DNA from: Pseudomonas prosekii
GTDB lineage: Bacteria > Pseudomonadota > Gammaproteobacteria > Pseudomonadales > Pseudomonadaceae
Length of the DNA stretch: 64,000 bases
Direction: 5' to 3'
NCBI RefSeq assembly: GCF_900105155.1
Contig: NZ_LT629762.1
Coordinates: 3,996,501 to 4,060,500 of the forward strand
Shown here: piece by piece, positions 1 to 64,000 of the stretch
How positions within the stretch are numbered: position 1 is the stretch's first letter
Layout: every line of letters begins with the position of its first letter
Made by a program: the position numbers and the translations under genes
The notes under the pieces: generated by a model
The model's database searches: none
Told to the model about the DNA's origin: nothing
Seen by the model: the letters and a program-made list of their open reading frames with translations, nothing else

Positions 1-830
1 GCAGCGAAGCGCTGAAGCACAAATACCTGCCGAAGCTGGTCTCAGGCGAGATGGTTACGGCGATTGCCATGACCGAGCCGGGCGCCGGTTCCGACCTGCA
101 AGGAGTGAAAACCACAGCGGTGCTGGATGGCGATGAGTACGTGATCAACGGTTCGAAAACCTTTATCACCAACGGTTATCTCGCGGACTTGGTGATCGTC
201 GTCGCCAAGACCGATCCGAAGGCCGGCGCCAAAGGCACCAGCCTGTTTCTGGTGGAAGCCGATACACCGGGTTTTGCCAAGGGCAAGCGTCTGGAAAAAG
301 TCGGAATGAAGGCTCAGGACACGTCGGAATTGTTCTTCCAGGACGTACGTGTGCCGAAGGAAAACCTTTTGGGTCAGGCCGGGATGGGGTTCGCTTATCT
401 GATGCAGGAATTGCCGCAGGAACGGCTGACGGTGGCCATTGGCGGACTGGCTTCGGCCGAGGCGGCGCTGCAATGGACGCTGGATTACACCCGCGAGCGC
501 AAAGCGTTCGGCAAGGCGATTGCGGATTTCCAGAACACCCGTTTCAAACTCGCCGAGATGGCCACCGAGATTCAGATTGGCCGGGTTTTTGTCGACAAGT
601 GCCTGGAGTTGCACTTGCAGGGCAAGCTCGATGTGCCGACCGCAGCGATGGCCAAATACTGGGGCACCGACCTGCAATGCAAGGTGCTTGATGAATGCGT
701 GCAGTTGCACGGCGGTTACGGATTTATGTGGGAGTACCCGGTCGCGCGGGCGTGGGCGGATGCGCGGGTGCAGCGGATTTATGCGGGGACCAACGAAATC
801 ATGAAGGAGATTATTGCGCGGTCGCTTTGA
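1..830 (+). CDS. Acyl-CoA dehydrogenase, 3' part (start lies before the window)
   Basis: Frame is open from base 3 to the stop at 828-830, giving about 275 residues of a family that is usually ~380 long, so the N-terminal helical domain is partly outside. The family oxidises acyl-CoA to trans-2-enoyl-CoA with FAD and passes electrons to ETF. Both family signatures are visible: MTEPGAGSDL near the start of the fragment and the C-terminal QLHGGYGF...YAGTNEIMKEI segment. The residue in the YxGT motif is Ala rather than the Glu used by medium-chain enzymes. A Glu in the helix reading LASAEAAL aligns with the base of the long-chain/isovaleryl type, so I infer that type of active site. The chain-length or branched substrate cannot be told. 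It converges on the tas gene across a REPIN. Confidence 0.93.
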   Translation, partial: SEALKHKYLPKLVSGEMVTAIAMTEPGAGSDLQGVKTTAVLDGDEYVINGSKTFITNGYLADLVIVVAKTDPKAGAKGTSLFLVEADTPGFAKGKRLEKVGMKAQDTSELFFQDVRVPKENLLGQAGMGFAYLMQELPQERLTVAIGGLASAEAALQWTLDYTRERKAFGKAIADFQNTRFKLAEMATEIQIGRVFVDKCLELHLQGKLDVPTAAMAKYWGTDLQCKVLDECVQLHGGYGFMWEYPVARAWADARVQRIYAGTNEIMKEIIARSL

Positions 831-848
831 CCTGAGGTGGCTGGACGG

Positions 849-923
849 GCGCCTTCGCGAGCAAGCTCGCTCCCACATTGATCGCATTCCAATGTGGGAG
901 CGAGCTTGCTCGCGATTGGGGCG
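849..923. repeat. REPIN: two inverted REP palindromes
   Basis: Two REP-type cores (GCGAGCAAGCTCGCTCCCAC and its near inverse) face each other across a short AT-richer loop, between the convergent 3' ends of the acyl-CoA dehydrogenase and tas genes. The arrangement can fold into one long hairpin. It may act as a shared transcription end or mRNA 3' stabiliser; that role is inference. Confidence 0.85.
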
Positions 924-932
924 ATGAATCGA

Positions 933-1973
933 TCAAGGCGCCGGGTTCGGATGATCCTTGTGAATCGCTTCAATCCCCGCCAACACTTCATCGGAAAGTT
1001 TCAGGTCGAAACTGGCGATGTTGCTGTCGAGTTGCTCCAGCGTGGTCGCGCCAATAATGTTGCTGGTCACGAACGGTTGCTGGGTGACGAAGGCCAACGC
1101 CATCTGCGCCGGGTCCAGGCCGTGCTCACGCGCCAAAGCCACGTAACGGCTGCACGCTGCCTCGGATTGCGCATTGAAATAGCGGCTGAAGCGGCTGTAG
1201 AGGCTCAGACGACCCTTCGGCGGACGCGCGCCACCTTCGTACTTGCCCGACAGGAAACCAAACGCCAGCGGCGAATAGGCCAGCAAACCGCACTGTTCGC
1301 GAATGGCGATTTCCGCCAGGCCGACTTCGAAGCTGCGGTTCAGCAGGTTGTACGGGTTCTGGATCGACACCGCACGCGGCCAGCCACGGGCTTCGGCCAG
1401 CGCGAGGAAGCGCATGGTGCCCCACGGCGTTTCGTTGGACAGGCCGATGTGGCGGATTTTGCCGGCCTTGACCTGTTCGTCGAGCGCTTCGAGGGTGTCT
1501 TCGAGCGGCGTCAGGTTGGCCTCGATCTTGTGCTTGTAGCCCAACTGGCCGAAGAAATTGGTGCTGCGTTCCGGCCAGTGCAATTGATAGAGATCGATGT
1601 AGTCGGTCTGCAGGCGCTTGAGGCTGGCGTCCACGGCTTCGGTGATGTGCTGGCGGTTGTGGCGCAGGTTTTTGTCGCGAATGTAGTCGATGGTGTTGCC
1701 CGGGCCGGCGATCTTGCTGGCGAGGATCCAGTCGGCACGATCGCCGCGACTCTTGAAGTAATTGCCGATGTAGCGCTCGGTGGTGGCGTAGGTTTCGGCC
1801 TTGGGTGGCACCGGGTACATTTCGGCGGTATCGATGAAATTGATCCCGGCGCTCTTGGCCCGTTCAATCTGGGCGAAGGCTTCAGCCTCGCTGTTTTGCT
1901 CGCCCCAGGTCATGGTTCCGAGGCAGATTGCACTCACGTTCAGATCGGTTCGGCCTAGCTGTCGATAATCCAT
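933..1973 (-). CDS. tas: NADP(H)-dependent aldo/keto reductase (Tas family)
   Basis: A 346-residue (beta/alpha)8 aldo-keto reductase. The N-terminal segment MDYRQLGRTDLNVSAICLG, then GTMTWGEQNSEAEAFAQ and DTAEMYPVPP, closely resembles E. coli Tas. The catalytic Tyr lies in the AEMYP segment, and the later catalytic Lys (ASKIAGPG) and His (QLHWPER) are present. The family reduces carbonyls with NADPH; the natural substrate of Tas is not established. I chose the ATG at 1973 because the 18 extra codons upstream look non-coding and CAAGGAGC sits just before this ATG. It stands alone, convergent with the preceding gene. Confidence 0.93.
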   Translation of the reverse strand: MDYRQLGRTDLNVSAICLGTMTWGEQNSEAEAFAQIERAKSAGINFIDTAEMYPVPPKAETYATTERYIGNYFKSRGDRADWILASKIAGPGNTIDYIRDKNLRHNRQHITEAVDASLKRLQTDYIDLYQLHWPERSTNFFGQLGYKHKIEANLTPLEDTLEALDEQVKAGKIRHIGLSNETPWGTMRFLALAEARGWPRAVSIQNPYNLLNRSFEVGLAEIAIREQCGLLAYSPLAFGFLSGKYEGGARPPKGRLSLYSRFSRYFNAQSEAACSRYVALAREHGLDPAQMALAFVTQQPFVTSNIIGATTLEQLDSNIASFDLKLSDEVLAGIEAIHKDHPNPAP

Positions 1974-2150
1974 CGGGTGCTCCTTGGGCAAAACAATCAT
2001 AAAAGCAGGTTGAATATTTTTTCGCAATCTGCATAATTGCCCACCTCTTTATGCAGTGGAAGTGATGCGCCGCCTGCGGAAGAGATCTTGCCGTTGAACG
2101 GACGCGCCGACCCGAGCCCCCGATAGCGTCTGTATCCGGCTGCCTTTGAC

Positions 2151-2179
2151 TTGTCAAAGCACGCACTATTCAGTAAGAT
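2151..2179 (+). promoter_or_regulatory. Probable sigma70 promoter of rplM-rpsI
   Basis: TTGTCA (2151-2156) and TAAGAT (2174-2179) are separated by 17 bp and lie about 43 bp before the rplM start. A second -35-like TTGACT overlaps at 2146. The leader is short and contains GAGG before the ATG. Prediction from consensus only. Confidence 0.55.
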
Positions 2180-2221
2180 CCGCCGTCTAATTTACAGGGC
2201 GGCCCCTGAGGCTATTAAAGA

Positions 2222-2650
2222 ATGACAACTTTTACTGCAAAACCAGAAACAGTTGTGCGCGACTGGTTTGTCGTCGACGCCGCTGGTCAGACCCTGGGTC
2301 GTCTGGCTACCGAAATCGCGAGCCGTCTGCGTGGCAAGCATAAAGCTGAGTACACTCCTCACGTTGACACCGGCGATTACATCGTCGTTATCAATGCCGA
2401 GCAGGTTCGTGTAACCGGTGCTAAAACCACCGACAAAATCTACTACTCCCACTCCGGTTTCCCGGGTGGCATCAAGTCGATCAGCTTCGAAAAACTGATC
2501 GCCAAGAAGCCTGAATCCCCGATCGAGATCGCGGTTAAAGGTATGCTGCCGAAGGGCCCACTGGGTCGCGACATGTATCGCAAGCTGAAAGTCTATGCGG
2601 GCGCTGCTCACCCTCATGCTGCTCAGCAGCCCCAAGAACTGAAGTTTTAA
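2222..2650 (+). CDS. rplM: 50S ribosomal protein L13
   Basis: 142 residues, the usual length. It is an early-assembling protein of the large ribosomal subunit that binds 23S rRNA. The sequence has typical L13 blocks: the [15 protein letters not shown] start, the [20 protein letters not shown] block, and [18 protein letters not shown] near the C-terminus. It is the first gene of a two-gene operon with rpsI, 14 bp downstream, as in most bacteria. Codon use is that of a highly expressed gene. Confidence 0.99.
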
Positions 2651-2664
2651 CGGAATAGTTCATT

Positions 2665-3057
2665 ATGTCGGCGACTCAAAATTACGGCACTGGCCGTCGC
2701 AAGACCGCAACCGCACGCGTTTTCCTGCGTCCGGGTACTGGTAACATCTCCATCAACAACCGCACCCTGGAAAATTTCTTCGGCCGCGAAACTGCCCGCA
2801 TGGTAGTTCGTCAGCCGCTGGAACTGACTGAGACTGTCGAGAAGTTCGACATCTACGTCACCGTGATCGGTGGTGGTGTAAGTGGTCAAGCTGGCGCAAT
2901 CCGCCACGGTATCACTCGCGCACTGATGCAGTACGACGAAACCCTGCGTGGCGCTCTGCGCAAAGCTGGCTTCGTTACTCGCGATGCTCGTGAAGTTGAA
3001 CGTAAGAAAGTTGGTCTGCGTAAAGCGCGTAAGCGTCCGCAGTACTCGAAGCGTTAA
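2665..3057 (+). CDS. rpsI: 30S ribosomal protein S9
   Basis: 130 residues, the standard size. S9 is part of the head of the small subunit, and its C-terminal tail reaches the P-site tRNA. The tail here is the conserved basic run ending in ...RKRPQYSKR, and the N-terminal [15 protein letters not shown] block is diagnostic. It is co-transcribed with rplM and followed by a strong terminator. Confidence 0.99.
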
Positions 3058-3078
3058 TTCGCTTACACGTTCAAAAAG

Positions 3079-3113
3079 AACGCCCTGCTCCTCACGGAGC
3101 CGGGCGTTTTTTT
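3079..3113 (+). terminator. Rho-independent terminator of rplM-rpsI
   Basis: A GC-rich stem (AACGCCC...GGGCGTT with an inner GCTCC/GGAGC) is followed by a run of seven T. Confidence 0.92.
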
Positions 3114-3150
3114 ATGCCTGCGTTTTATCAAAGAATTGCGCTGTGACAAC

Positions 3151-3177
3151 TTGCCACAGCCGTAGAGCCCCTATACT
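3151..3177 (+). promoter_or_regulatory. Candidate promoter for petABC
   Basis: TTGCCA (3151-3156) and TATACT (3172-3177) lie upstream of petA with a short 15-bp spacer. The -10 box is good and the spacing is not. The rest of the 211-bp gap before petA is AT-rich and shows no other clear signal. Confidence 0.35.
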
Positions 3178-3324
3178 GCAAGGCTTGGCACTGGAGCCCT
3201 TGGGTAATTACCTTGTCAGGATTGGGGCTTTTCATTACCATTCGGCAAAATTTTTATAAGTACATAGATTTAACTTAGTAGATGCCTGATTTAACAGGCC
3301 ACAAAGCTGATGGGAGAGGACTGA

Positions 3325-3918
3325 ATGAGCAATGACGGCGTGAATGCAGGCCGGCGTCGCTTCTTGGTAGCAGCCACATCCGTGGTGGGTGCTGCAGGAG
3401 CGGTGGGGGCTGCGGTCCCGTTCGTGGGGTCATGGTTTCCCAGTGCCAAGGCGAAAGCCGCAGGTGCACCGGTGAAGGTGAATGTCAGCAAAATCGAACC
3501 AGGTCAGCAGATGATTGCTGAGTGGCGCGGTCAGCCGGTGTTCATTGTCCGCCGAACCGAGGAAATCCTGGGCAATCTGAAAAAGATCGAGGGCCAGTTA
3601 TCTGACCCTGCCTCCAAGAACTCGACACAACCGACCTACGTCGATCCAGAAACGCGTTCGATCAAGCCAGAGGTTCTGCTGCTGATCGGTATCTGCACGC
3701 ACCTGGGTTGCTCGCCGACTTTCCGCCCTGAAGTGGCACCTGCTGATCTGGGCAAAGACTGGGTGGGCGGTTATTTCTGCCCTTGCCACGGTTCCCACTA
3801 CGATCTGGCTGGCCGCGTCTACAAGTCGCAACCTGCGCCTTTGAACCTGCCAGTTCCCCCGCATTCCTATGAGACCGATGACATCATTGTCATTGGCGTC
3901 GATACGGAGAAAGCGTGA
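3325..3918 (+). CDS. petA: Ubiquinol-cytochrome c reductase, Rieske iron-sulfur subunit
   Basis: 197 residues. This is the Rieske subunit of the cytochrome bc1 complex, which takes an electron from ubiquinol at the Qo site and passes it to cytochrome c1. A Tat export motif (GRRRFLVAA, residues 9-17) leads into the single N-terminal membrane anchor. The two [2Fe-2S] ligand loops are intact: CTHLGC (124-129) and CPCHGS (152-157), each giving one Cys and one His ligand and one disulfide Cys. It is the first gene of petABC, and its stop overlaps the petB start (TGATG). Confidence 0.98.
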   Translation: MSNDGVNAGRRRFLVAATSVVGAAGAVGAAVPFVGSWFPSAKAKAAGAPVKVNVSKIEPGQQMIAEWRGQPVFIVRRTEEILGNLKKIEGQLSDPASKNSTQPTYVDPETRSIKPEVLLLIGICTHLGCSPTFRPEVAPADLGKDWVGGYFCPCHGSHYDLAGRVYKSQPAPLNLPVPPHSYETDDIIVIGVDTEKA

Positions 3919-5129
3919 TGAGCAAGTTCATGGATTGGGTTGATGCGCGCTTTCCCGCGACCAAAATGTGGGAAGACCATCTCAGCAAGTACTACGCCCC
4001 GAAGAACTTCAACTTCTTCTATTTCTTTGGTTCCCTCGCACTGCTCGTTCTGGTCAACCAGATCGTCACCGGTGTCTGGCTGACCATGAGTTACACCCCG
4101 TCGGCGGAAGAAGCGTTTGCCTCCGTCGAATACATCATGCGCGACGTCGAGTACGGCTCGATCCTGCGTCTGTTGCACTCCACCGGCGCCTCGGCGTTCT
4201 TCATCGTGGTCTATCTGCACATGTTCCGTGGCTTGCTCTACGGTTCGTATCAGAAGCCGCGTGAGTTGGTGTGGGTCTTCGGCATGTTGATCTACCTCGC
4301 GCTGATGGCTGAAGCGTTCATGGGTTACCTGCTGCCGTGGGGCCAGATGTCGTACTGGGGCGCCCAGGTGATCATCTCGCTGTTCGGCGCGATTCCGGTC
4401 ATCGGCAACGACCTGACCCAGTGGATTCGTGGTGACTACCTGATTTCCGGGATCACCCTGAACCGCTTCTTCGCGCTACACGTTGTCGCCCTGCCGATCG
4501 TGATTCTCGGTCTGGTGGTGTTGCACGTTCTGGCGCTGCACGAAGTCGGCTCGAACAACCCGGACGGCGTCGACATCAAGAAATTCAAGGACGAGAACGG
4601 CGTACCACTGGACGGCATTGCCTTCCACCCGTACTACACCGTGAAAGATATCGTCGGTGTCGTGGTGTTCCTGTTCATCTTCTGTTCGATCGTGTTCTTC
4701 TTCCCGGAAATGGGCGGTTACTTCCTCGAGAAGCCGAACTTTGAAGTGGCCAACGCCTTCAAGACCCCAGAGCACATCGCTCCGGTCTGGTACTTCACGC
4801 CGTTCTACGCGATCTTGCGGGCGATTCCGGACAAGCTCCTTGGCGTTATCGCCATGGGCGCGGCGATTGCGGTGCTGTTCGTCCTGCCGTGGCTCGACCG
4901 AAGTCCGGTCAAGTCGATGCGCTACAAGGGCTGGCTGAGCAAAATCTGGCTGTGGCTGTTCTGCATTTCGTTCGTGATCCTCGGTGTACTGGGCGTATTG
5001 GCCCCAACGCCAGGGCGCACGTTGCTGTCGCAGGTGTGTACCTTCCTGTACTTCGCGTACTTCATTCTGATGCCGTTCTACACCAGGCTCGAGAAGACCA
5101 AACCGGTTCCGGAAAGGGTGACTGGCTGA
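3918..5129 (+). CDS. petB: Cytochrome b subunit of the bc1 complex
   Basis: 403 residues. This is the membrane core of complex III, carrying hemes bL and bH and the quinone sites. The heme-ligating histidines are visible in LHSTGASAFF...YLHMFRG and in LHVVALPIVI...VLHVLALHEVGSNNP. The Qo-site motif usually written PEWY is PVWY here (HIAPVWYFTPFY). The length fits a full bacterial cytochrome b of eight helices. I use the ATG at 3918, which overlaps the petA stop; a GTG one codon earlier is possible. Confidence 0.98.
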   Translation: MSKFMDWVDARFPATKMWEDHLSKYYAPKNFNFFYFFGSLALLVLVNQIVTGVWLTMSYTPSAEEAFASVEYIMRDVEYGSILRLLHSTGASAFFIVVYLHMFRGLLYGSYQKPRELVWVFGMLIYLALMAEAFMGYLLPWGQMSYWGAQVIISLFGAIPVIGNDLTQWIRGDYLISGITLNRFFALHVVALPIVILGLVVLHVLALHEVGSNNPDGVDIKKFKDENGVPLDGIAFHPYYTVKDIVGVVVFLFIFCSIVFFFPEMGGYFLEKPNFEVANAFKTPEHIAPVWYFTPFYAILRAIPDKLLGVIAMGAAIAVLFVLPWLDRSPVKSMRYKGWLSKIWLWLFCISFVILGVLGVLAPTPGRTLLSQVCTFLYFAYFILMPFYTRLEKTKPVPERVTG

Positions 5130-5908
5130 TGAAAAAGCTATTTGCTGTACTGATTCTTGCTGCTTTGCCTGTGTTCTCTTTCGCTGCCGAACACGGTGCG
5201 GAACTGGAAAGTGTCGACATCGACGTTTCCGATAAAGCGGCCATGCAGGATGGTGCACGTACGTTCGCCAACTATTGCATGGGTTGCCACAGTGCCAAGT
5301 TCCAGCGCTATGAGCGCGTGGCCGACGATCTGGGGATTCCTCACGATCTGATGCTGAGCAACCTGGTGTTCACCGGCGCCAAGATCGGCGACCACATGAA
5401 CATCGGCATGCAGCCGGCAGACGCCAAGACCTGGTTCGGTGCCGCACCGCCAGACCTGACGCTGGTGGCACGTGTACGTGGCACCGACTGGCTCTACGGT
5501 TACCTGCGTTCGTTCTATGAAGATCCATCGCGTCCGTGGGGCGTGAACAACAAGGTGTTCCCGAACGTCGGCATGCCTAACGTGCTCGTCGGTCTGCAAG
5601 GTCGTCAGGTGATTGGCTGCAAACAGGTGCAGGTCGTCGAGGATGGCAAGAAGCAATATGATCCGCTGACCGGTACGCCTCTGACCCATGAAGCGTGCGA
5701 TCAAATGACCATCGTGCCGAAAACCGGGACCCTGACCGAAGAGCAGTTCGATGAGAAGGTCAAGAATCTGGTAACCTTCCTCGCTTACTCGGCTAACCCG
5801 GTTAAGCTGCAGCATCAGCGCATTGGTACGTATGTTCTGTTGTACCTCGCGTTCTTCTTCGTATTCGCTTACTTGCTCAAGCGCGAATACTGGAAAGATG
5901 TGCACTGA
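5129..5908 (+). CDS. petC: Cytochrome c1 subunit of the bc1 complex
   Basis: 259 residues. It receives electrons from the Rieske protein and hands them to soluble cytochrome c. An N-terminal signal peptide (MKKLFAVLILAALPVFSFAA) is followed by the covalent heme motif CMGCH. A single C-terminal membrane anchor (YVLLYLAFFFVFAYLL) ends in a short cytoplasmic tail. The ATG overlaps the petB stop, so petA, petB and petC are translationally coupled. It is not fused to cytochrome b. Confidence 0.98.
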   Translation: MKKLFAVLILAALPVFSFAAEHGAELESVDIDVSDKAAMQDGARTFANYCMGCHSAKFQRYERVADDLGIPHDLMLSNLVFTGAKIGDHMNIGMQPADAKTWFGAAPPDLTLVARVRGTDWLYGYLRSFYEDPSRPWGVNNKVFPNVGMPNVLVGLQGRQVIGCKQVQVVEDGKKQYDPLTGTPLTHEACDQMTIVPKTGTLTEEQFDEKVKNLVTFLAYSANPVKLQHQRIGTYVLLYLAFFFVFAYLLKREYWKDVH

Positions 5909-5937
5909 TAAAGCTTCAAGCAATTGCTGTTAATCGC

Positions 5938-6019
5938 GCGCGCCCAAGGGCGCCTCTGAAGGTGTAACGAGTCTGCATGCAGACGTTACGGGAGGCGCCC
6001 TCTGGGCGCGCTCGTTTTT
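5938..6019 (+). terminator. Long hairpin terminator between petC and sspA
   Basis: Arms of about 20 bp (GCGCGCCCAAGGGCGCCTC and its near complement) enclose a second smaller stem (GTAACG...CGTTAC around TCTGCATGCAGA). The structure ends at 6011 and is followed by five T at 6015-6019. It fits termination of petABC and may limit read-through into sspA. Confidence 0.8.
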
Positions 6020-6056
6020 CCGCTTACGATAATTTCTACAAGCGAGGAGGACCGCC

Positions 6057-6674
6057 ATGGGCGTGACCAATCGGTTGGCCTGTTACTCCGACCCCGCCGA
6101 CCACTATTCCCACCGAGTACGCATCGTGCTCGCAGAGAAGGGTGTCAGCGCCGAGATCATTTACGTGGAGGCTGGTCGTCAGCCGCCTAAACTGATCGAA
6201 GTGAACCCTTACGGCAGCTTGCCCACCCTGGTCGATCGTGACCTGGCGTTGTGGGAGTCGACCGTGGTGATGGAATATCTGGATGAGCGTTACCCGCACC
6301 CGCCTTTACTGCCGGTTTACCCTGTAGCGCGTGCGAACAGTCGTCTGTTGATTCATCGGATTCAGCGTGACTGGTGTGGCCTGGTGGATCTGATCCTGGA
6401 TCCCAAGTCCAAGGAAGCCGCTCGCGTTGTTGCTCGCAAAGAGCTGCGCGAAAGCCTTACGGGCGTGTCGCCGTTGTTCGCCGACAAGCCGTTTTTCCTC
6501 AGCGAGGAACAAAGTCTGGTGGATTGCTGCCTATTACCAATACTCTGGCGTTTGCCGATTCTGGGTATTGAACTGCCGCGGCCAGCCAAGCCGCTGCTTG
6601 ATTACATGGAGCGCTCTTTCGCGCGTGAGGCTTTCCAGGCGAGTCTGTCTGGCGTCGAACGCGATATGCGCTAA
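6057..6674 (+). CDS. sspA: Stringent starvation protein A
   Basis: 205 residues with a glutathione-S-transferase-like fold: a thioredoxin-like N-terminal half ([20 protein letters not shown]) and a helical C-terminal half. SspA binds RNA polymerase and alters promoter choice under starvation and acid stress, and in pseudomonads affects virulence traits; it has no GST activity. GGAGGA precedes the ATG. sspB follows 16 bp downstream, the standard pairing. Confidence 0.95.
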
Positions 6675-6690
6675 GGCTTAAGGAGCCGCT

Positions 6691-7104
6691 ATGAACTCCA
6701 GTCGACCTTATCTGGTCCGCGCGCTCTACGAGTGGATTGTTGATAACGATTGCACCCCGCACATGCTGGTCAATTCCGAATATCCGTCGGTGCAGGTGCC
6801 ACAAGGTTTTGCCAGTGACGGCCAGATTGTCCTGAACGTATCGCCGGCAGCCGTGCGTCATTTGCACATGGACAACGAAGCGGTCAGCTTCGAAGGGCGC
6901 TTCGGTGGCGTCCCGCATACTCTGTTCGTGCCTATCGCTTCGATCCTGGGCATTTACGCTCGGGAGAATGGCCAAGGCATGGTGTTCGATCTGGAGTCGC
7001 CTCTGGAAGACGACGACGAGATCGAGCCGGATGATGAGCTGCCGCCACCCGACAACGAACCGCCGCGTCCCAGCGGTCGACCCAGTTTGAAAGTGGTGAA
7101 ATAA
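6691..7104 (+). CDS. sspB: ClpXP specificity-enhancing factor SspB
   Basis: 137 residues. SspB binds the ssrA tag on stalled-ribosome products and tethers them to ClpX. The folded domain is roughly residues 1-95 (RPYLVRALYEWIVDNDCTPH, NVSPAAVRHL, GVPHTLFVPIASILGIYARE). A long acidic, Pro-rich linker follows, ending in the ClpX-binding tail RPSLKVVK. It forms an operon with sspA and is followed by a clear terminator. Confidence 0.96.
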   Translation: MNSSRPYLVRALYEWIVDNDCTPHMLVNSEYPSVQVPQGFASDGQIVLNVSPAAVRHLHMDNEAVSFEGRFGGVPHTLFVPIASILGIYARENGQGMVFDLESPLEDDDEIEPDDELPPPDNEPPRPSGRPSLKVVK

Positions 7105-7110
7105 AAAAAA

Positions 7111-7136
7111 GGCGATCCGAGAGGATCGCCTTTTTT
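7111..7136 (+). terminator. Terminator of sspAB
   Basis: A perfect 8-bp stem (GGCGATCC/GGATCGCC) has a GAGA loop, six T after it and an A-run before it, so it could work in both directions. Confidence 0.92.
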
Positions 7137-7140
7137 ATTT

Positions 7141-7211
7141 CAGTAGGAGCAAAGCTTGCTCGCGATGGCGTACTTGGAATCGCCATCGCCGGCAAGTCTG
7201 GTTCCTGCAGG
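7141..7211. repeat. Degenerate REP element
   Basis: AGCTTGCTCGCGATGGCG followed by an inverted CGCCATCGCCGGCAAG is a decayed REP pair between the convergent ends of sspB and the BON lipoprotein gene. Confidence 0.55.
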
Positions 7212-7218
7212 AGGGGTG

Positions 7219-8853
<1,635 letters not shown>

Positions 8854-8854
<1 letters not shown>

Positions 8855-10686
8855 CAGCGCGGGGTGTCCGGCAGGCGTTGAACCTGACCGCTGACAAACT
8901 GCGCCCAAGGCAACTGGCGGACTACGCGTTGGTTCTGCGTCATGCCGAGGCTGCCCGACTCACCTTCGATGCGGCTGTCCGGCAGGGCCTTGAGTTGGCC
9001 CAGGCGTGGCGCCAGGCGATACGCGTCAACGCCCATCGCGTAGAGGCGGCCGAGGCTGCCAGCGGCTTGTGGCCATTGTGCGGTGACCTGTTTGCGCAGC
9101 GGATCGTTGGCATCCAGCAGCCAAGGCGTTTCGCAGAAGCGCACGCCGTTCATGTCGTTGTACTGATTGACGTCACCGCTGGCGCTGAACACGTGGGAAG
9201 TGGCGTAGACCGGCACGTCGCCCGCGTATTGGAAGTTCAGGGTCGGCTTGATCTGTTGCGCCTGCTGAGGAGTGGCAGCGAGGAAGATGAACTCGATGTC
9301 CTGGCTGCGCGAAGGCTGGGCCGCGACTTGCGAGCCAACTGTGCTTTGCAGGGACTTGGCGCGACCTTCGCTCTGACGCAGCTTGAACATGTCAGCGATC
9401 TGCTGGGCCAGTTGCACCGGCTGATCAACGCGTTCGACGGCGACGATGCTGCCACCGTTGGCCTGCCAGTCCTGGCTGAATGCCTTCAGTACGCGGTCGC
9501 CCCATTCGCCTTTCGGCACCATGGCGGCGGCGCGATGCAGGCCGTCGGCGCGAGCACGGCGCGACACTTCGCGCGCTTCGTCTTCAGCCGCCAGACCAAA
9601 CTGGAACAGCTGCGCCGGACCTTGTTCGCCTTCGCTGTAGTTCAGCGCGAGGGTAGTGATCGGCAATTGCGGGCGAGCGCTGAGCTGTTTGACCAGCGGC
9701 TTCTCGAGCGGACCCACAACCAATTGCACGCCGTCGGCCTGAGCCTTGCGATAGAACTCGTCCAGCGACATCTGCGGTGGTTGCGAGGTCATCTTCGAGC
9801 TGTCGTAGAAAACGATGGCTGGCGGCTGCTGCCCGGCTTGTTGGGCCTGATAGTGCGCGGCCATGAAGCCTTCACGCAGCGCTTTGCTGACCGCGGCCAA
9901 CGGGCCATCTGCCTGAGGCAGCAGCACGGCGATCTTGCTCAGGGGCTGGCTGGCCAGTTCCTTGAGTTTGGTCAGCGGCAGCGGCAATTGCACGGCGGCG
10001 GGGTGTTTTGGATTCTGCGCGCGCCAAGTGTCGATCGCCGCTTGCTGCTGTTCCAGCGTACCGGCGGTTTTCACTGCCAGGGCCAGGCTGATCCAGCCAC
10101 CGAGGTCGTCGGTGGTGGTCGGCTGCAATTGATCGGTAGGCAACGAGGCGATCAAGGTCCAGATCGCTTCGTGGTTCTTGGCGGCGGCTTCACCTTCGAG
10201 CATCGGCGCAATAAAGATGCGCTCGCGTGCAGCGGCGAGGGTCTGGCCATCAGCTTCAAGGGCGCGGGCGTGAACGGTGCCGGTGCGTACTTGTTGCTCG
10301 ACCGGCAACTCACCCAAGCGTTGCAGGCTCGGATGGCTGAGGGCGGTCAGCGCTGCTTTCGGCTGATTGCGCGTCATCGCCAGCTCGGCCGCCAGCGTAC
10401 TGGCGAACACCTGTTGGCCCGGCTTCAGTTGCTCGATTGGCACTTGTTGGAGGATTTGCGCGGACTGGCCGGCATTCCCCTGTTTGTAAGCCAGATCTGC
10501 CGCGCTCAGGCGAAACAGCGCAGCTTGTTCCGGGGTTTTGCTTTGCGCAGCTTTTTCGAGCAGTTGCTCGATGCTGGCGTCCGGGGTCCGTGGAAGTTCG
10601 CCAAGGCTGGAGGAGGGCGAGCTGGCGCAAGCCGCCAGCAAGGCAGCGAGGCAGAGGGCAGATAACAGCCGCAGGCAAGCGATCAT
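8854..10686 (-). CDS. lpoA: Penicillin-binding protein activator LpoA
   Basis: 610 residues. This outer-membrane lipoprotein reaches through the periplasm to switch on the bifunctional synthase PBP1a. A lipoprotein signal (LCLAALLAAC, Cys20) is followed by a TPR-like helical N-terminal half (about 30-260). The C-terminal half has a periplasmic-binding-protein-like fold (from KIAVLLPQADGPLAAVSKAL on). It is the first gene of the lpoA-yraN-diaA-dolP operon and is divergent from rsmI. The length is typical. Confidence 0.94.
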
Positions 10687-10896
10687 GTAAGTGTTCCCGA
10701 TACTCGATCAAATTAGCGTGGAATTGTACCCAAGCACTGGCCGGGGCGCGATGTTAGTGGCGTGAAACGGTCAATTTAGCTCGTGTAAATGTTGCAGCGC
10801 TTCACGAAGGGTCGCAAAACCGAGGTCGGCTGGTGTCTGTCGCCAGCGTCACTACGCGTTACAATGGCGGCTTTTACCGATCATGAGGTGTGCGCT

Positions 10897-11769
10897 TTGA
10901 CTGCTCCAGGTGCTTTGAATTCCGCTGCTGGCTCGCTTTATGTGGTGGCGACGCCCATCGGCAACCTGGATGACATCAGTGCCCGCGCGCTGAAAATCCT
11001 CCGCGACGTCGCGTTGATTGCCGCCGAAGACACGCGGCACTCGCAACGCCTGATGCAGCATTTCGGTATTCCGACGCCGCTGGCGGCCTGCCATGAACAC
11101 AACGAACGGGATGAAGGTAGTCGCTTTATCACGCGTCTGCTGGCCGGCGACGATGTGGCGCTGATTTCCGACGCCGGCACGCCGCTGATCTCCGATCCGG
11201 GTTATCACCTGGTCCGTCAGGCGCGCGCGGCGGGCATCAACGTGGTGCCGGTGCCGGGCGCCTGCGCGTTGATCGCCGCGCTGTCGGCGGCGGGGCTGCC
11301 GTCGGACCGCTTCATTTTCGAAGGTTTCCTGCCGGCCAAGGCGGTCGGCCGTCGCGCGCGTCTGGAGCTGGTCAAGGAAGAGCCGCGCACGCTGATCTTC
11401 TATGAAGCGCCGCACCGTATTCTCGAATGCCTGCAAGATATGGAGCTGGTTTTCGGTGGCGAGCGCCCGGCACTGCTGGCCCGCGAAATCACCAAAACCT
11501 TCGAAACCCTGAAAGGCCTGCCGCTCGCCGAGTTGCGCGAGTTCGTCGAGTCCGACAGCAATCAGCAGCGCGGCGAGTGCGTGGTGCTTGTCGCAGGTTG
11601 GTCGGCGCCGGAAACCGAAGATGCGGTGAGCAGCGAAGCGATGCGCATCCTCAATCTGCTGCTCGAAGAAATGCCGCTCAAACGCGCCGCGGCCCTGGCC
11701 GCGCAAATTACCGGTGAGCGCAAGAATGTGCTCTACCAGGTCGCACTGGATAAACAGAAGGGCGAGTGA
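10897..11769 (+). CDS. rsmI: 16S rRNA 2'-O-ribose C1402 methyltransferase RsmI
   Basis: 290 residues. RsmI puts the 2'-O-methyl on C1402 of 16S rRNA in the decoding centre, using SAM; rsmH further on makes the N4-methyl on the same base. It has the tetrapyrrole-methylase-like fold: LYVVATPIGNLDDISARAL, AAEDTRHS, ISDAGTPLISDPGY and VPVPGACALIAALSAAGLP. The start is uncertain. A TTG at 10897 has GAGG 8 nt upstream and gives the expected N-terminus (MTAPGALNS...); a GTG at 10888 and an ATG at 10864 are alternatives. It is divergent from lpoA. Confidence 0.95.
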   Translation: MTAPGALNSAAGSLYVVATPIGNLDDISARALKILRDVALIAAEDTRHSQRLMQHFGIPTPLAACHEHNERDEGSRFITRLLAGDDVALISDAGTPLISDPGYHLVRQARAAGINVVPVPGACALIAALSAAGLPSDRFIFEGFLPAKAVGRRARLELVKEEPRTLIFYEAPHRILECLQDMELVFGGERPALLAREITKTFETLKGLPLAELREFVESDSNQQRGECVVLVAGWSAPETEDAVSSEAMRILNLLLEEMPLKRAAALAAQITGERKNVLYQVALDKQKGE

Positions 11770-11807
11770 AAACCCGACGCGCAGGCGCTGCCAAAGGCGT
11801 TTAGCGC

Positions 11808-11837
11808 TTGTTCTTCGGGCGCTCTGCCGTTAACCTT
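11808..11837 (+). promoter_or_regulatory. Candidate rnpB promoter
   Basis: TTGTTC (11808-11813) and TAACCT (11832-11837) have an 18-bp spacer and end about 7 bp before the predicted 5' end of the RNase P RNA. The boxes are weak matches; the position is what supports it. Confidence 0.4.
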
Positions 11838-11844
11838 CGCGCCG

Positions 11845-12200
11845 GAGAGTCGATTGGACAGTCGCTGCCCTCTATGAAAATTAGGGGGGGGAGGAAAGTC
11901 CGGGCTCCATAGGGCGAAGTGCCAGGTAATGCCTGGGAGGCGTGAGCCTACGGAAAGTGCCACAGAAAATAACCGCCTAAGCGCTTCGGCGACGGTAAGG
12001 GTGAAAAGGTGCGGTAAGAGCGCACCGCGCGACTGGCAACAGTTCGTGGCTTAGGTAAACCCCACTTGGAGCAAGACCAAATAGGGTCCCAAGGCGTGGC
12101 CCGCGCTGGGACCGGGTAGGTTGCTAAAGATGTCCAGTGATGGCCATCGTAGACGAATGACTGTTCAAGACAGAACCCGGCTTACAGATCGACTCTCCAC
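11845..12200 (+). ncRNA. rnpB: RNase P catalytic RNA
   Basis: About 355 nt of class A RNase P RNA, the ribozyme that trims tRNA 5' leaders. The ends pair as helix P1 (GGAGAGTCGAT at 11844-11854 with ATCGACTCTCC at 12188-12198). The conserved core GAGGAAAGTCCGGGCTCC follows near the 5' end, and CACAGAAAATAACCGCC, AGGTAAACCCC and CAAGACAGAACCCGGCTTA are further universal blocks. A T-run at 12201-12208 ends it. Its location after rsmI and before mraZ matches other pseudomonads. Confidence 0.96.
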
Positions 12201-12208
12201 TTTTTTTT

Positions 12209-12505
12209 CCTGCTTGAATCATCGGGCAGGTGCTTGTAGCGGGCTTTCGTGATATCGATTAGCCTTCGCTGCAAGTCATTGAAAAACCTCCGCTGTCGCT
12301 TCGGTTTTCCCCGCGAACATAAACACCAGCAGACCTCTCTCGTAATACCAAAAAAATCTTACTCTTAACAAATCACTTTAACTTTCGAGCGCAGCCATCC
12401 GTGCTGAATCAAGTTATTGAGATAAAACATACGTCAGATTCTCGTTACCCCTCCTTTTACGTCGCTAAATCTCCGTTCTGTAAGGCTTTTCCTTGAATAC
12501 GCGCC
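12209..12505. other. AT-richer intergenic DNA between rnpB and the dcw promoter
   Basis: About 300 bp with no credible reading frame. It is clearly less GC-rich than the flanks. I see only short inverted repeats (for example CTTCGCTGC...). It may hold upstream promoter elements for mraZ; no specific site is recognisable. Confidence 0.5.
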
Positions 12506-12573
12506 TTGACGGTGTGGTGGGCGCATTCCTATAGTGTGCGCAAGTGGCGGAAAGTGGCATGAAGTGGGTTTTT
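12506..12573 (+). promoter_or_regulatory. dcw promoter (Pmra) with MraZ boxes
   Basis: TTGACG (12506-12511) and TATAGT (12530-12535) are spaced by 18 bp. Directly at and after the expected transcription start are three 10-bp direct repeats beginning GTGGC, GTGGC and GTGGG at 12544, 12554 and 12564. E. coli MraZ binds TGGGN repeats with 5-bp spacing in exactly this position, so autorepression by MraZ is inferred. Confidence 0.75.
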
Positions 12574-12609
12574 TGAGCTCAAAACGATAAAAATTGGAGA
12601 AACGCTGAC

Positions 12610-13065
12610 GTGTTTCGCGGAGCTAACGCTATCAATCTCGATGCAAAGGGCCGTCTCGCTATGCCGAGCCGGTACCGTGACGAGTTGGTTTCGCGTAGTG
12701 CCGGCCAATTGATCGTAACCATTGATGCCGTTGATCCATGTTTGTGTGTTTACCCCCTCGATGAGTGGGAAATTATTGAAACCAAACTGCGCGCCTTGCC
12801 TTCGCTTCGCGAAGAAAACCGTCGCCTGCAACGTTTGCTGATTGGTAATGCCGTCGACCTCGAGCTCGATGGCAGTGGTCGTTTTCTGGTTCCGCCGCGT
12901 CTGCGCGAATATGCCAAGTTGGATAAGCGCGCAATGTTGGTAGGCCAACTGAACAAGTTCCAATTGTGGGACGAGGATGCCTGGGATGCGGTTTCTGCCG
13001 CTGACTTGGCTGCCATTCAACAACCGGGCGCCATGCCTGATGAACTGCGTGATTTGATCCTGTGA
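12610..13065 (+). CDS. mraZ: Transcriptional regulator MraZ
   Basis: 151 residues built of two SpoVT/AbrB-like MraZ repeats. The hallmark D-x-K-G-R appears in [15 protein letters not shown], and the second repeat carries [17 protein letters not shown]. It is a ring-forming DNA-binding protein that represses its own dcw promoter. The start is GTG with GGAG upstream; the ORF cannot begin later without losing the first repeat. Its stop overlaps the rsmH GTG start by 4 bp. Confidence 0.97.
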
Positions 13066-14005
13066 CTATTGATAGCGGCTTTAACCACATCACCGTACTG
13101 CTCGACGAAGCCGTGGAGGCTCTCGCCGTACGTCCTGATGGCTGCTATCTGGACGGCACGTTCGGACGCGGCGGCCACAGTCGGTTGATCCTCAGTCAGC
13201 TCGGTCCCGATGGTCGGTTGCTCGGATTCGATAAAGATCCTCAAGCGATTGCCACCGGGCAAACGCTAGCGGCCGAAGACGGCCGCTTTGTCGTTGTGCA
13301 GCGCAGCTTTGCCGAGCTCGGTTCGGAAGTTGCCGAACGCGGTCTGGCCGGCCAGGTCAGCGGCGTGCTGCTCGACCTCGGCGTGTCGTCGCCACAACTC
13401 GACGACCCGGAGCGCGGCTTCAGTTTCCTCAACGATGGCCCGCTGGACATGCGCATGGACCCGTCTCGCGGGATCAGCGCTGCCGAATTCGTCAACACCG
13501 CGCCGGTGGAAGAAATCGCCCGGGTGTTCAAGGAATACGGCGAAGAACGTTTTTCCGGGCGTATGGCCCGCGCCGTCGCCGAACGCCGCGATATCAAGCC
13601 GTTCGAGCGCACCGCCGATCTGGCCGAAGTGCTGAAAGTTGCCAACCCTGCCTGGGAAAAAGGCAAGAACCCGGCAACCCGCGCGTTCCAGGGCCTGCGC
13701 ATTCACGTCAACAACGAACTGGGCGATCTGGAAGCCGGCCTCGAAGCCGCGCTCGAAAGCCTGGAAATCGGCGGTCGTCTGGTGGTGATCAGCTTTCACT
13801 CGCTGGAAGACCGCATCGTCAAACTCTTCATGCGCAAACTGGTGAAAGGCGAGGCCGACAATTTGCCGCGCAACCTGCCGGTGCGTCACGTCGCTTTCGA
13901 ACCGAAAATCAAAGTCCATGGCAAAGCGCAGTCCGCCTCCGAGGCCGAACTCAAAGCCAACCCACGTTCCCGTAGCGCCATCATGCGTGTTGCGGAGAAG
14001 TTGCG

Positions 14006-14009
<4 letters not shown>
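13062..14009 (+). CDS. rsmH: 16S rRNA (cytosine1402-N4)-methyltransferase RsmH
   Basis: 315 residues. It methylates N4 of C1402 of 16S rRNA with SAM. The sequence opens with [20 protein letters not shown], followed by the SAM loop GTFGRGGHS, the [12 protein letters not shown] motif, and the C-terminal [12 protein letters not shown] block. GTG start overlapping the mraZ stop (GTGA). It was formerly called MraW. Confidence 0.97.
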
Positions 14010-16037
<2,028 letters not shown>

Positions 16038-16038
<1 letters not shown>

Positions 16039-17501
16039 TGTCTCTTAGTCTGAACAAGATTTTTCCGCATGCCGGTCGTGATCTGTTGATCCGCGAACTG
16101 ACACTTGATAGCCGCAATGTGCGCGCCGGCGATTTGTTTCTCGCCGTGCCTGGCGGCAAGTTCGACGGCCGTGCGCACATCGCCGATGCCTTGCAACGCG
16201 GCGCGGCGGCGGTGGCGTATGAAGTCGAAGGCGCGACTGTGCTGCCGATCACCGATGTGCCGTTGATTCCGGTCAAAGGTCTGGCGGCGCAGCTGTCCGA
16301 CATCGCCGGGCGCTTTTATGGCGAGCCGAGCCATCACCTGAATCTGGTGGGCGTCACCGGCACCAACGGCAAAACCAGCGTGACCCAATTGGTCGCGCAG
16401 GCACTGGATTTGCTCGGCCAGCATTGCGGCATCGTCGGCACCTTGGGCACTGGTTTCTACGGTGCGCTGGAAAGCGGCCTGCACACCACACCGAACCCGA
16501 TTGCCGTGCAAGCGACCCTCGCCGACCTAAAGAAGGCCGGGGCCAAAGCCGTGGCCATGGAAGTTTCTTCCCACGGTCTGGATCAGGGCCGGGTCAGCGC
16601 ATTGGCGTTTGACGTGGCGGTGATGACCAACCTGTCGCGCGATCATCTGGATTACCACGGCACCATGCAGGCCTACGGCGAAGCCAAGGCCAAACTGTTT
16701 GCCTGGAACGATTTGAAATGCCGGGTGATCAACCTCGACGACGAATTCGGTCGGCAACTCGCCGCTGATAAACGTGAGTCGCGCCTGATTACCTACAGCC
16801 TGGAAAACTCCAGCGCCTACCTTTATTGCCGTGAAGCGCAGTTCGACGACGAAGGCGTGCGCGCCACGCTGGTCACCCCGCAAGGTCAGCATCACCTGCG
16901 CAGCGCGCTGCTCGGGCGCTTCAACCTGAGCAACGTCCTCGCGGCGATCGGCGCCTTGCTCGGCCTCGACTACGCGCTCGACGAAATTCTCAAGGTTCTG
17001 CCAAAACTCGAAGGTCCGGCCGGGCGCATGCAGCGTTTGGGCGGCGGTACTCAGCCGCTGGTGGTGGTCGATTACGCGCACACGCCGGACGCGCTGGAAA
17101 AAGTCTTGATGGCCCTGCGTCCACACGCCAAGGGTCGGTTGCTGTGCCTGTTTGGTTGCGGCGGTGATCGCGATCGCGGCAAGCGTCCGCTGATGGCCGA
17201 AGTGGTCGAGCGTCTGGCCGATGGCGTGCTGGTCACCGACGACAACCCGCGCACTGAAGATCCTTCGGTGATCTTCGATGACATCCGCGCCGGTTTCAGC
17301 GCCGTGGATAAAGTCAGCTTTGTTGCTGGCCGTGGTCAGGCGATTGCGCAGTTGATCGCCAGCGCCTCGGCCGATGACGTGATTGTCCTGGCCGGTAAAG
17401 GTCACGAGGACTATCAGGAAATCAACGGCCAGCGCCACGCCTTCTCCGATCTGGTCGAGGCCGATCATGCCTTGACCGCGTGGGAGGTGGCCCATGCTTA
17501 A
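16038..17501 (+). CDS. murE: UDP-MurNAc-tripeptide synthetase (meso-DAP adding)
   Basis: 487 residues. It adds meso-diaminopimelate to UDP-MurNAc-L-Ala-D-Glu in the cytoplasm at the cost of ATP. The P-loop is VTGTNGKTS, and DNPR (in VTDDNPRTEDP) is the motif that selects meso-DAP over lysine. The Mur ligase three-domain layout and length are standard. The ATG overlaps the ftsI stop by one base. Confidence 0.98.
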
Positions 17502-18861
17502 AGCCCTCAAGCTTAGTGAACTGGCCGGTGCACTGAACGCGCGCCTGATTGCTGCCGACGCCAGTTTCGACGGTGTCAGCATCGACAGCCGTGCGATCAA
17601 GCCGGGCCAACTGTTTATTGCGTTGACCGGTCCACGTTTCGATGGCCATGACTATCTGAACGACGTCGCTGGCAAAGGCGCGGTGGCGGCATTGGTCGAG
17701 CGCGAAGTCGCCGACAGCACGCTGCCGCAATTGCTGGTCGCGGACACTCGCCAGGCCCTCGGCCAATTGGGCGCGCTGAACCGTGCCGCTTTCAGCAATC
17801 CGGTCGCGGCAGTCACCGGTTCCAGCGGCAAAACCACGGTCAAGGAAATGCTCGCGAGCATCCTGCGCACGCGCGGTCCGGTGCACGCGACCCGTGGCAA
17901 CCTGAACAACGACCTCGGCGTGCCGCTGACCTTGCTCGAACTCGCGCCGGAACATACCGCCGCAGTCATCGAACTCGGTGCCTCGCGCCTTGGCGAAATT
18001 GCCTACACCGTGGCCATGACCAAGCCCCACGTGGCCATCCTCAATAACGCCGGAACCGCCCACGTTGGCGAGTTCGGCGGGCCGGAAAAAATCGTCGAAG
18101 CCAAAGGCGAGATTATCGAAGGGCTGGATGCCGATGGCGTCGCCGTGCTCAATCTCGATGACAAGGCTTTCGGCATCTGGAAGGCCCGTGCTGGCGAACG
18201 CCAAGTGCTGACCTTCGCACTGAACAACCCAAGTGCCGACTTTTATGGCAGCGAGCTGGACCGCGATGCGCGCGGTTGCCCGTCCTTCAATCTGCACAGC
18301 CCTGAAGGCGTGGAACGCGTGCAACTGAACCTGCTCGGCGTGCATAACGTTGTCAACGCCATGGCCGCCGCCGCTGCCGCGCACGCCTTGGGTGTGTCGC
18401 TGTTTGGCATCGCCACCGGACTTGGCGCGGTGCAGCCGGTCAAGGGCCGCACCGTGGCGCAACTGGCCACCAACGGCATGCGCGTGATTGACGACACTTA
18501 CAACGCGAACCCCACCTCAATGTGCGCCGCCGTTGATATACTCGCCGGCTTTTCCGGCCGCACCGTCCTGGTGCTCGGGGATATCGGCGAGTTGGGCGAC
18601 TGGGCGGAGCAGGGGCACCGTGACGTGGGCGAATATGCCCGTGGCAAGGTTTCCGCGCTTTACGCAGTCGGGCCAATGATGGCTCACGCCGTGAACGCAT
18701 TCGGCCCGCAGGCTCGTCACTTCAGCACTCAGGCTGAGCTGATCGAGGCCCTCGGCGCCGAGCAAGACCCAAACACCACCATTTTGATCAAGGGCTCGCG
18801 CAGCGCTGCGATGGAAAACATCGTCGCCGCTTTGTGCGGGTCCAGTCTGGAGAATCATTAA
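17494..18861 (+). CDS. murF: UDP-MurNAc-pentapeptide synthetase MurF
   Basis: 455 residues. It adds D-Ala-D-Ala (made by DdlB) to the UDP-MurNAc-tripeptide, completing the soluble precursor. The ATP loop [13 protein letters not shown], the [18 protein letters not shown] block and [13 protein letters not shown] are typical. It overlaps murE by 8 bp, so it is translationally coupled. Confidence 0.98.
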
Positions 18862-19943
18862 TGCTGCTGCTGCTAGCGGAGTATCTGCAACAGTTCTACA
18901 AAGGCTTCGCGGTCTTTCAGTACCTGACCCTGCGCGGGATCTTCGGTGTGCTGACCGCGCTGGTTTTGTCGCTGTGCTACGGCCCGTGGATGATCCGCAC
19001 TCTGCAGAACCGGCAGATCGGCCAGTCCGTGCGCAACGATGGTCCGCAATCGCACCTGTCCAAATCCGGCACCCCGACCATGGGCGGCGCGCTGATCCTG
19101 TCGTCTATCGGCATCAGCACTTTGTTGTGGGCTGACCTGAGCAACCGTTACGTCTGGACCGTGTTGCTGGTGACCTTGCTGTTCGGCGCCATCGGCTGGG
19201 TCGACGACTATCGCAAAGTCATCGAGAAGAACTCCAAGGGTTTGCCGAGCCGCTGGAAGTATTTCTGGCAATCGGTGTTTGGCCTCGGCGCGGCGATCTT
19301 CCTTTATATGACCGCCCCGAGCGCTGTGGAAACCACGCTGATCCTGCCAATGCTCAAGGATCACAGCATCCCGTTGGGCATCGGTTTTGTGGTCCTGACC
19401 TATTTCGTGATTGTCGGCTCGAGCAATGCGGTCAACCTGACTGACGGCCTCGACGGCCTGGCGATCATGCCGACCGTGATGGTCGGTGGTGGCCTGGGGA
19501 TCTTCTGCTACCTGTCGGGTAACGTGAAGTTCGCTGAATACCTGCTGATTCCTTACGTGCCCGGCGCCGGTGAATTGATCGTGTTCTGCGGCGCATTGAT
19601 CGGCGCGGGCCTGGGCTTCCTCTGGTTCAACACCTATCCGGCGCAAGTGTTCATGGGCGACGTCGGCGCACTGGCGCTCGGCGCCGCGCTGGGCACCATC
19701 GCCGTGATCGTGCGGCAGGAAATCGTCCTGTTCATCATGGGCGGCGTGTTCGTGATGGAAACCCTGTCGGTGGTCATCCAGGTGGCCTCCTTCAAATTGA
19801 CCGGGCGCCGCGTGTTCCGCATGGCGCCGATACACCACCACTTTGAACTCAAGGGCTGGCCCGAGCCGCGCGTGATCGTGCGTTTCTGGATCATCACCGT
19901 GATTCTCGTACTGGTTGGCCTTGCCACCCTGAAGCTGAGGTAG
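18861..19943 (+). CDS. mraY: Phospho-MurNAc-pentapeptide translocase MraY
   Basis: 360 residues, ten predicted membrane helices. It transfers phospho-MurNAc-pentapeptide to undecaprenyl phosphate to make lipid I. The catalytic Asp-rich motif (GWVDDYRK), [10 protein letters not shown] and the HHHFE loop ([13 protein letters not shown]) are intact. The ATG at 18861 overlaps the murF stop and gives the conserved N-terminus [12 protein letters not shown]. Confidence 0.98.
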
Positions 19944-19948
19944 AACGA

Positions 19949-21295
19949 GTGTCTCTGATCGCTTCTGACCACTTCCGCATCGTTGTCGGCCTCGGCAAGA
20001 GCGGCATGTCCCTGGTTCGCTTCCTGGCGAACCGGGGCACGTCGTTTGCCGTCGCCGACACGCGGGAAAATCCACCGGAACTGGCCACGCTCAAGCGTGA
20101 CTATCCGCACGTGGAAGTGCGTTGTGGCGAGCTCGACGTCGAATTCCTCTGCCGTGCCGACGAGCTCTACGTGAGCCCCGGCCTGGCGCTGGCGACTCCA
20201 GCGCTGCAGGCTGCTGCCGCCCGTGGCGTGAAATTGTCCGGCGACATCGAGCTGTTCGCGCGTAACGCGAAAGCGCCGATTGTTGCGATCAGCGGCTCCA
20301 ACGCCAAAAGCACCGTCACCACGCTGGTTGGCGAGATGGCAGCGGCGGCGGGCAAACGTGTCGCGGTCGGCGGCAACCTCGGGGTGCCGGCGCTGGACTT
20401 GCTCAGCGACGACGTCGAGTTGTACGTCATGGAACTGTCGAGCTTCCAGCTCGAAACCACTGACCACCTCGGCGCTGAAGTGGCGACCGTGCTTAACGTC
20501 AGCGAAGACCACATGGACCGCTACAGCGGCCTGCCGGCCTATCACTTGGCCAAGCACCGGATCTTCCGTGGCGCCAAGCAGTTTGTGGTCAACCGTCAGG
20601 ACGCCTTGAGCCGTCCGTTGATGGGCGAGGGCCAGCCGTGCTGGACCTTCGGTTTGAGCAAACCTGATTTCAAGGCATTCGGCATCCGCGAAGAAGACGG
20701 CGAGAAGTACCTGGCCTTCGAATTCCAGAACCTGATGCCGGTACGCGAATTGAAAATCCGCGGCGCGCATAACCAGTCCAATGCCCTCGCGGCACTGGCG
20801 CTGGGGCATGCGGTCGGCCTGCCGTTCGACGCCATGCTCGCCAGCCTGCGCACCTTCGCCGGGCTTGAGCATCGCTGCCAGTGGGTCCGCGACCTGAATG
20901 GCGTGAGCTATTACAACGATTCCAAAGCCACCAACGTTGGCGCCGCACTGGCTGCCATCGAAGGTTTGGGTGCGGACATCGACGGCAAGCTCGTACTGAT
21001 CGCCGGTGGCGACGGCAAGGGCGCCGAATTCAAGGATCTGCGTGATCCGGTGGCGGCCAACTGCCGCGCCGTGGTGCTGATGGGCCGCGACTCCGGCTTG
21101 ATCGGCCAGGCCATCGGCGACGGCGTGCCGCTGATTCGCGTCAACTCGCTGGACGAAGCTGTCGCCCAATGCCGCGCCATCGCCGAACCCGGCGATGCGG
21201 TGCTGTTGTCGCCGGCCTGCGCCAGTTTCGACATGTTCAAGAATTATGAAGACCGTGGTCACCAGTTCGTCCGCGCTGTGGAGGAATTGGCATGA
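19949..21295 (+). CDS. murD: UDP-MurNAc-L-alanine:D-glutamate ligase MurD
   Basis: 448 residues. It adds D-glutamate to UDP-MurNAc-L-Ala. The N-terminal nucleotide-binding fold carries VVGLGKSGMSLVRFL, the ATP loop is ISGSNAKSTVT, and YYNDSKATN is the third-domain signature. GTG start 5 bp after the mraY stop. Only four-base overlap with ftsW downstream. Confidence 0.98.
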   Translation: MSLIASDHFRIVVGLGKSGMSLVRFLANRGTSFAVADTRENPPELATLKRDYPHVEVRCGELDVEFLCRADELYVSPGLALATPALQAAAARGVKLSGDIELFARNAKAPIVAISGSNAKSTVTTLVGEMAAAAGKRVAVGGNLGVPALDLLSDDVELYVMELSSFQLETTDHLGAEVATVLNVSEDHMDRYSGLPAYHLAKHRIFRGAKQFVVNRQDALSRPLMGEGQPCWTFGLSKPDFKAFGIREEDGEKYLAFEFQNLMPVRELKIRGAHNQSNALAALALGHAVGLPFDAMLASLRTFAGLEHRCQWVRDLNGVSYYNDSKATNVGAALAAIEGLGADIDGKLVLIAGGDGKGAEFKDLRDPVAANCRAVVLMGRDSGLIGQAIGDGVPLIRVNSLDEAVAQCRAIAEPGDAVLLSPACASFDMFKNYEDRGHQFVRAVEELA

Positions 21296-22509
21296 GCCTG
21301 CGCAATATCATCAAACCGTATCCGTCGCCGATCATTACCGGGCGCGGTATCGACCTCGACTTCCCGATGCTCGTTGGTTGCCTTGCGTTGATCGGCCTCG
21401 GCCTGGTGATGATTGCCTCGGCTTCCACCGAAGTGGCCGCCGTGCAGTCGGGCAGCGCGCTGTATTACATGACCCGTCACTTGATCTACATCGTTCTGGG
21501 CCTCGGTGCCTGCATCGTCACCATGATGATTCCGATCGCCACGTGGCAACGCCTCGGCTGGCTGATGCTGCTCGGCGCGTTCGGCTTGCTGGTGATGGTG
21601 ATCATCCCGGGCATTGGCCGGGAAGTGAACGGCTCGATGCGCTGGATCGGCTTCAGCTTCTTTAACGTGCAGCCATCCGAAATCGCCAAGGTGTTCGTGG
21701 TGATTTACCTCGCCGGTTATCTGGTCCGTCGGCAGAAAGAAGTGCGCGAGAGCTGGATGGGCTTCTTCAAGCCGTTCATCGTGCTGCTGCCAATGGCCGG
21801 TCTGTTGCTGATGGAGCCGGATTTCGGTGCCACCGTCGTAATGATGGGCGCAGCGGCAGCGATGCTTTTCCTTGGCGGGGTCGGGCTGTTCCGGTTCTCG
21901 CTGATGGTGGTATTGGCGGTTGGCGCGGTGGTGTTGCTGATTCAAGTGCAGCCCTATCGAATGGCGCGTCTGACCAACTTCGCCGACCCGTGGGCCGACC
22001 AGTTCGGCGCCGGTTATCAGTTGTCGCAAGCCCTGATCGCGTTCGGTCGCGGTGAATGGCTGGGCGTGGGCCTGGGCAACAGCGTGCAGAAACAGTTTTA
22101 TCTGCCGGAAGCGCACACCGACTTCGTGTTCTCGGTACTGGCCGAAGAGCTCGGCGCGGTGGGTTCGTTGTGCACCGTCGCGCTGTTCGTGTTCGTGTGT
22201 ATTCGCGGTATGTACATCGGTTTGTGGGCAGAGAAAGCAAAGCAGTTTTTCGCCGCTTACGTGGCTTACGGTTTGTCGTTCCTGTGGATTGGTCAGTTCC
22301 TGATCAACATCGGCGTGAACGTCGGCCTGCTGCCGACCAAAGGCTTGACCTTGCCGTTCCTCAGTTACGGCGGCAGTTCGTTGGTGATCTGCTGTGCCTG
22401 TCTCGGCTTGTTGCTGCGCATCGAGTGGGAGAGTCGAACCCACTTGGGCAGCGAAGAGATGGAGTTCCATGAGAGCGACTTTGCCGAGGAGCCGACCCAT
22501 GGGCGCTAA
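21292..22509 (+). CDS. ftsW: Septal peptidoglycan polymerase FtsW (SEDS family)
   Basis: 405 residues, ten predicted helices. It polymerises lipid II at the septum together with FtsI. SEDS landmarks are ASTEVA in the first loop, the QPSEIAKV motif, MEPDFGA, EAHTDFVFSVLAEELG (large loop with the catalytic Asp) and PFLSYGGSS. ATG overlaps the murD stop (ATGA). The cytoplasmic tail extends to a run of acidic residues. Confidence 0.97.
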   Translation: MSLRNIIKPYPSPIITGRGIDLDFPMLVGCLALIGLGLVMIASASTEVAAVQSGSALYYMTRHLIYIVLGLGACIVTMMIPIATWQRLGWLMLLGAFGLLVMVIIPGIGREVNGSMRWIGFSFFNVQPSEIAKVFVVIYLAGYLVRRQKEVRESWMGFFKPFIVLLPMAGLLLMEPDFGATVVMMGAAAAMLFLGGVGLFRFSLMVVLAVGAVVLLIQVQPYRMARLTNFADPWADQFGAGYQLSQALIAFGRGEWLGVGLGNSVQKQFYLPEAHTDFVFSVLAEELGAVGSLCTVALFVFVCIRGMYIGLWAEKAKQFFAAYVAYGLSFLWIGQFLINIGVNVGLLPTKGLTLPFLSYGGSSLVICCACLGLLLRIEWESRTHLGSEEMEFHESDFAEEPTHGR

Positions 22510-23561
22510 CGTTTTGATCATGGCCGGCGGCACTGGCGGGCACGTGTTCCCGGCGCTGGCCTGCGCGCGGGAATTCCAGGCGCGCGGCTACACCGTGCAC
22601 TGGCTCGGCACGCCGCGCGGCATCGAAAATGACCTGGTCCCGGCGGCCGGTCTGGAACTGCATCGGATCAATGCCAGCGGCTTGCGCGGCAAAGGCAAAC
22701 TGTCGCTGCTCAAGGCGCCATTGATGTTGCTCAAATCGATCTGGCAGGCGCGGGCGATCATTCGTCGGCTGCGGCCGGTGTGCGTGGTCGGCTTCGGTGG
22801 TTATGTGACCGGCCCCGGCGGCGTCGCGGCGAAACTGTCTGGCGTGCCGGTCATCGTTCACGAGCAGAACGCCGTCGCCGGTACCGCCAATCGGTTGCTG
22901 ATGCCGTTGGCCGCCCGAGTCTGTGAAGCGTTCCCCGACACCTTTACCCTGTCGAACAGCCGTCGGACCACCGGTAATCCGGTGCGCACCGAGCTGTTCC
23001 TCGAAACACCGCGACCAGCCCTGGCCGGTCGCAAGGCGCGTTTGCTGATCCTCGGCGGAAGCCTGGGCGCAGAACCGTTGAACAAGTTGCTGCCTGAAGC
23101 CCTGTCGCAAGTCGCCGCCGACCTGCGTCCGGAAGTGTTTCATCAGGCCGGCAGAAACCACGATGAAGTGACTGCGCAGCGCTATCGCGAGGCTGGCGTC
23201 GAGGCGCAAGTGCAGCCATTCATCAAAGACATGGCCCAAGCCTATGGCTGGGCCGACCTGGTGGTGTGCCGTGCAGGCGCGTTGACCATCAGTGAACTGG
23301 CCGCCGCCGGTCTGCCCTCGATGCTGGTGCCTTTGCCCCACGCGATTGACGATCACCAGACCCGCAACGCCGAATATTTGGCCCGTGAAGGCGCAGCCTT
23401 CCTGATGCCACAAAGAACGACTGGCGCCGCAGATCTTGCCGCACGCCTGACAGAGGTCCTGATGCAACCGCAACGACTCAATGACATGGCCAACGCGGCC
23501 CGCCGTCTGGCGAAACCTGATGCTACCCGTAACGTTGTCGACACCTGCCTGGAGGTGGCCC

Positions 23562-23569
<8 letters not shown>
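22499..23569 (+). CDS. murG: Lipid II-forming GlcNAc transferase MurG
   Basis: 356 residues, GT-B fold. It adds GlcNAc from UDP-GlcNAc to lipid I on the inner membrane face. The three G-loops are present: [27 protein letters not shown] and [12 protein letters not shown]. The acceptor/UDP-binding segment [19 protein letters not shown] follows. The ATG at 22499 lies inside the end of ftsW, giving an 11-bp overlap. It overlaps murC by 8 bp. Confidence 0.98.
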
Positions 23570-25978
<2,409 letters not shown>

Positions 25979-25982
25979 GACC

Positions 25983-26852
25983 ATGCAAGGCGCGCATTTG
26001 CGACATCAGCCCCCCGCACCTCCCGGCCGCAAGCCGGTGCCGCGTGGTGCCAGCCGAATGGTGGCGAAAGAGCCGATGTCTGCGCGCCTGCCGAAAGCCA
26101 ATTTTGGTTTTCTCAAAGCGTTGTTCTGGCCAGTGTTGCTGGTCGCGCTGGGCTTCGGTACCTACGAAGGCGCGCAGCGGTTGCTGCCCTACGCCGACCG
26201 GCCGATCACCAAGATCAACGTGCAGGGCGATTTGAGTTACATCAGCCAGCAAGCCGTGCAGCAGCGCATCGCCCCGTACGTGGCGTCGAGCTTCTTCACC
26301 ATCGACCTGGAAAGCATGCGCACCGAGCTGGAAACCATGCCATGGATTGCCCACGCCGAAGTGCGTCGGGTCTGGCCGGATCAAGTGGTGATTCGCCTGG
26401 AAGAACAACTGCCCGTGGCCCGTTGGGGCGATGAGTCGCTGTTGAACAACCAGGGCCAGGCGTTCACCCCGCGTGAACTGGCGAACTACGAACATTTGCC
26501 ACAACTGTTCGGCCCACAGCGGGCCCAGCAGCAAGTGATGCAGCAATACCAGGTGCTGAGCCAGATGCTCAGGCCATTGGGCTTCTCGATTGCACGCCTG
26601 GAATTGCGTGAACGAGGCAGCTGGTTCCTGACCACCGGCGCCGGCAGCGCTGGCCCGGGAATCGAACTGCTGCTGGGACGCGGCAACCTGGTGGACAAGA
26701 TGCGCCGCTTCATTGCCATCTACGACAAGACGCTTAAAGAACAGATTACGAACATTGCGCGCATCGATCTGCGCTACGCCAACGGCCTTGCTGTTGGCTG
26801 GCGGGAACCTGTAGCGCCCACGACAGCCCAACCCGCTGTCGCGAAGAATTAA
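25983..26852 (+). CDS. ftsQ: Cell division protein FtsQ
   Basis: 289 residues. A basic, Pro-rich cytoplasmic N-terminus is followed by one membrane helix (about 42-60) and a POTRA domain starting at [14 protein letters not shown]. The beta domain follows, with [24 protein letters not shown]. FtsQ recruits FtsL/FtsB to the divisome. GAGGG precedes the ATG. A C-terminal Ala/Pro/Thr-rich tail looks disordered. Confidence 0.95.
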
Positions 26853-26867
26853 GAAGAGGCAGGACCC

Positions 26868-28127
26868 ATGGCAAACGTGCAAAGCGGCAAAATGATCGTC
26901 GGTCTCGATATCGGCACCTCCAAAGTGGTGGCGCTGGTCGGCGAGGTCTCGGACGACGGCACGCTGGAAATCGTCGGGATCGGCACCCACCCGTCCCGTG
27001 GCCTGAAAAAAGGCGTGGTGGTGAACATCGAGTCCACCGTGCAATCGATCCAGCGCGCCATCGAAGAAGCGCAGCTGATGGCCGGTTGCCGGATCCACTC
27101 GGCGTTTGTCGGCGTGGCTGGCAATCACATCCGCAGCCTGAACTCGCACGGCATCGTCGCGATTCGTGATCGCGAAGTCAGCGCCGCCGACCTTGAGCGT
27201 GTGCTCGACGCCGCTCAAGCCGTGGCGATCCCGGCTGACCAGCGCGTGCTGCACACGTTGCCGCAGGACTACGTGATCGATAACCAGGAAGGCGTCCGTG
27301 AGCCACTGGGCATGTCGGGCGTACGTCTGGAAGCCAAGGTCCACGTGGTGACCTGCGCCGTCAACGCCGCACAGAACATTGAAAAATGCGTGCGCCGCTG
27401 CGGTCTGGAAATCGACGACATCATTCTCGAGCAACTGGCCAGCGCCTACTCGGTGCTGACCGACGACGAGAAAGAGCTGGGCGTGTGCCTGGTCGACATC
27501 GGTGGCGGCACCACTGACATCGCGATCTTCACCGAAGGCGCGATCCGTCACACCGCAGTGATCCCGATTGCTGGCGATCAGGTGACCAACGACATCGCCA
27601 TGGCGTTGCGCACCCCGACCCAGTACGCCGAAGAAATCAAGATTCGCTACGCCTGCGCCCTGGCCAAACTGGCCGGCGCCGGTGAAACCATCAAGGTCCC
27701 AAGCGTTGGCGATCGTCCACCGCGCGAACTGTCCCGCCAGGCTTTGGCCGAAGTGGTCGAGCCGCGTTACGACGAGTTGTTCACGTTGATCCAGGCCGAA
27801 CTGCGTCGCAGCGGCTACGAAGACCTGATCCCGGCTGGCATCGTCCTGACCGGCGGCACGTCGAAAATGGAAGGCGCGGTCGAACTGGCCGAGGAAATCT
27901 TCCACATGCCAGTACGCCTGGGCGTGCCTCACGGCGTGAAAGGTCTGGATGACGTGGTGCGCAACCCGATTTATTCGACTGGCGTTGGCTTGTTGATGTA
28001 CGGCCTGCAAAAGCAGTCCGACGGGATTTCGTTCTCGGGCATCAGCAGCCGCGACAGCTACAGCAATGAAGAACCGAAAGCCGCTCTGCTCGATCGCATC
28101 AAGAGCTGGGTACAAGGCAACTTCTGA
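26868..28127 (+). CDS. ftsA: Cell division protein FtsA
   Basis: 419 residues, actin-like ATPase that tethers FtsZ to the membrane. It has the phosphate loops VGLDIGTSKVVALVGE and LVDIGGGTTDIAIF, and VLTGGTSKMEG for adenosine. The C-terminal amphipathic membrane-targeting helix is LLDRIKSWVQGNF. AGAAGAGG precedes the ATG; 75 bp separate it from ftsZ. Confidence 0.98.
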   Translation: MANVQSGKMIVGLDIGTSKVVALVGEVSDDGTLEIVGIGTHPSRGLKKGVVVNIESTVQSIQRAIEEAQLMAGCRIHSAFVGVAGNHIRSLNSHGIVAIRDREVSAADLERVLDAAQAVAIPADQRVLHTLPQDYVIDNQEGVREPLGMSGVRLEAKVHVVTCAVNAAQNIEKCVRRCGLEIDDIILEQLASAYSVLTDDEKELGVCLVDIGGGTTDIAIFTEGAIRHTAVIPIAGDQVTNDIAMALRTPTQYAEEIKIRYACALAKLAGAGETIKVPSVGDRPPRELSRQALAEVVEPRYDELFTLIQAELRRSGYEDLIPAGIVLTGGTSKMEGAVELAEEIFHMPVRLGVPHGVKGLDDVVRNPIYSTGVGLLMYGLQKQSDGISFSGISSRDSYSNEEPKAALLDRIKSWVQGNF

Positions 28128-28202
28128 AGAATTACCGCAACACCGCAAGACCGCAACAAACGCAGTAGGCGAAAAAACTAGAGAACGTAAAGGAGAGGGA
28201 AA

Positions 28203-29405
28203 ATGTTCGAACTCGTAGACAACATCCCCGCAAGCCCGGTTATTAAAGTTATCGGTGTTGGCGGTGGCGGCGGAAACGCTGTTAATCACATGGTCAAGAG
28301 CAACATTGAAGGCGTTGAATTCATCTGCGCCAACACTGATGCCCAGGCGCTGAAATCCATCGGCGCGCGGACCATCCTGCAACTCGGCACCGGCGTGACC
28401 AAAGGTCTGGGCGCCGGCGCCAACCCTGAAGTAGGTCGTCAGGCCGCTCTCGAAGATCGTGAGCGCATTGCCGAAGTCCTGCAGGGCACCAACATGGTGT
28501 TCATCACCACTGGCATGGGCGGCGGCACCGGTACCGGGGCTGCGCCGATCATTGCTGAAGTGGCCAAGGAAATGGGGATTCTCACCGTTGCGGTGGTGAC
28601 TCGTCCGTTCCCGTTCGAAGGTCGCAAGCGTATGCAGATCGCCGACGAAGGTATCCGTCTGCTGTCTGAAAGCGTCGACTCGTTGATCACTATTCCCAAC
28701 GAGAAGCTGCTGACCATCCTCGGTAAAGACGCCAGCCTGCTGTCGGCTTTCGCCAAGGCTGACGATGTACTGGCCGGTGCCGTTCGCGGTATCTCCGACA
28801 TCATCAAGCGCCCGGGCATGATCAACGTCGACTTTGCCGACGTACGGACTGTCATGAGCGAAATGGGCATGGCGATGATGGGCACTGGCTGCGCCAGCGG
28901 TCCGAACCGTGCACGCGAGGCCACCGAAGCGGCCATTCGCAACCCGTTGCTCGAAGACGTGAACCTGCAAGGTGCACGCGGCATCCTGGTGAACATCACC
29001 GCCGGTCCTGACCTGTCCCTGGGTGAGTACTCCGACGTGGGTAGCATCATCGAAGCCTTCGCTTCCGAGCACGCAATGGTCAAGGTCGGTACCGTTATCG
29101 ATCCGGACATGCGCGACGAATTGCACGTGACCGTGGTTGCCACTGGTCTGGGCGCGAAAATCGAGAAGCCGGTAAAGGTTATCGACAACACCATGCACAC
29201 GTCCGTGGCTTCGCAGTCGCAACAGCAGCAGCAACAAGCGCCTTCGCGTCAGGAAGCGCCTGCTGTCAACTATCGTGACCTGGACCGTCCGACCGTCATG
29301 CGCAACCAGGCTCAGGCCGGTGCTGCGACTGCCGCGAAGATGAATCCGCAAGACGATCTGGACTACCTGGACATCCCGGCATTCCTGCGTCGTCAGGCTG
29401 ATTGA
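28203..29405 (+). CDS. ftsZ: Cell division GTPase FtsZ
   Basis: 400 residues, the tubulin homologue that forms the Z-ring. The GTP signature loop GGGTGTG is at residues 106-112 and the T7 catalytic loop reads NVDFADVRT. A Gln-rich variable linker (about 320-380) leads to the conserved tail LDIPAFLRRQAD that binds FtsA, ZipA and MinC. The strong Shine-Dalgarno AAAGGAGAGG in the 75-bp gap from ftsA suggests its high expression is set partly at translation. Confidence 0.99.
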   Translation: MFELVDNIPASPVIKVIGVGGGGGNAVNHMVKSNIEGVEFICANTDAQALKSIGARTILQLGTGVTKGLGAGANPEVGRQAALEDRERIAEVLQGTNMVFITTGMGGGTGTGAAPIIAEVAKEMGILTVAVVTRPFPFEGRKRMQIADEGIRLLSESVDSLITIPNEKLLTILGKDASLLSAFAKADDVLAGAVRGISDIIKRPGMINVDFADVRTVMSEMGMAMMGTGCASGPNRAREATEAAIRNPLLEDVNLQGARGILVNITAGPDLSLGEYSDVGSIIEAFASEHAMVKVGTVIDPDMRDELHVTVVATGLGAKIEKPVKVIDNTMHTSVASQSQQQQQQAPSRQEAPAVNYRDLDRPTVMRNQAQAGAATAAKMNPQDDLDYLDIPAFLRRQAD

Positions 29406-29481
29406 TGGAATGTATCAGGGCTATGAAGGTGATTGGTGTTCAGCAAAGGTCTGGTCTGCTATTATCGCCAGCCTTTGTTGA

Positions 29482-30429
<948 letters not shown>

Positions 30430-30452
30430 GCAAAAAACCTCTCTAGTTTTTG

Positions 30453-30479
30453 AAGGCTGCCCTCGGGTGGCCTTTTTTT
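30453..30479 (+). terminator. Terminator after lpxC
   Basis: AAGGCTGCCC pairs with GGGTGGCCTT (two wobble pairs), followed by a T-run. Confidence 0.85.
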
Positions 30480-30506
30480 ATGCCTGGATTTTGTGGCAAA
30501 CATTAC

Positions 30507-30586
30507 GGCCCCTTCGCGGGCGAGCCTCGCTCCTACAGGGGATCCGCTAAAACCTGCAGGAGCGAGGCTTGCCCCCGAAAAGACCC
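30507..30586. repeat. REPIN between lpxC and the cyclase gene
   Basis: Inverted REP cores GCGGGCGAGCCTCGCTCCTA and AGGAGCGAGGCTTGCCCC face each other. This is the 'GGCTTGCCCGCG' sequence class, unlike the 'AGCTTGCTCGCGA' class at 849. It sits between convergent genes. Confidence 0.8.
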
Positions 30587-30604
30587 GCCGACGCAGCATA
30601 AAAG

Positions 30605-32104
30605 TCAGTCGGCAACCACCCGATTCCTCCCACCTTCTTTCGCCTGATACAACGCCTTGTCCGCCGCAAACAGCAACCGCTCCAGACTCATGTCGCTGGC
30701 CGTGGTCCAGGTGCTGATGCCGATACTGACAGTAATCGGCGAATCCGCGCCCGCCACCGATGGCAGCCGCTCGACGCCGGCGCGGATGTGCTCGGCGATC
30801 TGTTGTGCGCCGGCGCTGTCGGTTTCCGCGAGGATCACCGAAAACTCCTCGCCGCCGTAACGCGCGACCAGATCCGCCGGCCGTCGGACATGGCTGCTGA
30901 TCACCTTCGCCACCGCGCGCAATGCCTCGTCGCCGCACGGATGGCCGTGCCGATCATTGAACGCCTTGAAATGATCGGCATCGATCATCAGCACCGACAA
31001 AGGTTTGCCGGAACGTTGCGCCCGGAACCACTCGTGGCGCAGCACCTGATCGAGCATTCGACGGTTGGCCGTGCCGGTCAGCGCATCGGTGGCCGCCAGT
31101 TGCGCCAATTCGCGCTCGGCGTTGTGGCGCAGGCGCAGTTCGCGCGAAAGCAACCAGGCCAACCACAGCAGGCCGATGCACAACACACCGGTGGCGCCGC
31201 TGACCACCAGCGCCGTGCGTTGCCACGTGGCGAACACTTCGCGGCTGGATAGCGCGACGATCACCGTCAACGGCAAATTGCCTACTCGGGAAAAGGTGTA
31301 CAAACGGTGCTGCTGGTCGATGCTCGACACGCTGCTGAAACTGCCGCTGCCCTCGCGCAGGATGCGCTCGACGTTGGGTCGGTTGGCGAAGCTTTTGCCA
31401 ATCGAATCGCTCAGCAAATAGGGCTTTTGCGCCAACAGCAGGCCGTCGTTGTTGATGATGTTCAGCGTGCTGTCGTTGCCGATGTTCAGGCTGTTGAACA
31501 GCTCGTCGAAGTACGCCAGGCGCATCGACGCCACCGCCACGCCGAGGAATTCGCCGGTGGCCGAGGTGATGCGTCGACTGAAACTGATGCGCCACTGGTC
31601 GTGGTCCTCGCAATCGCAGCGGGTTTTGAACGGGCGGCTGATAAACATCCCGCTGTCGCGGCTGGAGAGATGCGCGAGGAAGTAATCGCGATCGGCGAAG
31701 TTGCCCGGTTTCGGCTGGATCAGCGACGAGTCGGCCAGCACCTCGCCGTGCTTGTCCAGCAACAGAATGTCGCCCTTGAAGCGCGCGGTGGTGGAGCGAT
31801 CAAACAGCACCAGATGCCGCACTTGCGGCGACATCTGCTTCAAGTCATCGCGTTGCGAAGCGGCTATCAGGCCCAGCAGGGTCAAGTCGTAGAGCTCGAC
31901 GGTGCGCAGCACGTCGGCGTCGATCAGTTGGGCAACGGTCGTCGCACTGCGCGTCGCTTCCTGGCGCGCATTCGCGTGTTCACGGATCAACAGGAAAGTG
32001 ACGATGCTGACAATCGCGATCACCGTCAGGCAGCTGCCGAGAAGCAGCAGCCATTCTGGCCGTCGGATCCTGTGCGCGATGTCGGGGATGCGGCTGGCGA
32101 TCAT
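30605..32104 (-). CDS. Membrane diguanylate cyclase with periplasmic Cache-type sensor
   Basis: 499 residues. Two membrane helices (about 18-40 and 297-319) bracket a periplasmic domain of dCache type, and a C-terminal GGDEF domain follows. The active-site motif is GGEEF (417-421), so GTP to c-di-GMP synthesis is expected. An RxxD inhibitory site (Arg408-Asp411) stands five residues before it, so product inhibition is likely. The ligand of the sensor domain is unknown. It converges on lpxC. Confidence 0.92.
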   Translation of the reverse strand: MIASRIPDIAHRIRRPEWLLLLGSCLTVIAIVSIVTFLLIREHANARQEATRSATTVAQLIDADVLRTVELYDLTLLGLIAASQRDDLKQMSPQVRHLVLFDRSTTARFKGDILLLDKHGEVLADSSLIQPKPGNFADRDYFLAHLSSRDSGMFISRPFKTRCDCEDHDQWRISFSRRITSATGEFLGVAVASMRLAYFDELFNSLNIGNDSTLNIINNDGLLLAQKPYLLSDSIGKSFANRPNVERILREGSGSFSSVSSIDQQHRLYTFSRVGNLPLTVIVALSSREVFATWQRTALVVSGATGVLCIGLLWLAWLLSRELRLRHNAERELAQLAATDALTGTANRRMLDQVLRHEWFRAQRSGKPLSVLMIDADHFKAFNDRHGHPCGDEALRAVAKVISSHVRRPADLVARYGGEEFSVILAETDSAGAQQIAEHIRAGVERLPSVAGADSPITVSIGISTWTTASDMSLERLLFAADKALYQAKEGGRNRVVAD

Positions 32105-32210
32105 GGTTTGGCTGTCTGCTGAAAAGGCTTAATAAGCTTAGTTGCATATCCGCCGTTGCCGAAGGGCGCGCGCTTATTGCTGCAAACAGTCATGAGTATT
32201 GGGTGGGCAG

Positions 32211-32303
32211 CCTGCAGGAGCGAGCCTGCTCGCGAAGAGGCCGTGTCAGTCAGCAACGATGTTGGCTGACAAAACGCTTTCGCGAGCAGGCTCGCTCCTA
32301 CAG
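32211..32303. repeat. REPIN between the porin and cyclase genes
   Basis: CAGGAGCGAGCCTGCTCGCGAA and its inverse TTCGCGAGCAGGCTCGCTCC flank a 46-bp loop holding GTCAGTCAGC...GCTGAC. It lies at the 3' end of the porin gene and the 5' side of the cyclase gene. Confidence 0.85.
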
Positions 32304-32330
32304 TTTTTGCGTTAGCTGGTCAGCCGGGTT

Positions 32331-33650
32331 TCAGAACACGTTGAACGGGTAATCGACGATCACGCGGTATTCGTCGGTGTCCTGATCCAGCGCACCGTAG
32401 CCATTGCCGCCACGGTTGGTGGCCCATTGCAGGCGCAGCGACAAGTCTTTGGCCTGGCCTTGCTGGACCACGTATTTCAAATCGATATCGCGTTCCCAGT
32501 GCTTGGCGTGTTTGCCATCGGCGCTGTACCACGAGGCGTAACCCTTGCTGTCCGGGTCGACCTTGGTCAGATCGGTTTCACCGCGCGAGTAAGACACTGC
32601 CGAGGTCAGGCCCGGCACGCCGACGCCAATGAAGTCGTAGACGTATTTGAGTTTCCACGAGCGCTCGTTCGGGCCGTTGAAGTCCGAGTATTGCTGCGAG
32701 TTGTCGAGGAATACGCTGTCGCCCTGGCTGATGTAGTCGAACGGCGTGTTGCCGTTGACCCGCTGATACGCGGCGGTGACGCTGTGGTTACCGGCAGCGA
32801 CGGTGAAATGCAGGCTGTAAGTGTTGTTGTCGATGTTGCCCAGCAACGCGTCGCCGGTGTCTTGCGTGTGGTAGAAATGCAGGCCCGGGTTGAGGCTGAC
32901 CATCTCGTTGACCGCGTAGGTGTAATCCAGATCGTAGTAGTACTGGTTCCAGATGTCCTTGAGCTCAGCGGCGTACAGGCTGCTGGTCAAACCCGGCAAA
33001 CCGCTCCAGACCACGCCGGCCCAGTTCAGGTGCTCGCTGTTGTCGCCGTCGGCCAGAGTGCCGTAGGAGGCGCCGATGCGTTTATGGCCGCTCTGGTTGT
33101 ACGGTTTGGTGAAACTGGCTTGGCCACCTTCGATCATCCAGCCATCGAAACTGGTGTTGGTCAGGCTGACCCCGCGAAAGGTCTGCGGCAACATGCGGGT
33201 GTCGCCGCCGGCGATCACCGGGTTGGTCAGGAACAAGTCGCCGGCCTTCAATTCGGTGTCGAACGCGCGCATTTTCAACGCAGCGCCGGCCGTGGAAAAC
33301 GAGCCCGGCGCTTTGCCGTTGCCCGCGCCGATCGGCAGGATGCTCGAACCATCGGTGCCGCCACCGCCATCGAGTTTCAACCCGAGCATCGCGTGGGCGT
33401 CAATGCCGAAACCGACGGTGCCTTGGGTGAAACCGGATTCAAACCGACCGAGAAAACCCTGGCCCCACTCGATGTTGTCATCGGCGTTCTGCAGGCGATT
33501 GCGGTTCATGTAGTAATTGCGAGCGTTGAGGTTAAGGCTTGACCCTTCGACAAAACCTTCTTGACTCGCCTCATCGGCGGCTTGGGTGTTGGCGGACATC
33601 GTTGCAGCAATTGCAATGAACAGCGGGCTCAGCTTTAGAGTAAAAGACAC
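32331..33650 (-). CDS. OprD-family outer-membrane porin
   Basis: 439 residues. A cleavable signal peptide ends near [13 protein letters not shown], and the mature protein begins with the OprD-type [19 protein letters not shown] strand. [11 protein letters not shown] at the end is a typical final beta strand with C-terminal Phe. OprD-type channels take up amino acids, small peptides or aromatic acids; the substrate cannot be named from the sequence. The start is GTG at 33650 with AAGGAG 11 nt upstream. Confidence 0.93.
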
Positions 33651-33749
33651 GTGCGGTACAGCTCCTTTTGGTCATCAACGTCAGTTCATGGATCGACGTT
33701 TTTTATTTCTTGTTTAGGGAGACGTTTTGAAACGTGTTTTCTGCACAAC

Positions 33750-33779
33750 GAAAAAAAGCCGCTGATAGCAGCGGCTTTG
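33750..33779 (-). terminator. Terminator (minus strand) between the small exported-protein gene and the porin gene
   Basis: AAAGCCGCT and its complement AGCGGCTTT form a stem. Read on the minus strand it is followed by seven T, so it ends transcription of the gene at 33844-34068. Confidence 0.88.
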
Positions 33780-33843
33780 AAGACAACTTTTCAACGGGAA
33801 GAGCCGATGAAAAGTGTCGAGGGAAACGGTGCGATACGCGTAA

Positions 33844-34068
33844 TCAGCTGTCTTTCTCAACCTGTGGCCGGGCAGCAGAAGTCGACGCTTGAGGGGTTTG
33901 CGCAGCGTCTTGGGCCTTGGCGGTCATTTCTGTCTGATGCGCCTGGAAGGCGTCTTCCCGCGCCGCGTTTTGCGCGACGAAGGCTGGCGATTCTTCCGCC
34001 ATGGCAACCGGGGACAGGAATAAGGCGGACATGACGAAAGCGCTGGCAATACCCATAGTGTTGGACAT
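33844..34068 (-). CDS. Small exported protein of unknown function
   Basis: 74 residues. The N-terminus has a signal peptide (TMGIASAFVMSALFLSPVAMA, cleavage after AMA). The mature ~47 residues are Ala/Gln/Glu-rich and probably helical or disordered (FVAQNAAREDAFQAHQTEM). I do not recognise a family. Start ATG 34068 is chosen because it begins the signal peptide. It has its own terminator downstream and the 110-bp repeat array upstream. Confidence 0.65.
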   Translation of the reverse strand: MSNTMGIASAFVMSALFLSPVAMAEESPAFVAQNAAREDAFQAHQTEMTAKAQDAAQTPQASTSAARPQVEKDS

Positions 34069-34685
34069 CTTTAAAACCTTCTTGCTTGGCAAGTGCTGTT
34101 TGGTGCGCGAAGGTTAAGGCGCTGTGGCGCAGGGAAACAGAGCTGATTTCAGAAAGGACTATTGCGTGCGCGGCAATAGTTGGGTTTTGCGTCGGTTGGA
34201 AGAACCACCCCTCACCCCAGCCCTCTCCCCATAGGGGAGAGGGGGAAAGGGAGCCGATCGGGGGCCTTTCAGAACTCGAGTTCAACTCGATATATCAGGT
34301 CGATGTGGCTCTAGGAACAACTCGGTCAGTCCCCTCTCGCCATAGGGGAGAGTGGGGAAAGGGAGCTGATCGGGGGCTTTTCAGAACTCGAGTTCAACTC
34401 GATATTTCAGGTCGATGTGGCTCTAAGAGCAACTCGGTCAGTCCCCTCTTGCCATAGGGGATAGGGGAAAGGAAGCCGATCGGGGGCTTTTCAGAACTCG
34501 AGTTCAACTCGATATATCAGGTCGATGTGGCTCTAAGAGCAACTTGGTCAGTCCCCTCTCGCCATAGGGGAGAGTGGGAAAAGGGAGCCGATCGGGGGCT
34601 TTTCAGAACTCGAGTTCAACTCGATATATCAGGTCGATGTGGCTCTGATCTGGTCAAGTAATCCTGGACACCAATTACGGTTTTT

Positions 34686-35474
34686 TCACGCCGCCATTTT
34701 CTCCATGGCGACCGGTGAACGGTAATCGTTGTAGCTATGGAGCCTGAAGTTGTTGTAGCGCACCACGTAGCGCTGCAAATCAGCCCGGGCTTCATACTCC
34801 GAGCGGTAACCGGCTTCAGGCACCCACTCTGATTTCAGACTTCCAAAGAAACGCTCCATCGGGGCGTTATCCCAGCATTCGCCTTTACGACTCATGCTTT
34901 GCCGCAGTCCATTCGCCAGCAACTCATTCCTGAACTTATGGCTGGTGTACTGGCAGCCTTGATCGGAGTGAAACAGCACGTCTTTGGGTTTGCCTCGCAG
35001 CTCAACCGCCATCCGTAGGGCCTCGCAGGTCAGCTCCGCATCCGAGATCATCGAAAACGCCCACCCCACGAGCCGGCGGGCGAACAGATCCAGAACCGCT
35101 GCAAAATACATCCACCGCGTGCCGACCTTGATGTACGTCACGTCCGCGCACCACACTTGGTTGATCGCCGTGACATCAAACTCGCGCTTAAGCACGTGCG
35201 GCGCCACCAAGGCTTCAACGCCAGATGACTTGTATTTGTGACGTCGGCGCTGACGACTGACCACGCCGGCTTCTCGCATCAAGCTGCGAGCCATGTGCCT
35301 CCCGACGCGATGCCCCTTGGCTTGCAGCTCCCTGGAAAGGGTGCGCGCCCCCGCGGAAGCTCTGGATTCCTTGTGATGCTCGACCAGCATGGCTTTGAGT
35401 TTCTCCCGCTCAGGGTTCACCTTGCCTTGGCGCTGACGCCAGGCATAAAAACTGCTGCGGCTGACTTCAAACAC
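34686..35474 (-). CDS. IS3-family transposase OrfB (DDE integrase domain)
   Basis: 262 residues from the GTG at 35474; the frame is open back to the frameshift site at about 35564, so the native product is the OrfAB fusion. An HTH_21-type N-terminal segment is followed by the rve integrase core. The DDE triad is visible: Asp in QVWCADVTYIKVG, Asp in LFHSDQGCQYTSH and Glu in GECWDNAPMERFFGSLK. The last motif is typical of the IS3 subgroup. No truncation or stop. Confidence 0.93.
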   Translation of the reverse strand: MFEVSRSSFYAWRQRQGKVNPEREKLKAMLVEHHKESRASAGARTLSRELQAKGHRVGRHMARSLMREAGVVSRQRRRHKYKSSGVEALVAPHVLKREFDVTAINQVWCADVTYIKVGTRWMYFAAVLDLFARRLVGWAFSMISDAELTCEALRMAVELRGKPKDVLFHSDQGCQYTSHKFRNELLANGLRQSMSRKGECWDNAPMERFFGSLKSEWVPEAGYRSEYEARADLQRYVVRYNNFRLHSYNDYRSPVAMEKMAA

Positions 35475-35518
35475 CCGGCAGCAGTCGTTAACGCCGTATC
35501 GCTCACCCAGCTCATTGA

Positions 35519-35821
35519 TCAGTGAGAATGATCTTTGGCGTCCAAAAGCAGGAGAGCACTGGCCTTTTTTAGGATTTCGATATCCCGGTCTTTTTGCCTG
35601 AGCAAGGCTTTGAGTTCCTGGATTTCTCGCTGGTCAGCCGTGATCGCTTTGGCTCCCACCGGGGTCGAACCCTGGCGTTCTTTACGCACCTGATCGACCC
35701 AGCGACGCAAGGCGGTAGGGCCAATATCTAAACTGGCGCAAACCTCGGGAACCGATATCCCCTCATCCAGCACCATGCCAGCAGCCTTGAGTTTGAACTC
35801 AGTTGAATAAGAATTACGCAT
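35519..35821 (-). CDS. IS3-family transposase OrfA (helix-turn-helix)
   Basis: About 100 residues. The HTH is YSTEFKLKAAGMVLDEGISV...ALRRWVDQ, followed by a leucine-zipper helix (EIQELKALLRQKDRDIEIL). The A6G heptamer at 35570-35564 (CTA-AAA-AAG in frame) allows -1 slippage into orfB, giving the active OrfAB transposase. I chose ATG 35821, which has GAGG upstream; ATGs at 35851 and 35854 are alternatives. Confidence 0.9.
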   Translation of the reverse strand: MRNSYSTEFKLKAAGMVLDEGISVPEVCASLDIGPTALRRWVDQVRKERQGSTPVGAKAITADQREIQELKALLRQKDRDIEILKKASALLLLDAKDHSH

Positions 35822-36304
35822 ATCCAAAAACACCTCAGATTTGGGCGCCATCATAGCGCCCGATTGAAGTGTCCAAAATCATTAGGCCAGTTCACTCTAA
35901 GAGCAACTCGGTCAGTCCCCTCTCGCCATAGGGGATAGGGGGAAAGGGAGCCGATCTGGGGCTTTGCAGAACTCGAGTTCAACTCGATATATCAGGTCGA
36001 TGTGGCTCTGAGAACAACTCGGTCAGTCCCCTCTCGCCATAGGGATAGGGGAAAGGGAGCCGATCGGGGGCTTTTAAGAACTCGAGTTCAACTCGATATA
36101 TCAGGTCGATGTGGCTCTAAGAACAACTCGGTCAGTCCCTCTCGCCATAGGGGATAGGGGGGAAGGGTGCCGATCGGGGGCTTTTCAGAACTCGAGTTCA
36201 ACTCGATATATCAGGTCGATGTGGCTCTAAGAACAACTCGGTCAGTCCCCTCTACCCTCTGGGGAGAGGGTTAGGGTGAGGGGTGGATTCAGAGTCGATC
36301 CGAG

Positions 36305-37669
36305 TCAGACCGGCAGGTGAATGCCGAAGGTGTTAACCCCGTGATCACTGCGCACAAAAACATCCCCGCCGTGCATCAGCGCAATCGCTTTCACAATGGC
36401 CAAACCGAGGCCATGGTTATTGCCGCTGTTGCTGCGCGACGCGTCCACGCGGTAAAAGCGCTCGAACAAGCGCGGCAGATGCTCGCTGGCAATCGGCATT
36501 CCGGGGTTGGCCACGCCGATGCTCACCTGATGCTCCGCCGCCTCGATCCGCACCTGAATCACCTGCCCGGGCTCGGTGTGTTGCACCGCGTTGCTGAGCA
36601 GATTGATCAACGCCCGGCGCAGATGCGCGATCTCGATCCGTACCTGCGCGTCACCGCTTACCTGCACCTCAACCTGCGCATCTTCGAGAATGAAATCCAG
36701 ATATTCGAGGGTCGTCGCCACTTCATCGGCCAGCGAGGTCGTGGTCAGTTTTGTCGCTTTGCTGCCCTGATCGGCGCTGGCCAGAAACAGCATGTCATTG
36801 ATGATCGAACGCAGCCGCTCAAGCTCTTCGAGATTGGATTGCAGCACCTCGAAATAGTGTTCCGCCGAACGCCCGCGGGTCAGCGCGACCTGGGTCTGGC
36901 CAATCAGGTTAGTCAGCGGCGAACGCAATTCATGCGCGACGTCGGCATTGAATGATTCCAGCCGCGAATAGGCCTGCTCGACTCGCTCCAGCGTCGCGTT
37001 GAACGAACTGACAAATTGGTCCAGTTCCGGCGGCAATGGCGACAGACGCAAACGTCCCGAACGCAATGGCGGCGCCAGCCGCTGGGCTTCCTGGGACAGT
37101 TTGATCAACGGCTTGAGGCCGATTCGCGCCACCCAATAACCCAGCGCCGACGCCAGCAACACGCCGACAATCGCCAGGCTGATCAGGGCGATCAGCAAGT
37201 GGTGCTGGGTCTGCAAAATCGTCTCGGTGTCGATGCCGATCATAAAGCGCAACGGCGGGCGCTGGTCCTTGGCCGGGAACTGACTGACCAACACTTTCAG
37301 CGGCGAATCATGCCCCGGCAAATGCAAATCGCGGCGGCCCAACGGCCCTGCGGCGAAGTCGCGGATCTGCGGGGTGATGTGGCCGTATTCGTACTGCGGA
37401 TCGCCGCTGACAATCCAGAAACTGATGCGCTTGTCTTCTTCGCCAAGCAGCTTGAGCTTGTTGTTGATCTTCACCCAATGCTCGGGCGTGCCATACCGGC
37501 CGACCGTGGATTCGAGCACGCTGTAGCGCGCGTCCAGCTCGGCTTCGGGCAACAAGCCCAAACCTTTGTCGACCTGCTGATACAAGGCCCAGCCGATCAA
37601 CAGAAACACCAGCGCCGCCACCAGCGTGAACATCCCGCTGAGGCGCAGCGCGATTGAATTACTGGACAC
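36305..37669 (-). CDS. Sensor histidine kinase of the efflux operon
   Basis: About 454 residues. A first membrane helix (about 10-30) is followed by a periplasmic sensor region of ~130 residues, a second helix, a HAMP linker, and HisKA/HATPase domains. The phospho-acceptor His is in FNADVAHELRSPLTNL, and the ATP lid carries HGLGLAIVKAIA. It resembles the heavy-metal sensor kinase group (CusS/CopS). The start is a GTG (37669 or 37672) after GGAGAG, overlapping the response-regulator gene by about 11 bp. Inducer unknown. Confidence 0.9.
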   Translation of the reverse strand: MSSNSIALRLSGMFTLVAALVFLLIGWALYQQVDKGLGLLPEAELDARYSVLESTVGRYGTPEHWVKINNKLKLLGEEDKRISFWIVSGDPQYEYGHITPQIRDFAAGPLGRRDLHLPGHDSPLKVLVSQFPAKDQRPPLRFMIGIDTETILQTQHHLLIALISLAIVGVLLASALGYWVARIGLKPLIKLSQEAQRLAPPLRSGRLRLSPLPPELDQFVSSFNATLERVEQAYSRLESFNADVAHELRSPLTNLIGQTQVALTRGRSAEHYFEVLQSNLEELERLRSIINDMLFLASADQGSKATKLTTTSLADEVATTLEYLDFILEDAQVEVQVSGDAQVRIEIAHLRRALINLLSNAVQHTEPGQVIQVRIEAAEHQVSIGVANPGMPIASEHLPRLFERFYRVDASRSNSGNNHGLGLAIVKAIALMHGGDVFVRSDHGVNTFGIHLPV

Positions 37670-38336
37670 CACGGCTCTCCAGCACATAACCCATGCCGCG
37701 AATTGTGTGCAGCAATTTCTCGTCGAACGGCCCGTCGAGCTTGGCGCGCAGGCGTTTGATCGCGACTTCGACGACGTTCGCGTCGCTGTCGAAATTGATG
37801 TCCCAGACCATCTCGGCAATCGCGGTTTTCGAGAGAATTTCACCCTGGCGCCGGGCCAACACGCTGAGCAGCGAAAACTCTTTCGCGGTCAGGTCCAGTC
37901 GGGCGCCGGCGCGCGTGGCTTTGCGGCTGATCAAATCTATCCACAGGTCGGCGATGCTCACTTGCACCGGTTCGTGGCCGCCACTGCGGCGGGTCAGCGC
38001 TTGCAGGCGCGCGACCAGTTCGAGGAAGGAAAACGGTTTGCCGAGATAATCGTCGGCGCCATCGCGCAGGCCTTTGATCCGGTCTTCAACGCGCTCGCGG
38101 GCGGTGAGCATGATCACCGGCGTCTGTTTGCGCGCGCGCAACGCACGCAACACGCCGAAGCCGTCGAGCCCCGGCAGCATTACGTCGAGAACGATTACCG
38201 CGTAATCGCTTTCCAGCGCCAGGTGCAAACCTCCGACGCCGTCGCGCGCCACGTCGACGGTGTAACCCTGTTCCGTGAGGCCGCGATGCAGGTAATCCGC
38301 GGTTTTTTCCTCGTCTTCAATAATCAGAACGCGCAT
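37659..38336 (-). CDS. OmpR-family response regulator of the efflux operon
   Basis: 225 residues: receiver domain (1-115) with phospho-acceptor Asp51 (VIVLDVMLPG), the acidic pair ED at 7-8 and Lys in LGKPFSF. A winged-helix DNA-binding domain follows (LDLTAKEFSLLSVLARRQGE). Sequence style is that of CopR/CusR/IrlR. It probably controls the operon it is in; the dyads upstream of the adaptor gene (42664-42720) are candidate sites. The gene starts 9 bp after the pump stop. Confidence 0.92.
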   Translation of the reverse strand: MRVLIIEDEEKTADYLHRGLTEQGYTVDVARDGVGGLHLALESDYAVIVLDVMLPGLDGFGVLRALRARKQTPVIMLTARERVEDRIKGLRDGADDYLGKPFSFLELVARLQALTRRSGGHEPVQVSIADLWIDLISRKATRAGARLDLTAKEFSLLSVLARRQGEILSKTAIAEMVWDINFDSDANVVEVAIKRLRAKLDGPFDEKLLHTIRGMGYVLESRGVQ

Positions 38337-38345
38337 GACCCCGCC

Positions 38346-41300
38346 TCAGTCTGTGGTCGCCAACGCCGTTGCAGGCGCGGGTGCTGGTGGGTGGGAGTGT
38401 CTATGAAAAAGTCGCTCGAGCCACAAGTATATGACCGGTGTGGTGAACAACGTCAGCGCCTGGCTCACCAGCAAACCGCCGACCACCGCGATCCCCAACG
38501 GCTGGCGCAGCTCGGCGCCGGTGCCGTAACCGAGCATCAGCGGCAGCGCGCCGAGCAGGGCGGCGAGGGTGGTCATGATGATCGGCCGGAACCGCGTGAT
38601 GCACGCCTGATAAATCGCCTCTTCCGGCGGCAAGCCCCGGCTGCGCTGCGCTTCGAGGGCGAAGTCGATCATCAGGATGCCGTTTTTCTTGACGATGCCG
38701 ATCAGCAACACCAGGCCGATCAACGCCATGATCGAGAAGTCCTGACCGCAGATCCACAACATGATCACTGCGCCCAGGCCCGCCGACGGCAGGGTCGAGA
38801 TGATCGTCAGCGGGTGCACGAAGCTCTCGTAAAGCACGCCGAGAATGATGTAGACCGCCACCAGTGCCGCCAGAATCAGCCAAGGCTGGCTGGCCAGCGA
38901 ACTCTGAAACGCCTGCGCCGCACCCTGGAAATTGCCGCTGATCGCGGTCGGCATGCCGATTTCCGCTTTGGCCTGATTCAGCAGAATCACCGCATCACCC
39001 AACGCCACGCCGGGCGCCAGGTTGAAGGACATGTTGGCGGCCGGAAACATCCCGTCGTGGGCAATCGACAATGGGCCGATGGTCGGCGCGTCGAACTTGG
39101 CCAGCGCCGACAACGGCACCATTTCCCCGCTCAACGGCGAGCGCAGGTAGAAATAATTCAGGCTTTCAGCCTTGCCGCGTTGTTGGGTGTCGAGCTCCAG
39201 AATCACGTTGTATTGATTGATCTGAGTCTGGAATTCGTTGATCTGCCGCTGACCAAAAGCGTCGTACAGCGCCTCGTCGACATCACTGGCAGTCAAGCCG
39301 AAACGCGCGGCGGCGCTGCGGTCGATGCTGATGTGGGTGATGCTGCCGCCCAGTTGCAGGTCGTTGGAAATATCGCGAAACGCCGGGTTGCTGCGCAATT
39401 TGTCGGTCAGGCGTTGGGTCCAGGTGCTCAGCGTTGCGCCGTCGTTGCTCTTGAGCACGTATTGGTATTGCGCGCGGCTTGGGCCGGAGCTGAGGTTGAT
39501 GTCCTGGCCGGCGCGCAGGTAAAGAACGATGCCGGGAACTTTCATCAGTTGCGGGCGAATCCGGTCGATGAACTGGCTGGCCGTGACGTCGCGGTCGCCG
39601 CGTTTTTTCAGGGCAATCCAGAAACGCCCGTTGGCGATGGTCTGGTTGCTGCCGGAGACGCCAACCGAGTGCGAAAACGCTTGCACGGCAGGGTCCGCTG
39701 CGACGATTTCGGCCATCGCCAAGTGTTTTTTCACCATGTCGCCGTAGGAAATATCCGCGGCCGCTTCGGTGGTGCCGAGGACAAAACCGGTGTCCTGGAT
39801 CGGGAAGAAACCCTTGGGGATAAAGATGTAGCCGGCCACCGCCAAGCCCAGCGACAGGAAAAATACGCCGATCATCAAGCGCTGATGGGCGAGGGCGCGG
39901 CGCAGGCCTTTCTCGTACCCTGCGAGCAAACGGTCGCCGAAGGTCTTTTTGCTATTGGCGTGGTGCACCGGCGCGCGCATGAACAGCGCCGCCAGCGTTG
40001 GCGCGAGCGTCAGCGAAACCACCACCGAAATCATGATGGTCGAGGTCGCAGTGAGGGCGAATTCCTTGAACAGCCGCCCGACCACGCCGCCCATGAACAG
40101 CAGCGGAATAAACGCCGCGACCAGCGAGAAACTGATGGAAACCACGGTGAAACCGATCTCGCCGGAACCCTTGATCGCCGCTTCGCGCATGCCGTCGCCG
40201 GCCTCCAGATGCCGGTGAATGTTCTCCACCACCACAATCGCATCGTCGACCACAAACCCCACGGCCACCACGATCGCCACCAGCGTCAGGTTGTTCAGGC
40301 TAAAACCCATGACGTACATCAGGGCAAAACTGGCGATCAGCGACACACCGAGCACCGCCGAGACGATCAGCGTCGCCGACCATTGACGCAGGAACAGCGC
40401 CATTACGGCCACCACCAGCAGGACCGCGATCAGCAAGGTGATTTCCACCTCGTGCAACGATGCGCGAATCGTCTGCGTGCGGTCGATCAGCACTTTGACC
40501 TCAACCGAGGCCGGCAGCATCGCTTCAAGCCCCGGCAACGCCGCTTGGATGCGATCCACGGTCTCGACAATGTTCGCCCCCGGTTGCCGCGAAATCACCA
40601 GATTGACCCCCGGCCGATCACCGGCCCAGGCCTGCACGTAGGCATCTTCCGACCCGTTGACGACTTTGGCGACATCTCTCAGGTGAACCGGTGCACCGTC
40701 CTTGTAGGAAACGATGAGTTGGCTGTATTCGTCGGGGTGAAACAGTTGGTCGTTGGTCGACAGCGTCGAAATGCTCGACTCGCCATACAACGCGCCTTTG
40801 GCCAGGTTGAGGCTGGTTTGCTGGATCGCCAGGCGAATGTCGGCGAGGGTCAGGCCGATGGCGGCGAGTTTGTCCGCCGAGGCCTGGACGCGAATCGCCG
40901 GACGTTGCTGACCGGTAATGTTGATTTGCCCTACACCGTCGATCTGGCTTATCTGACGCGCGAGCAGAGTTTCCACCAGATCGCTGAGTTCGGTGCCGGG
41001 CATCTGCGTCGAGCTGACACTGAGGATCAACACCGGACTGTCGGCCGGGTTGACCTTCTTCCAGGTCGGCAGCGTCGGCATGTCCTTGGGCAGTTTGCCG
41101 GCGGCGGTATTGATCGCTGCCTGAACTTCCTGAGCGGCGGTGTCGATGCTTTTATCGAGGGTGAATTGCAGGGTCAGCAGGGTCGAGCCGAGGGCGCTGC
41201 TCGAGGTCATTTGGGTCATGCCGGGGATGGCGCTGAATTGCACTTCCAGCGGCGTTGCCACCGACGACGCCATGGTGTCGGGGCTGGCGCCGGGCAGTTG

Positions 41301-41450
41301 CGCGTTGACCTGAATCGTCGGGAATTCCGCTTCCGGCAGCGGCGCAATCGGCAAACGCGGGAACGCGATGACGCCGAGCAGCACCAGGGCAAACGTCAGC
41401 AGAATGGTCGCGACCGGGTGATCGATGCACCACGCCGAAGGGCCTTTCAT
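38346..41450 (-). CDS. RND efflux pump, inner-membrane transporter (HAE-1/MdtC-like)
   Basis: 1034 residues, the normal size for a hydrophobic-drug RND pump with twelve helices and two large periplasmic loops. It opens with DHPVATILLTFALVLLG and keeps the TM4 proton-relay Asp pair in VVDDAIVVVENI. It resembles the MdtB/MdtC branch, but only one RND gene is present. It is in an operon adaptor-pump-regulator-kinase and its start overlaps the adaptor stop (ATGA). No outer-membrane factor gene is linked; a shared TolC/OprM-type channel is inferred. Confidence 0.93.
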   Translation of the reverse strand: MKGPSAWCIDHPVATILLTFALVLLGVIAFPRLPIAPLPEAEFPTIQVNAQLPGASPDTMASSVATPLEVQFSAIPGMTQMTSSSALGSTLLTLQFTLDKSIDTAAQEVQAAINTAAGKLPKDMPTLPTWKKVNPADSPVLILSVSSTQMPGTELSDLVETLLARQISQIDGVGQINITGQQRPAIRVQASADKLAAIGLTLADIRLAIQQTSLNLAKGALYGESSISTLSTNDQLFHPDEYSQLIVSYKDGAPVHLRDVAKVVNGSEDAYVQAWAGDRPGVNLVISRQPGANIVETVDRIQAALPGLEAMLPASVEVKVLIDRTQTIRASLHEVEITLLIAVLLVVAVMALFLRQWSATLIVSAVLGVSLIASFALMYVMGFSLNNLTLVAIVVAVGFVVDDAIVVVENIHRHLEAGDGMREAAIKGSGEIGFTVVSISFSLVAAFIPLLFMGGVVGRLFKEFALTATSTIMISVVVSLTLAPTLAALFMRAPVHHANSKKTFGDRLLAGYEKGLRRALAHQRLMIGVFFLSLGLAVAGYIFIPKGFFPIQDTGFVLGTTEAAADISYGDMVKKHLAMAEIVAADPAVQAFSHSVGVSGSNQTIANGRFWIALKKRGDRDVTASQFIDRIRPQLMKVPGIVLYLRAGQDINLSSGPSRAQYQYVLKSNDGATLSTWTQRLTDKLRSNPAFRDISNDLQLGGSITHISIDRSAAARFGLTASDVDEALYDAFGQRQINEFQTQINQYNVILELDTQQRGKAESLNYFYLRSPLSGEMVPLSALAKFDAPTIGPLSIAHDGMFPAANMSFNLAPGVALGDAVILLNQAKAEIGMPTAISGNFQGAAQAFQSSLASQPWLILAALVAVYIILGVLYESFVHPLTIISTLPSAGLGAVIMLWICGQDFSIMALIGLVLLIGIVKKNGILMIDFALEAQRSRGLPPEEAIYQACITRFRPIIMTTLAALLGALPLMLGYGTGAELRQPLGIAVVGGLLVSQALTLFTTPVIYLWLERLFHRHSHPPAPAPATALATTD

Positions 41451-42607
41451 CGCTTGGGCTCCGTTTGCACCACTTGCGGCGGCTCGCTGAGGACTTGCAC
41501 GGTGGACCCCGGTTTGAGCCGCGACTGCCCGTCGCTGACCAGTATGTCGCCGGGTTTGACCCCGCTGATGATGTCCTGGCCGCTGCCCTGATAGACCATT
41601 TGCACTTGCACAGTTTCGACTTTGTCGCCGTTGACCCGGTAGACGAAGTGTTGATCGAGCCCACGTTGTACGACTGTCGGCGGCACCACCAGCGCATCTT
41701 TACTCAACGCTGTCTGAATTTTTACCGTGACCAGCAAGCCCGGCCAGAGCTTTTGCCCCGGGTTGTTGAATTCAGCCTTGGCGCGAATCGTCCCGGTGTT
41801 GGCGTTGATCTGGTTGTCGATCAGCGTCAGGTGGCCTTCGCCCAGCAGGTTGCCGGTTTCGCCATCGGTGTCGGCGCCGATGTAGGCCTTCACTTGCGCG
41901 CGTTGCGGGTCACCGATCAGGCCTTGCAGGGTCGGCAGCATTTGCTGCGGCAGGGAAAGCTCCACGGCAATCGGATCGATCTGCGTCACCGTGAACAACC
42001 CTTGGGTATCGGTCATGCGCAGGAAATTGCCTTCATCGACTGTGCGAATACCGACGCGACCGGTGACCGGAGAGCGAATCTGCGTGTAGGAAAGCTGCAC
42101 CTGCGCGGCGTCGATGGACGCCTGATTGCCTTGCGCGGTGGCTTTGAGCTGGTTGACCAGCGCTTGTTGCTGGTCGTAAGTCTGCTTGGACACGCCGTCG
42201 TCGACGCTCAACAGCTTGTAGCGCTTGAGGTTGACCTGCGCCACTTGCAGCTGCGCCTGGCTCTCGCCGAGTTGCGCGCGCGCCTGATCGAGGCTGGCGC
42301 GGATCGAACGGTCGTCGATGGTGGCGAGCAGGTCGCCGGTCTTGACCAGTTGACCTTCCTTGACCAGCAACTTGGTGAGAACGCCGTCGATCTGCGGCCG
42401 GACCACCACGCTGTGCAGCGAAAGCACCGAGCCGATGCCGCTGACGTAACGCGGCACATCTTTCGCGGCAACTGTTACCACGCGCACCGGAATCGCGGTC
42501 GGCGCGGCGAGTTTGGCGGTGGCCGGTTTAGTCGCGTACCACAGGACCAGCGCCGTCAGGACGATCAGCGGGACAGCGATCAACGCGGATTTTTTGTGGA
42601 TTCGCAT
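41447..42607 (-). CDS. RND efflux periplasmic adaptor (MFP) subunit
   Basis: 386 residues. An N-terminal membrane anchor (LIAVPLIVLTALVLWYA), with no lipobox, is followed by the split lipoyl domain (SVVVRPQIDGVLTKLLVKEG and IRSPVTGRVGIRTVDEGNF). A helical hairpin lies between them, then beta-barrel and membrane-proximal domains. It bridges the RND pump to an outer-membrane channel. First gene of the four-gene operon. Confidence 0.92.
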   Translation of the reverse strand: MRIHKKSALIAVPLIVLTALVLWYATKPATAKLAAPTAIPVRVVTVAAKDVPRYVSGIGSVLSLHSVVVRPQIDGVLTKLLVKEGQLVKTGDLLATIDDRSIRASLDQARAQLGESQAQLQVAQVNLKRYKLLSVDDGVSKQTYDQQQALVNQLKATAQGNQASIDAAQVQLSYTQIRSPVTGRVGIRTVDEGNFLRMTDTQGLFTVTQIDPIAVELSLPQQMLPTLQGLIGDPQRAQVKAYIGADTDGETGNLLGEGHLTLIDNQINANTGTIRAKAEFNNPGQKLWPGLLVTVKIQTALSKDALVVPPTVVQRGLDQHFVYRVNGDKVETVQVQMVYQGSGQDIISGVKPGDILVSDGQSRLKPGSTVQVLSEPPQVVQTEPKR

Positions 42608-42663
42608 GCGAAAGAGGCGCCGGGGCTGGAGGGACGGGAATAGCGTCGGATTTTATACCTCCC

Positions 42664-42720
42664 GTTATAGTCCTGTGACCCGGTCAGGAAAGTGACTGCT
42701 AACTGACGCGGCTGTCAGTT
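42664..42720 (-). promoter_or_regulatory. Promoter region with two dyads upstream of the efflux operon
   Basis: Read on the minus strand, TATAAC (42669-42664) is a -10 candidate with no good -35. Upstream lie two perfect inverted repeats: TGACC-C-GGTCA (42676-42686) and AACTGAC-6 bp-GTCAGTT (42701-42720). CusR-like regulators recognise TGACA-type dyads, so the second is a plausible activator site for the operon's own regulator. Confidence 0.55.
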
Positions 42721-42756
42721 TGGCAGGCGTATTTCGCCAAATAGAACGAGTTATCG

Positions 42757-42828
42757 TTCATCGCGGGCAAGCCTTGCTCCTACATTTGGAATGCATTCCC
42801 TGTAGGAGCGAGGCTTGCCCGCGAAGGC
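42757..42828. repeat. REPIN upstream of the efflux operon
   Basis: ATCGCGGGCAAGCCTTGCTCC and its inverse GGAGCGAGGCTTGCCCGCGA, 'GGCTTGCCCGCG' class, between divergent genes. Confidence 0.85.
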
Positions 42829-42976
42829 GTCAGACCCGTCACCGCCAAACCCACAGACCGAATACTTGTCGCTTGAAACTCGCCGCTTGCAGCTTGCCGC
42901 TCCCGACACAGGTATACTCGCGCCTTTCGCGGTCCACCCATCGGGCCCGACTCTTTGTGCACCACCCGGAGCTTTC

Positions 42977-43231
42977 ATGACTTCCCCGACACAACCGCCG
43001 GTCGCCGACGCTTTGAGCGATGAGCCGGCAGACCTGCCAGACAGCGTCGACTCCAGCGCAGACAGCGAAAAAGCCGCGATCCCGGCGTTCAAGTTTCCGT
43101 TCAAACCGGGCGAACTGGCCGCCGCCAAGAATGCCAATCAGCCGTGGTACAAGAACGGCGCCAAGAACGGCCACACCAAAACCCCTGGCGCAGCGCCACC
43201 GGGTACGCGTCGTTCGATGGGCAAACGCTGA
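42977..43231 (+). CDS. Conserved small protein, probably disordered
   Basis: 84 residues. The first ~35 are acidic and rich in Pro, Asp and Ser. The middle has a patterned AFKFPFKPGELAAAKNANQ stretch, and the C-terminus is basic (PGTRRSMGKR). There is no signal peptide. GGAG precedes the ATG at 42977. I know no function. The charge polarity and basic tail would suit nucleic-acid or partner binding, which is only a guess. Confidence 0.6.
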   Translation: MTSPTQPPVADALSDEPADLPDSVDSSADSEKAAIPAFKFPFKPGELAAAKNANQPWYKNGAKNGHTKTPGAAPPGTRRSMGKR

Positions 43232-43280
43232 CGTTTAGCCGGCCATTGGCCTGAAAAAAGTCTGCGTGTTTTAAAGATTC

Positions 43281-43353
43281 TTCCCACAGGAATGAGCGAT
43301 TTGTCCTCTGGGAAAGTCGGTGGTCACTCGTCGAAGATTCACTCCTCGTGAAT
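43281..43353 (+). promoter_or_regulatory. Two inverted repeats upstream of the solute-binding/RidA gene
   Basis: TTCCCACAGGA (43281-43291) pairs with TCCTCTGGGAA (43304-43314) with one mismatch, and ATTCAC (43337-43342) pairs with GTGAAT (43348-43353). They could be an operator or mRNA hairpins. No T-run follows, so they are not a terminator. Confidence 0.35.
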
Positions 43354-43373
43354 GTTCGATGAAGGCCACTGAA

Positions 43374-44516
43374 ATGCCTCTGCTGAAAATCCTCTCTGTG
43401 CTGTCGCTGGTGGCTTTGACCACCGGTTGCGTGTCTTCTGCGGTCGAGCCGCAGATCCGCTTCGGCGTCGAAGCGTTGGTCCCACCGTTCGAAAGTCGTG
43501 ACGACAATGGTCAACTAGTCGGGTTGAACATCGAGTTGGGCAACGCGCTGTGCGCGCAATTGAAATCCAGCTGCGTCTGGGTCGATCAGGATTACGCCAC
43601 CAACATCGAAGCGCTGGAAGCCAAGCGTTTCGACGTGATCATGCCGATGACCGCCACGGCTGCGCGGCGCGAGCGCATCGATTTCACCGAAAACCTTTAC
43701 CCGCTGAGCAGCCGTCTGGTGGCGCGCCAGGGTTCTGCGCTACAGCCAACTGCCGAATCACTCAAAGGCCAGCGTATTGGCGTGCTGACGGGCACCAGCC
43801 GCGAGGCGTTCGCCAAGGCGCGTTGGCAGGTCGCCGGGGTGACGGTGCGCAGTTTCAGGTTCAACGATCAATTGATTGCCAGCCTGCAGGCCGGTGAAAT
43901 CGACGCCACGCTGCAAGACTCGATTGAAATCAGCCATGCGTTGCTGGCTCAGCCGCAGGGTCAGGCATTCGCCTTCGCCGGCCCGGCGCTCGACGATCCG
44001 ATGCTCGGCAGTGGCGTAGCGATGGCGGTGCGCAAAAGCGACACGGCATTGCGCGACAAGCTCAACGCGGCGCTGGAACGCCTGAAGCAGAATGGCCAGT
44101 ACCAGATGATCACCCAGCGCTACTTGCCGGCCGAAGCAGTCGATTCGCCGATCTACTTTCCCAACGACGAAGGCCTGCCATTCTCGGATGCGGTGCGCAT
44201 TGGCGATACGGTTTACCTGTCCGGCGTGCTTGGCTCGGGCGCTGACGGCGAACTGGTGAAGGGCGGCATCGGCCCGCAGACCGTCCAGACCATGGAAAAC
44301 CTGCGCACCGCGCTGCAAAGCCATGGTTCTTCGCTGGATAACGTGGCCAAGTGCACGGTGATTCTGGCTGACATCAAGGAATTCAACGCGATGAATGAAG
44401 TGTACAAACGCTACTTCCCGGCAGACCGCTTGCCGGCGCGTACGACGTTTGCCGCTAAAGCATTGGTGTTGGGTGCGCGGGTCGAGGTTGAGTGTCTGGC
44501 GGTGGCTGTTCGCTGA
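43374..44516 (+). CDS. Lipoprotein fusing a solute-binding domain to a RidA domain
   Basis: 380 residues. The lipobox VALTTGC places the lipid on Cys19. Residues ~28-252 are a family-3 amino-acid-type binding protein (IRFGVEALVPPFESRDDNG, IMPMTATAARRERIDFTE, GSGVAMAVRKSD). Residues ~258-380 are a complete YjgF/RidA domain (FSDAVRIGDTVYLSGVLG...NLRTALQSHGSSLDNV). Its enamine-deaminase Arg and Glu are kept, 15 apart (Arg356 in LPARTTF, Glu371 in RVEVECLAV), as in E. coli RidA Arg105/Glu120. There is no permease or ATPase gene nearby. ATG 43374 is chosen for AAGG 8 nt upstream; 43359 is possible. The single frame is uninterrupted. Confidence 0.85.
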   Translation: MPLLKILSVLSLVALTTGCVSSAVEPQIRFGVEALVPPFESRDDNGQLVGLNIELGNALCAQLKSSCVWVDQDYATNIEALEAKRFDVIMPMTATAARRERIDFTENLYPLSSRLVARQGSALQPTAESLKGQRIGVLTGTSREAFAKARWQVAGVTVRSFRFNDQLIASLQAGEIDATLQDSIEISHALLAQPQGQAFAFAGPALDDPMLGSGVAMAVRKSDTALRDKLNAALERLKQNGQYQMITQRYLPAEAVDSPIYFPNDEGLPFSDAVRIGDTVYLSGVLGSGADGELVKGGIGPQTVQTMENLRTALQSHGSSLDNVAKCTVILADIKEFNAMNEVYKRYFPADRLPARTTFAAKALVLGARVEVECLAVAVR

Positions 44517-44532
44517 TAGAGCGGTGGTGGCC

Positions 44533-44695
44533 GGTCTGGCGCCATCGCGAGCAAGCTCGCTCCCACAGGGGGGTTGTGAACGCTTCGGGATAGATGGAGG
44601 GCAGGTCGGGCGCCATCGCGAGCAAGCTGTGCTCCCACAGTAGGTCTATGGCGCTCCCAAATCCCTGTGGGAGCGAGCTTGCTCGCGATGAGGCA
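44533..44695. repeat. Three REP units
   Basis: ATCGCGAGCAAGCTCGCTCC (44543), a variant with a TG insertion (GAGCAAGCTGTGCTCCCAC, ~44620) and an inverted GAGCGAGCTTGCTCGCGATG (~44671). They fill the gap between convergent genes. Confidence 0.85.
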
Positions 44696-44719
44696 GTCAC
44701 TGCCAGCACATCTCTGGGA

Positions 44720-45469
44720 TCAAGCCGCCCGCAGCGAGATAAACGCATAGTTGACCGGCACTTCGGTCGCCACTTCAGCCCCAGCAGCCAACACTTGCCC
44801 GGCAATGTCATCGCCCGAGACGTGAAACACCCAGTCACCGCCCGGCGCTTGCGGCTGCTGCGCCGCGACCTGATCAACAATCGACGCAAACGCGTCCATC
44901 TGCGGCAGATACGCGGTAAACCCGTCACCCTTCAACGCCGCGGTGCGAATCCCCAGCAAGCCGCAAATCACATCCTTGGTCTGCACCTCATCGCGGTCAG
45001 CCTGACGTGAGCGCTGAATCAGCGTCAGCAGTTCCTGATCAACCAATTCGCCACCCACGATCAGGTCTGGGCCTCGCTCCCAGGACTCCGGCGGGCATTC
45101 CTTGACCGCCGTGTTCAGCGGAATGTGCGGATTGATTTCCATCGGATAGATACGACACACCAGCGGCCGGCGTTCGTAGATGCGGCAGAGATTGTCTTCG
45201 TCAAGATTCCGACAGGCGCCAACGTTGTAAGCGGCGAAAGTGATCGCCACATAGGCCTCGCTGGCACCGCTGCGAACCCGCACCGAGCGCCGTTCGGCAT
45301 GCTCGCGCTGCTGCAGCGGCAGGCCCAGGCCATTGCTCAAAAACCCTTCGACCAACACGATCACCTGACCACCGTCAGCCGCCCACATACGGGCTTCCTT
45401 CAGGGTCAGGGGCACGTGGTGATCAGTGCAGCATTTGCCGCAACCTACGCAGGAAAACGTCGTGTTCAT
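44720..45469 (-). CDS. YkgJ-family cysteine-cluster protein
   Basis: 249 residues. The N-terminal motif CVGCGKCC and a second set of cysteines (GACRNLDEDNLCRIYERRPLVCRIYP) match the YkgJ/UPF0153 family, thought to bind a zinc or iron-sulfur centre. No signal peptide. Function is not established in the family. Residues ~130-249 are less conserved and may be a substrate or partner domain. Confidence 0.85.
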   Translation of the reverse strand: MNTTFSCVGCGKCCTDHHVPLTLKEARMWAADGGQVIVLVEGFLSNGLGLPLQQREHAERRSVRVRSGASEAYVAITFAAYNVGACRNLDEDNLCRIYERRPLVCRIYPMEINPHIPLNTAVKECPPESWERGPDLIVGGELVDQELLTLIQRSRQADRDEVQTKDVICGLLGIRTAALKGDGFTAYLPQMDAFASIVDQVAAQQPQAPGGDWVFHVSGDDIAGQVLAAGAEVATEVPVNYAFISLRAA

Positions 45470-45553
45470 TTGTTCGACCGGCCAAATGTGAGTGCATCAA
45501 GTGGCGACGGAAAGCCACCGCACAGACAGCCGTCGAAGCAAGTTATGCGCCAC

Positions 45554-45880
45554 TCAGGGTTTTTTCGCGGCAGGGCGAATCGAGTCCCACTCGGTGACAT
45601 AGGCGGTTTTGCTCTGCTTGTTGTAGAGGCACAGCTCGCTGCCTTGCTGACCCTTCATGTGTTTCTGCGGGTATTGACCTTGCAGGAGAACAGCGACGTA
45701 ACCGACGCGATCATCGAATTGCGCGGCGTTGCCGACAGGTTTCGCGTCTTTGAGACCACTGGCCTTGGTGCAACTGGCGAGTACAGCTTTGTCGAAAGCG
45801 GCCCAGGCGTCCGGGCTGGAGGCGTGGGCCTGAGAGGCGAGGGCAGTGAAGCTGAGGGCGAGCAGGGTAGTGAGTTTCAT
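45554..45880 (-). CDS. Small exported protein of unknown function
   Basis: 108 residues. A signal peptide (MKLTTLLALSFTALASQAHA) is followed by ~88 mature residues with two cysteines (LASCTKAS and SELCLYNKQ) that could form a disulfide. The pattern VGYVAVLLQGQYP...AYVTEWD suggests a small beta fold. Start ATG 45880 begins the signal peptide. Family not recognised. It lies 84 bp downstream of the YkgJ gene start, on the same strand. Confidence 0.75.
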   Translation of the reverse strand: MKLTTLLALSFTALASQAHASSPDAWAAFDKAVLASCTKASGLKDAKPVGNAAQFDDRVGYVAVLLQGQYPQKHMKGQQGSELCLYNKQSKTAYVTEWDSIRPAAKKP

Positions 45881-45929
45881 CGGGGCAGCATCCTTATGGT
45901 TATTGGCCGAGGATGGAGTATGCCTGATG

Positions 45930-46004
45930 GCCTCATCGCGAGCAGGCTCACTCCCACATTGCAAACCATTCCCGCGTAGGAGCAAGGCTTGGCTGCGAAG
46001 GCGA
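45930..46004. repeat. REPIN, degenerate
   Basis: TCATCGCGAGCAGGCTCACTCC and an inverted GGAGCAAGGCTTGGCTGCGAAGGCG, mixing the two sequence classes. Confidence 0.7.
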
Positions 46005-46008
46005 TCAA

Positions 46009-46494
46009 TCAGGTTGGCACCGCTTCCCGGCGAACCACGCGCATGCCGGCGCTTTCATACAACCGCTGCGCCCGCAGGTTGTCTTCCAACACCTTCAAAT
46101 CGACAAACCCTTCACGCCGCTGCGCAAACACCGTGAACGCATGCAGCAACAACGCCCGGCCCAGTCCACGACCTTGCGCGCGCGGGTGCACCACCAGGTT
46201 TTTGATATAAGCGCTGGTCCAGCATTGGCAAACGCCGACGATCCCTTCGCCATCCAAAGCAATAAAACACAGGCTCGGGTCATATTCCGGATCGGTTTCA
46301 AAGCGCTGCTGCCAGGCGTCCAGCGCCGGCACGCGACCACCGCCCTCGCGATAACCCAGCTCCATCAACTGGTGCACGGCTTCGGCGAGTTGCGGACGGT
46401 ATTGGCTCAATTCGATGCCGGTCGGCCAGACAACCGGCGGCAGCGGCTCGGCGAGGTTGCGCCGCAGCAGAAAACAGAATTGCTCGGCCACCAC
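46009..46494 (-). CDS. GNAT-family N-acetyltransferase
   Basis: 161 residues. Acetyl-CoA loop is VVHPRAQGRGLGRALLLHAF (the R-x-x-G-x-G/A pattern), followed by FVDLKVLEDNLRAQRLYESAGM. These enzymes acetylate small amines or protein amino groups; the substrate is not predictable. The GTG start falls directly after the cheV stop (TGAGTG), so the two are co-transcribed and probably coupled. Confidence 0.88.
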   Translation of the reverse strand: MVAEQFCFLLRRNLAEPLPPVVWPTGIELSQYRPQLAEAVHQLMELGYREGGGRVPALDAWQQRFETDPEYDPSLCFIALDGEGIVGVCQCWTSAYIKNLVVHPRAQGRGLGRALLLHAFTVFAQRREGFVDLKVLEDNLRAQRLYESAGMRVVRREAVPT

Positions 46495-47397
46495 TCAGTG
46501 GCCCTGCTCGGCGACCGCCTTGGCGGCGGCGATCAGGCATTTGGTCAGTTCTGGCGAGGAGAACTTGGTCAACACCGCGTTGGCCCCTGCCAGCCGGGCT
46601 TTTTCACTGTTCATCGCGCTGTCGAGCGAGGTGTGCAGCAGCACATACAGGTGCGAAAAGTCCGGGGTTTCGCGCAGGGTGCGGGTGAACGCGTAGCCGT
46701 CCATCTCCGACATTTCGATGTCCGAGACGATCAGGTTGATCTGCTGCGCCGTGCCTTGCAGGTCGAGCAGGCAGTCGATGGCCTCTTTGGCGCTGCGCGC
46801 GGTGTGGCATTGCAGGCCGAGGTTGCGCAAGGTGTGCACCGATTGTTGCAGCGCCACCTGGCTGTCATCGACCACCAGAATCCGCGCGTTGCCGAGCACC
46901 TCGGCGTCTTCCATGCTCAGCTCGGTCGGCGCCACTTCGATCTGCGCCGGGGCGATGCCGTGGATGACTTTTTCGATATCCAGCACTTGCACCAGCACGC
47001 CGTCGACCGAGGTCACGCCGGTGATGTACGAGCGCACTCCGCCGGAACCGAACGGCGGCGGACGAATGTCGGTAGTCAGGCAATGGACGATCTTGCTCAC
47101 CGCTTGCACGTGCAACCCCTGTTTGGAGCGGCTGACGTCGGTGACGATCAGGCACCCGCCGTTGGGATCTTCCAGCGGCCGCTCACCGATGGCGCGGCTG
47201 AGGTCGATCACCGACAGCGATGCGCCGCGCAACGTGGCGATGCCTTTGACGTGCGGGTGCGATTCCGGGAGTTTGGTCAGCGGCGGGCAGGGGATGATCT
47301 CACTGACTTTGAGCAGGTTGATCGCCATCAACTTGCCGCTGCGCAAGGTAAACAGCAGAAGCGAAAGTGAATCTGCGCGGGCTTTGGTGGTGGACAT
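46495..47397 (-). CDS. cheV: Chemotaxis coupling protein CheV (CheW-REC)
   Basis: 300 residues. A CheW-like domain (~8-155: LLLFTLRSGKLMAINLLKVSE, GIATLRGASLSVIDLS, SYITGVTSVDGVLVQVLD) is joined to a receiver domain (~171-297) with phospho-acceptor Asp226 (IVSDIEMSEMDG). CheV couples receptors to CheA and adapts signalling by phosphorylation. Pseudomonads have several CheV paralogues; this one is not in a che cluster. Confidence 0.93.
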   Translation of the reverse strand: MSTTKARADSLSLLLFTLRSGKLMAINLLKVSEIIPCPPLTKLPESHPHVKGIATLRGASLSVIDLSRAIGERPLEDPNGGCLIVTDVSRSKQGLHVQAVSKIVHCLTTDIRPPPFGSGGVRSYITGVTSVDGVLVQVLDIEKVIHGIAPAQIEVAPTELSMEDAEVLGNARILVVDDSQVALQQSVHTLRNLGLQCHTARSAKEAIDCLLDLQGTAQQINLIVSDIEMSEMDGYAFTRTLRETPDFSHLYVLLHTSLDSAMNSEKARLAGANAVLTKFSSPELTKCLIAAAKAVAEQGH

Positions 47398-47508
47398 AAA
47401 AACCTTCTTTGGAGAAAGGTGATGGGCGAGGGTTAGTCGCCAAAAGCTATTGATGCCGGGTTATCGACTTGTTGCGGGCAGGCTTTAGAAAATCGGGTGA
47501 ATGGTCGG

Positions 47509-47611
47509 GCGCCATCGCGAGCAAGCTCGCTCCCACAGGGGATTTGCGGCGTACACAATATTTGTGTCTCCTGAAAATCAATGGTGGGAGCGAGCTTGCT
47601 CGCGATGGCGT
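47509..47611. repeat. REPIN between norR and cheV
   Basis: GCGCCATCGCGAGCAAGCTC and GAGCGAGCTTGCTCGCGATG inverted around a ~55-bp loop; the right end nearly touches the norR stop codon. Confidence 0.88.
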
Positions 47612-47613
47612 CA

Positions 47614-49164
47614 TCACTTCATCCCCAATCTTTTGGCCATGCGCCCAAGATTCGCCCGGTCGAGGCCTAGCTCACGGGCCGCGCTCGCCCAGTTGTTGTG
47701 GTGGCGTTCCAGGCAGGCGCTGATCAACTGCCGCTGATAATTCTCGGTCGCCACACGCAAATCCCCCGACACCGACACCACCGCGCTGGCCGCCACCGCT
47801 TCAGCCGCCGGCTCGACGCTGCCGTGCGGCAAGTCCAGGTCCGCCGCGCTCAAACTGAGAATCTTCGGTCGTTCCCTGCAATTGCCCAGCGCCTTCAGCG
47901 CGCTGCGGCCGATCAAGTGCTCCAGCTCCCGCACGTTCCCCGGCCACGCATACGCAAGCAACGCCGCTTGCGCATCGCTGTTCAGACGCAGGCTGTTCAG
48001 GCCCATGCGCGAGCGGTTCTGCTCAAGGAAAAAACCGCTGAGCAGCAACACGTCCCGCCCACGGTCGCGCAATGCCGGGACCAATAAAGGATAAACACTC
48101 AAGCGATGATAGAAGTCCGCACGATAACGGCCGCTGCGCACTTCCTCGGCGAGATCCCGATTGGTCGCCGCGATCAGCCGCACATCGACCTGATGCTCTT
48201 TATCCGAGCCCAAGCGCTGCAATTGACCGCTTTGCAGCACGCGCAGCAACTTGGCCTGCACCGTCAGCGAGAGCTCGCCGACTTCATCGAGAAACAGCGT
48301 GCCGCCATTCGCCAGTTCAAACTTGCCGCGACGATCACTGGTCGCGCCGGTGAAGGCGCCGCGCACGTGGCCGAACAATTCGCTTTCGACCAAGGTGTCC
48401 GGCAGTGCGGCGCAGTTGAGGCTGATGATCGGTTTGTCGGCGCGCGGCGAGGCGGCGTGAATCGCTTGCGCCACCAGCTCTTTGCCGACCCCGGTTTCGC
48501 CGGTGATCAGCACGGTCAAATCACTGCCGCCGACCAGACTGATTTCTTCCACCAGGCGTTTGTGCGCCTTGCTCTGGCCGATCATCTCGCGGTTCTGCTG
48601 GCCGCTGGCCTGACGGTACACCTCGGCGCGCTGGTGTTCGTCTTCAGCGCGATTGGCCAGGCGTTCGATGCGCTCGGCGGCGTTCACCGTCGCGGCGGCG
48701 AGGCTGGCGAAGGCTTGCAGGGCGTCGAGTTCGATCGGCTCGAATTGCTCCGGGTCCAGCGCATCGAGGGTCAACAGGCCCCACGGCCGTTCATCGATAA
48801 ACAGCGGGCAACCCATGCAATCGTGGACTTCCAGATGATCGTCGAGGCCGTCGACCAAGCCGTCATACGGGTCGGGCATGTCGCTGTCAGCGGCGAAACG
48901 TGTCGGCCCGGGACTGCTCAGCAGCGCCTCGAAGCGCGGGTGTTCGCTGACTTTGAAGCGCCGACCCAAGGTGTCGGTACTCAAACCGTCCACCGCTAAC
49001 GGCACCAGCCAATCGCCGTCGAGGCGCAGCAGTGCGGCGGCATCGCAGGGCAGCAGAGCGCGCATGGCCTCGAGCAAACGCCGATAGCGCTCGCCCTCGG
49101 GCAGTTCGCGGGACAGGTCGGAGACCAGGGGAAGCAAAGCAGTCAGCAGCGATTTTGCGGTCAT
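47614..49164 (-). CDS. norR: Nitric-oxide-responsive sigma54 activator NorR
   Basis: 516 residues. An N-terminal GAF domain (~1-170) has the iron-site region DMPDPYDG and a Cys in EVHDCMG that match proposed E. coli NorR ligands. The AAA+ domain has Walker [11 protein letters not shown] (221-230), the sigma54-contacting GAFTGA loop (269-274) and Walker [14 protein letters not shown] Fis-type HTH ([19 protein letters not shown]) ends it. It is divergent from hmp, which it should activate when NO binds the iron. Confidence 0.95.
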
Positions 49165-49178
49165 ATTGACTCCGTGTA

Positions 49179-49271
49179 GTCGTCGTGACTATAAGTCAGC
49201 CTGTGTCGATATGACTACCGTTGACTTAAGCGATTGATCTATAACGATTTAATTTTTGGCATGGAAACTGA
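49179..49271 (+). promoter_or_regulatory. NorR sites and sigma54-like promoter for hmp
   Basis: Two GT-N7-AC dyads, GTCGTCGTGAC (49179-49189) and GTCGATATGAC (49205-49215), match the NorR core with centres about 26 bp apart. A -24 element TTGGCATG (49256-49263) follows. The -12 position reads CTGAT where GC is expected, so it is a one-base-off sigma54 promoter. Enhancer-to-promoter distance is normal. Confidence 0.65.
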
Positions 49272-49312
49272 TAAGCATAAGGCATTCACATAAAAGCTCA
49301 GGAGTCGCCCTT

Positions 49313-50494
49313 ATGCTCAGCGTTCAAGATCGTGCCATCGTCAAATCCACCGTGCCACTGCTCGAAAGCGGTGGCGAAGCGTTGATCACTCACTTTTACC
49401 GCATGATGCTCTGCGAATACCCGCAAGTCCGCCCATTGTTCAACCAGGCCCACCAGGCCAGCGGCGATCAGCCCCGCGCCCTGGCGAACGGCGTGTTGAT
49501 GTACGCGCGGCACATCGATCAGCTCGATCAACTGGGCGATCTGGTGGCGAAGATCATCAACAAACACGTGGCCCTGCAAATTCTCCCGGAACATTACCCG
49601 ATTGTTGGCACCTGCCTGCTGCGGGCGATTGCCGAAGTGCTCGGCGAAGAAATCGCCACACCAGAAGTCATCGCCGCATGGGGCGCCGCCTATAACCAGC
49701 TGGCCGACATTCTGATCGGTGCCGAAACCGCCATTTACGACCAGAAACAACATGCACCGGGCGGCTGGCGTGGGGCGCGGGAGTTCATCGTCGCGGCCAA
49801 GGTTGAGGAAAGCGCGGAAATCACTTCCTTCTACTTCGAACCGGCCGACAAAGGCCCGATCCTCGCCGCCGAGCCTGGCCAGTACATCGGCATGAAGCTG
49901 ATTCTGGATGGCGAAGAGATTCGTCGTAATTATTCGCTGTCATCGCTTTCGGACAAGGGCCAGTACCGCATCAGCGTCAAACGCGAAATCGGTGGTCGCG
50001 CTTCCAATCACTTGCACGACAGCCTGCACGTCGGCTCGAGCATTCAGCTGTTTCCGCCATCGGGCGAATTCACCCTGACCGCCAGCGACAAACCGCTGGT
50101 GCTGATCAGCGGTGGCGTCGGCATCACCCCGACTCTGGCGATGCTTGAAGCGGCGTTGGCCACCGAGCGGCCGGTGCACTTTATCCACTGCGCGCGTAAT
50201 GGCAGCGTGCATGCGTTTCGTGACTGGATTGATGGTTTGGCCGCGCGCCATCCGCAACTCAAGCGCTTCTATTGCTACGCCGAAGATGACGGCGTGAGCC
50301 CGGCGGCGGACAAGGTCGGGCTGTTGAGTCAGGAACAGCTGGGCGAATGGCTGCCGCAACAGCGTGACCTGGATGCTTACTTCCTCGGGCCGAAGGGATT
50401 TATGGCGGCGATCAAGCGTCATTTGAAAGCACTGGGCGTGCCGGAGAAACAGAGCCGTTATGAGTTTTTTGGGCCGGCTTCTGCTTTGGAGTAA
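49313..50494 (+). CDS. hmp: Flavohemoprotein (nitric oxide dioxygenase)
   Basis: 393 residues. It oxidises NO to nitrate with O2 and NAD(P)H in the cytoplasm. The globin domain (~1-140) has Tyr29 (B10), Gln53 (E7) and proximal His85, the classic Hmp set. FAD is held by RNYSLSS, and NAD by LISGGVGITPTLAM. The Shine-Dalgarno CAGGAG precedes ATG 49313. It is divergent from its regulator norR, as in P. aeruginosa (there called fhp). Confidence 0.97.
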   Translation: MLSVQDRAIVKSTVPLLESGGEALITHFYRMMLCEYPQVRPLFNQAHQASGDQPRALANGVLMYARHIDQLDQLGDLVAKIINKHVALQILPEHYPIVGTCLLRAIAEVLGEEIATPEVIAAWGAAYNQLADILIGAETAIYDQKQHAPGGWRGAREFIVAAKVEESAEITSFYFEPADKGPILAAEPGQYIGMKLILDGEEIRRNYSLSSLSDKGQYRISVKREIGGRASNHLHDSLHVGSSIQLFPPSGEFTLTASDKPLVLISGGVGITPTLAMLEAALATERPVHFIHCARNGSVHAFRDWIDGLAARHPQLKRFYCYAEDDGVSPAADKVGLLSQEQLGEWLPQQRDLDAYFLGPKGFMAAIKRHLKALGVPEKQSRYEFFGPASALE

Positions 50495-50530
50495 TTGGTG
50501 GGCGCGGTGAGTCAGTCTCACCGCGCCGCT

Positions 50531-50603
50531 TCAATCGCGGGCAAGCCTTGCTCCCACAGGATTTGTGGCATGCCCCCTGTGGGAGCAAGGCTTGCCCGCG
50601 ATA
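50531..50603. repeat. REPIN after hmp
   Basis: AATCGCGGGCAAGCCTTGCTCC and GGAGCAAGGCTTGCCCGCGA are perfect inverted arms around a short GC-rich loop with CCTGTGGG complementarity, 'GGCTTGCCCGCG' class. Confidence 0.9.
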
Positions 50604-50750
50604 ACTGCACCTCGGTTCAGACCTCTCAATTAATCCCTCCTTAACCAGCCTGTCGTCTATTCCCCGACATCCCCCGGCGCGCGTCAGGCTCTTAAAGCTT
50701 TGGGCCTGCGTGTAGACTTGCGGGCAATTGATATTCGGAAGGGAAACGCG

Positions 50751-51260
50751 ATGAGTGACGAAACAATGCGATTGGGCCGTGAGCGGCGTTATCTGGTGTT
50801 GCTGGGCATCATCTGCCTGGCGCTGATCGGCGGCGCGCTGTACATGCAAGTCGTGCTGGAAGAGGCGCCGTGCCCGTTGTGCATCCTGCAACGTTACGCG
50901 TTGTTGCTGATCGCGATCTTCGCTTTCATCGGCGCGGCGATGCGCACACGACGCAGCCTGACGGTGTTCGAAACCCTGGTGGTGATCTGCGCTCTGGGCG
51001 GTGTCGCGGTTGCCGGGCATCACGTTTATACGCAGTTCTACCCAACGGTCAGCTGTGGCATCGATGTGCTGCAACCGATCGTCGATGATCTGCCGCTGGC
51101 GAAGATCTTCCCGCTGGGCTTCCAGGTCGACGGGTTCTGCTCAACGCCGTATCCGCCGATCCTCGGGCTGTCGCTGGCGCAATGGGCGCTGGTAGCGTTT
51201 GTGCTGGTGGTGGTGCTGGTGCCGGTGCTGGTTTCGCGTAATCGCAAAGCGTTGCGCTAA
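50751..51260 (+). CDS. dsbB: Disulfide bond formation protein B
   Basis: 169 residues, four membrane helices. It re-oxidises DsbA and passes electrons to quinone. The first periplasmic pair is Cys41-Cys44 (APCPLC) and the second Cys102...Cys130 (SCGID and DGFCSTP), the full DsbB set. GGGAAA precedes ATG 50751. It stands alone with its own terminator. Confidence 0.95.
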   Translation: MSDETMRLGRERRYLVLLGIICLALIGGALYMQVVLEEAPCPLCILQRYALLLIAIFAFIGAAMRTRRSLTVFETLVVICALGGVAVAGHHVYTQFYPTVSCGIDVLQPIVDDLPLAKIFPLGFQVDGFCSTPYPPILGLSLAQWALVAFVLVVVLVPVLVSRNRKALR

Positions 51261-51288
51261 CCCTTCATCCAACGCCTCGCCGTAAACA

Positions 51289-51327
51289 AAAACGCCCCGG
51301 GCCTCGATAAGAGGGCCGGGGCGTTTT
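51289..51327 (+). terminator. Terminator after dsbB
   Basis: A long GC-rich stem (AAAACGCCCCGG...CCGGGGCGTTTT) with a GATAA loop. Confidence 0.9.
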
Positions 51328-52070
51328 GCATTTCAGAACTCAGGTAAACAGATCGTGATGTGCGACAGCCAAGGGTGCGCAACGTGTGCGACATGTTGTC
51401 ACAGCTGGAGTGTCGCAACTCATTTCAAAGTCCGGAATTGGTGCTTAGCTACGCAACGATTTGCCCGCGTTTGAGCAGCGGACGATTTATGCACCATTGT
51501 GGGGAAGCAGGCAGTTTTAACAGGCGCCGAGTAATCGCTCAAGCCCTTGCTGATCGGGGCTTTCAAGCATCACTGCGAAGGCATGAAGCCATCAAGGCTG
51601 TCTGAACTGCGCGTGGTAGCCCCACAAATTTTGGTGTTTTTGTTGAGAATCAATTTCGATACCATGCTGAACTTTTGCGAAATCCGTTAATGATTGTTGC
51701 TGGAACGGATAAAAATTATTTCGGGATGAGACATGGTTTATGCGTCGCGACGTATCTACAATCGCCCGCACTGAATCCCCGGCGCTGCTCTCTACTGAGC
51801 TAACAGGGCGTCGAGAAGCCTGCTGGCTTCATGCGACTCCCAGGTGTCGGTGCCTTTCCGACTATCCGCACCAAATGGAATTGGTCTGTAACAAGGCCTT
51901 TGACCACGAATTCGAATAAGAACTCACCGCTAGCCCAGGATTTGTCGAACAGCGTCTGACGCGCGACGGGCAGCCCTTATTCAATCCAAGAAAATGCCAA
52001 CCCTTGGCAGGGTGAAGTGTTGGCGATCAAAACCCAACTGCATTGCGCAAGCTGCTTTAGAGGTCGTGAG
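51328..52070 (+). other. 743-bp gene-free region upstream of cyoABCDE
   Basis: No convincing reading frame; the longest (51360-51605) has no Shine-Dalgarno and no recognisable product. AT-rich stretches around 51630-51735 may hold the cyo promoter, but I cannot place -35/-10 boxes with confidence. A D-arm-like motif on the minus strand (51783-51813) is discussed under rejected items. Expected regulators of cyo (oxygen and iron control) leave no clear site that I can name. Confidence 0.5.
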
Positions 52071-53015
52071 ATGAGTAAAAACAGGTACCCCAGACTACTA
52101 GGCTTATTGCCGCTGCTCGGCACGTTGTTGCTGTCAGGCTGCAACATGACCTTGCTCGACCCCAAGGGCCAGGTGGGCCTGGATGAGCGAAACCTGATCA
52201 TCACCGCAACGCTGCTGATGCTGTTGGTCGTTGTGCCGGTCATCGTCATGACGTTCCTGTTCGCCTGGAAATATCGCGCTTCGAACCCGAACGCGGTGTA
52301 CGCGCCTAAATGGTCGCACTCCACCAAGATCGAAATCGCGGTGTGGGCTGTTCCGGTCCTGATCATCATTGCCCTGGGTTACGTGACCTACAAGTCGACC
52401 CACGCACTGGACCCGTACAAGCCGCTGGAATCGGACGTCAAGCCGATCACTGTTGAAGTGGTCTCGATGGACTGGAAATGGCTGTTCATCTACCCGGAAC
52501 AAGGCATCGCCACCGTTAACAAACTGGTGTTCCCGGCCAACACGCCAATCAATTTCAAAATCACCTCCGACACCGTGATGAACTCGTTCTTCATCCCGGG
52601 CCTGGGTGGCCAGATCTACGCGATGGCGGGCATGCAGACCAAGCTGCACCTGATTGCCAACCAGAACGCTGAATTCGACGGTATCTCCGCCAACTACAGC
52701 GGCGCGGGTTTCACCGGCATGAAGTTCAAAGCTATCGCCACTTCCCAGGCGGATTTCGATGCGTGGGTCAGTGATGTCAAGAAGGCACCTAAACAGCTGG
52801 AAAAAGCTGAATACGAAGCCCTCTCCAAACCAAGCCAGAACAACCCAGTCGAGCTTTATTCCTCGTTCACGCCAAACCTGTTCCAGACCATCGTCGACAA
52901 GTACGAAGGCATGAAACCAGGCGCGCCGATGCATCACGAGAAGAAAGAAGACGATATGGCCGCCATGGAAGGAATGGACATGAGTTCGCATTCAGCTGCC
53001 GGGGCAGAGGAGTAA
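52071..53015 (+). CDS. cyoA: Cytochrome bo3 ubiquinol oxidase subunit II
   Basis: 314 residues. A lipoprotein signal ([10 protein letters not shown]) and two membrane helices are followed by a periplasmic cupredoxin fold ([17 protein letters not shown]). CuA ligands are absent, as expected for a quinol oxidase. ATG 52071 with GAGG upstream. The C-terminus is Met/His/Asp-rich ([19 protein letters not shown]), which could bind metal. First gene of cyoABCDE. Confidence 0.97.
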
Positions 53016-53018
53016 ACG

Positions 53019-55049
53019 ATGTTTGGTAAATTAAGTTGGGAAGCGGTCCCGTTCCACGAACCGATTGTGATGATTACCATCGCCATGATCGCGCTCGGCG
53101 GCTTGGCGGTGTTCGCTGCAATCACCTACTTCAAGAAGTGGACGTACTTGTGGACCGAGTGGCTGACGTCGGTCGACCACAAGAAAATCGGTGTGATGTA
53201 CATCATCGTTGCCATGATCATGCTGCTGCGTGGTTTTGCCGACGCGATCATGATGCGTTCCCAGTTGGCCCTGGCCACCGAAGGTTCGCCTGGCTACCTG
53301 CCGCCTGAACACTATGACCAGATCTTCACCGCTCACGGTGTGATCATGATCATCTTCATGGCGATGCCATTCTTCACCGGCCTGATGAACCTTGCAGTGC
53401 CGCTGCAGATCGGCGCACGTGACGTTGCCTACCCGTTCCTGAACTCCTTGAGCTTCTGGCTGCTGGTGTCCGGCGTTGTGCTGGTGAACGTGTCCCTGGG
53501 TGTCGGCGAATTCGCCCGTACCGGTTGGGTTGCGTATCCACCGCTGTCGGAACTGGGCTACAGCCCGGGCGTTGGCGTTGACTACTACATCTGGGCACTG
53601 CAGTTATCAGGTCTGGGGACAACGCTGACGGGGGTCAACTTCCTGGCCACCGTGCTGAAAATGCGTACCCCGGGCATGAAGATCATGGACATGCCGATCT
53701 TCACCTGGACCTGCACCTGGGCCAACGTGCTGATCGTGGCTTCGTTCCCGATCCTGACCGCTACCCTGGCACTGCTGACGCTTGACCGTTACATGGATTT
53801 CCACATTTTCACCAATGAACTTGGTGGCAATCCAATGATGTACGTCAACTTGTTCTGGGCCTGGGGTCACCCCGAGGTTTACATCCTGATTCTGCCGGCG
53901 TTCGGGGTTTTCTCCGAAGTCATCTCGACCTTCTCCGGCAAGCGTCTGTTCGGCCACCACTCGATGATCTACGCCTCGGGCGCGATCTCGATCCTGGGCT
54001 TCATGGTCTGGCTGCACCACTTCTTCACCATGGGTTCGGGTGCAAGCGTCAACGCCTTCTTCGGGCTGGCGACGATGCTGATTTCGATCCCGACGGGGGT
54101 GAAGCTATTCAACTGGCTGTTCACTATTTATCGCGGACGTCTGCAGTTCACCAGCCAGGTTCTCTGGACCCTGGGCTTCATGGTGACCTTCGCCATCGGC
54201 GGCATGACCGGCGTATTGCTGGCCATCCCGGGTGCCGACTTCGTGTTGCACAACAGCCTGTTCGTGATCGCTCACTTCCACAACGTGATCATCGGCGGCG
54301 CGGTATTCGGCTACATCGCCGGCTTCGCTTTCTTCTTCCCTAAAGCGTTCGGCTTCAAGCTGCACGAAGGTTGGGGCAAGGCAGCGTTCTGGTTCTGGAT
54401 CTCGGGCTTCTTCGTCGCGTTCATGCCGCTCTATGCACTGGGCTTCATGGGCATGACCCGTCGTCTGAACGCCACCACCAACCCTGAGTGGGTGCCTTAC
54501 CTGCACGTTGCAATGTTCGGTGCGGTGATGATCGCGGTCGGTATTGCCTGCCAGTTGATCCAGCTGTACGTCAGCGTTCGTGACCGCAAGAAGCCGGAAA
54601 ACATGTGCGAGCATGGCGATCCGTGGAATGCCCACACGCTGGAATGGTCGACTTCGTCGCCACCACCGTTCTACAACTTCGCGGTACTGCCAAAAGCACC
54701 AGGCATCGACCCGTTCACTGAAGCCAAGGAAAACGGTACCGCGTACCAGGTTCCGGCCAAGTACGAGCCCATCCACATGCCAAACAACACCGCGACCGGT
54801 GTGGTCATGGGTGCTCTGTTGACGGTGTTCGGTTTCGCAATGATCTGGCACATCTGGTGGCTGGCGATCTTCGGTCTGGTCGGCACTGTCGTGTACTTCG
54901 TGATCCACGCTGCACGTGATGATCAGGGCTATATGGTGCCGGTCGACGTGATCGAGCGTATCGAAGCCGAGCAGCACAAGCGTCTGGTAGCGGCCGGGAA
55001 AATCCCTGCTGGCGCCACCCGTGTTGAAACCTCGTTGGAACAGGCTTAA
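53019..55049 (+). CDS. cyoB: Cytochrome bo3 ubiquinol oxidase subunit I
   Basis: 676 residues, the heme-copper core that reduces O2 and pumps protons. Ligands are visible: His in [10 protein letters not shown], the cross-linked His-Tyr in [13 protein letters not shown], the paired CuB His in VWLHHFFT, and the heme ligands in HFHNVIIGG. It starts 3 bp after cyoA. Confidence 0.98.
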
Positions 55050-55052
55050 ACC

Positions 55053-55679
55053 ATGTCGAACTTAGTGACCAATGCTGGACACGCTCATGTCGATGAACAT
55101 GGGCACGATGACCATCACCATGACTCGGGCGAGATGACCGTATTCGGTTTCTGGCTCTACCTGATGACCGACTGCATTCTGTTTGCGTCGATCTTCGCGG
55201 TGTACGCGGTACTGGTTAACAACGTAGCGGGTGGCCCGTCGGGCCACGACATCTTCGAGCTGCCATACGTGCTGGGCGAAACCGCCTGCCTGTTGCTCAG
55301 CTCGATCACCTACGGCTTCGCCATGCTGGCGTTGTTCAAGGGCAACAAGAAAGCGGTGCTGGGCTGGTTGGCCATCACTTTCCTGTTCGGCCTGGGCTTC
55401 ATCGGCATGGAGATCAACGAGTTCCACCTGCTGATCTCCGAAGGCTACGGCCCTAGCCGCAGCGGCTTCCTGTCCGGGTTCTTCACCCTGGTCGGCACCC
55501 ACGGTCTGCACGTGACCAGCGGTCTGATCTGGATGGCGATCATGATGTATCAGGTCAACAAGCACGGCCTGACGTCGACCAACAAGACCCGCCTGAGCTG
55601 CCTGAGCCTGTTCTGGCACTTCCTGGACGTGGTCTGGATCTGCGTATTCACCGTTGTTTACCTGATGGGGACTCTGTAA
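55053..55679 (+). CDS. cyoC: Cytochrome bo3 ubiquinol oxidase subunit III
   Basis: 208 residues, five membrane helices. The N-terminus is His-rich ([15 protein letters not shown]), then [17 protein letters not shown] and the C-terminal [18 protein letters not shown] typical of subunit III. It stabilises subunit I. Its stop overlaps cyoD (TAATG). Confidence 0.97.
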
Positions 55680-56014
55680 TGGCTAATGCACATTCCCACG
55701 ATAGCCACGATGCCGGTCACGGCAGCGTCAAGTCGTACGCCATCGGCTTCATTCTGTCGGTGATCCTGACGATCATTCCGTTCGGCCTGGTGATGTACCC
55801 ATCGCTGCCGAAAGTCTGGACGTTGTGGATCATCCTCGCCTTCGCAGTGATCCAGGTGCTGGTGCACTTGGTGTACTTCCTCCACCTGGACCGTTCCGCC
55901 GCCCAGCGTAACAACGTGATTGCGTTTGTTTTCGCGGCGATGGTGATTGTCCTGCTGGTTGGCTTGTCGCTGTGGATCATGTTCAGCATCCACACCGTCA
56001 TGATGGCGCACTGA
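55679..56014 (+). CDS. cyoD: Cytochrome bo3 ubiquinol oxidase subunit IV
   Basis: 111 residues, three membrane helices with a short His/Ser-rich N-terminus ([19 protein letters not shown]). It assists assembly of the CuB site in subunit I. GGIVPFG-type core reads TIIPFGLVM, and [12 protein letters not shown] is characteristic. Confidence 0.96.
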
Positions 56015-56025
56015 GGAAAGTCCGG

Positions 56026-56913
56026 ATGTCCTTTAAGCACTTTATCCAAATCACCAAACCGGGGATCATTTTCGGTAACGTGCTTTCTGTGGCGGGCGGA
56101 TTTTTCCTGGCCTCGAAAGGGCATGTCGATCTGGCCATATTCCTGGCCGCCATGATCGGCACGTCCCTGGTAGTGGCTTCCGGTTGCGTGTTCAACAACT
56201 GCATCGACCGCGACATCGACCTGAAGATGGAACGCACCAAGAACCGGGTGCTGGTGCAGGGCTTGATCTCTCTGAAACTGGCCCTGATCTACGCGACCGT
56301 CCTGGGCATTGCCGGCGTAGCGTTGTTGTACAAGGTGGCTAACCCGTTGGCCGCGCTGTTTGCGGTGATCGGCTTTGTCATCTACGTCGGTTTCTACAGC
56401 CTGTACCTCAAGCGCAAGTCGGTTCACGGCACGCTGGTGGGCAGTCTGTCGGGCGCGATGCCGCCGGTGATCGGTTACGTTGCTGTGACCAACAGTTTCG
56501 ACATGGCTGCGCTGACGTTGCTGGTGATGTTCAGTTTGTGGCAGATGCCGCACTCTTATGCGATCGCGATTTTCCGCTTCAATGATTATCGGGCGGCATC
56601 GATTCCGGTGTTGCCGGTGAAGCGCGGGATTCAGGTGGCGAAGAAGCACATTCTGTTGTACATCCTGGCGTTCCTGGTCGCGACGTTGATGTTGACGTTC
56701 AGCGGTTACGCCGGCATGAGTTACCTCGCGGTGGCCGCGGCCATGGGCATGTATTGGTTGTACATGGCCTGGACCGGTTACAAGGCAGTGGATGACACGG
56801 TGTGGGCACGCAAGTTGTTTGTGTTCTCGATTTTCACCATTACTGCGTTGAGTGTGATGATGTCGTTGGACTTCAAGGTGCCGGGTGAGTTGTTGCTGAC
56901 TTACGCGCCTTAA
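56026..56913 (+). CDS. cyoE: Protoheme IX farnesyltransferase (heme O synthase)
   Basis: 295 residues, UbiA-superfamily membrane prenyltransferase making heme O for CyoB. The Asp-rich substrate motif is [18 protein letters not shown], and the second is in [19 protein letters not shown] 56026 follows GGAAAG. Last gene of the operon, with a terminator 18 bp on. Confidence 0.97.
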
Positions 56914-56930
56914 GCGCCAGCCGCCGAATC

Positions 56931-56967
56931 AAAAACCCCGCCCTTCGAGAGGAGAGCGGGGTTTTTT
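56931..56967 (+). terminator. Terminator of cyoABCDE
   Basis: AAAAACCCCGC pairs with GCGGGGTTTTTT around a CCTTCGAGAGGAGA loop region. Confidence 0.92.
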
Positions 56968-57008
56968 ATTGCCCGGATTCTGGTGCGCTACTGCGATTCA
57001 CTGTGGTG

Positions 57009-58090
57009 GCGAGCCTGCTCGCGATGGCTCCCTAACAGCCGACCGAGTTCTCCCAGATGTACAAGGATCCAAATGTGGGAGTGAGCCTGCTCGCGATAGC
57101 TCTCCAACAGCCGACCGAGTTCTCCCAGATGTACAAAGATCCAATTGTGGGAGCGAGCTTGCTCGCGATAGCTCCCTCACAGCCGACCTATTCTTGTCGG
57201 ATGTACATATCCATTTCTGCGGTCACGGCTGCATTGGGTTTCGCTTTTACAGCGAGTCACTTTCGAGAAGCGCGAAAGTAACCAAAGCGCTCTTGCCCCT
57301 TTCGTTCGGTGCCTCGCCGTGGCTCGGCATGCCCTCGCTCCGGTCCTGCTCCGTGGGCCCGCCGCCATCGGCCATCCCTGGCCGGGGGCGGCTAACCCGG
57401 CATCCTTGCCGGGTTGCCCACTACACAGAACCTGCGCTCGGCCTCACGAGGGGGCGGGCACCGCAACAGCACCGCGAGGCGGCCTGATAGCCGACCTGGT
57501 TCTCCCGGATGTACGCAATCCCTGTAGGAGTGAGCCTGCTCGCGATAGCTCTCCAACAGCCGACCGAGTTCTCCCAGATGTACAAAGATCCAATTGTGGG
57601 AGCGAGCTTGCTCGCGATAGCTTTCTAACAGCCAACTTGTTTGTGTCAGGTGTACATATCCATTCCTGCGGTCACGGCTGCATAAGGTTTCGCTCTTACA
57701 GCGAGTCACTTTCGAGAAGCGCGAAAGTAACCAAAGCGCTCTTGCCCCTTTCGTTCGGTGCCTCGCCGTGGCTCGGCATGCCCTCGCTCCGGTCCTGCTC
57801 CGTGGGCCCGCCGCCATCGGCCATCCCTGGCCGGGGGCGGCTAACCCGGCATCCTTGCCGGGTTGCCCACTACGCAGAACCTGCGCTCGGCCTCACGAGG
57901 GGGCGGGCACCGCAACAGTACCGCGAGGCGGCCTGATAGCCGACCTGGTTCTCCCGGCTGTACGCAATCCCTGTAGGAGTGAGCCTGCTCGCGATAGCTC
58001 TCTAACAGCCGACCCATTCCTCGCCAGATGCACACAAACCCAAATGTGGGAGCGAGCTTGCTCGCGATAGCGGCCGACAGCCAACCAGTC
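57009..58090. repeat. Nested REP array with a tandem 449-bp duplication
   Basis: Seven same-facing REP cores of the (G/C)GAGC(C/T)TGCTCGCGAT type start at 57009, 57081, 57153, 57530, 57602, 57979 and 58052. Short gaps are 72-73 bp and long gaps 377 bp. The block 57081-57529 is repeated as 57530-57978, offset exactly 449 bp, with only scattered differences. The long segment holds TCACTTTCGAGAAGCGCGAA, CGGCATGCCCTCGCTCC and GGCCGGGGGCGGCTAACCC. Reading frames across it occur in both copies and look spurious. It covers the 1.1-kb gap after cyoE. Confidence 0.88.
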
Positions 58091-58150
58091 TCTTTCAGAT
58101 TTACCGGATTCAACTGTAGGATTGAACCAGTTGAAAATACGGGATACCCC

Positions 58151-58297
58151 ATGAAAAAGCGCAACCTGTTCGAAGAGCTAATGCAGGGCGTCGATGAGAT
58201 GGCAGCTCAGCGTGAGGGAAAGATCACGCTGTGCAATAACCGAAAGCCCCGTCTTCGAGAGAAATACGGGGCTTTTTCATTCAAGCACGGAAAGTGA
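58151..58297 (+). pseudogene. 5' remnant of an antitoxin-like HTH gene
   Basis: The first 27 codons (MKKRNLFEELMQGVDEMAA...) look like the N-terminus of HTH-type antitoxin/regulator proteins that begin MKKR(D/N)(I/L)F.EL..GV. After GKITL (58231) the frame runs into the terminator hairpin and stops at 58297, without an HTH domain. No toxin gene is adjacent. I read this as a decayed fragment; family call is from pattern memory. Confidence 0.5.
58243..58277 (+). terminator. Terminator-like hairpin
   Basis: AAAGCCCCG pairs with CGGGGCTTT, followed by T. It overlaps the tail of the antitoxin remnant and probably belonged to the lost 3' end of that gene. Confidence 0.75.
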
Positions 58298-58383
58298 GTC
58301 TTCCCACGCCTACATGGCCGCGTTCCGGTTGCCGATACACGGCCCACCAATACAGGCACGACGATCGTAGATGGGGCAATCAG

Positions 58384-59802
58384 CTATGCCCAGCCCTTAT
58401 CCAACAACCGAAAAAACCGCTCCCGCACCTCAGGATCATCACTGTGCGCCACATTAAATCGCATGAACTCACTCGCATCCGCCGCTTTGCTCAGCAACGT
58501 CCCCGGCGCCAGTGCGACGTCCTTCTCCAGACCTTTCCTCGCCAGCGTCTCGGCATTCACCCCGCTGGGTAAACGCGTCCAGATAAACAAACCTTCGCCC
58601 GGCAACGAAGACACCGAACACCCGGCCTCGACCAGCCAGCGCGCTACGCGGCTGCTCGATTCGTAGAGCCGATCGACCGTGCGCCGCGTGTGTTTGGCGT
58701 AGCTGCCGTTGCTGAGCAGGGTGCAGGTGATTTGCTCGGCGAATTCCGAGGTCACGCCGCCGCAGGCCATTTTCAGGTTGATCAGGCGTGCCGCCAGTTG
58801 CGGCGAGAGCACCGCGTAGCTGACGCGGCTGTTGGCGGTCAGGGTTTTCGAGAAGCCGGACACGTAGCTGACGTTGTCCAGGCCGCTGGCGGCGAGGCGC
58901 GGGGTGCGACGTTGTTGCAGGTCGCCGTACAAATCGTCTTCTACTATATGGAAGCCGTGGCGGTGGCTCAGCTCCAGCAAACGGTAGGCTTGGGCCGGGG
59001 AGAACGAGTGGCCGGTCGGGTTGTGCAGCGTGCTGTTGGTCAGATAGAGCACCGGTTTGTGCGCGATGACTTGTTGCTCGAAGGCGTCCATGTCGATGCC
59101 GTCGCACTGGCGGGCAATGGTCACGACTTTGGCGCCGTGCAGCGCGAGGTTGGTGTGCATGTTGAAGTAGCACGGGTCGTCGAGCAGTACGCTGTCGCCG
59201 GGTTTGAGCAGCAGGCGCATCAGCAGGTCGATGCCCTGCATGGTGTTGGCGGTGGTGATGATTTGTTCGACCGGCGCCTCGATGCCGAAGGTCGCCAGTT
59301 TCACCCGCAACGCCTGGCGCAGCGGCAGGTAGCCGCCAGTGACGCCGTATTCGCCCATGCGCAGGGCCGAAGCGCGCAGCGTGCCGCGCACCGCTTTCAG
59401 CAGTTCCTCGGCGGGGAGCCAGGAGGAGGGCAGAAATCCGCAGCCGGGGCGCAGCGCGCCGTTGTCCAGCAGCACCGCGCGGCGCACCACGCTGAGCGTA
59501 TCTTGAGGTTGCAAGTCCGGCGCGGCGGCGCTCGGCAGCGTGGTTCTGGAGCGGTGCACGTAATGCCCCGAACCCTGGCGGGACACCACCAGGCCTTTGG
59601 CGCGCAAGTGGTCGAGGGCGTCGACCACCGTCGATTTGCCCACGCTCAACAGCTCGGCGAGTTCGCGGATCGGCGGCAGTTTGGCGCCGTGCGGCAAGCC
59701 TCCCTGGCTGATGGCGTTCGACAGCTGATCGACGATCTGCTGCACCAGCGGCACGCCCGGCTGGAGCTCGATGGCGGCGATCACGGCGCGTTGAGCCTGC
59801 AT
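58384..59802 (-). CDS. MocR-type regulator (GntR HTH fused to class-I aminotransferase domain)
   Basis: 472 residues. The winged-helix domain (~14-82) reads QQIVDQLSNAISQGGLPHGAKLPPIRELAELLSV in part, followed by a linker and an aminotransferase-fold domain (~115-472). The PLP-binding Lys319 sits in SGFSKTL, with NPTG (261-264) and the Asp in HIVEDDLYGD. MocR regulators sense PLP or amino-acid/PLP adducts. It is divergent from the RidA-like genes, so these are its likely targets. Confidence 0.92.
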   Translation of the reverse strand: MQAQRAVIAAIELQPGVPLVQQIVDQLSNAISQGGLPHGAKLPPIRELAELLSVGKSTVVDALDHLRAKGLVVSRQGSGHYVHRSRTTLPSAAAPDLQPQDTLSVVRRAVLLDNGALRPGCGFLPSSWLPAEELLKAVRGTLRASALRMGEYGVTGGYLPLRQALRVKLATFGIEAPVEQIITTANTMQGIDLLMRLLLKPGDSVLLDDPCYFNMHTNLALHGAKVVTIARQCDGIDMDAFEQQVIAHKPVLYLTNSTLHNPTGHSFSPAQAYRLLELSHRHGFHIVEDDLYGDLQQRRTPRLAASGLDNVSYVSGFSKTLTANSRVSYAVLSPQLAARLINLKMACGGVTSEFAEQITCTLLSNGSYAKHTRRTVDRLYESSSRVARWLVEAGCSVSSLPGEGLFIWTRLPSGVNAETLARKGLEKDVALAPGTLLSKAADASEFMRFNVAHSDDPEVRERFFRLLDKGWA

Positions 59803-59850
59803 TTTACTGGTATCCCTGGCAGTAAAGTTCGCTGGATTCTATACGAACTT
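59803..59850. promoter_or_regulatory. Candidate operator of the MocR regulator
   Basis: Two perfect dyads lie in the divergent gap: TTTACTG (59803-59809) with CAGTAAA (59820-59826), and AAGTTCG (59825-59831) with CGAACTT (59844-59850). CTGG occurs three times in the same orientation (59807, 59816, 59832). MocR proteins often bind direct repeats with dyads, so this is a good candidate site. Confidence 0.55.
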
Positions 59851-59926
59851 GCTCTGCTCAACGCAACCGACTGTGCCTACTCTCGGCAGCGAGTTGTGTG
59901 CGTTATTGATCTAGAAGGTTCAGCAA

Positions 59927-60412
59927 ATGAATAAGCCAATTACCCGTGATGAACGCTTTATCGATCTGGCCAAGGAACATGGCTTCGACATCTACGACGA
60001 GAACACTGCCGGCGGGCATTACTCTTTGATCTTGCAACATGGCGATGAACTGTATGTCAGCGGCCTGGTTCCGCGCATGAACGGCAAAATCCAATACCCC
60101 GGCCGCGTAGGGCTGGAACTGAACCTGGCGGACGCCCAAGCCGCGGCGGGCATCAGTGCCATTCGCGCATTGGCGCTGATCATGGATGCGGTCGGCTCAC
60201 TGGATAAGATCAAGTCGCTGATTCGCGTCACCGTGCATGTCAAATCCACCTTTGACTTTATCGACCTCAGTGAAGTCGCCAACGGCGCTTCGGATATCTT
60301 TACCCATGTTCTGGGCGATGCCGGTAAACATACACGTACCACAGTCGGTGTTTACCAGTTACCGAAAAACGCCCCGGTAGAAGTGGACATGATCGTCGCT
60401 TTACAGCCGTAG
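59927..60412 (+). CDS. RidA/YjgF-family protein (first of a tandem pair)
   Basis: 161 residues. A ~30-residue extension precedes the Rid fold (ELYVSGLVPRMNGKIQYPG...). Arg137 (HTRTTVGVY) and Glu152 (APVEVDM) match the catalytic Arg105/Glu120 pair of E. coli RidA by spacing. RidA enzymes hydrolyse reactive enamine/imine intermediates made by PLP enzymes. It is about 69% identical (by my count over 160 ungapped residues) to the gene at 60558. No membrane segment. Confidence 0.88.
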   Translation: MNKPITRDERFIDLAKEHGFDIYDENTAGGHYSLILQHGDELYVSGLVPRMNGKIQYPGRVGLELNLADAQAAAGISAIRALALIMDAVGSLDKIKSLIRVTVHVKSTFDFIDLSEVANGASDIFTHVLGDAGKHTRTTVGVYQLPKNAPVEVDMIVALQP

Positions 60413-60436
60413 CCAGCGTCATTCAAATGTTCCTGC

Positions 60437-60470
60437 AAAACCTCGCCTTCAAAAGAACTGCGGGGTTTTC
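60437..60470 (+). terminator. Terminator-like hairpin between the RidA-like genes
   Basis: AAAACCTCGC pairs with GCGGGGTTTT (one wobble). It would reduce read-through, so the two copies may be separately transcribed. Confidence 0.6.
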
Positions 60471-60557
60471 TGATTGAGGGTCGTGGTCAAAGTCGGCTTG
60501 GGCTAATCTGTCGAAAATGAGATTTAACCGATGGGTTAAAAGCCGGAGTTAAGTGGA

Positions 60558-61052
60558 ATGACTGAGCAGATGACGTGCGATGAACGCTTTATCGCACTGG
60601 CCAGGGAACTCGATTACGACATCTACAGTGAGAGCAACACCGGTTGGCATTTCGAACCATTGGTTCGGCATGACGATGAACTGTATGTCAGCGGCCTGGT
60701 GCCGCGTAAACACGGCAAGGTTCAGTATCCCGGCCGAGTAGGGCTGGAGCTGTCGCTGGCCGATGCGCAACTGGCCGCAAGCATCAGTGCCATGCGCGGT
60801 TTGGCGTTGATCGTCGACACCATTGGCTCGCTGGACAAGATCAAGTCGCTGTTGCGGATCAACGTCTACATCAAGTCCACCGCCGACTTTGCCGAACTGG
60901 GCGAAGTGGCCAACGGTGCGTCGGATGTGTTCAGGCTTGTGTTGGGCGATGCCGGCAAACATACCCGCACCACCATCGGCGTGTATCAACTGCCCAATAA
61001 CGCCGCGGTAGAAATGGACATGATCGTCGCATTACGCCCCGCGCCGTTATGA
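60558..61052 (+). CDS. RidA/YjgF-family protein (second of a tandem pair)
   Basis: 164 residues, paralogue of the preceding gene with the same layout: N-terminal extension, ELYVSGLVPRKHGKVQYPG, conserved Arg137 and Glu152 (AAVEMDM). Divergence is concentrated in the first 40 residues, suggesting different partners or substrates. AAGTG lies upstream of the ATG; the Shine-Dalgarno is weak. Likely arose by local duplication. Confidence 0.88.
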   Translation: MTEQMTCDERFIALARELDYDIYSESNTGWHFEPLVRHDDELYVSGLVPRKHGKVQYPGRVGLELSLADAQLAASISAMRGLALIVDTIGSLDKIKSLLRINVYIKSTADFAELGEVANGASDVFRLVLGDAGKHTRTTIGVYQLPNNAAVEMDMIVALRPAPL

Positions 61053-61096
61053 AACCAGGCTGAACAACGAGCTCGACCATTAATAGACCAGCAATA

Positions 61097-61130
61097 AAAA
61101 GCCCCGCGCTGAAATTCAGTGCTGGGCTTT
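61097..61130. terminator. Bidirectional terminator between convergent genes
   Basis: AAAGCCC...GGGCTTT with inner GCTGAA/TTCAGT pairing; T-run on both sides, better on the minus strand, so it mainly ends the gene at 61156-61860. Confidence 0.75.
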
Positions 61131-61155
61131 CGTTGTGCAGCGTCAGCCGGTCAAA

Positions 61156-61860
61156 TTACTGCGCGGCGATGCTGTAACCGTCGAACGCGGTTTGCTGTTG
61201 CAGCGCGGTGATGATGTTCTTGCGGTTGATCGCTTGTTCGGTGCCGGCATTGTCGAGGAAAGTTTCGCTTTCCAGTTCCGCTTCGTCACCTTCGCCCACA
61301 AACGTGAAACCGAGGAACTCCAGCGCTTCACGGTCAACGTTCAAACGCGAACGCGGCGTGCGCAGCGGCAACGTAACGTTCACGCCATCCTTGCTGATGG
61401 TGAACACTTCGACTTCTTTCTTCGCGCGAGCAACTTTGCTCTTGCCGCTGCTTGGGTTGCTGATGGCTTGATGGGTCTGGTTCAGCACTTTCAGGGCCAA
61501 GCCGTAAACGATTTCCTGGAACGCCGGGTCATCCTTGAAGCTCGACAGGATGCGGCTGATCGGGAACTTGCTGCTCAAGTCTTCAAGGGCGGCGATGTCT
61601 GAGGCCTCGGCATCTTTTAGTTGCTTGAGTTCGCCCATCAGTTCGTAGGCTTTATCGTCATCGAAGCTGTCATGCGCCTGGCGAATGGCGGCGCGCAGTT
61701 CGCGGATCTGGTCGCTTTCGCGGGTCGACTGGAACGCGTCCAGGACCATCTCGCTGATGGTCTTGGCCTGAGGCACGTGCTGTGAAAGATTGATGGAGTT
61801 TTCGTATTCCGCTTTGGATGACAAGGTGACTACGGATTCAGCGGTGTTGGAATCGGACAT
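61156..61860 (-). CDS. Unrecognised 234-residue acidic protein
   Basis: No family recognised. Residues ~35-100 are charged and likely helical or coiled coil (RESDQIRELRAAIRQAHDS, KAYELMGELKQLKDAEA). A Ser/Lys-rich linker (SNPSSGKSKVARAKKEVE) precedes a C-terminal beta-rich part (FTISKDGVNVTLPLRTPRS, FLGFTFVGEGDE). No signal peptide or membrane helix. Codon use matches its neighbours, and the frame is intact with ATG after GAAATTTC, so the gene looks real. Confidence 0.65.
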   Translation of the reverse strand: MSDSNTAESVVTLSSKAEYENSINLSQHVPQAKTISEMVLDAFQSTRESDQIRELRAAIRQAHDSFDDDKAYELMGELKQLKDAEASDIAALEDLSSKFPISRILSSFKDDPAFQEIVYGLALKVLNQTHQAISNPSSGKSKVARAKKEVEVFTISKDGVNVTLPLRTPRSRLNVDREALEFLGFTFVGEGDEAELESETFLDNAGTEQAINRKNIITALQQQTAFDGYSIAAQ

Positions 61861-62025
61861 TGAAATTTCACTACTTCTTTTAACTTGAATTGAGGCGAAA
61901 AAGCGCCAGGCCTTTTCCGGCCGCCTAATCTATTGGACCGGCGCGGCGTTGTCACGACCGAACAGGCGAGCGGGGCAAAAACTGCGGTCATCTGCAACCT
62001 GTGGGCGCAGCCTCACTCCTGCCAG

Positions 62026-63039
62026 TCACCCCGAAATCACATTCTTGCCCATGACTTTCGAGCGATACAGCGCCTGATCCGCCCGCGCCAGCAGCCCGGT
62101 TTGCTGTTCCTCGTCAAAACGCTGGACCACGCCGAAACTCATGGTCACTTGATAGTCGCCCACCGGCGGCAGGTCGGTCAGGCCATGGCGGACCTGCTCG
62201 GCGATTGCGCGAGCGTCGGCCAGTGCGGTATTGGGCAGAATCATGATGAATTCGTCGCCGCCCCAACGCGCCAGCAAGTCGCCGTCGCGCAGCTGTTTTT
62301 TCAGGCACTCGACCACTTGCACCAACGTCGCATCGCCGAGCGCGTGGCCATAGTGGTCGTTGATGATCTTGAAATCGTCGATGTCCATCGCGATAAGCGC
62401 CAGCGGTTGGCGGAAGCGCTGGGCACGGTCGCATTCCTGGGGCAGAGCTTTTTCCAGGCGATAGCGGTTGGCAATTGCCGTCAGGGCATCGGTTTCGGCG
62501 AGTTTGCGGTTTTCTTCGAGCTGGATTTGCAACTGCTGGTTGACCCGAGACAGCTCCCGGGTGCGCTCTTCGACCAGCGCTTCGAGCGAGTGATTGCGCC
62601 GCTCAAGTTCTTCGAGCAGACGTTTTTTGTCTTCAATGCTGCGGTGCGCGCCGATCATCCGCGCCACCGAACCATCGGCATTGCGCGCCAGAATGAAGCC
62701 GCGGTCTTCGATCCAGATGTACGATCCATCCTGCTTGCGGCAACGGTATTCAGCCTGATAGCCGCCAGCGCGCTGAGCGAGATAGGCATCGAACGCCGCC
62801 ATGACCCGCGAATAATCGTCGGGATGCATCACCGATTCCCACGTCAGCACGGTGTTCTCCAGCGAGTGCGGCGAATAACCGAGCATCTCGTACCAGCCGG
62901 GATTGCGGTAAACGAAACCGGTGTTGGCGTTCCAGTCCCAGATACCGTCGCTGACCAGTTCCATAATCGTGTGCAGCATGTCTTCGTTGAAGTCCGACAG
63001 ATTGAACTTCAACGCTTCGAGATTCGATGCTTCGCCCAT
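62026..63039 (-). CDS. PAS-GGDEF diguanylate cyclase (cytoplasmic)
   Basis: 337 residues: PAS domain (~20-135, with DGIWDWNANTGFVYRNP and the PAC-like IWIEDRGFILARNADG), a coiled-coil linker (139-180) and a GGDEF domain. Active site GGDEF (260-264) is intact, and an RxxD inhibitory site (Arg251-Asp254) precedes it by five residues. No membrane segments. It should make c-di-GMP in response to a cytoplasmic signal; cofactor of the PAS domain unknown. Confidence 0.93.
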   Translation of the reverse strand: MGEASNLEALKFNLSDFNEDMLHTIMELVSDGIWDWNANTGFVYRNPGWYEMLGYSPHSLENTVLTWESVMHPDDYSRVMAAFDAYLAQRAGGYQAEYRCRKQDGSYIWIEDRGFILARNADGSVARMIGAHRSIEDKKRLLEELERRNHSLEALVEERTRELSRVNQQLQIQLEENRKLAETDALTAIANRYRLEKALPQECDRAQRFRQPLALIAMDIDDFKIINDHYGHALGDATLVQVVECLKKQLRDGDLLARWGGDEFIMILPNTALADARAIAEQVRHGLTDLPPVGDYQVTMSFGVVQRFDEEQQTGLLARADQALYRSKVMGKNVISG

Positions 63040-63164
63040 CTCCGCTCTCCTTGCCGCCCTGAACCAATGTGCCCCGCCCGTCGAGCAGATTAGTCCATGG
63101 CAGCTTGGCGCGGCTAGTGGGTTAGCGACATATGAAGAGGGGCGCTGGGCTTACTCAACTGTGC

Positions 63165-63749
63165 TCAGCCAACCCGCCCAGCCTTGCTCTTCGCCCGCCA
63201 ATGCCGAACCAGCCCAATCACTACCGCCAGCACCAGAACCCCGAGCGCAATCGGCAAGCGATAAGGTTTCAGATTGCCCAGCATCGTCTCAAGCGCTTCG
63301 CCGGCAAAGTAGCCGGCGCTGGCGAAGACTGTCGCCCAGACCGCCGCGCCCAGCGCATTCAGCAGTGCAAAGCGTAGCGGCGACAGGCCGCTGGCGCCGA
63401 TGACTACCGGGCCGACCAAGCGCATGCCGTAGAGAAAGCGCACGGCAAACACCGAGGTCGACGGGTAGCGTTTGATCAGCTCGGTCACGCGGTCGATGCT
63501 TGCCTGTTTGCGTTTCAGACGTGGCATCAGCCGAGCGCCGAAATGTCGGCCGCTCCAGTACAGCAACTGATCGCCGAGCATGCCGCCGAGGCCGGCCCAG
63601 GCAATCACCGGCCACAGTTGCAGCAAGTGTTGATGCGCGGCCATGCCGGCCAGAATCAGGATGGTTTCGCCTTCCAGCAAACAACCGAAAAACACCGCCC
63701 AGTAACCATATGTGCTGAGCAGGTAGTTGAAATCTATGTGTTCAAACAA
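63165..63749 (-). CDS. DedA-family membrane protein
   Basis: About 194 residues. The family motif is visible in YGYWAVFFGCLLEGETILILAG (acidic Glu pair region) and FAVRFLYGMRLVGPVVIGASG, the conserved Arg-containing segment. DedA proteins are membrane transporters tied to lipid carrier recycling and envelope stress. The start is uncertain: TTG at 63749 has AAGG 8 nt upstream and gives MFEHIDFNYLL; an upstream GTG at 63785 lacks a Shine-Dalgarno. Confidence 0.88.
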   Translation of the reverse strand: MFEHIDFNYLLSTYGYWAVFFGCLLEGETILILAGMAAHQHLLQLWPVIAWAGLGGMLGDQLLYWSGRHFGARLMPRLKRKQASIDRVTELIKRYPSTSVFAVRFLYGMRLVGPVVIGASGLSPLRFALLNALGAAVWATVFASAGYFAGEALETMLGNLKPYRLPIALGVLVLAVVIGLVRHWRAKSKAGRVG

Positions 63750-63865
63750 AGCCGAATCCTTGGTGTACGGGCAATCAAATTCCACTGTGGGCTTCAGTGG
63801 CGTTAATGAATGCTCTGATGTCGGCGCTATCGCTCAGTTCAAGTTTCGAGCGTGCGGAACGGCAA

Positions 63866-64000
63866 TTACTCAGGCGCAACCATGCGCGTGCGCGGCGAAC
63901 CGTCGGCGTTGTGTTGGTAGATCTCGCGTGGTTGGCCCTTGTCGTTGAACAGCACCTGACCAATGCCCGCCGAGTTCCACAGCCGCTCACCGGCCTCGGC
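63866..64000 (-). CDS. 3' end of an unrecognised gene (start lies beyond the window)
   Basis: 44 codons to a TAA at 63868-63866; the frame is open at the window end. The visible peptide contains LWNSAGIGQVLFNDKGQP and ends RTRMVAPE. No motif identified. It is likely the upstream neighbour of dedA on the same strand. Confidence 0.55.
   Translation of the reverse strand, partial: AEAGERLWNSAGIGQVLFNDKGQPREIYQHNADGSPRTRMVAPE

Follow-up and report, generated by a model that had tools for sequence, protein, structure and literature searches.

In dguABC a Rid protein is paired with amino-acid oxidation and a binding protein, and Rid activity is also paired with amino-acid oxidation in the catabolic Rid genes of Pseudomonas (DadY; PA5083), which are separate genes. 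Rid proteins are presented as agents of cellular damage control in the available text of PMC4433059, PMC5619798 and PMC9714295, and the word periplasm is absent from the main texts of the Rid papers searched for it. According to the accessible sections of PMC4433059, RidA proteins are typically trimers whose active site takes residues from adjacent monomers; changing the catalytic Arg nearly abolishes imine hydrolysis, while replacing Tyr17 or Glu120 by Ala has little effect, and the Rid4-Rid7 proteins, which are without this Arg, presumably have other functions. Pseudomonas Rid proteins speed the removal of imines produced by amino-acid dehydrogenases (available parts of PMC9714295 and PMC5619798), and iminoarginine was not used by RidA-subfamily and Rid1 proteins in the accessible part of PMC5619798.

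SBP domains have also given rise to enzymes. The cyclohexadienyl dehydratase of P. aeruginosa is SBP-derived, with Glu173 as general acid (PMC7683729, PMC10520331, both in their accessible parts), and exported chorismate mutase-cyclohexadienyl dehydratase fusions likewise place an SBP-fold module and an enzyme outside the cytoplasm, in a role that is unsettled in the available text of PMC10520331. No description of an SBP-RidA fusion was found in the literature searched, which consisted of listings, abstracts and passages of mainly open-access papers. By its methods (accessible part), the study in PMC4433059 screened SEED for Rid domains fused to other families, and the supplements of that paper may list the SBP-RidA fusion.

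The fusion gene and its predicted product

In the window, by which we mean the whole 64,000-nucleotide stretch of Pseudomonas prosekii DNA that was analyzed, an open reading frame on the plus strand (43374-44516) encodes an SBP_bac_3 and RidA protein of 380 residues that is predicted to be exported. The frame has zero internal stops, and the original prediction that both domains are read in one uninterrupted frame is thereby upheld. The ATG at 43374 is probably served by a GAAGG motif at 43361-43365 (+) as its ribosome-binding site; translation might also start from another ATG in the same frame, at 43359. The N-terminus, MPLLKILSVLSLVALTTGC, runs from a basic residue through a hydrophobic stretch to a lipobox-like LTTGC, and would constitute a signal peptide (43374-43430, +) processed at Cys19 (codon 43428-43430). 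LTTGC has Thr at -3 in place of Leu and still matches a lipobox pattern of the PROSITE PS00013 type, so that the proposed lipobox can be retained as a predicted one; the lipidation and localization of the window protein are likewise predicted from this motif.

The SBP_bac_3 domain occupies residues 26-251 (43449-44126, +; PF00497 match at residues 28-251, 108.9 bits against a cut-off of 26.4, E 2e-31) and the RidA domain follows with a PF01042 match at residues 269-377 (44178-44504, +; 100.4 bits against 27.3, E 9e-29). These are the family-3 periplasmic binding domain and the full RidA domain that had been proposed. The linker region between them (44127-44159, +) starts with low model confidence (pLDDT <50, residues 252-256). 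The structure prediction that had been suggested as a check on contact between the ligand cleft and the RidA site was made for a single chain (pTM 0.58, linker pLDDT <50), and the model leaves the orientation of the two domains open. The RidA fold rests on sequence because the VIA-align rows span residues 23-254.

A scan of 43200-44760 for promoters and terminators found none, with 0.3 and 1.6, respectively, expected by shuffling. Repeats with GCGAGCAAGCT cores, in both inverted and direct orientation, follow the gene directly (44518-44715) and resemble Pseudomonas REP elements.

Distribution and conservation of the fusion

An unbroken frame through both domains was found, among the matches listed, in at least 42 of 398 Pseudomonas genomes; 16 of these matches have 74-100% identity (window gene included), 18 have 57-66% and 8 have 52-55%. 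Both Pfam domains were marked in all 120 relatives listed (the best 120 of 314), which answers the original suggestion to look for other proteins with this domain order. A scan of the order (244 genomes, 112 genera) gave two matching genomes at 1e-70, both from the genus itself. A scan of the phylum (398 genomes, 212 genera) gave eight at 1e-62, and in the three of these from outside the genus the match covers the SBP part only. With the RidA part as query, the matches listed include two more proteins of this architecture, P0257 from Nitratireductor thuwali (55% identity over 385 columns) and P0258; Herbaspirillum rhizosphaerae, picked up in a scan of genomes, has another (67% identity to P0257). 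This patchy spread suggests that the fusion was passed on by horizontal transfer. In some database entries, such as P0013, the automatic annotation gives the names of the two halves. Two long frames found at the class level (in L063 and L065, 398 and 407 residues) were rejected as fusions, being ordinary LAO-type proteins, and so was a 434-residue frame in L120, which contains a RidA-only lipoprotein-like start.

A frameshift or a sequencing or assembly error that merged two genes, which had been named as a way in which the reading could fail, is extremely improbable and was rejected, because the fusion is unbroken in at least those 42 Pseudomonas genomes and in Nitratireductor and Herbaspirillum, and because all of the 120 listed relatives share its domain order. 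Both domains are of known kinds, and their arrangement in the fusion is conserved. By their dN/dS values, both domains appear to be under purifying selection: in 35 fusion genes, the near group had medians of 0.12 for the SBP and 0.13 for the RidA domain and the others had 0.18 and 0.22, with 0.73 for the highest single pair, values that are rough because many pairs are near synonymous-site saturation. Pairs with a dS of zero, a dS of at least 3 or a failed estimate were dropped, which left 120 and 109 of the 120 near-group pairs and 145 and 141 of the 171 pairs among the other genes.

Export signals were compared in a set of 121 fusion proteins (P0001-P0121), which are not all independent because P0002 is 99% identical to P0001. 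A lipobox-type pattern is present in 99 of them and a hydrophobic signal without a lipobox in 20; the two with no visible signal, P0075 and P0084, are both N-terminally shortened. With a signal or lipobox visible in 119 of 121 proteins, the exported architecture predicted for the window protein appears to extend to its relatives, and export is probably common to the fusion proteins, with a lipid anchor that is not universal. Asp at position +2 of a lipoprotein is the rule for inner-membrane retention. The residue after the lipobox Cys is Val, Ala, Met or Thr and never Asp in the 99 lipobox-type proteins.

Conserved residues of the RidA domain

Arg356 (44439-44441, +; R105 in E. coli TdcF) and Glu371 (44484-44486, +; E120 in TdcF) fall on the Arg and Glu of solved RidA/UK114 proteins in the alignment and are 15 residues apart, consistent with the Arg/Glu pair that had been noted. 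The position of Arg356 holds Arg in 120 of 120 letters from the 121 proteins and in 35 of 35 genes, so that the loss of this residue across the genus, which would have spoken against the original reading, was not seen. Conservation of Glu371 is near-complete rather than complete, with Glu in 119 of 120 letters (one Ala) and in 32 of 35 genes. The three remaining genes, L024-L026, are among the most divergent fusions and have Ala at Glu371 together with Ser at Glu33, Phe at Tyr74 and Gly at Asp182.

Compared with the RidA/YjgF/YER057c/UK114 family (PF01042), the window protein shares the full domain, the invariant Arg, the Glu at +15 and the Ser-Gly and Asn motifs. It differs in being exported and fused behind an SBP domain, in the Tyr17 position, which is mostly Phe (116 of 121; Leu in 4, Tyr in 1), and in its score of 90 bits against the Rid family detoxifying hydrolase model TIGR00004, below the cut-off of 106.25. 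A stand-alone RidA of the same genome also stays below this cut-off, with 96.5.

The binding pocket of the SBP domain

The SBP domain is most like LAO and HisJ, its nearest solved relatives, at 38% identity. It has their fold, and the Arg77 and Ser72 positions of LAO are kept as Arg and Thr; Arg98 (43665-43667, +) takes the place of LAO Arg77, which binds the amino-acid carboxylate. Glu33 (43470-43472, +) stands at the position of LAO Asp11, Arg143 (43800-43802, +; invariant in 121/121 proteins and 35/35 genes) at that of Gln122, and Asp182 (43917-43919, +; Asn in 30/121) at that of Asp161. In contrast to LAO and HisJ, the pocket is changed at Tyr14, Ser69/70, Gln122 and Asp161+3, the conserved positions V36, P91, R143 and E185 departing from LAO, and importer genes do not adjoin the gene. 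The protein scores below the cut-offs of the LAO/HisJ models (TIGR01096, 202.6 against 256.35; NF011586, 201 against 440; NF011965, 192.9 against 459) and of all 16 NCBIfam models listed. In view of these scores, the altered pocket and the lack of adjoining importer genes, a simple LAO importer subunit is not supported.

Glu185 (43926-43928, +), which aligns with Glu173 of cyclohexadienyl dehydratase, is invariant in the 121 fusions and in the 22 SBP-only genes of the locus, and was found in one of 20 other SBP_3 proteins of the genome (20 kept of 29 places, with frames of at least 420 residues and the fusion itself left out). That one protein, L117, aligns poorly and scores under the cut-off of the Pfam model. 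The SBP-only genes (L039:8360-9151 and 21 other loci) keep R98, R143 and E185 and have lost the equivalents of E33 (to Ala or Val) and D182 (to Gly). Of the nine active-site residues named for cyclohexadienyl dehydratase, all but Lys100 were compared: Glu173 and Asn152 correspond to Glu185 and Asn164, Thr132 is replaced conservatively, and Tyr22, Trp60, Asn128, Asn133 and Thr169 differ. Because five of the nine active-site residues differ, the protein was rejected as a cyclohexadienyl dehydratase. Unlike the chorismate mutase-cyclohexadienyl dehydratase fusions in the available text of PMC10520331, it also has another enzyme partner, besides differing in most of these active-site residues.

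Exported RidA relatives and probable separate loss of domains

The matches to the RidA part comprise the best 120 of 151, with 39 shorter than 138 residues and with P0123 and P0128 among the pieces of fusions. By a crude rule, a lipobox or signal-peptide-like start is present in 72 of the 81 listed matches of at least 138 residues, and the fused domain nests among exported RidA proteins. The notion that a RidA domain outside the cytoplasm is unique to the fusion had therefore to be given up. Exported RidA-family proteins share with the window protein a signal peptide or lipobox and an 'LPFSDAV'-like start, and are its closest RidA relatives among the matches listed; in comparison with the stand-alone forms, the window protein has the SBP domain in addition. 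At the class level, an exported RidA query matched 3 of 274 genomes at 1e-24, the fusion itself included, and the two other matches are RidA-only proteins with a signal-like start. Exported RidA proteins are sparse in the class.

Trees were built on subsets of 49 RidA and 36 SBP sequences with midpoint roots. In the RidA tree, fused and RidA-only forms lie inside an exported RidA clade (99/96 for 38 rows), and the rows for the RidA proteins of the window's own genome are unsure because their branches are long. Three RidA-only lipoproteins, G100 (L053), P0122 and P0124, have the signal peptide of the fusion and are nested inside the near group, and the RidA-only P0129 is placed among the other fusions; from their positions, the SBP part would have been lost more than once. 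In the SBP tree, a single clade (100/100) unites the fusion and the SBP-only sequences of the locus; the SBP-only genes group together (99/99) beside two of the divergent fusions (100/100). The simplest reading would be an ancestral fusion followed by separate loss of either domain, which we can only infer because the roots are midpoints.

Two further architectures were seen among the RidA-part matches listed. P0254, P0256 and P0259 are apparent exported fusions of a short-chain dehydrogenase domain followed by RidA, and P0242 has three tandem RidA domains with a possibly shortened signal peptide.

Genomic context

The gene occupies a conserved slot that is flanked on one side by an AcrB-type RND pump and a HlyD-type adaptor (38346-42607, -; clusters c1/c2) and on the other by a CxxCxxCC protein (PF03692; 44720-45469, -; cluster c3). 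An 84-residue open reading frame upstream on the same strand (42977-43231, +) gave no match in the family scan. By reading of the frames at 39000-49000, no permease or ATPase gene of an importer adjoins the window gene, in agreement with the earlier remark that no transporter gene lies next to it.

Twenty regions of 17-19 kb were fetched, 16 with the fusion, one RidA-only and three SBP-only. Both flanks, the RND pump and the CxxCxxCC protein, are present in 11 regions and one of the two in 5 more. The slot contains the fusion alone, an SBP-only gene, a RidA-only gene, or the fusion together with an SBP-only gene, in some cases accompanied by a gene for a PAS-type MCP. This PAS-domain MCP gene lies beside the slot in 5 of the 20 regions; its cluster is absent from L048-L052, the five near-group regions fetched. 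A CheV-type gene occurs in 12 of the 20 regions; its counterpart in the window lies about 2 kb downstream of the fusion. A cluster of small frames, c9, occurs in 9 of 20 regions, and because it excludes the 84-residue frame of the window, nothing is claimed on the conservation of the latter. Other lineages have the fusion at other places: by reading, it has acyl-CoA-metabolism genes as neighbors in G141 and G079, fimbrial-type genes in G037 and PhoU-like and M23-peptidase-like genes in G050; in Herbaspirillum, arginase-family and HutD genes are 2-4 kb away. As the neighbors vary among lineages, an operon-based guess at the substrate failed, and no imine-making enzyme was identified.

Possible function

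On balance, we favor the reading of the protein as an exported orphan, an imine/enamine deaminase that carries an LAO-derived ligand-binding module in the same chain, and not as an importer subunit. The sequence evidence consists of the export signal, two intact domains, the kinship with exported RidA proteins and with LAO/HisJ, and the lack of an adjoining importer. The RidA part would assemble into a trimer as other RidA proteins do, with its active sites at the subunit interfaces, and three SBP modules would then be displayed at the envelope. It would hydrolyze amino-acid imines or enamines that arise in, or enter, the periplasm, while the SBP part would bind an amino-acid-like ligand other than Lys, Arg or Orn and might thereby raise the local substrate concentration or tune the enzyme. 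An arginine-type substrate is doubtful because iminoarginine did not serve as a substrate for RidA-subfamily and Rid1 proteins. Coupling of the domains is probably helpful rather than obligatory, because each appears to have been lost separately; an obligate sequence of ligand capture and deamination, one of the functions originally envisaged, is unlikely because SBP-only genes also occur at the locus and because SBP-only and RidA-only forms are nested among the fusions. Counting against the deaminase reading, 3 of the 35 genes (L024-L026) have Ala at Glu371, and the need for an exported RidA is not general because so few genomes of the class have one.

The protein might instead be a sensor or signaling protein whose SBP part reports a ligand and whose RidA part is mainly a trimer-forming or ligand-binding scaffold. 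The Rid4-Rid7 proteins without the Arg, the MCP and CheV-type genes near the slot and the persistence of SBP-only genes at the locus are all compatible with this. We nevertheless consider it unlikely, as the catalytic Arg is invariant and a scaffold does not need it, the MCP (one representative) matches PAS and MCP-signal models with no periplasmic sensor domain, and the MCP cluster is missing from the five near-group regions. A binding protein of an ABC importer with a fused clean-up enzyme, serving an LAO-type transporter encoded elsewhere, is quite improbable: despite the LAO-like fold, and although G141 and G079 have, some 2.7-2.9 kb away from the fusion, genes read as those of an LAO-type SBP with a permease and an ATPase, none of the frames adjoining the window gene encodes an importer, the +2 residues do not favor inner-membrane retention and the SBP pocket differs from that of LAO.

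It is very unlikely that the SBP part has enzymatic activity of its own, as a lyase or dehydratase similar to cyclohexadienyl dehydratase, and that the RidA part hydrolyzes its enamine product. The closest solved relatives are binding proteins, the additional Glu may do no more than bind a positively charged group of the ligand, and of the nine active-site residues in the available description of the P. aeruginosa enzyme two are identical here and one is conservative. What speaks for such an enzyme is the near-exclusive occurrence of Glu185 in fusions and SBP-only genes as opposed to paralogues, its alignment with Glu173, the alignment of Asn164 with Asn152, and the precedent of exported fusion enzymes with an SBP-derived dehydratase (PMC10520331, accessible part). 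Still less probable is its explicit two-step form, in which the SBP part, by means of Glu185, would carry out an elimination on an amino-acid-like substrate to give an enamine and RidA would convert this to a keto acid and ammonia; if it were true, the SBP-only relatives, which have lost the likely ammonium-binding residues E33 and D182, would bind the keto-acid product.

The existence of an exported RidA branch, with a binding protein attached in some lineages, suggests that the envelope may be another place where reactive imines or enamines matter. The fusion offers a testable handle on this: it unites two domains in one gene, single-domain forms occur naturally at its locus, and residues of its pocket are conserved.

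Other Rid genes in the genome

Elsewhere in this genome, L083:2906-9625 holds a RidA gene, an SBP_3 gene, an ABC importer (permeases and ATPase by reading), a gene for a protein with a D-ser_dehydrat domain and one for a KdgK-like kinase, and resembles the RidA-containing chitin-oxidation cluster in the available text of PMC9537276. The pairing of Rid and binding protein therefore exists as separate genes. In contrast to the window protein, the own-genome examples of catabolic Rid genes encode no signal peptide. In L086:3661-6477, a DadA-like, a Rid and an alanine-racemase-like gene are consecutive (names by reading; Rid matched), like the dad operon of P. aeruginosa. About 15 kb downstream of the fusion in the window, two tandem Rid-related proteins with PF14588 and PF01042 matches are encoded at 59927-60412 and 60558-61052 (+), beside a MocR/PdxR-like regulator gene at 58384-59802 that is below the model cut-off.
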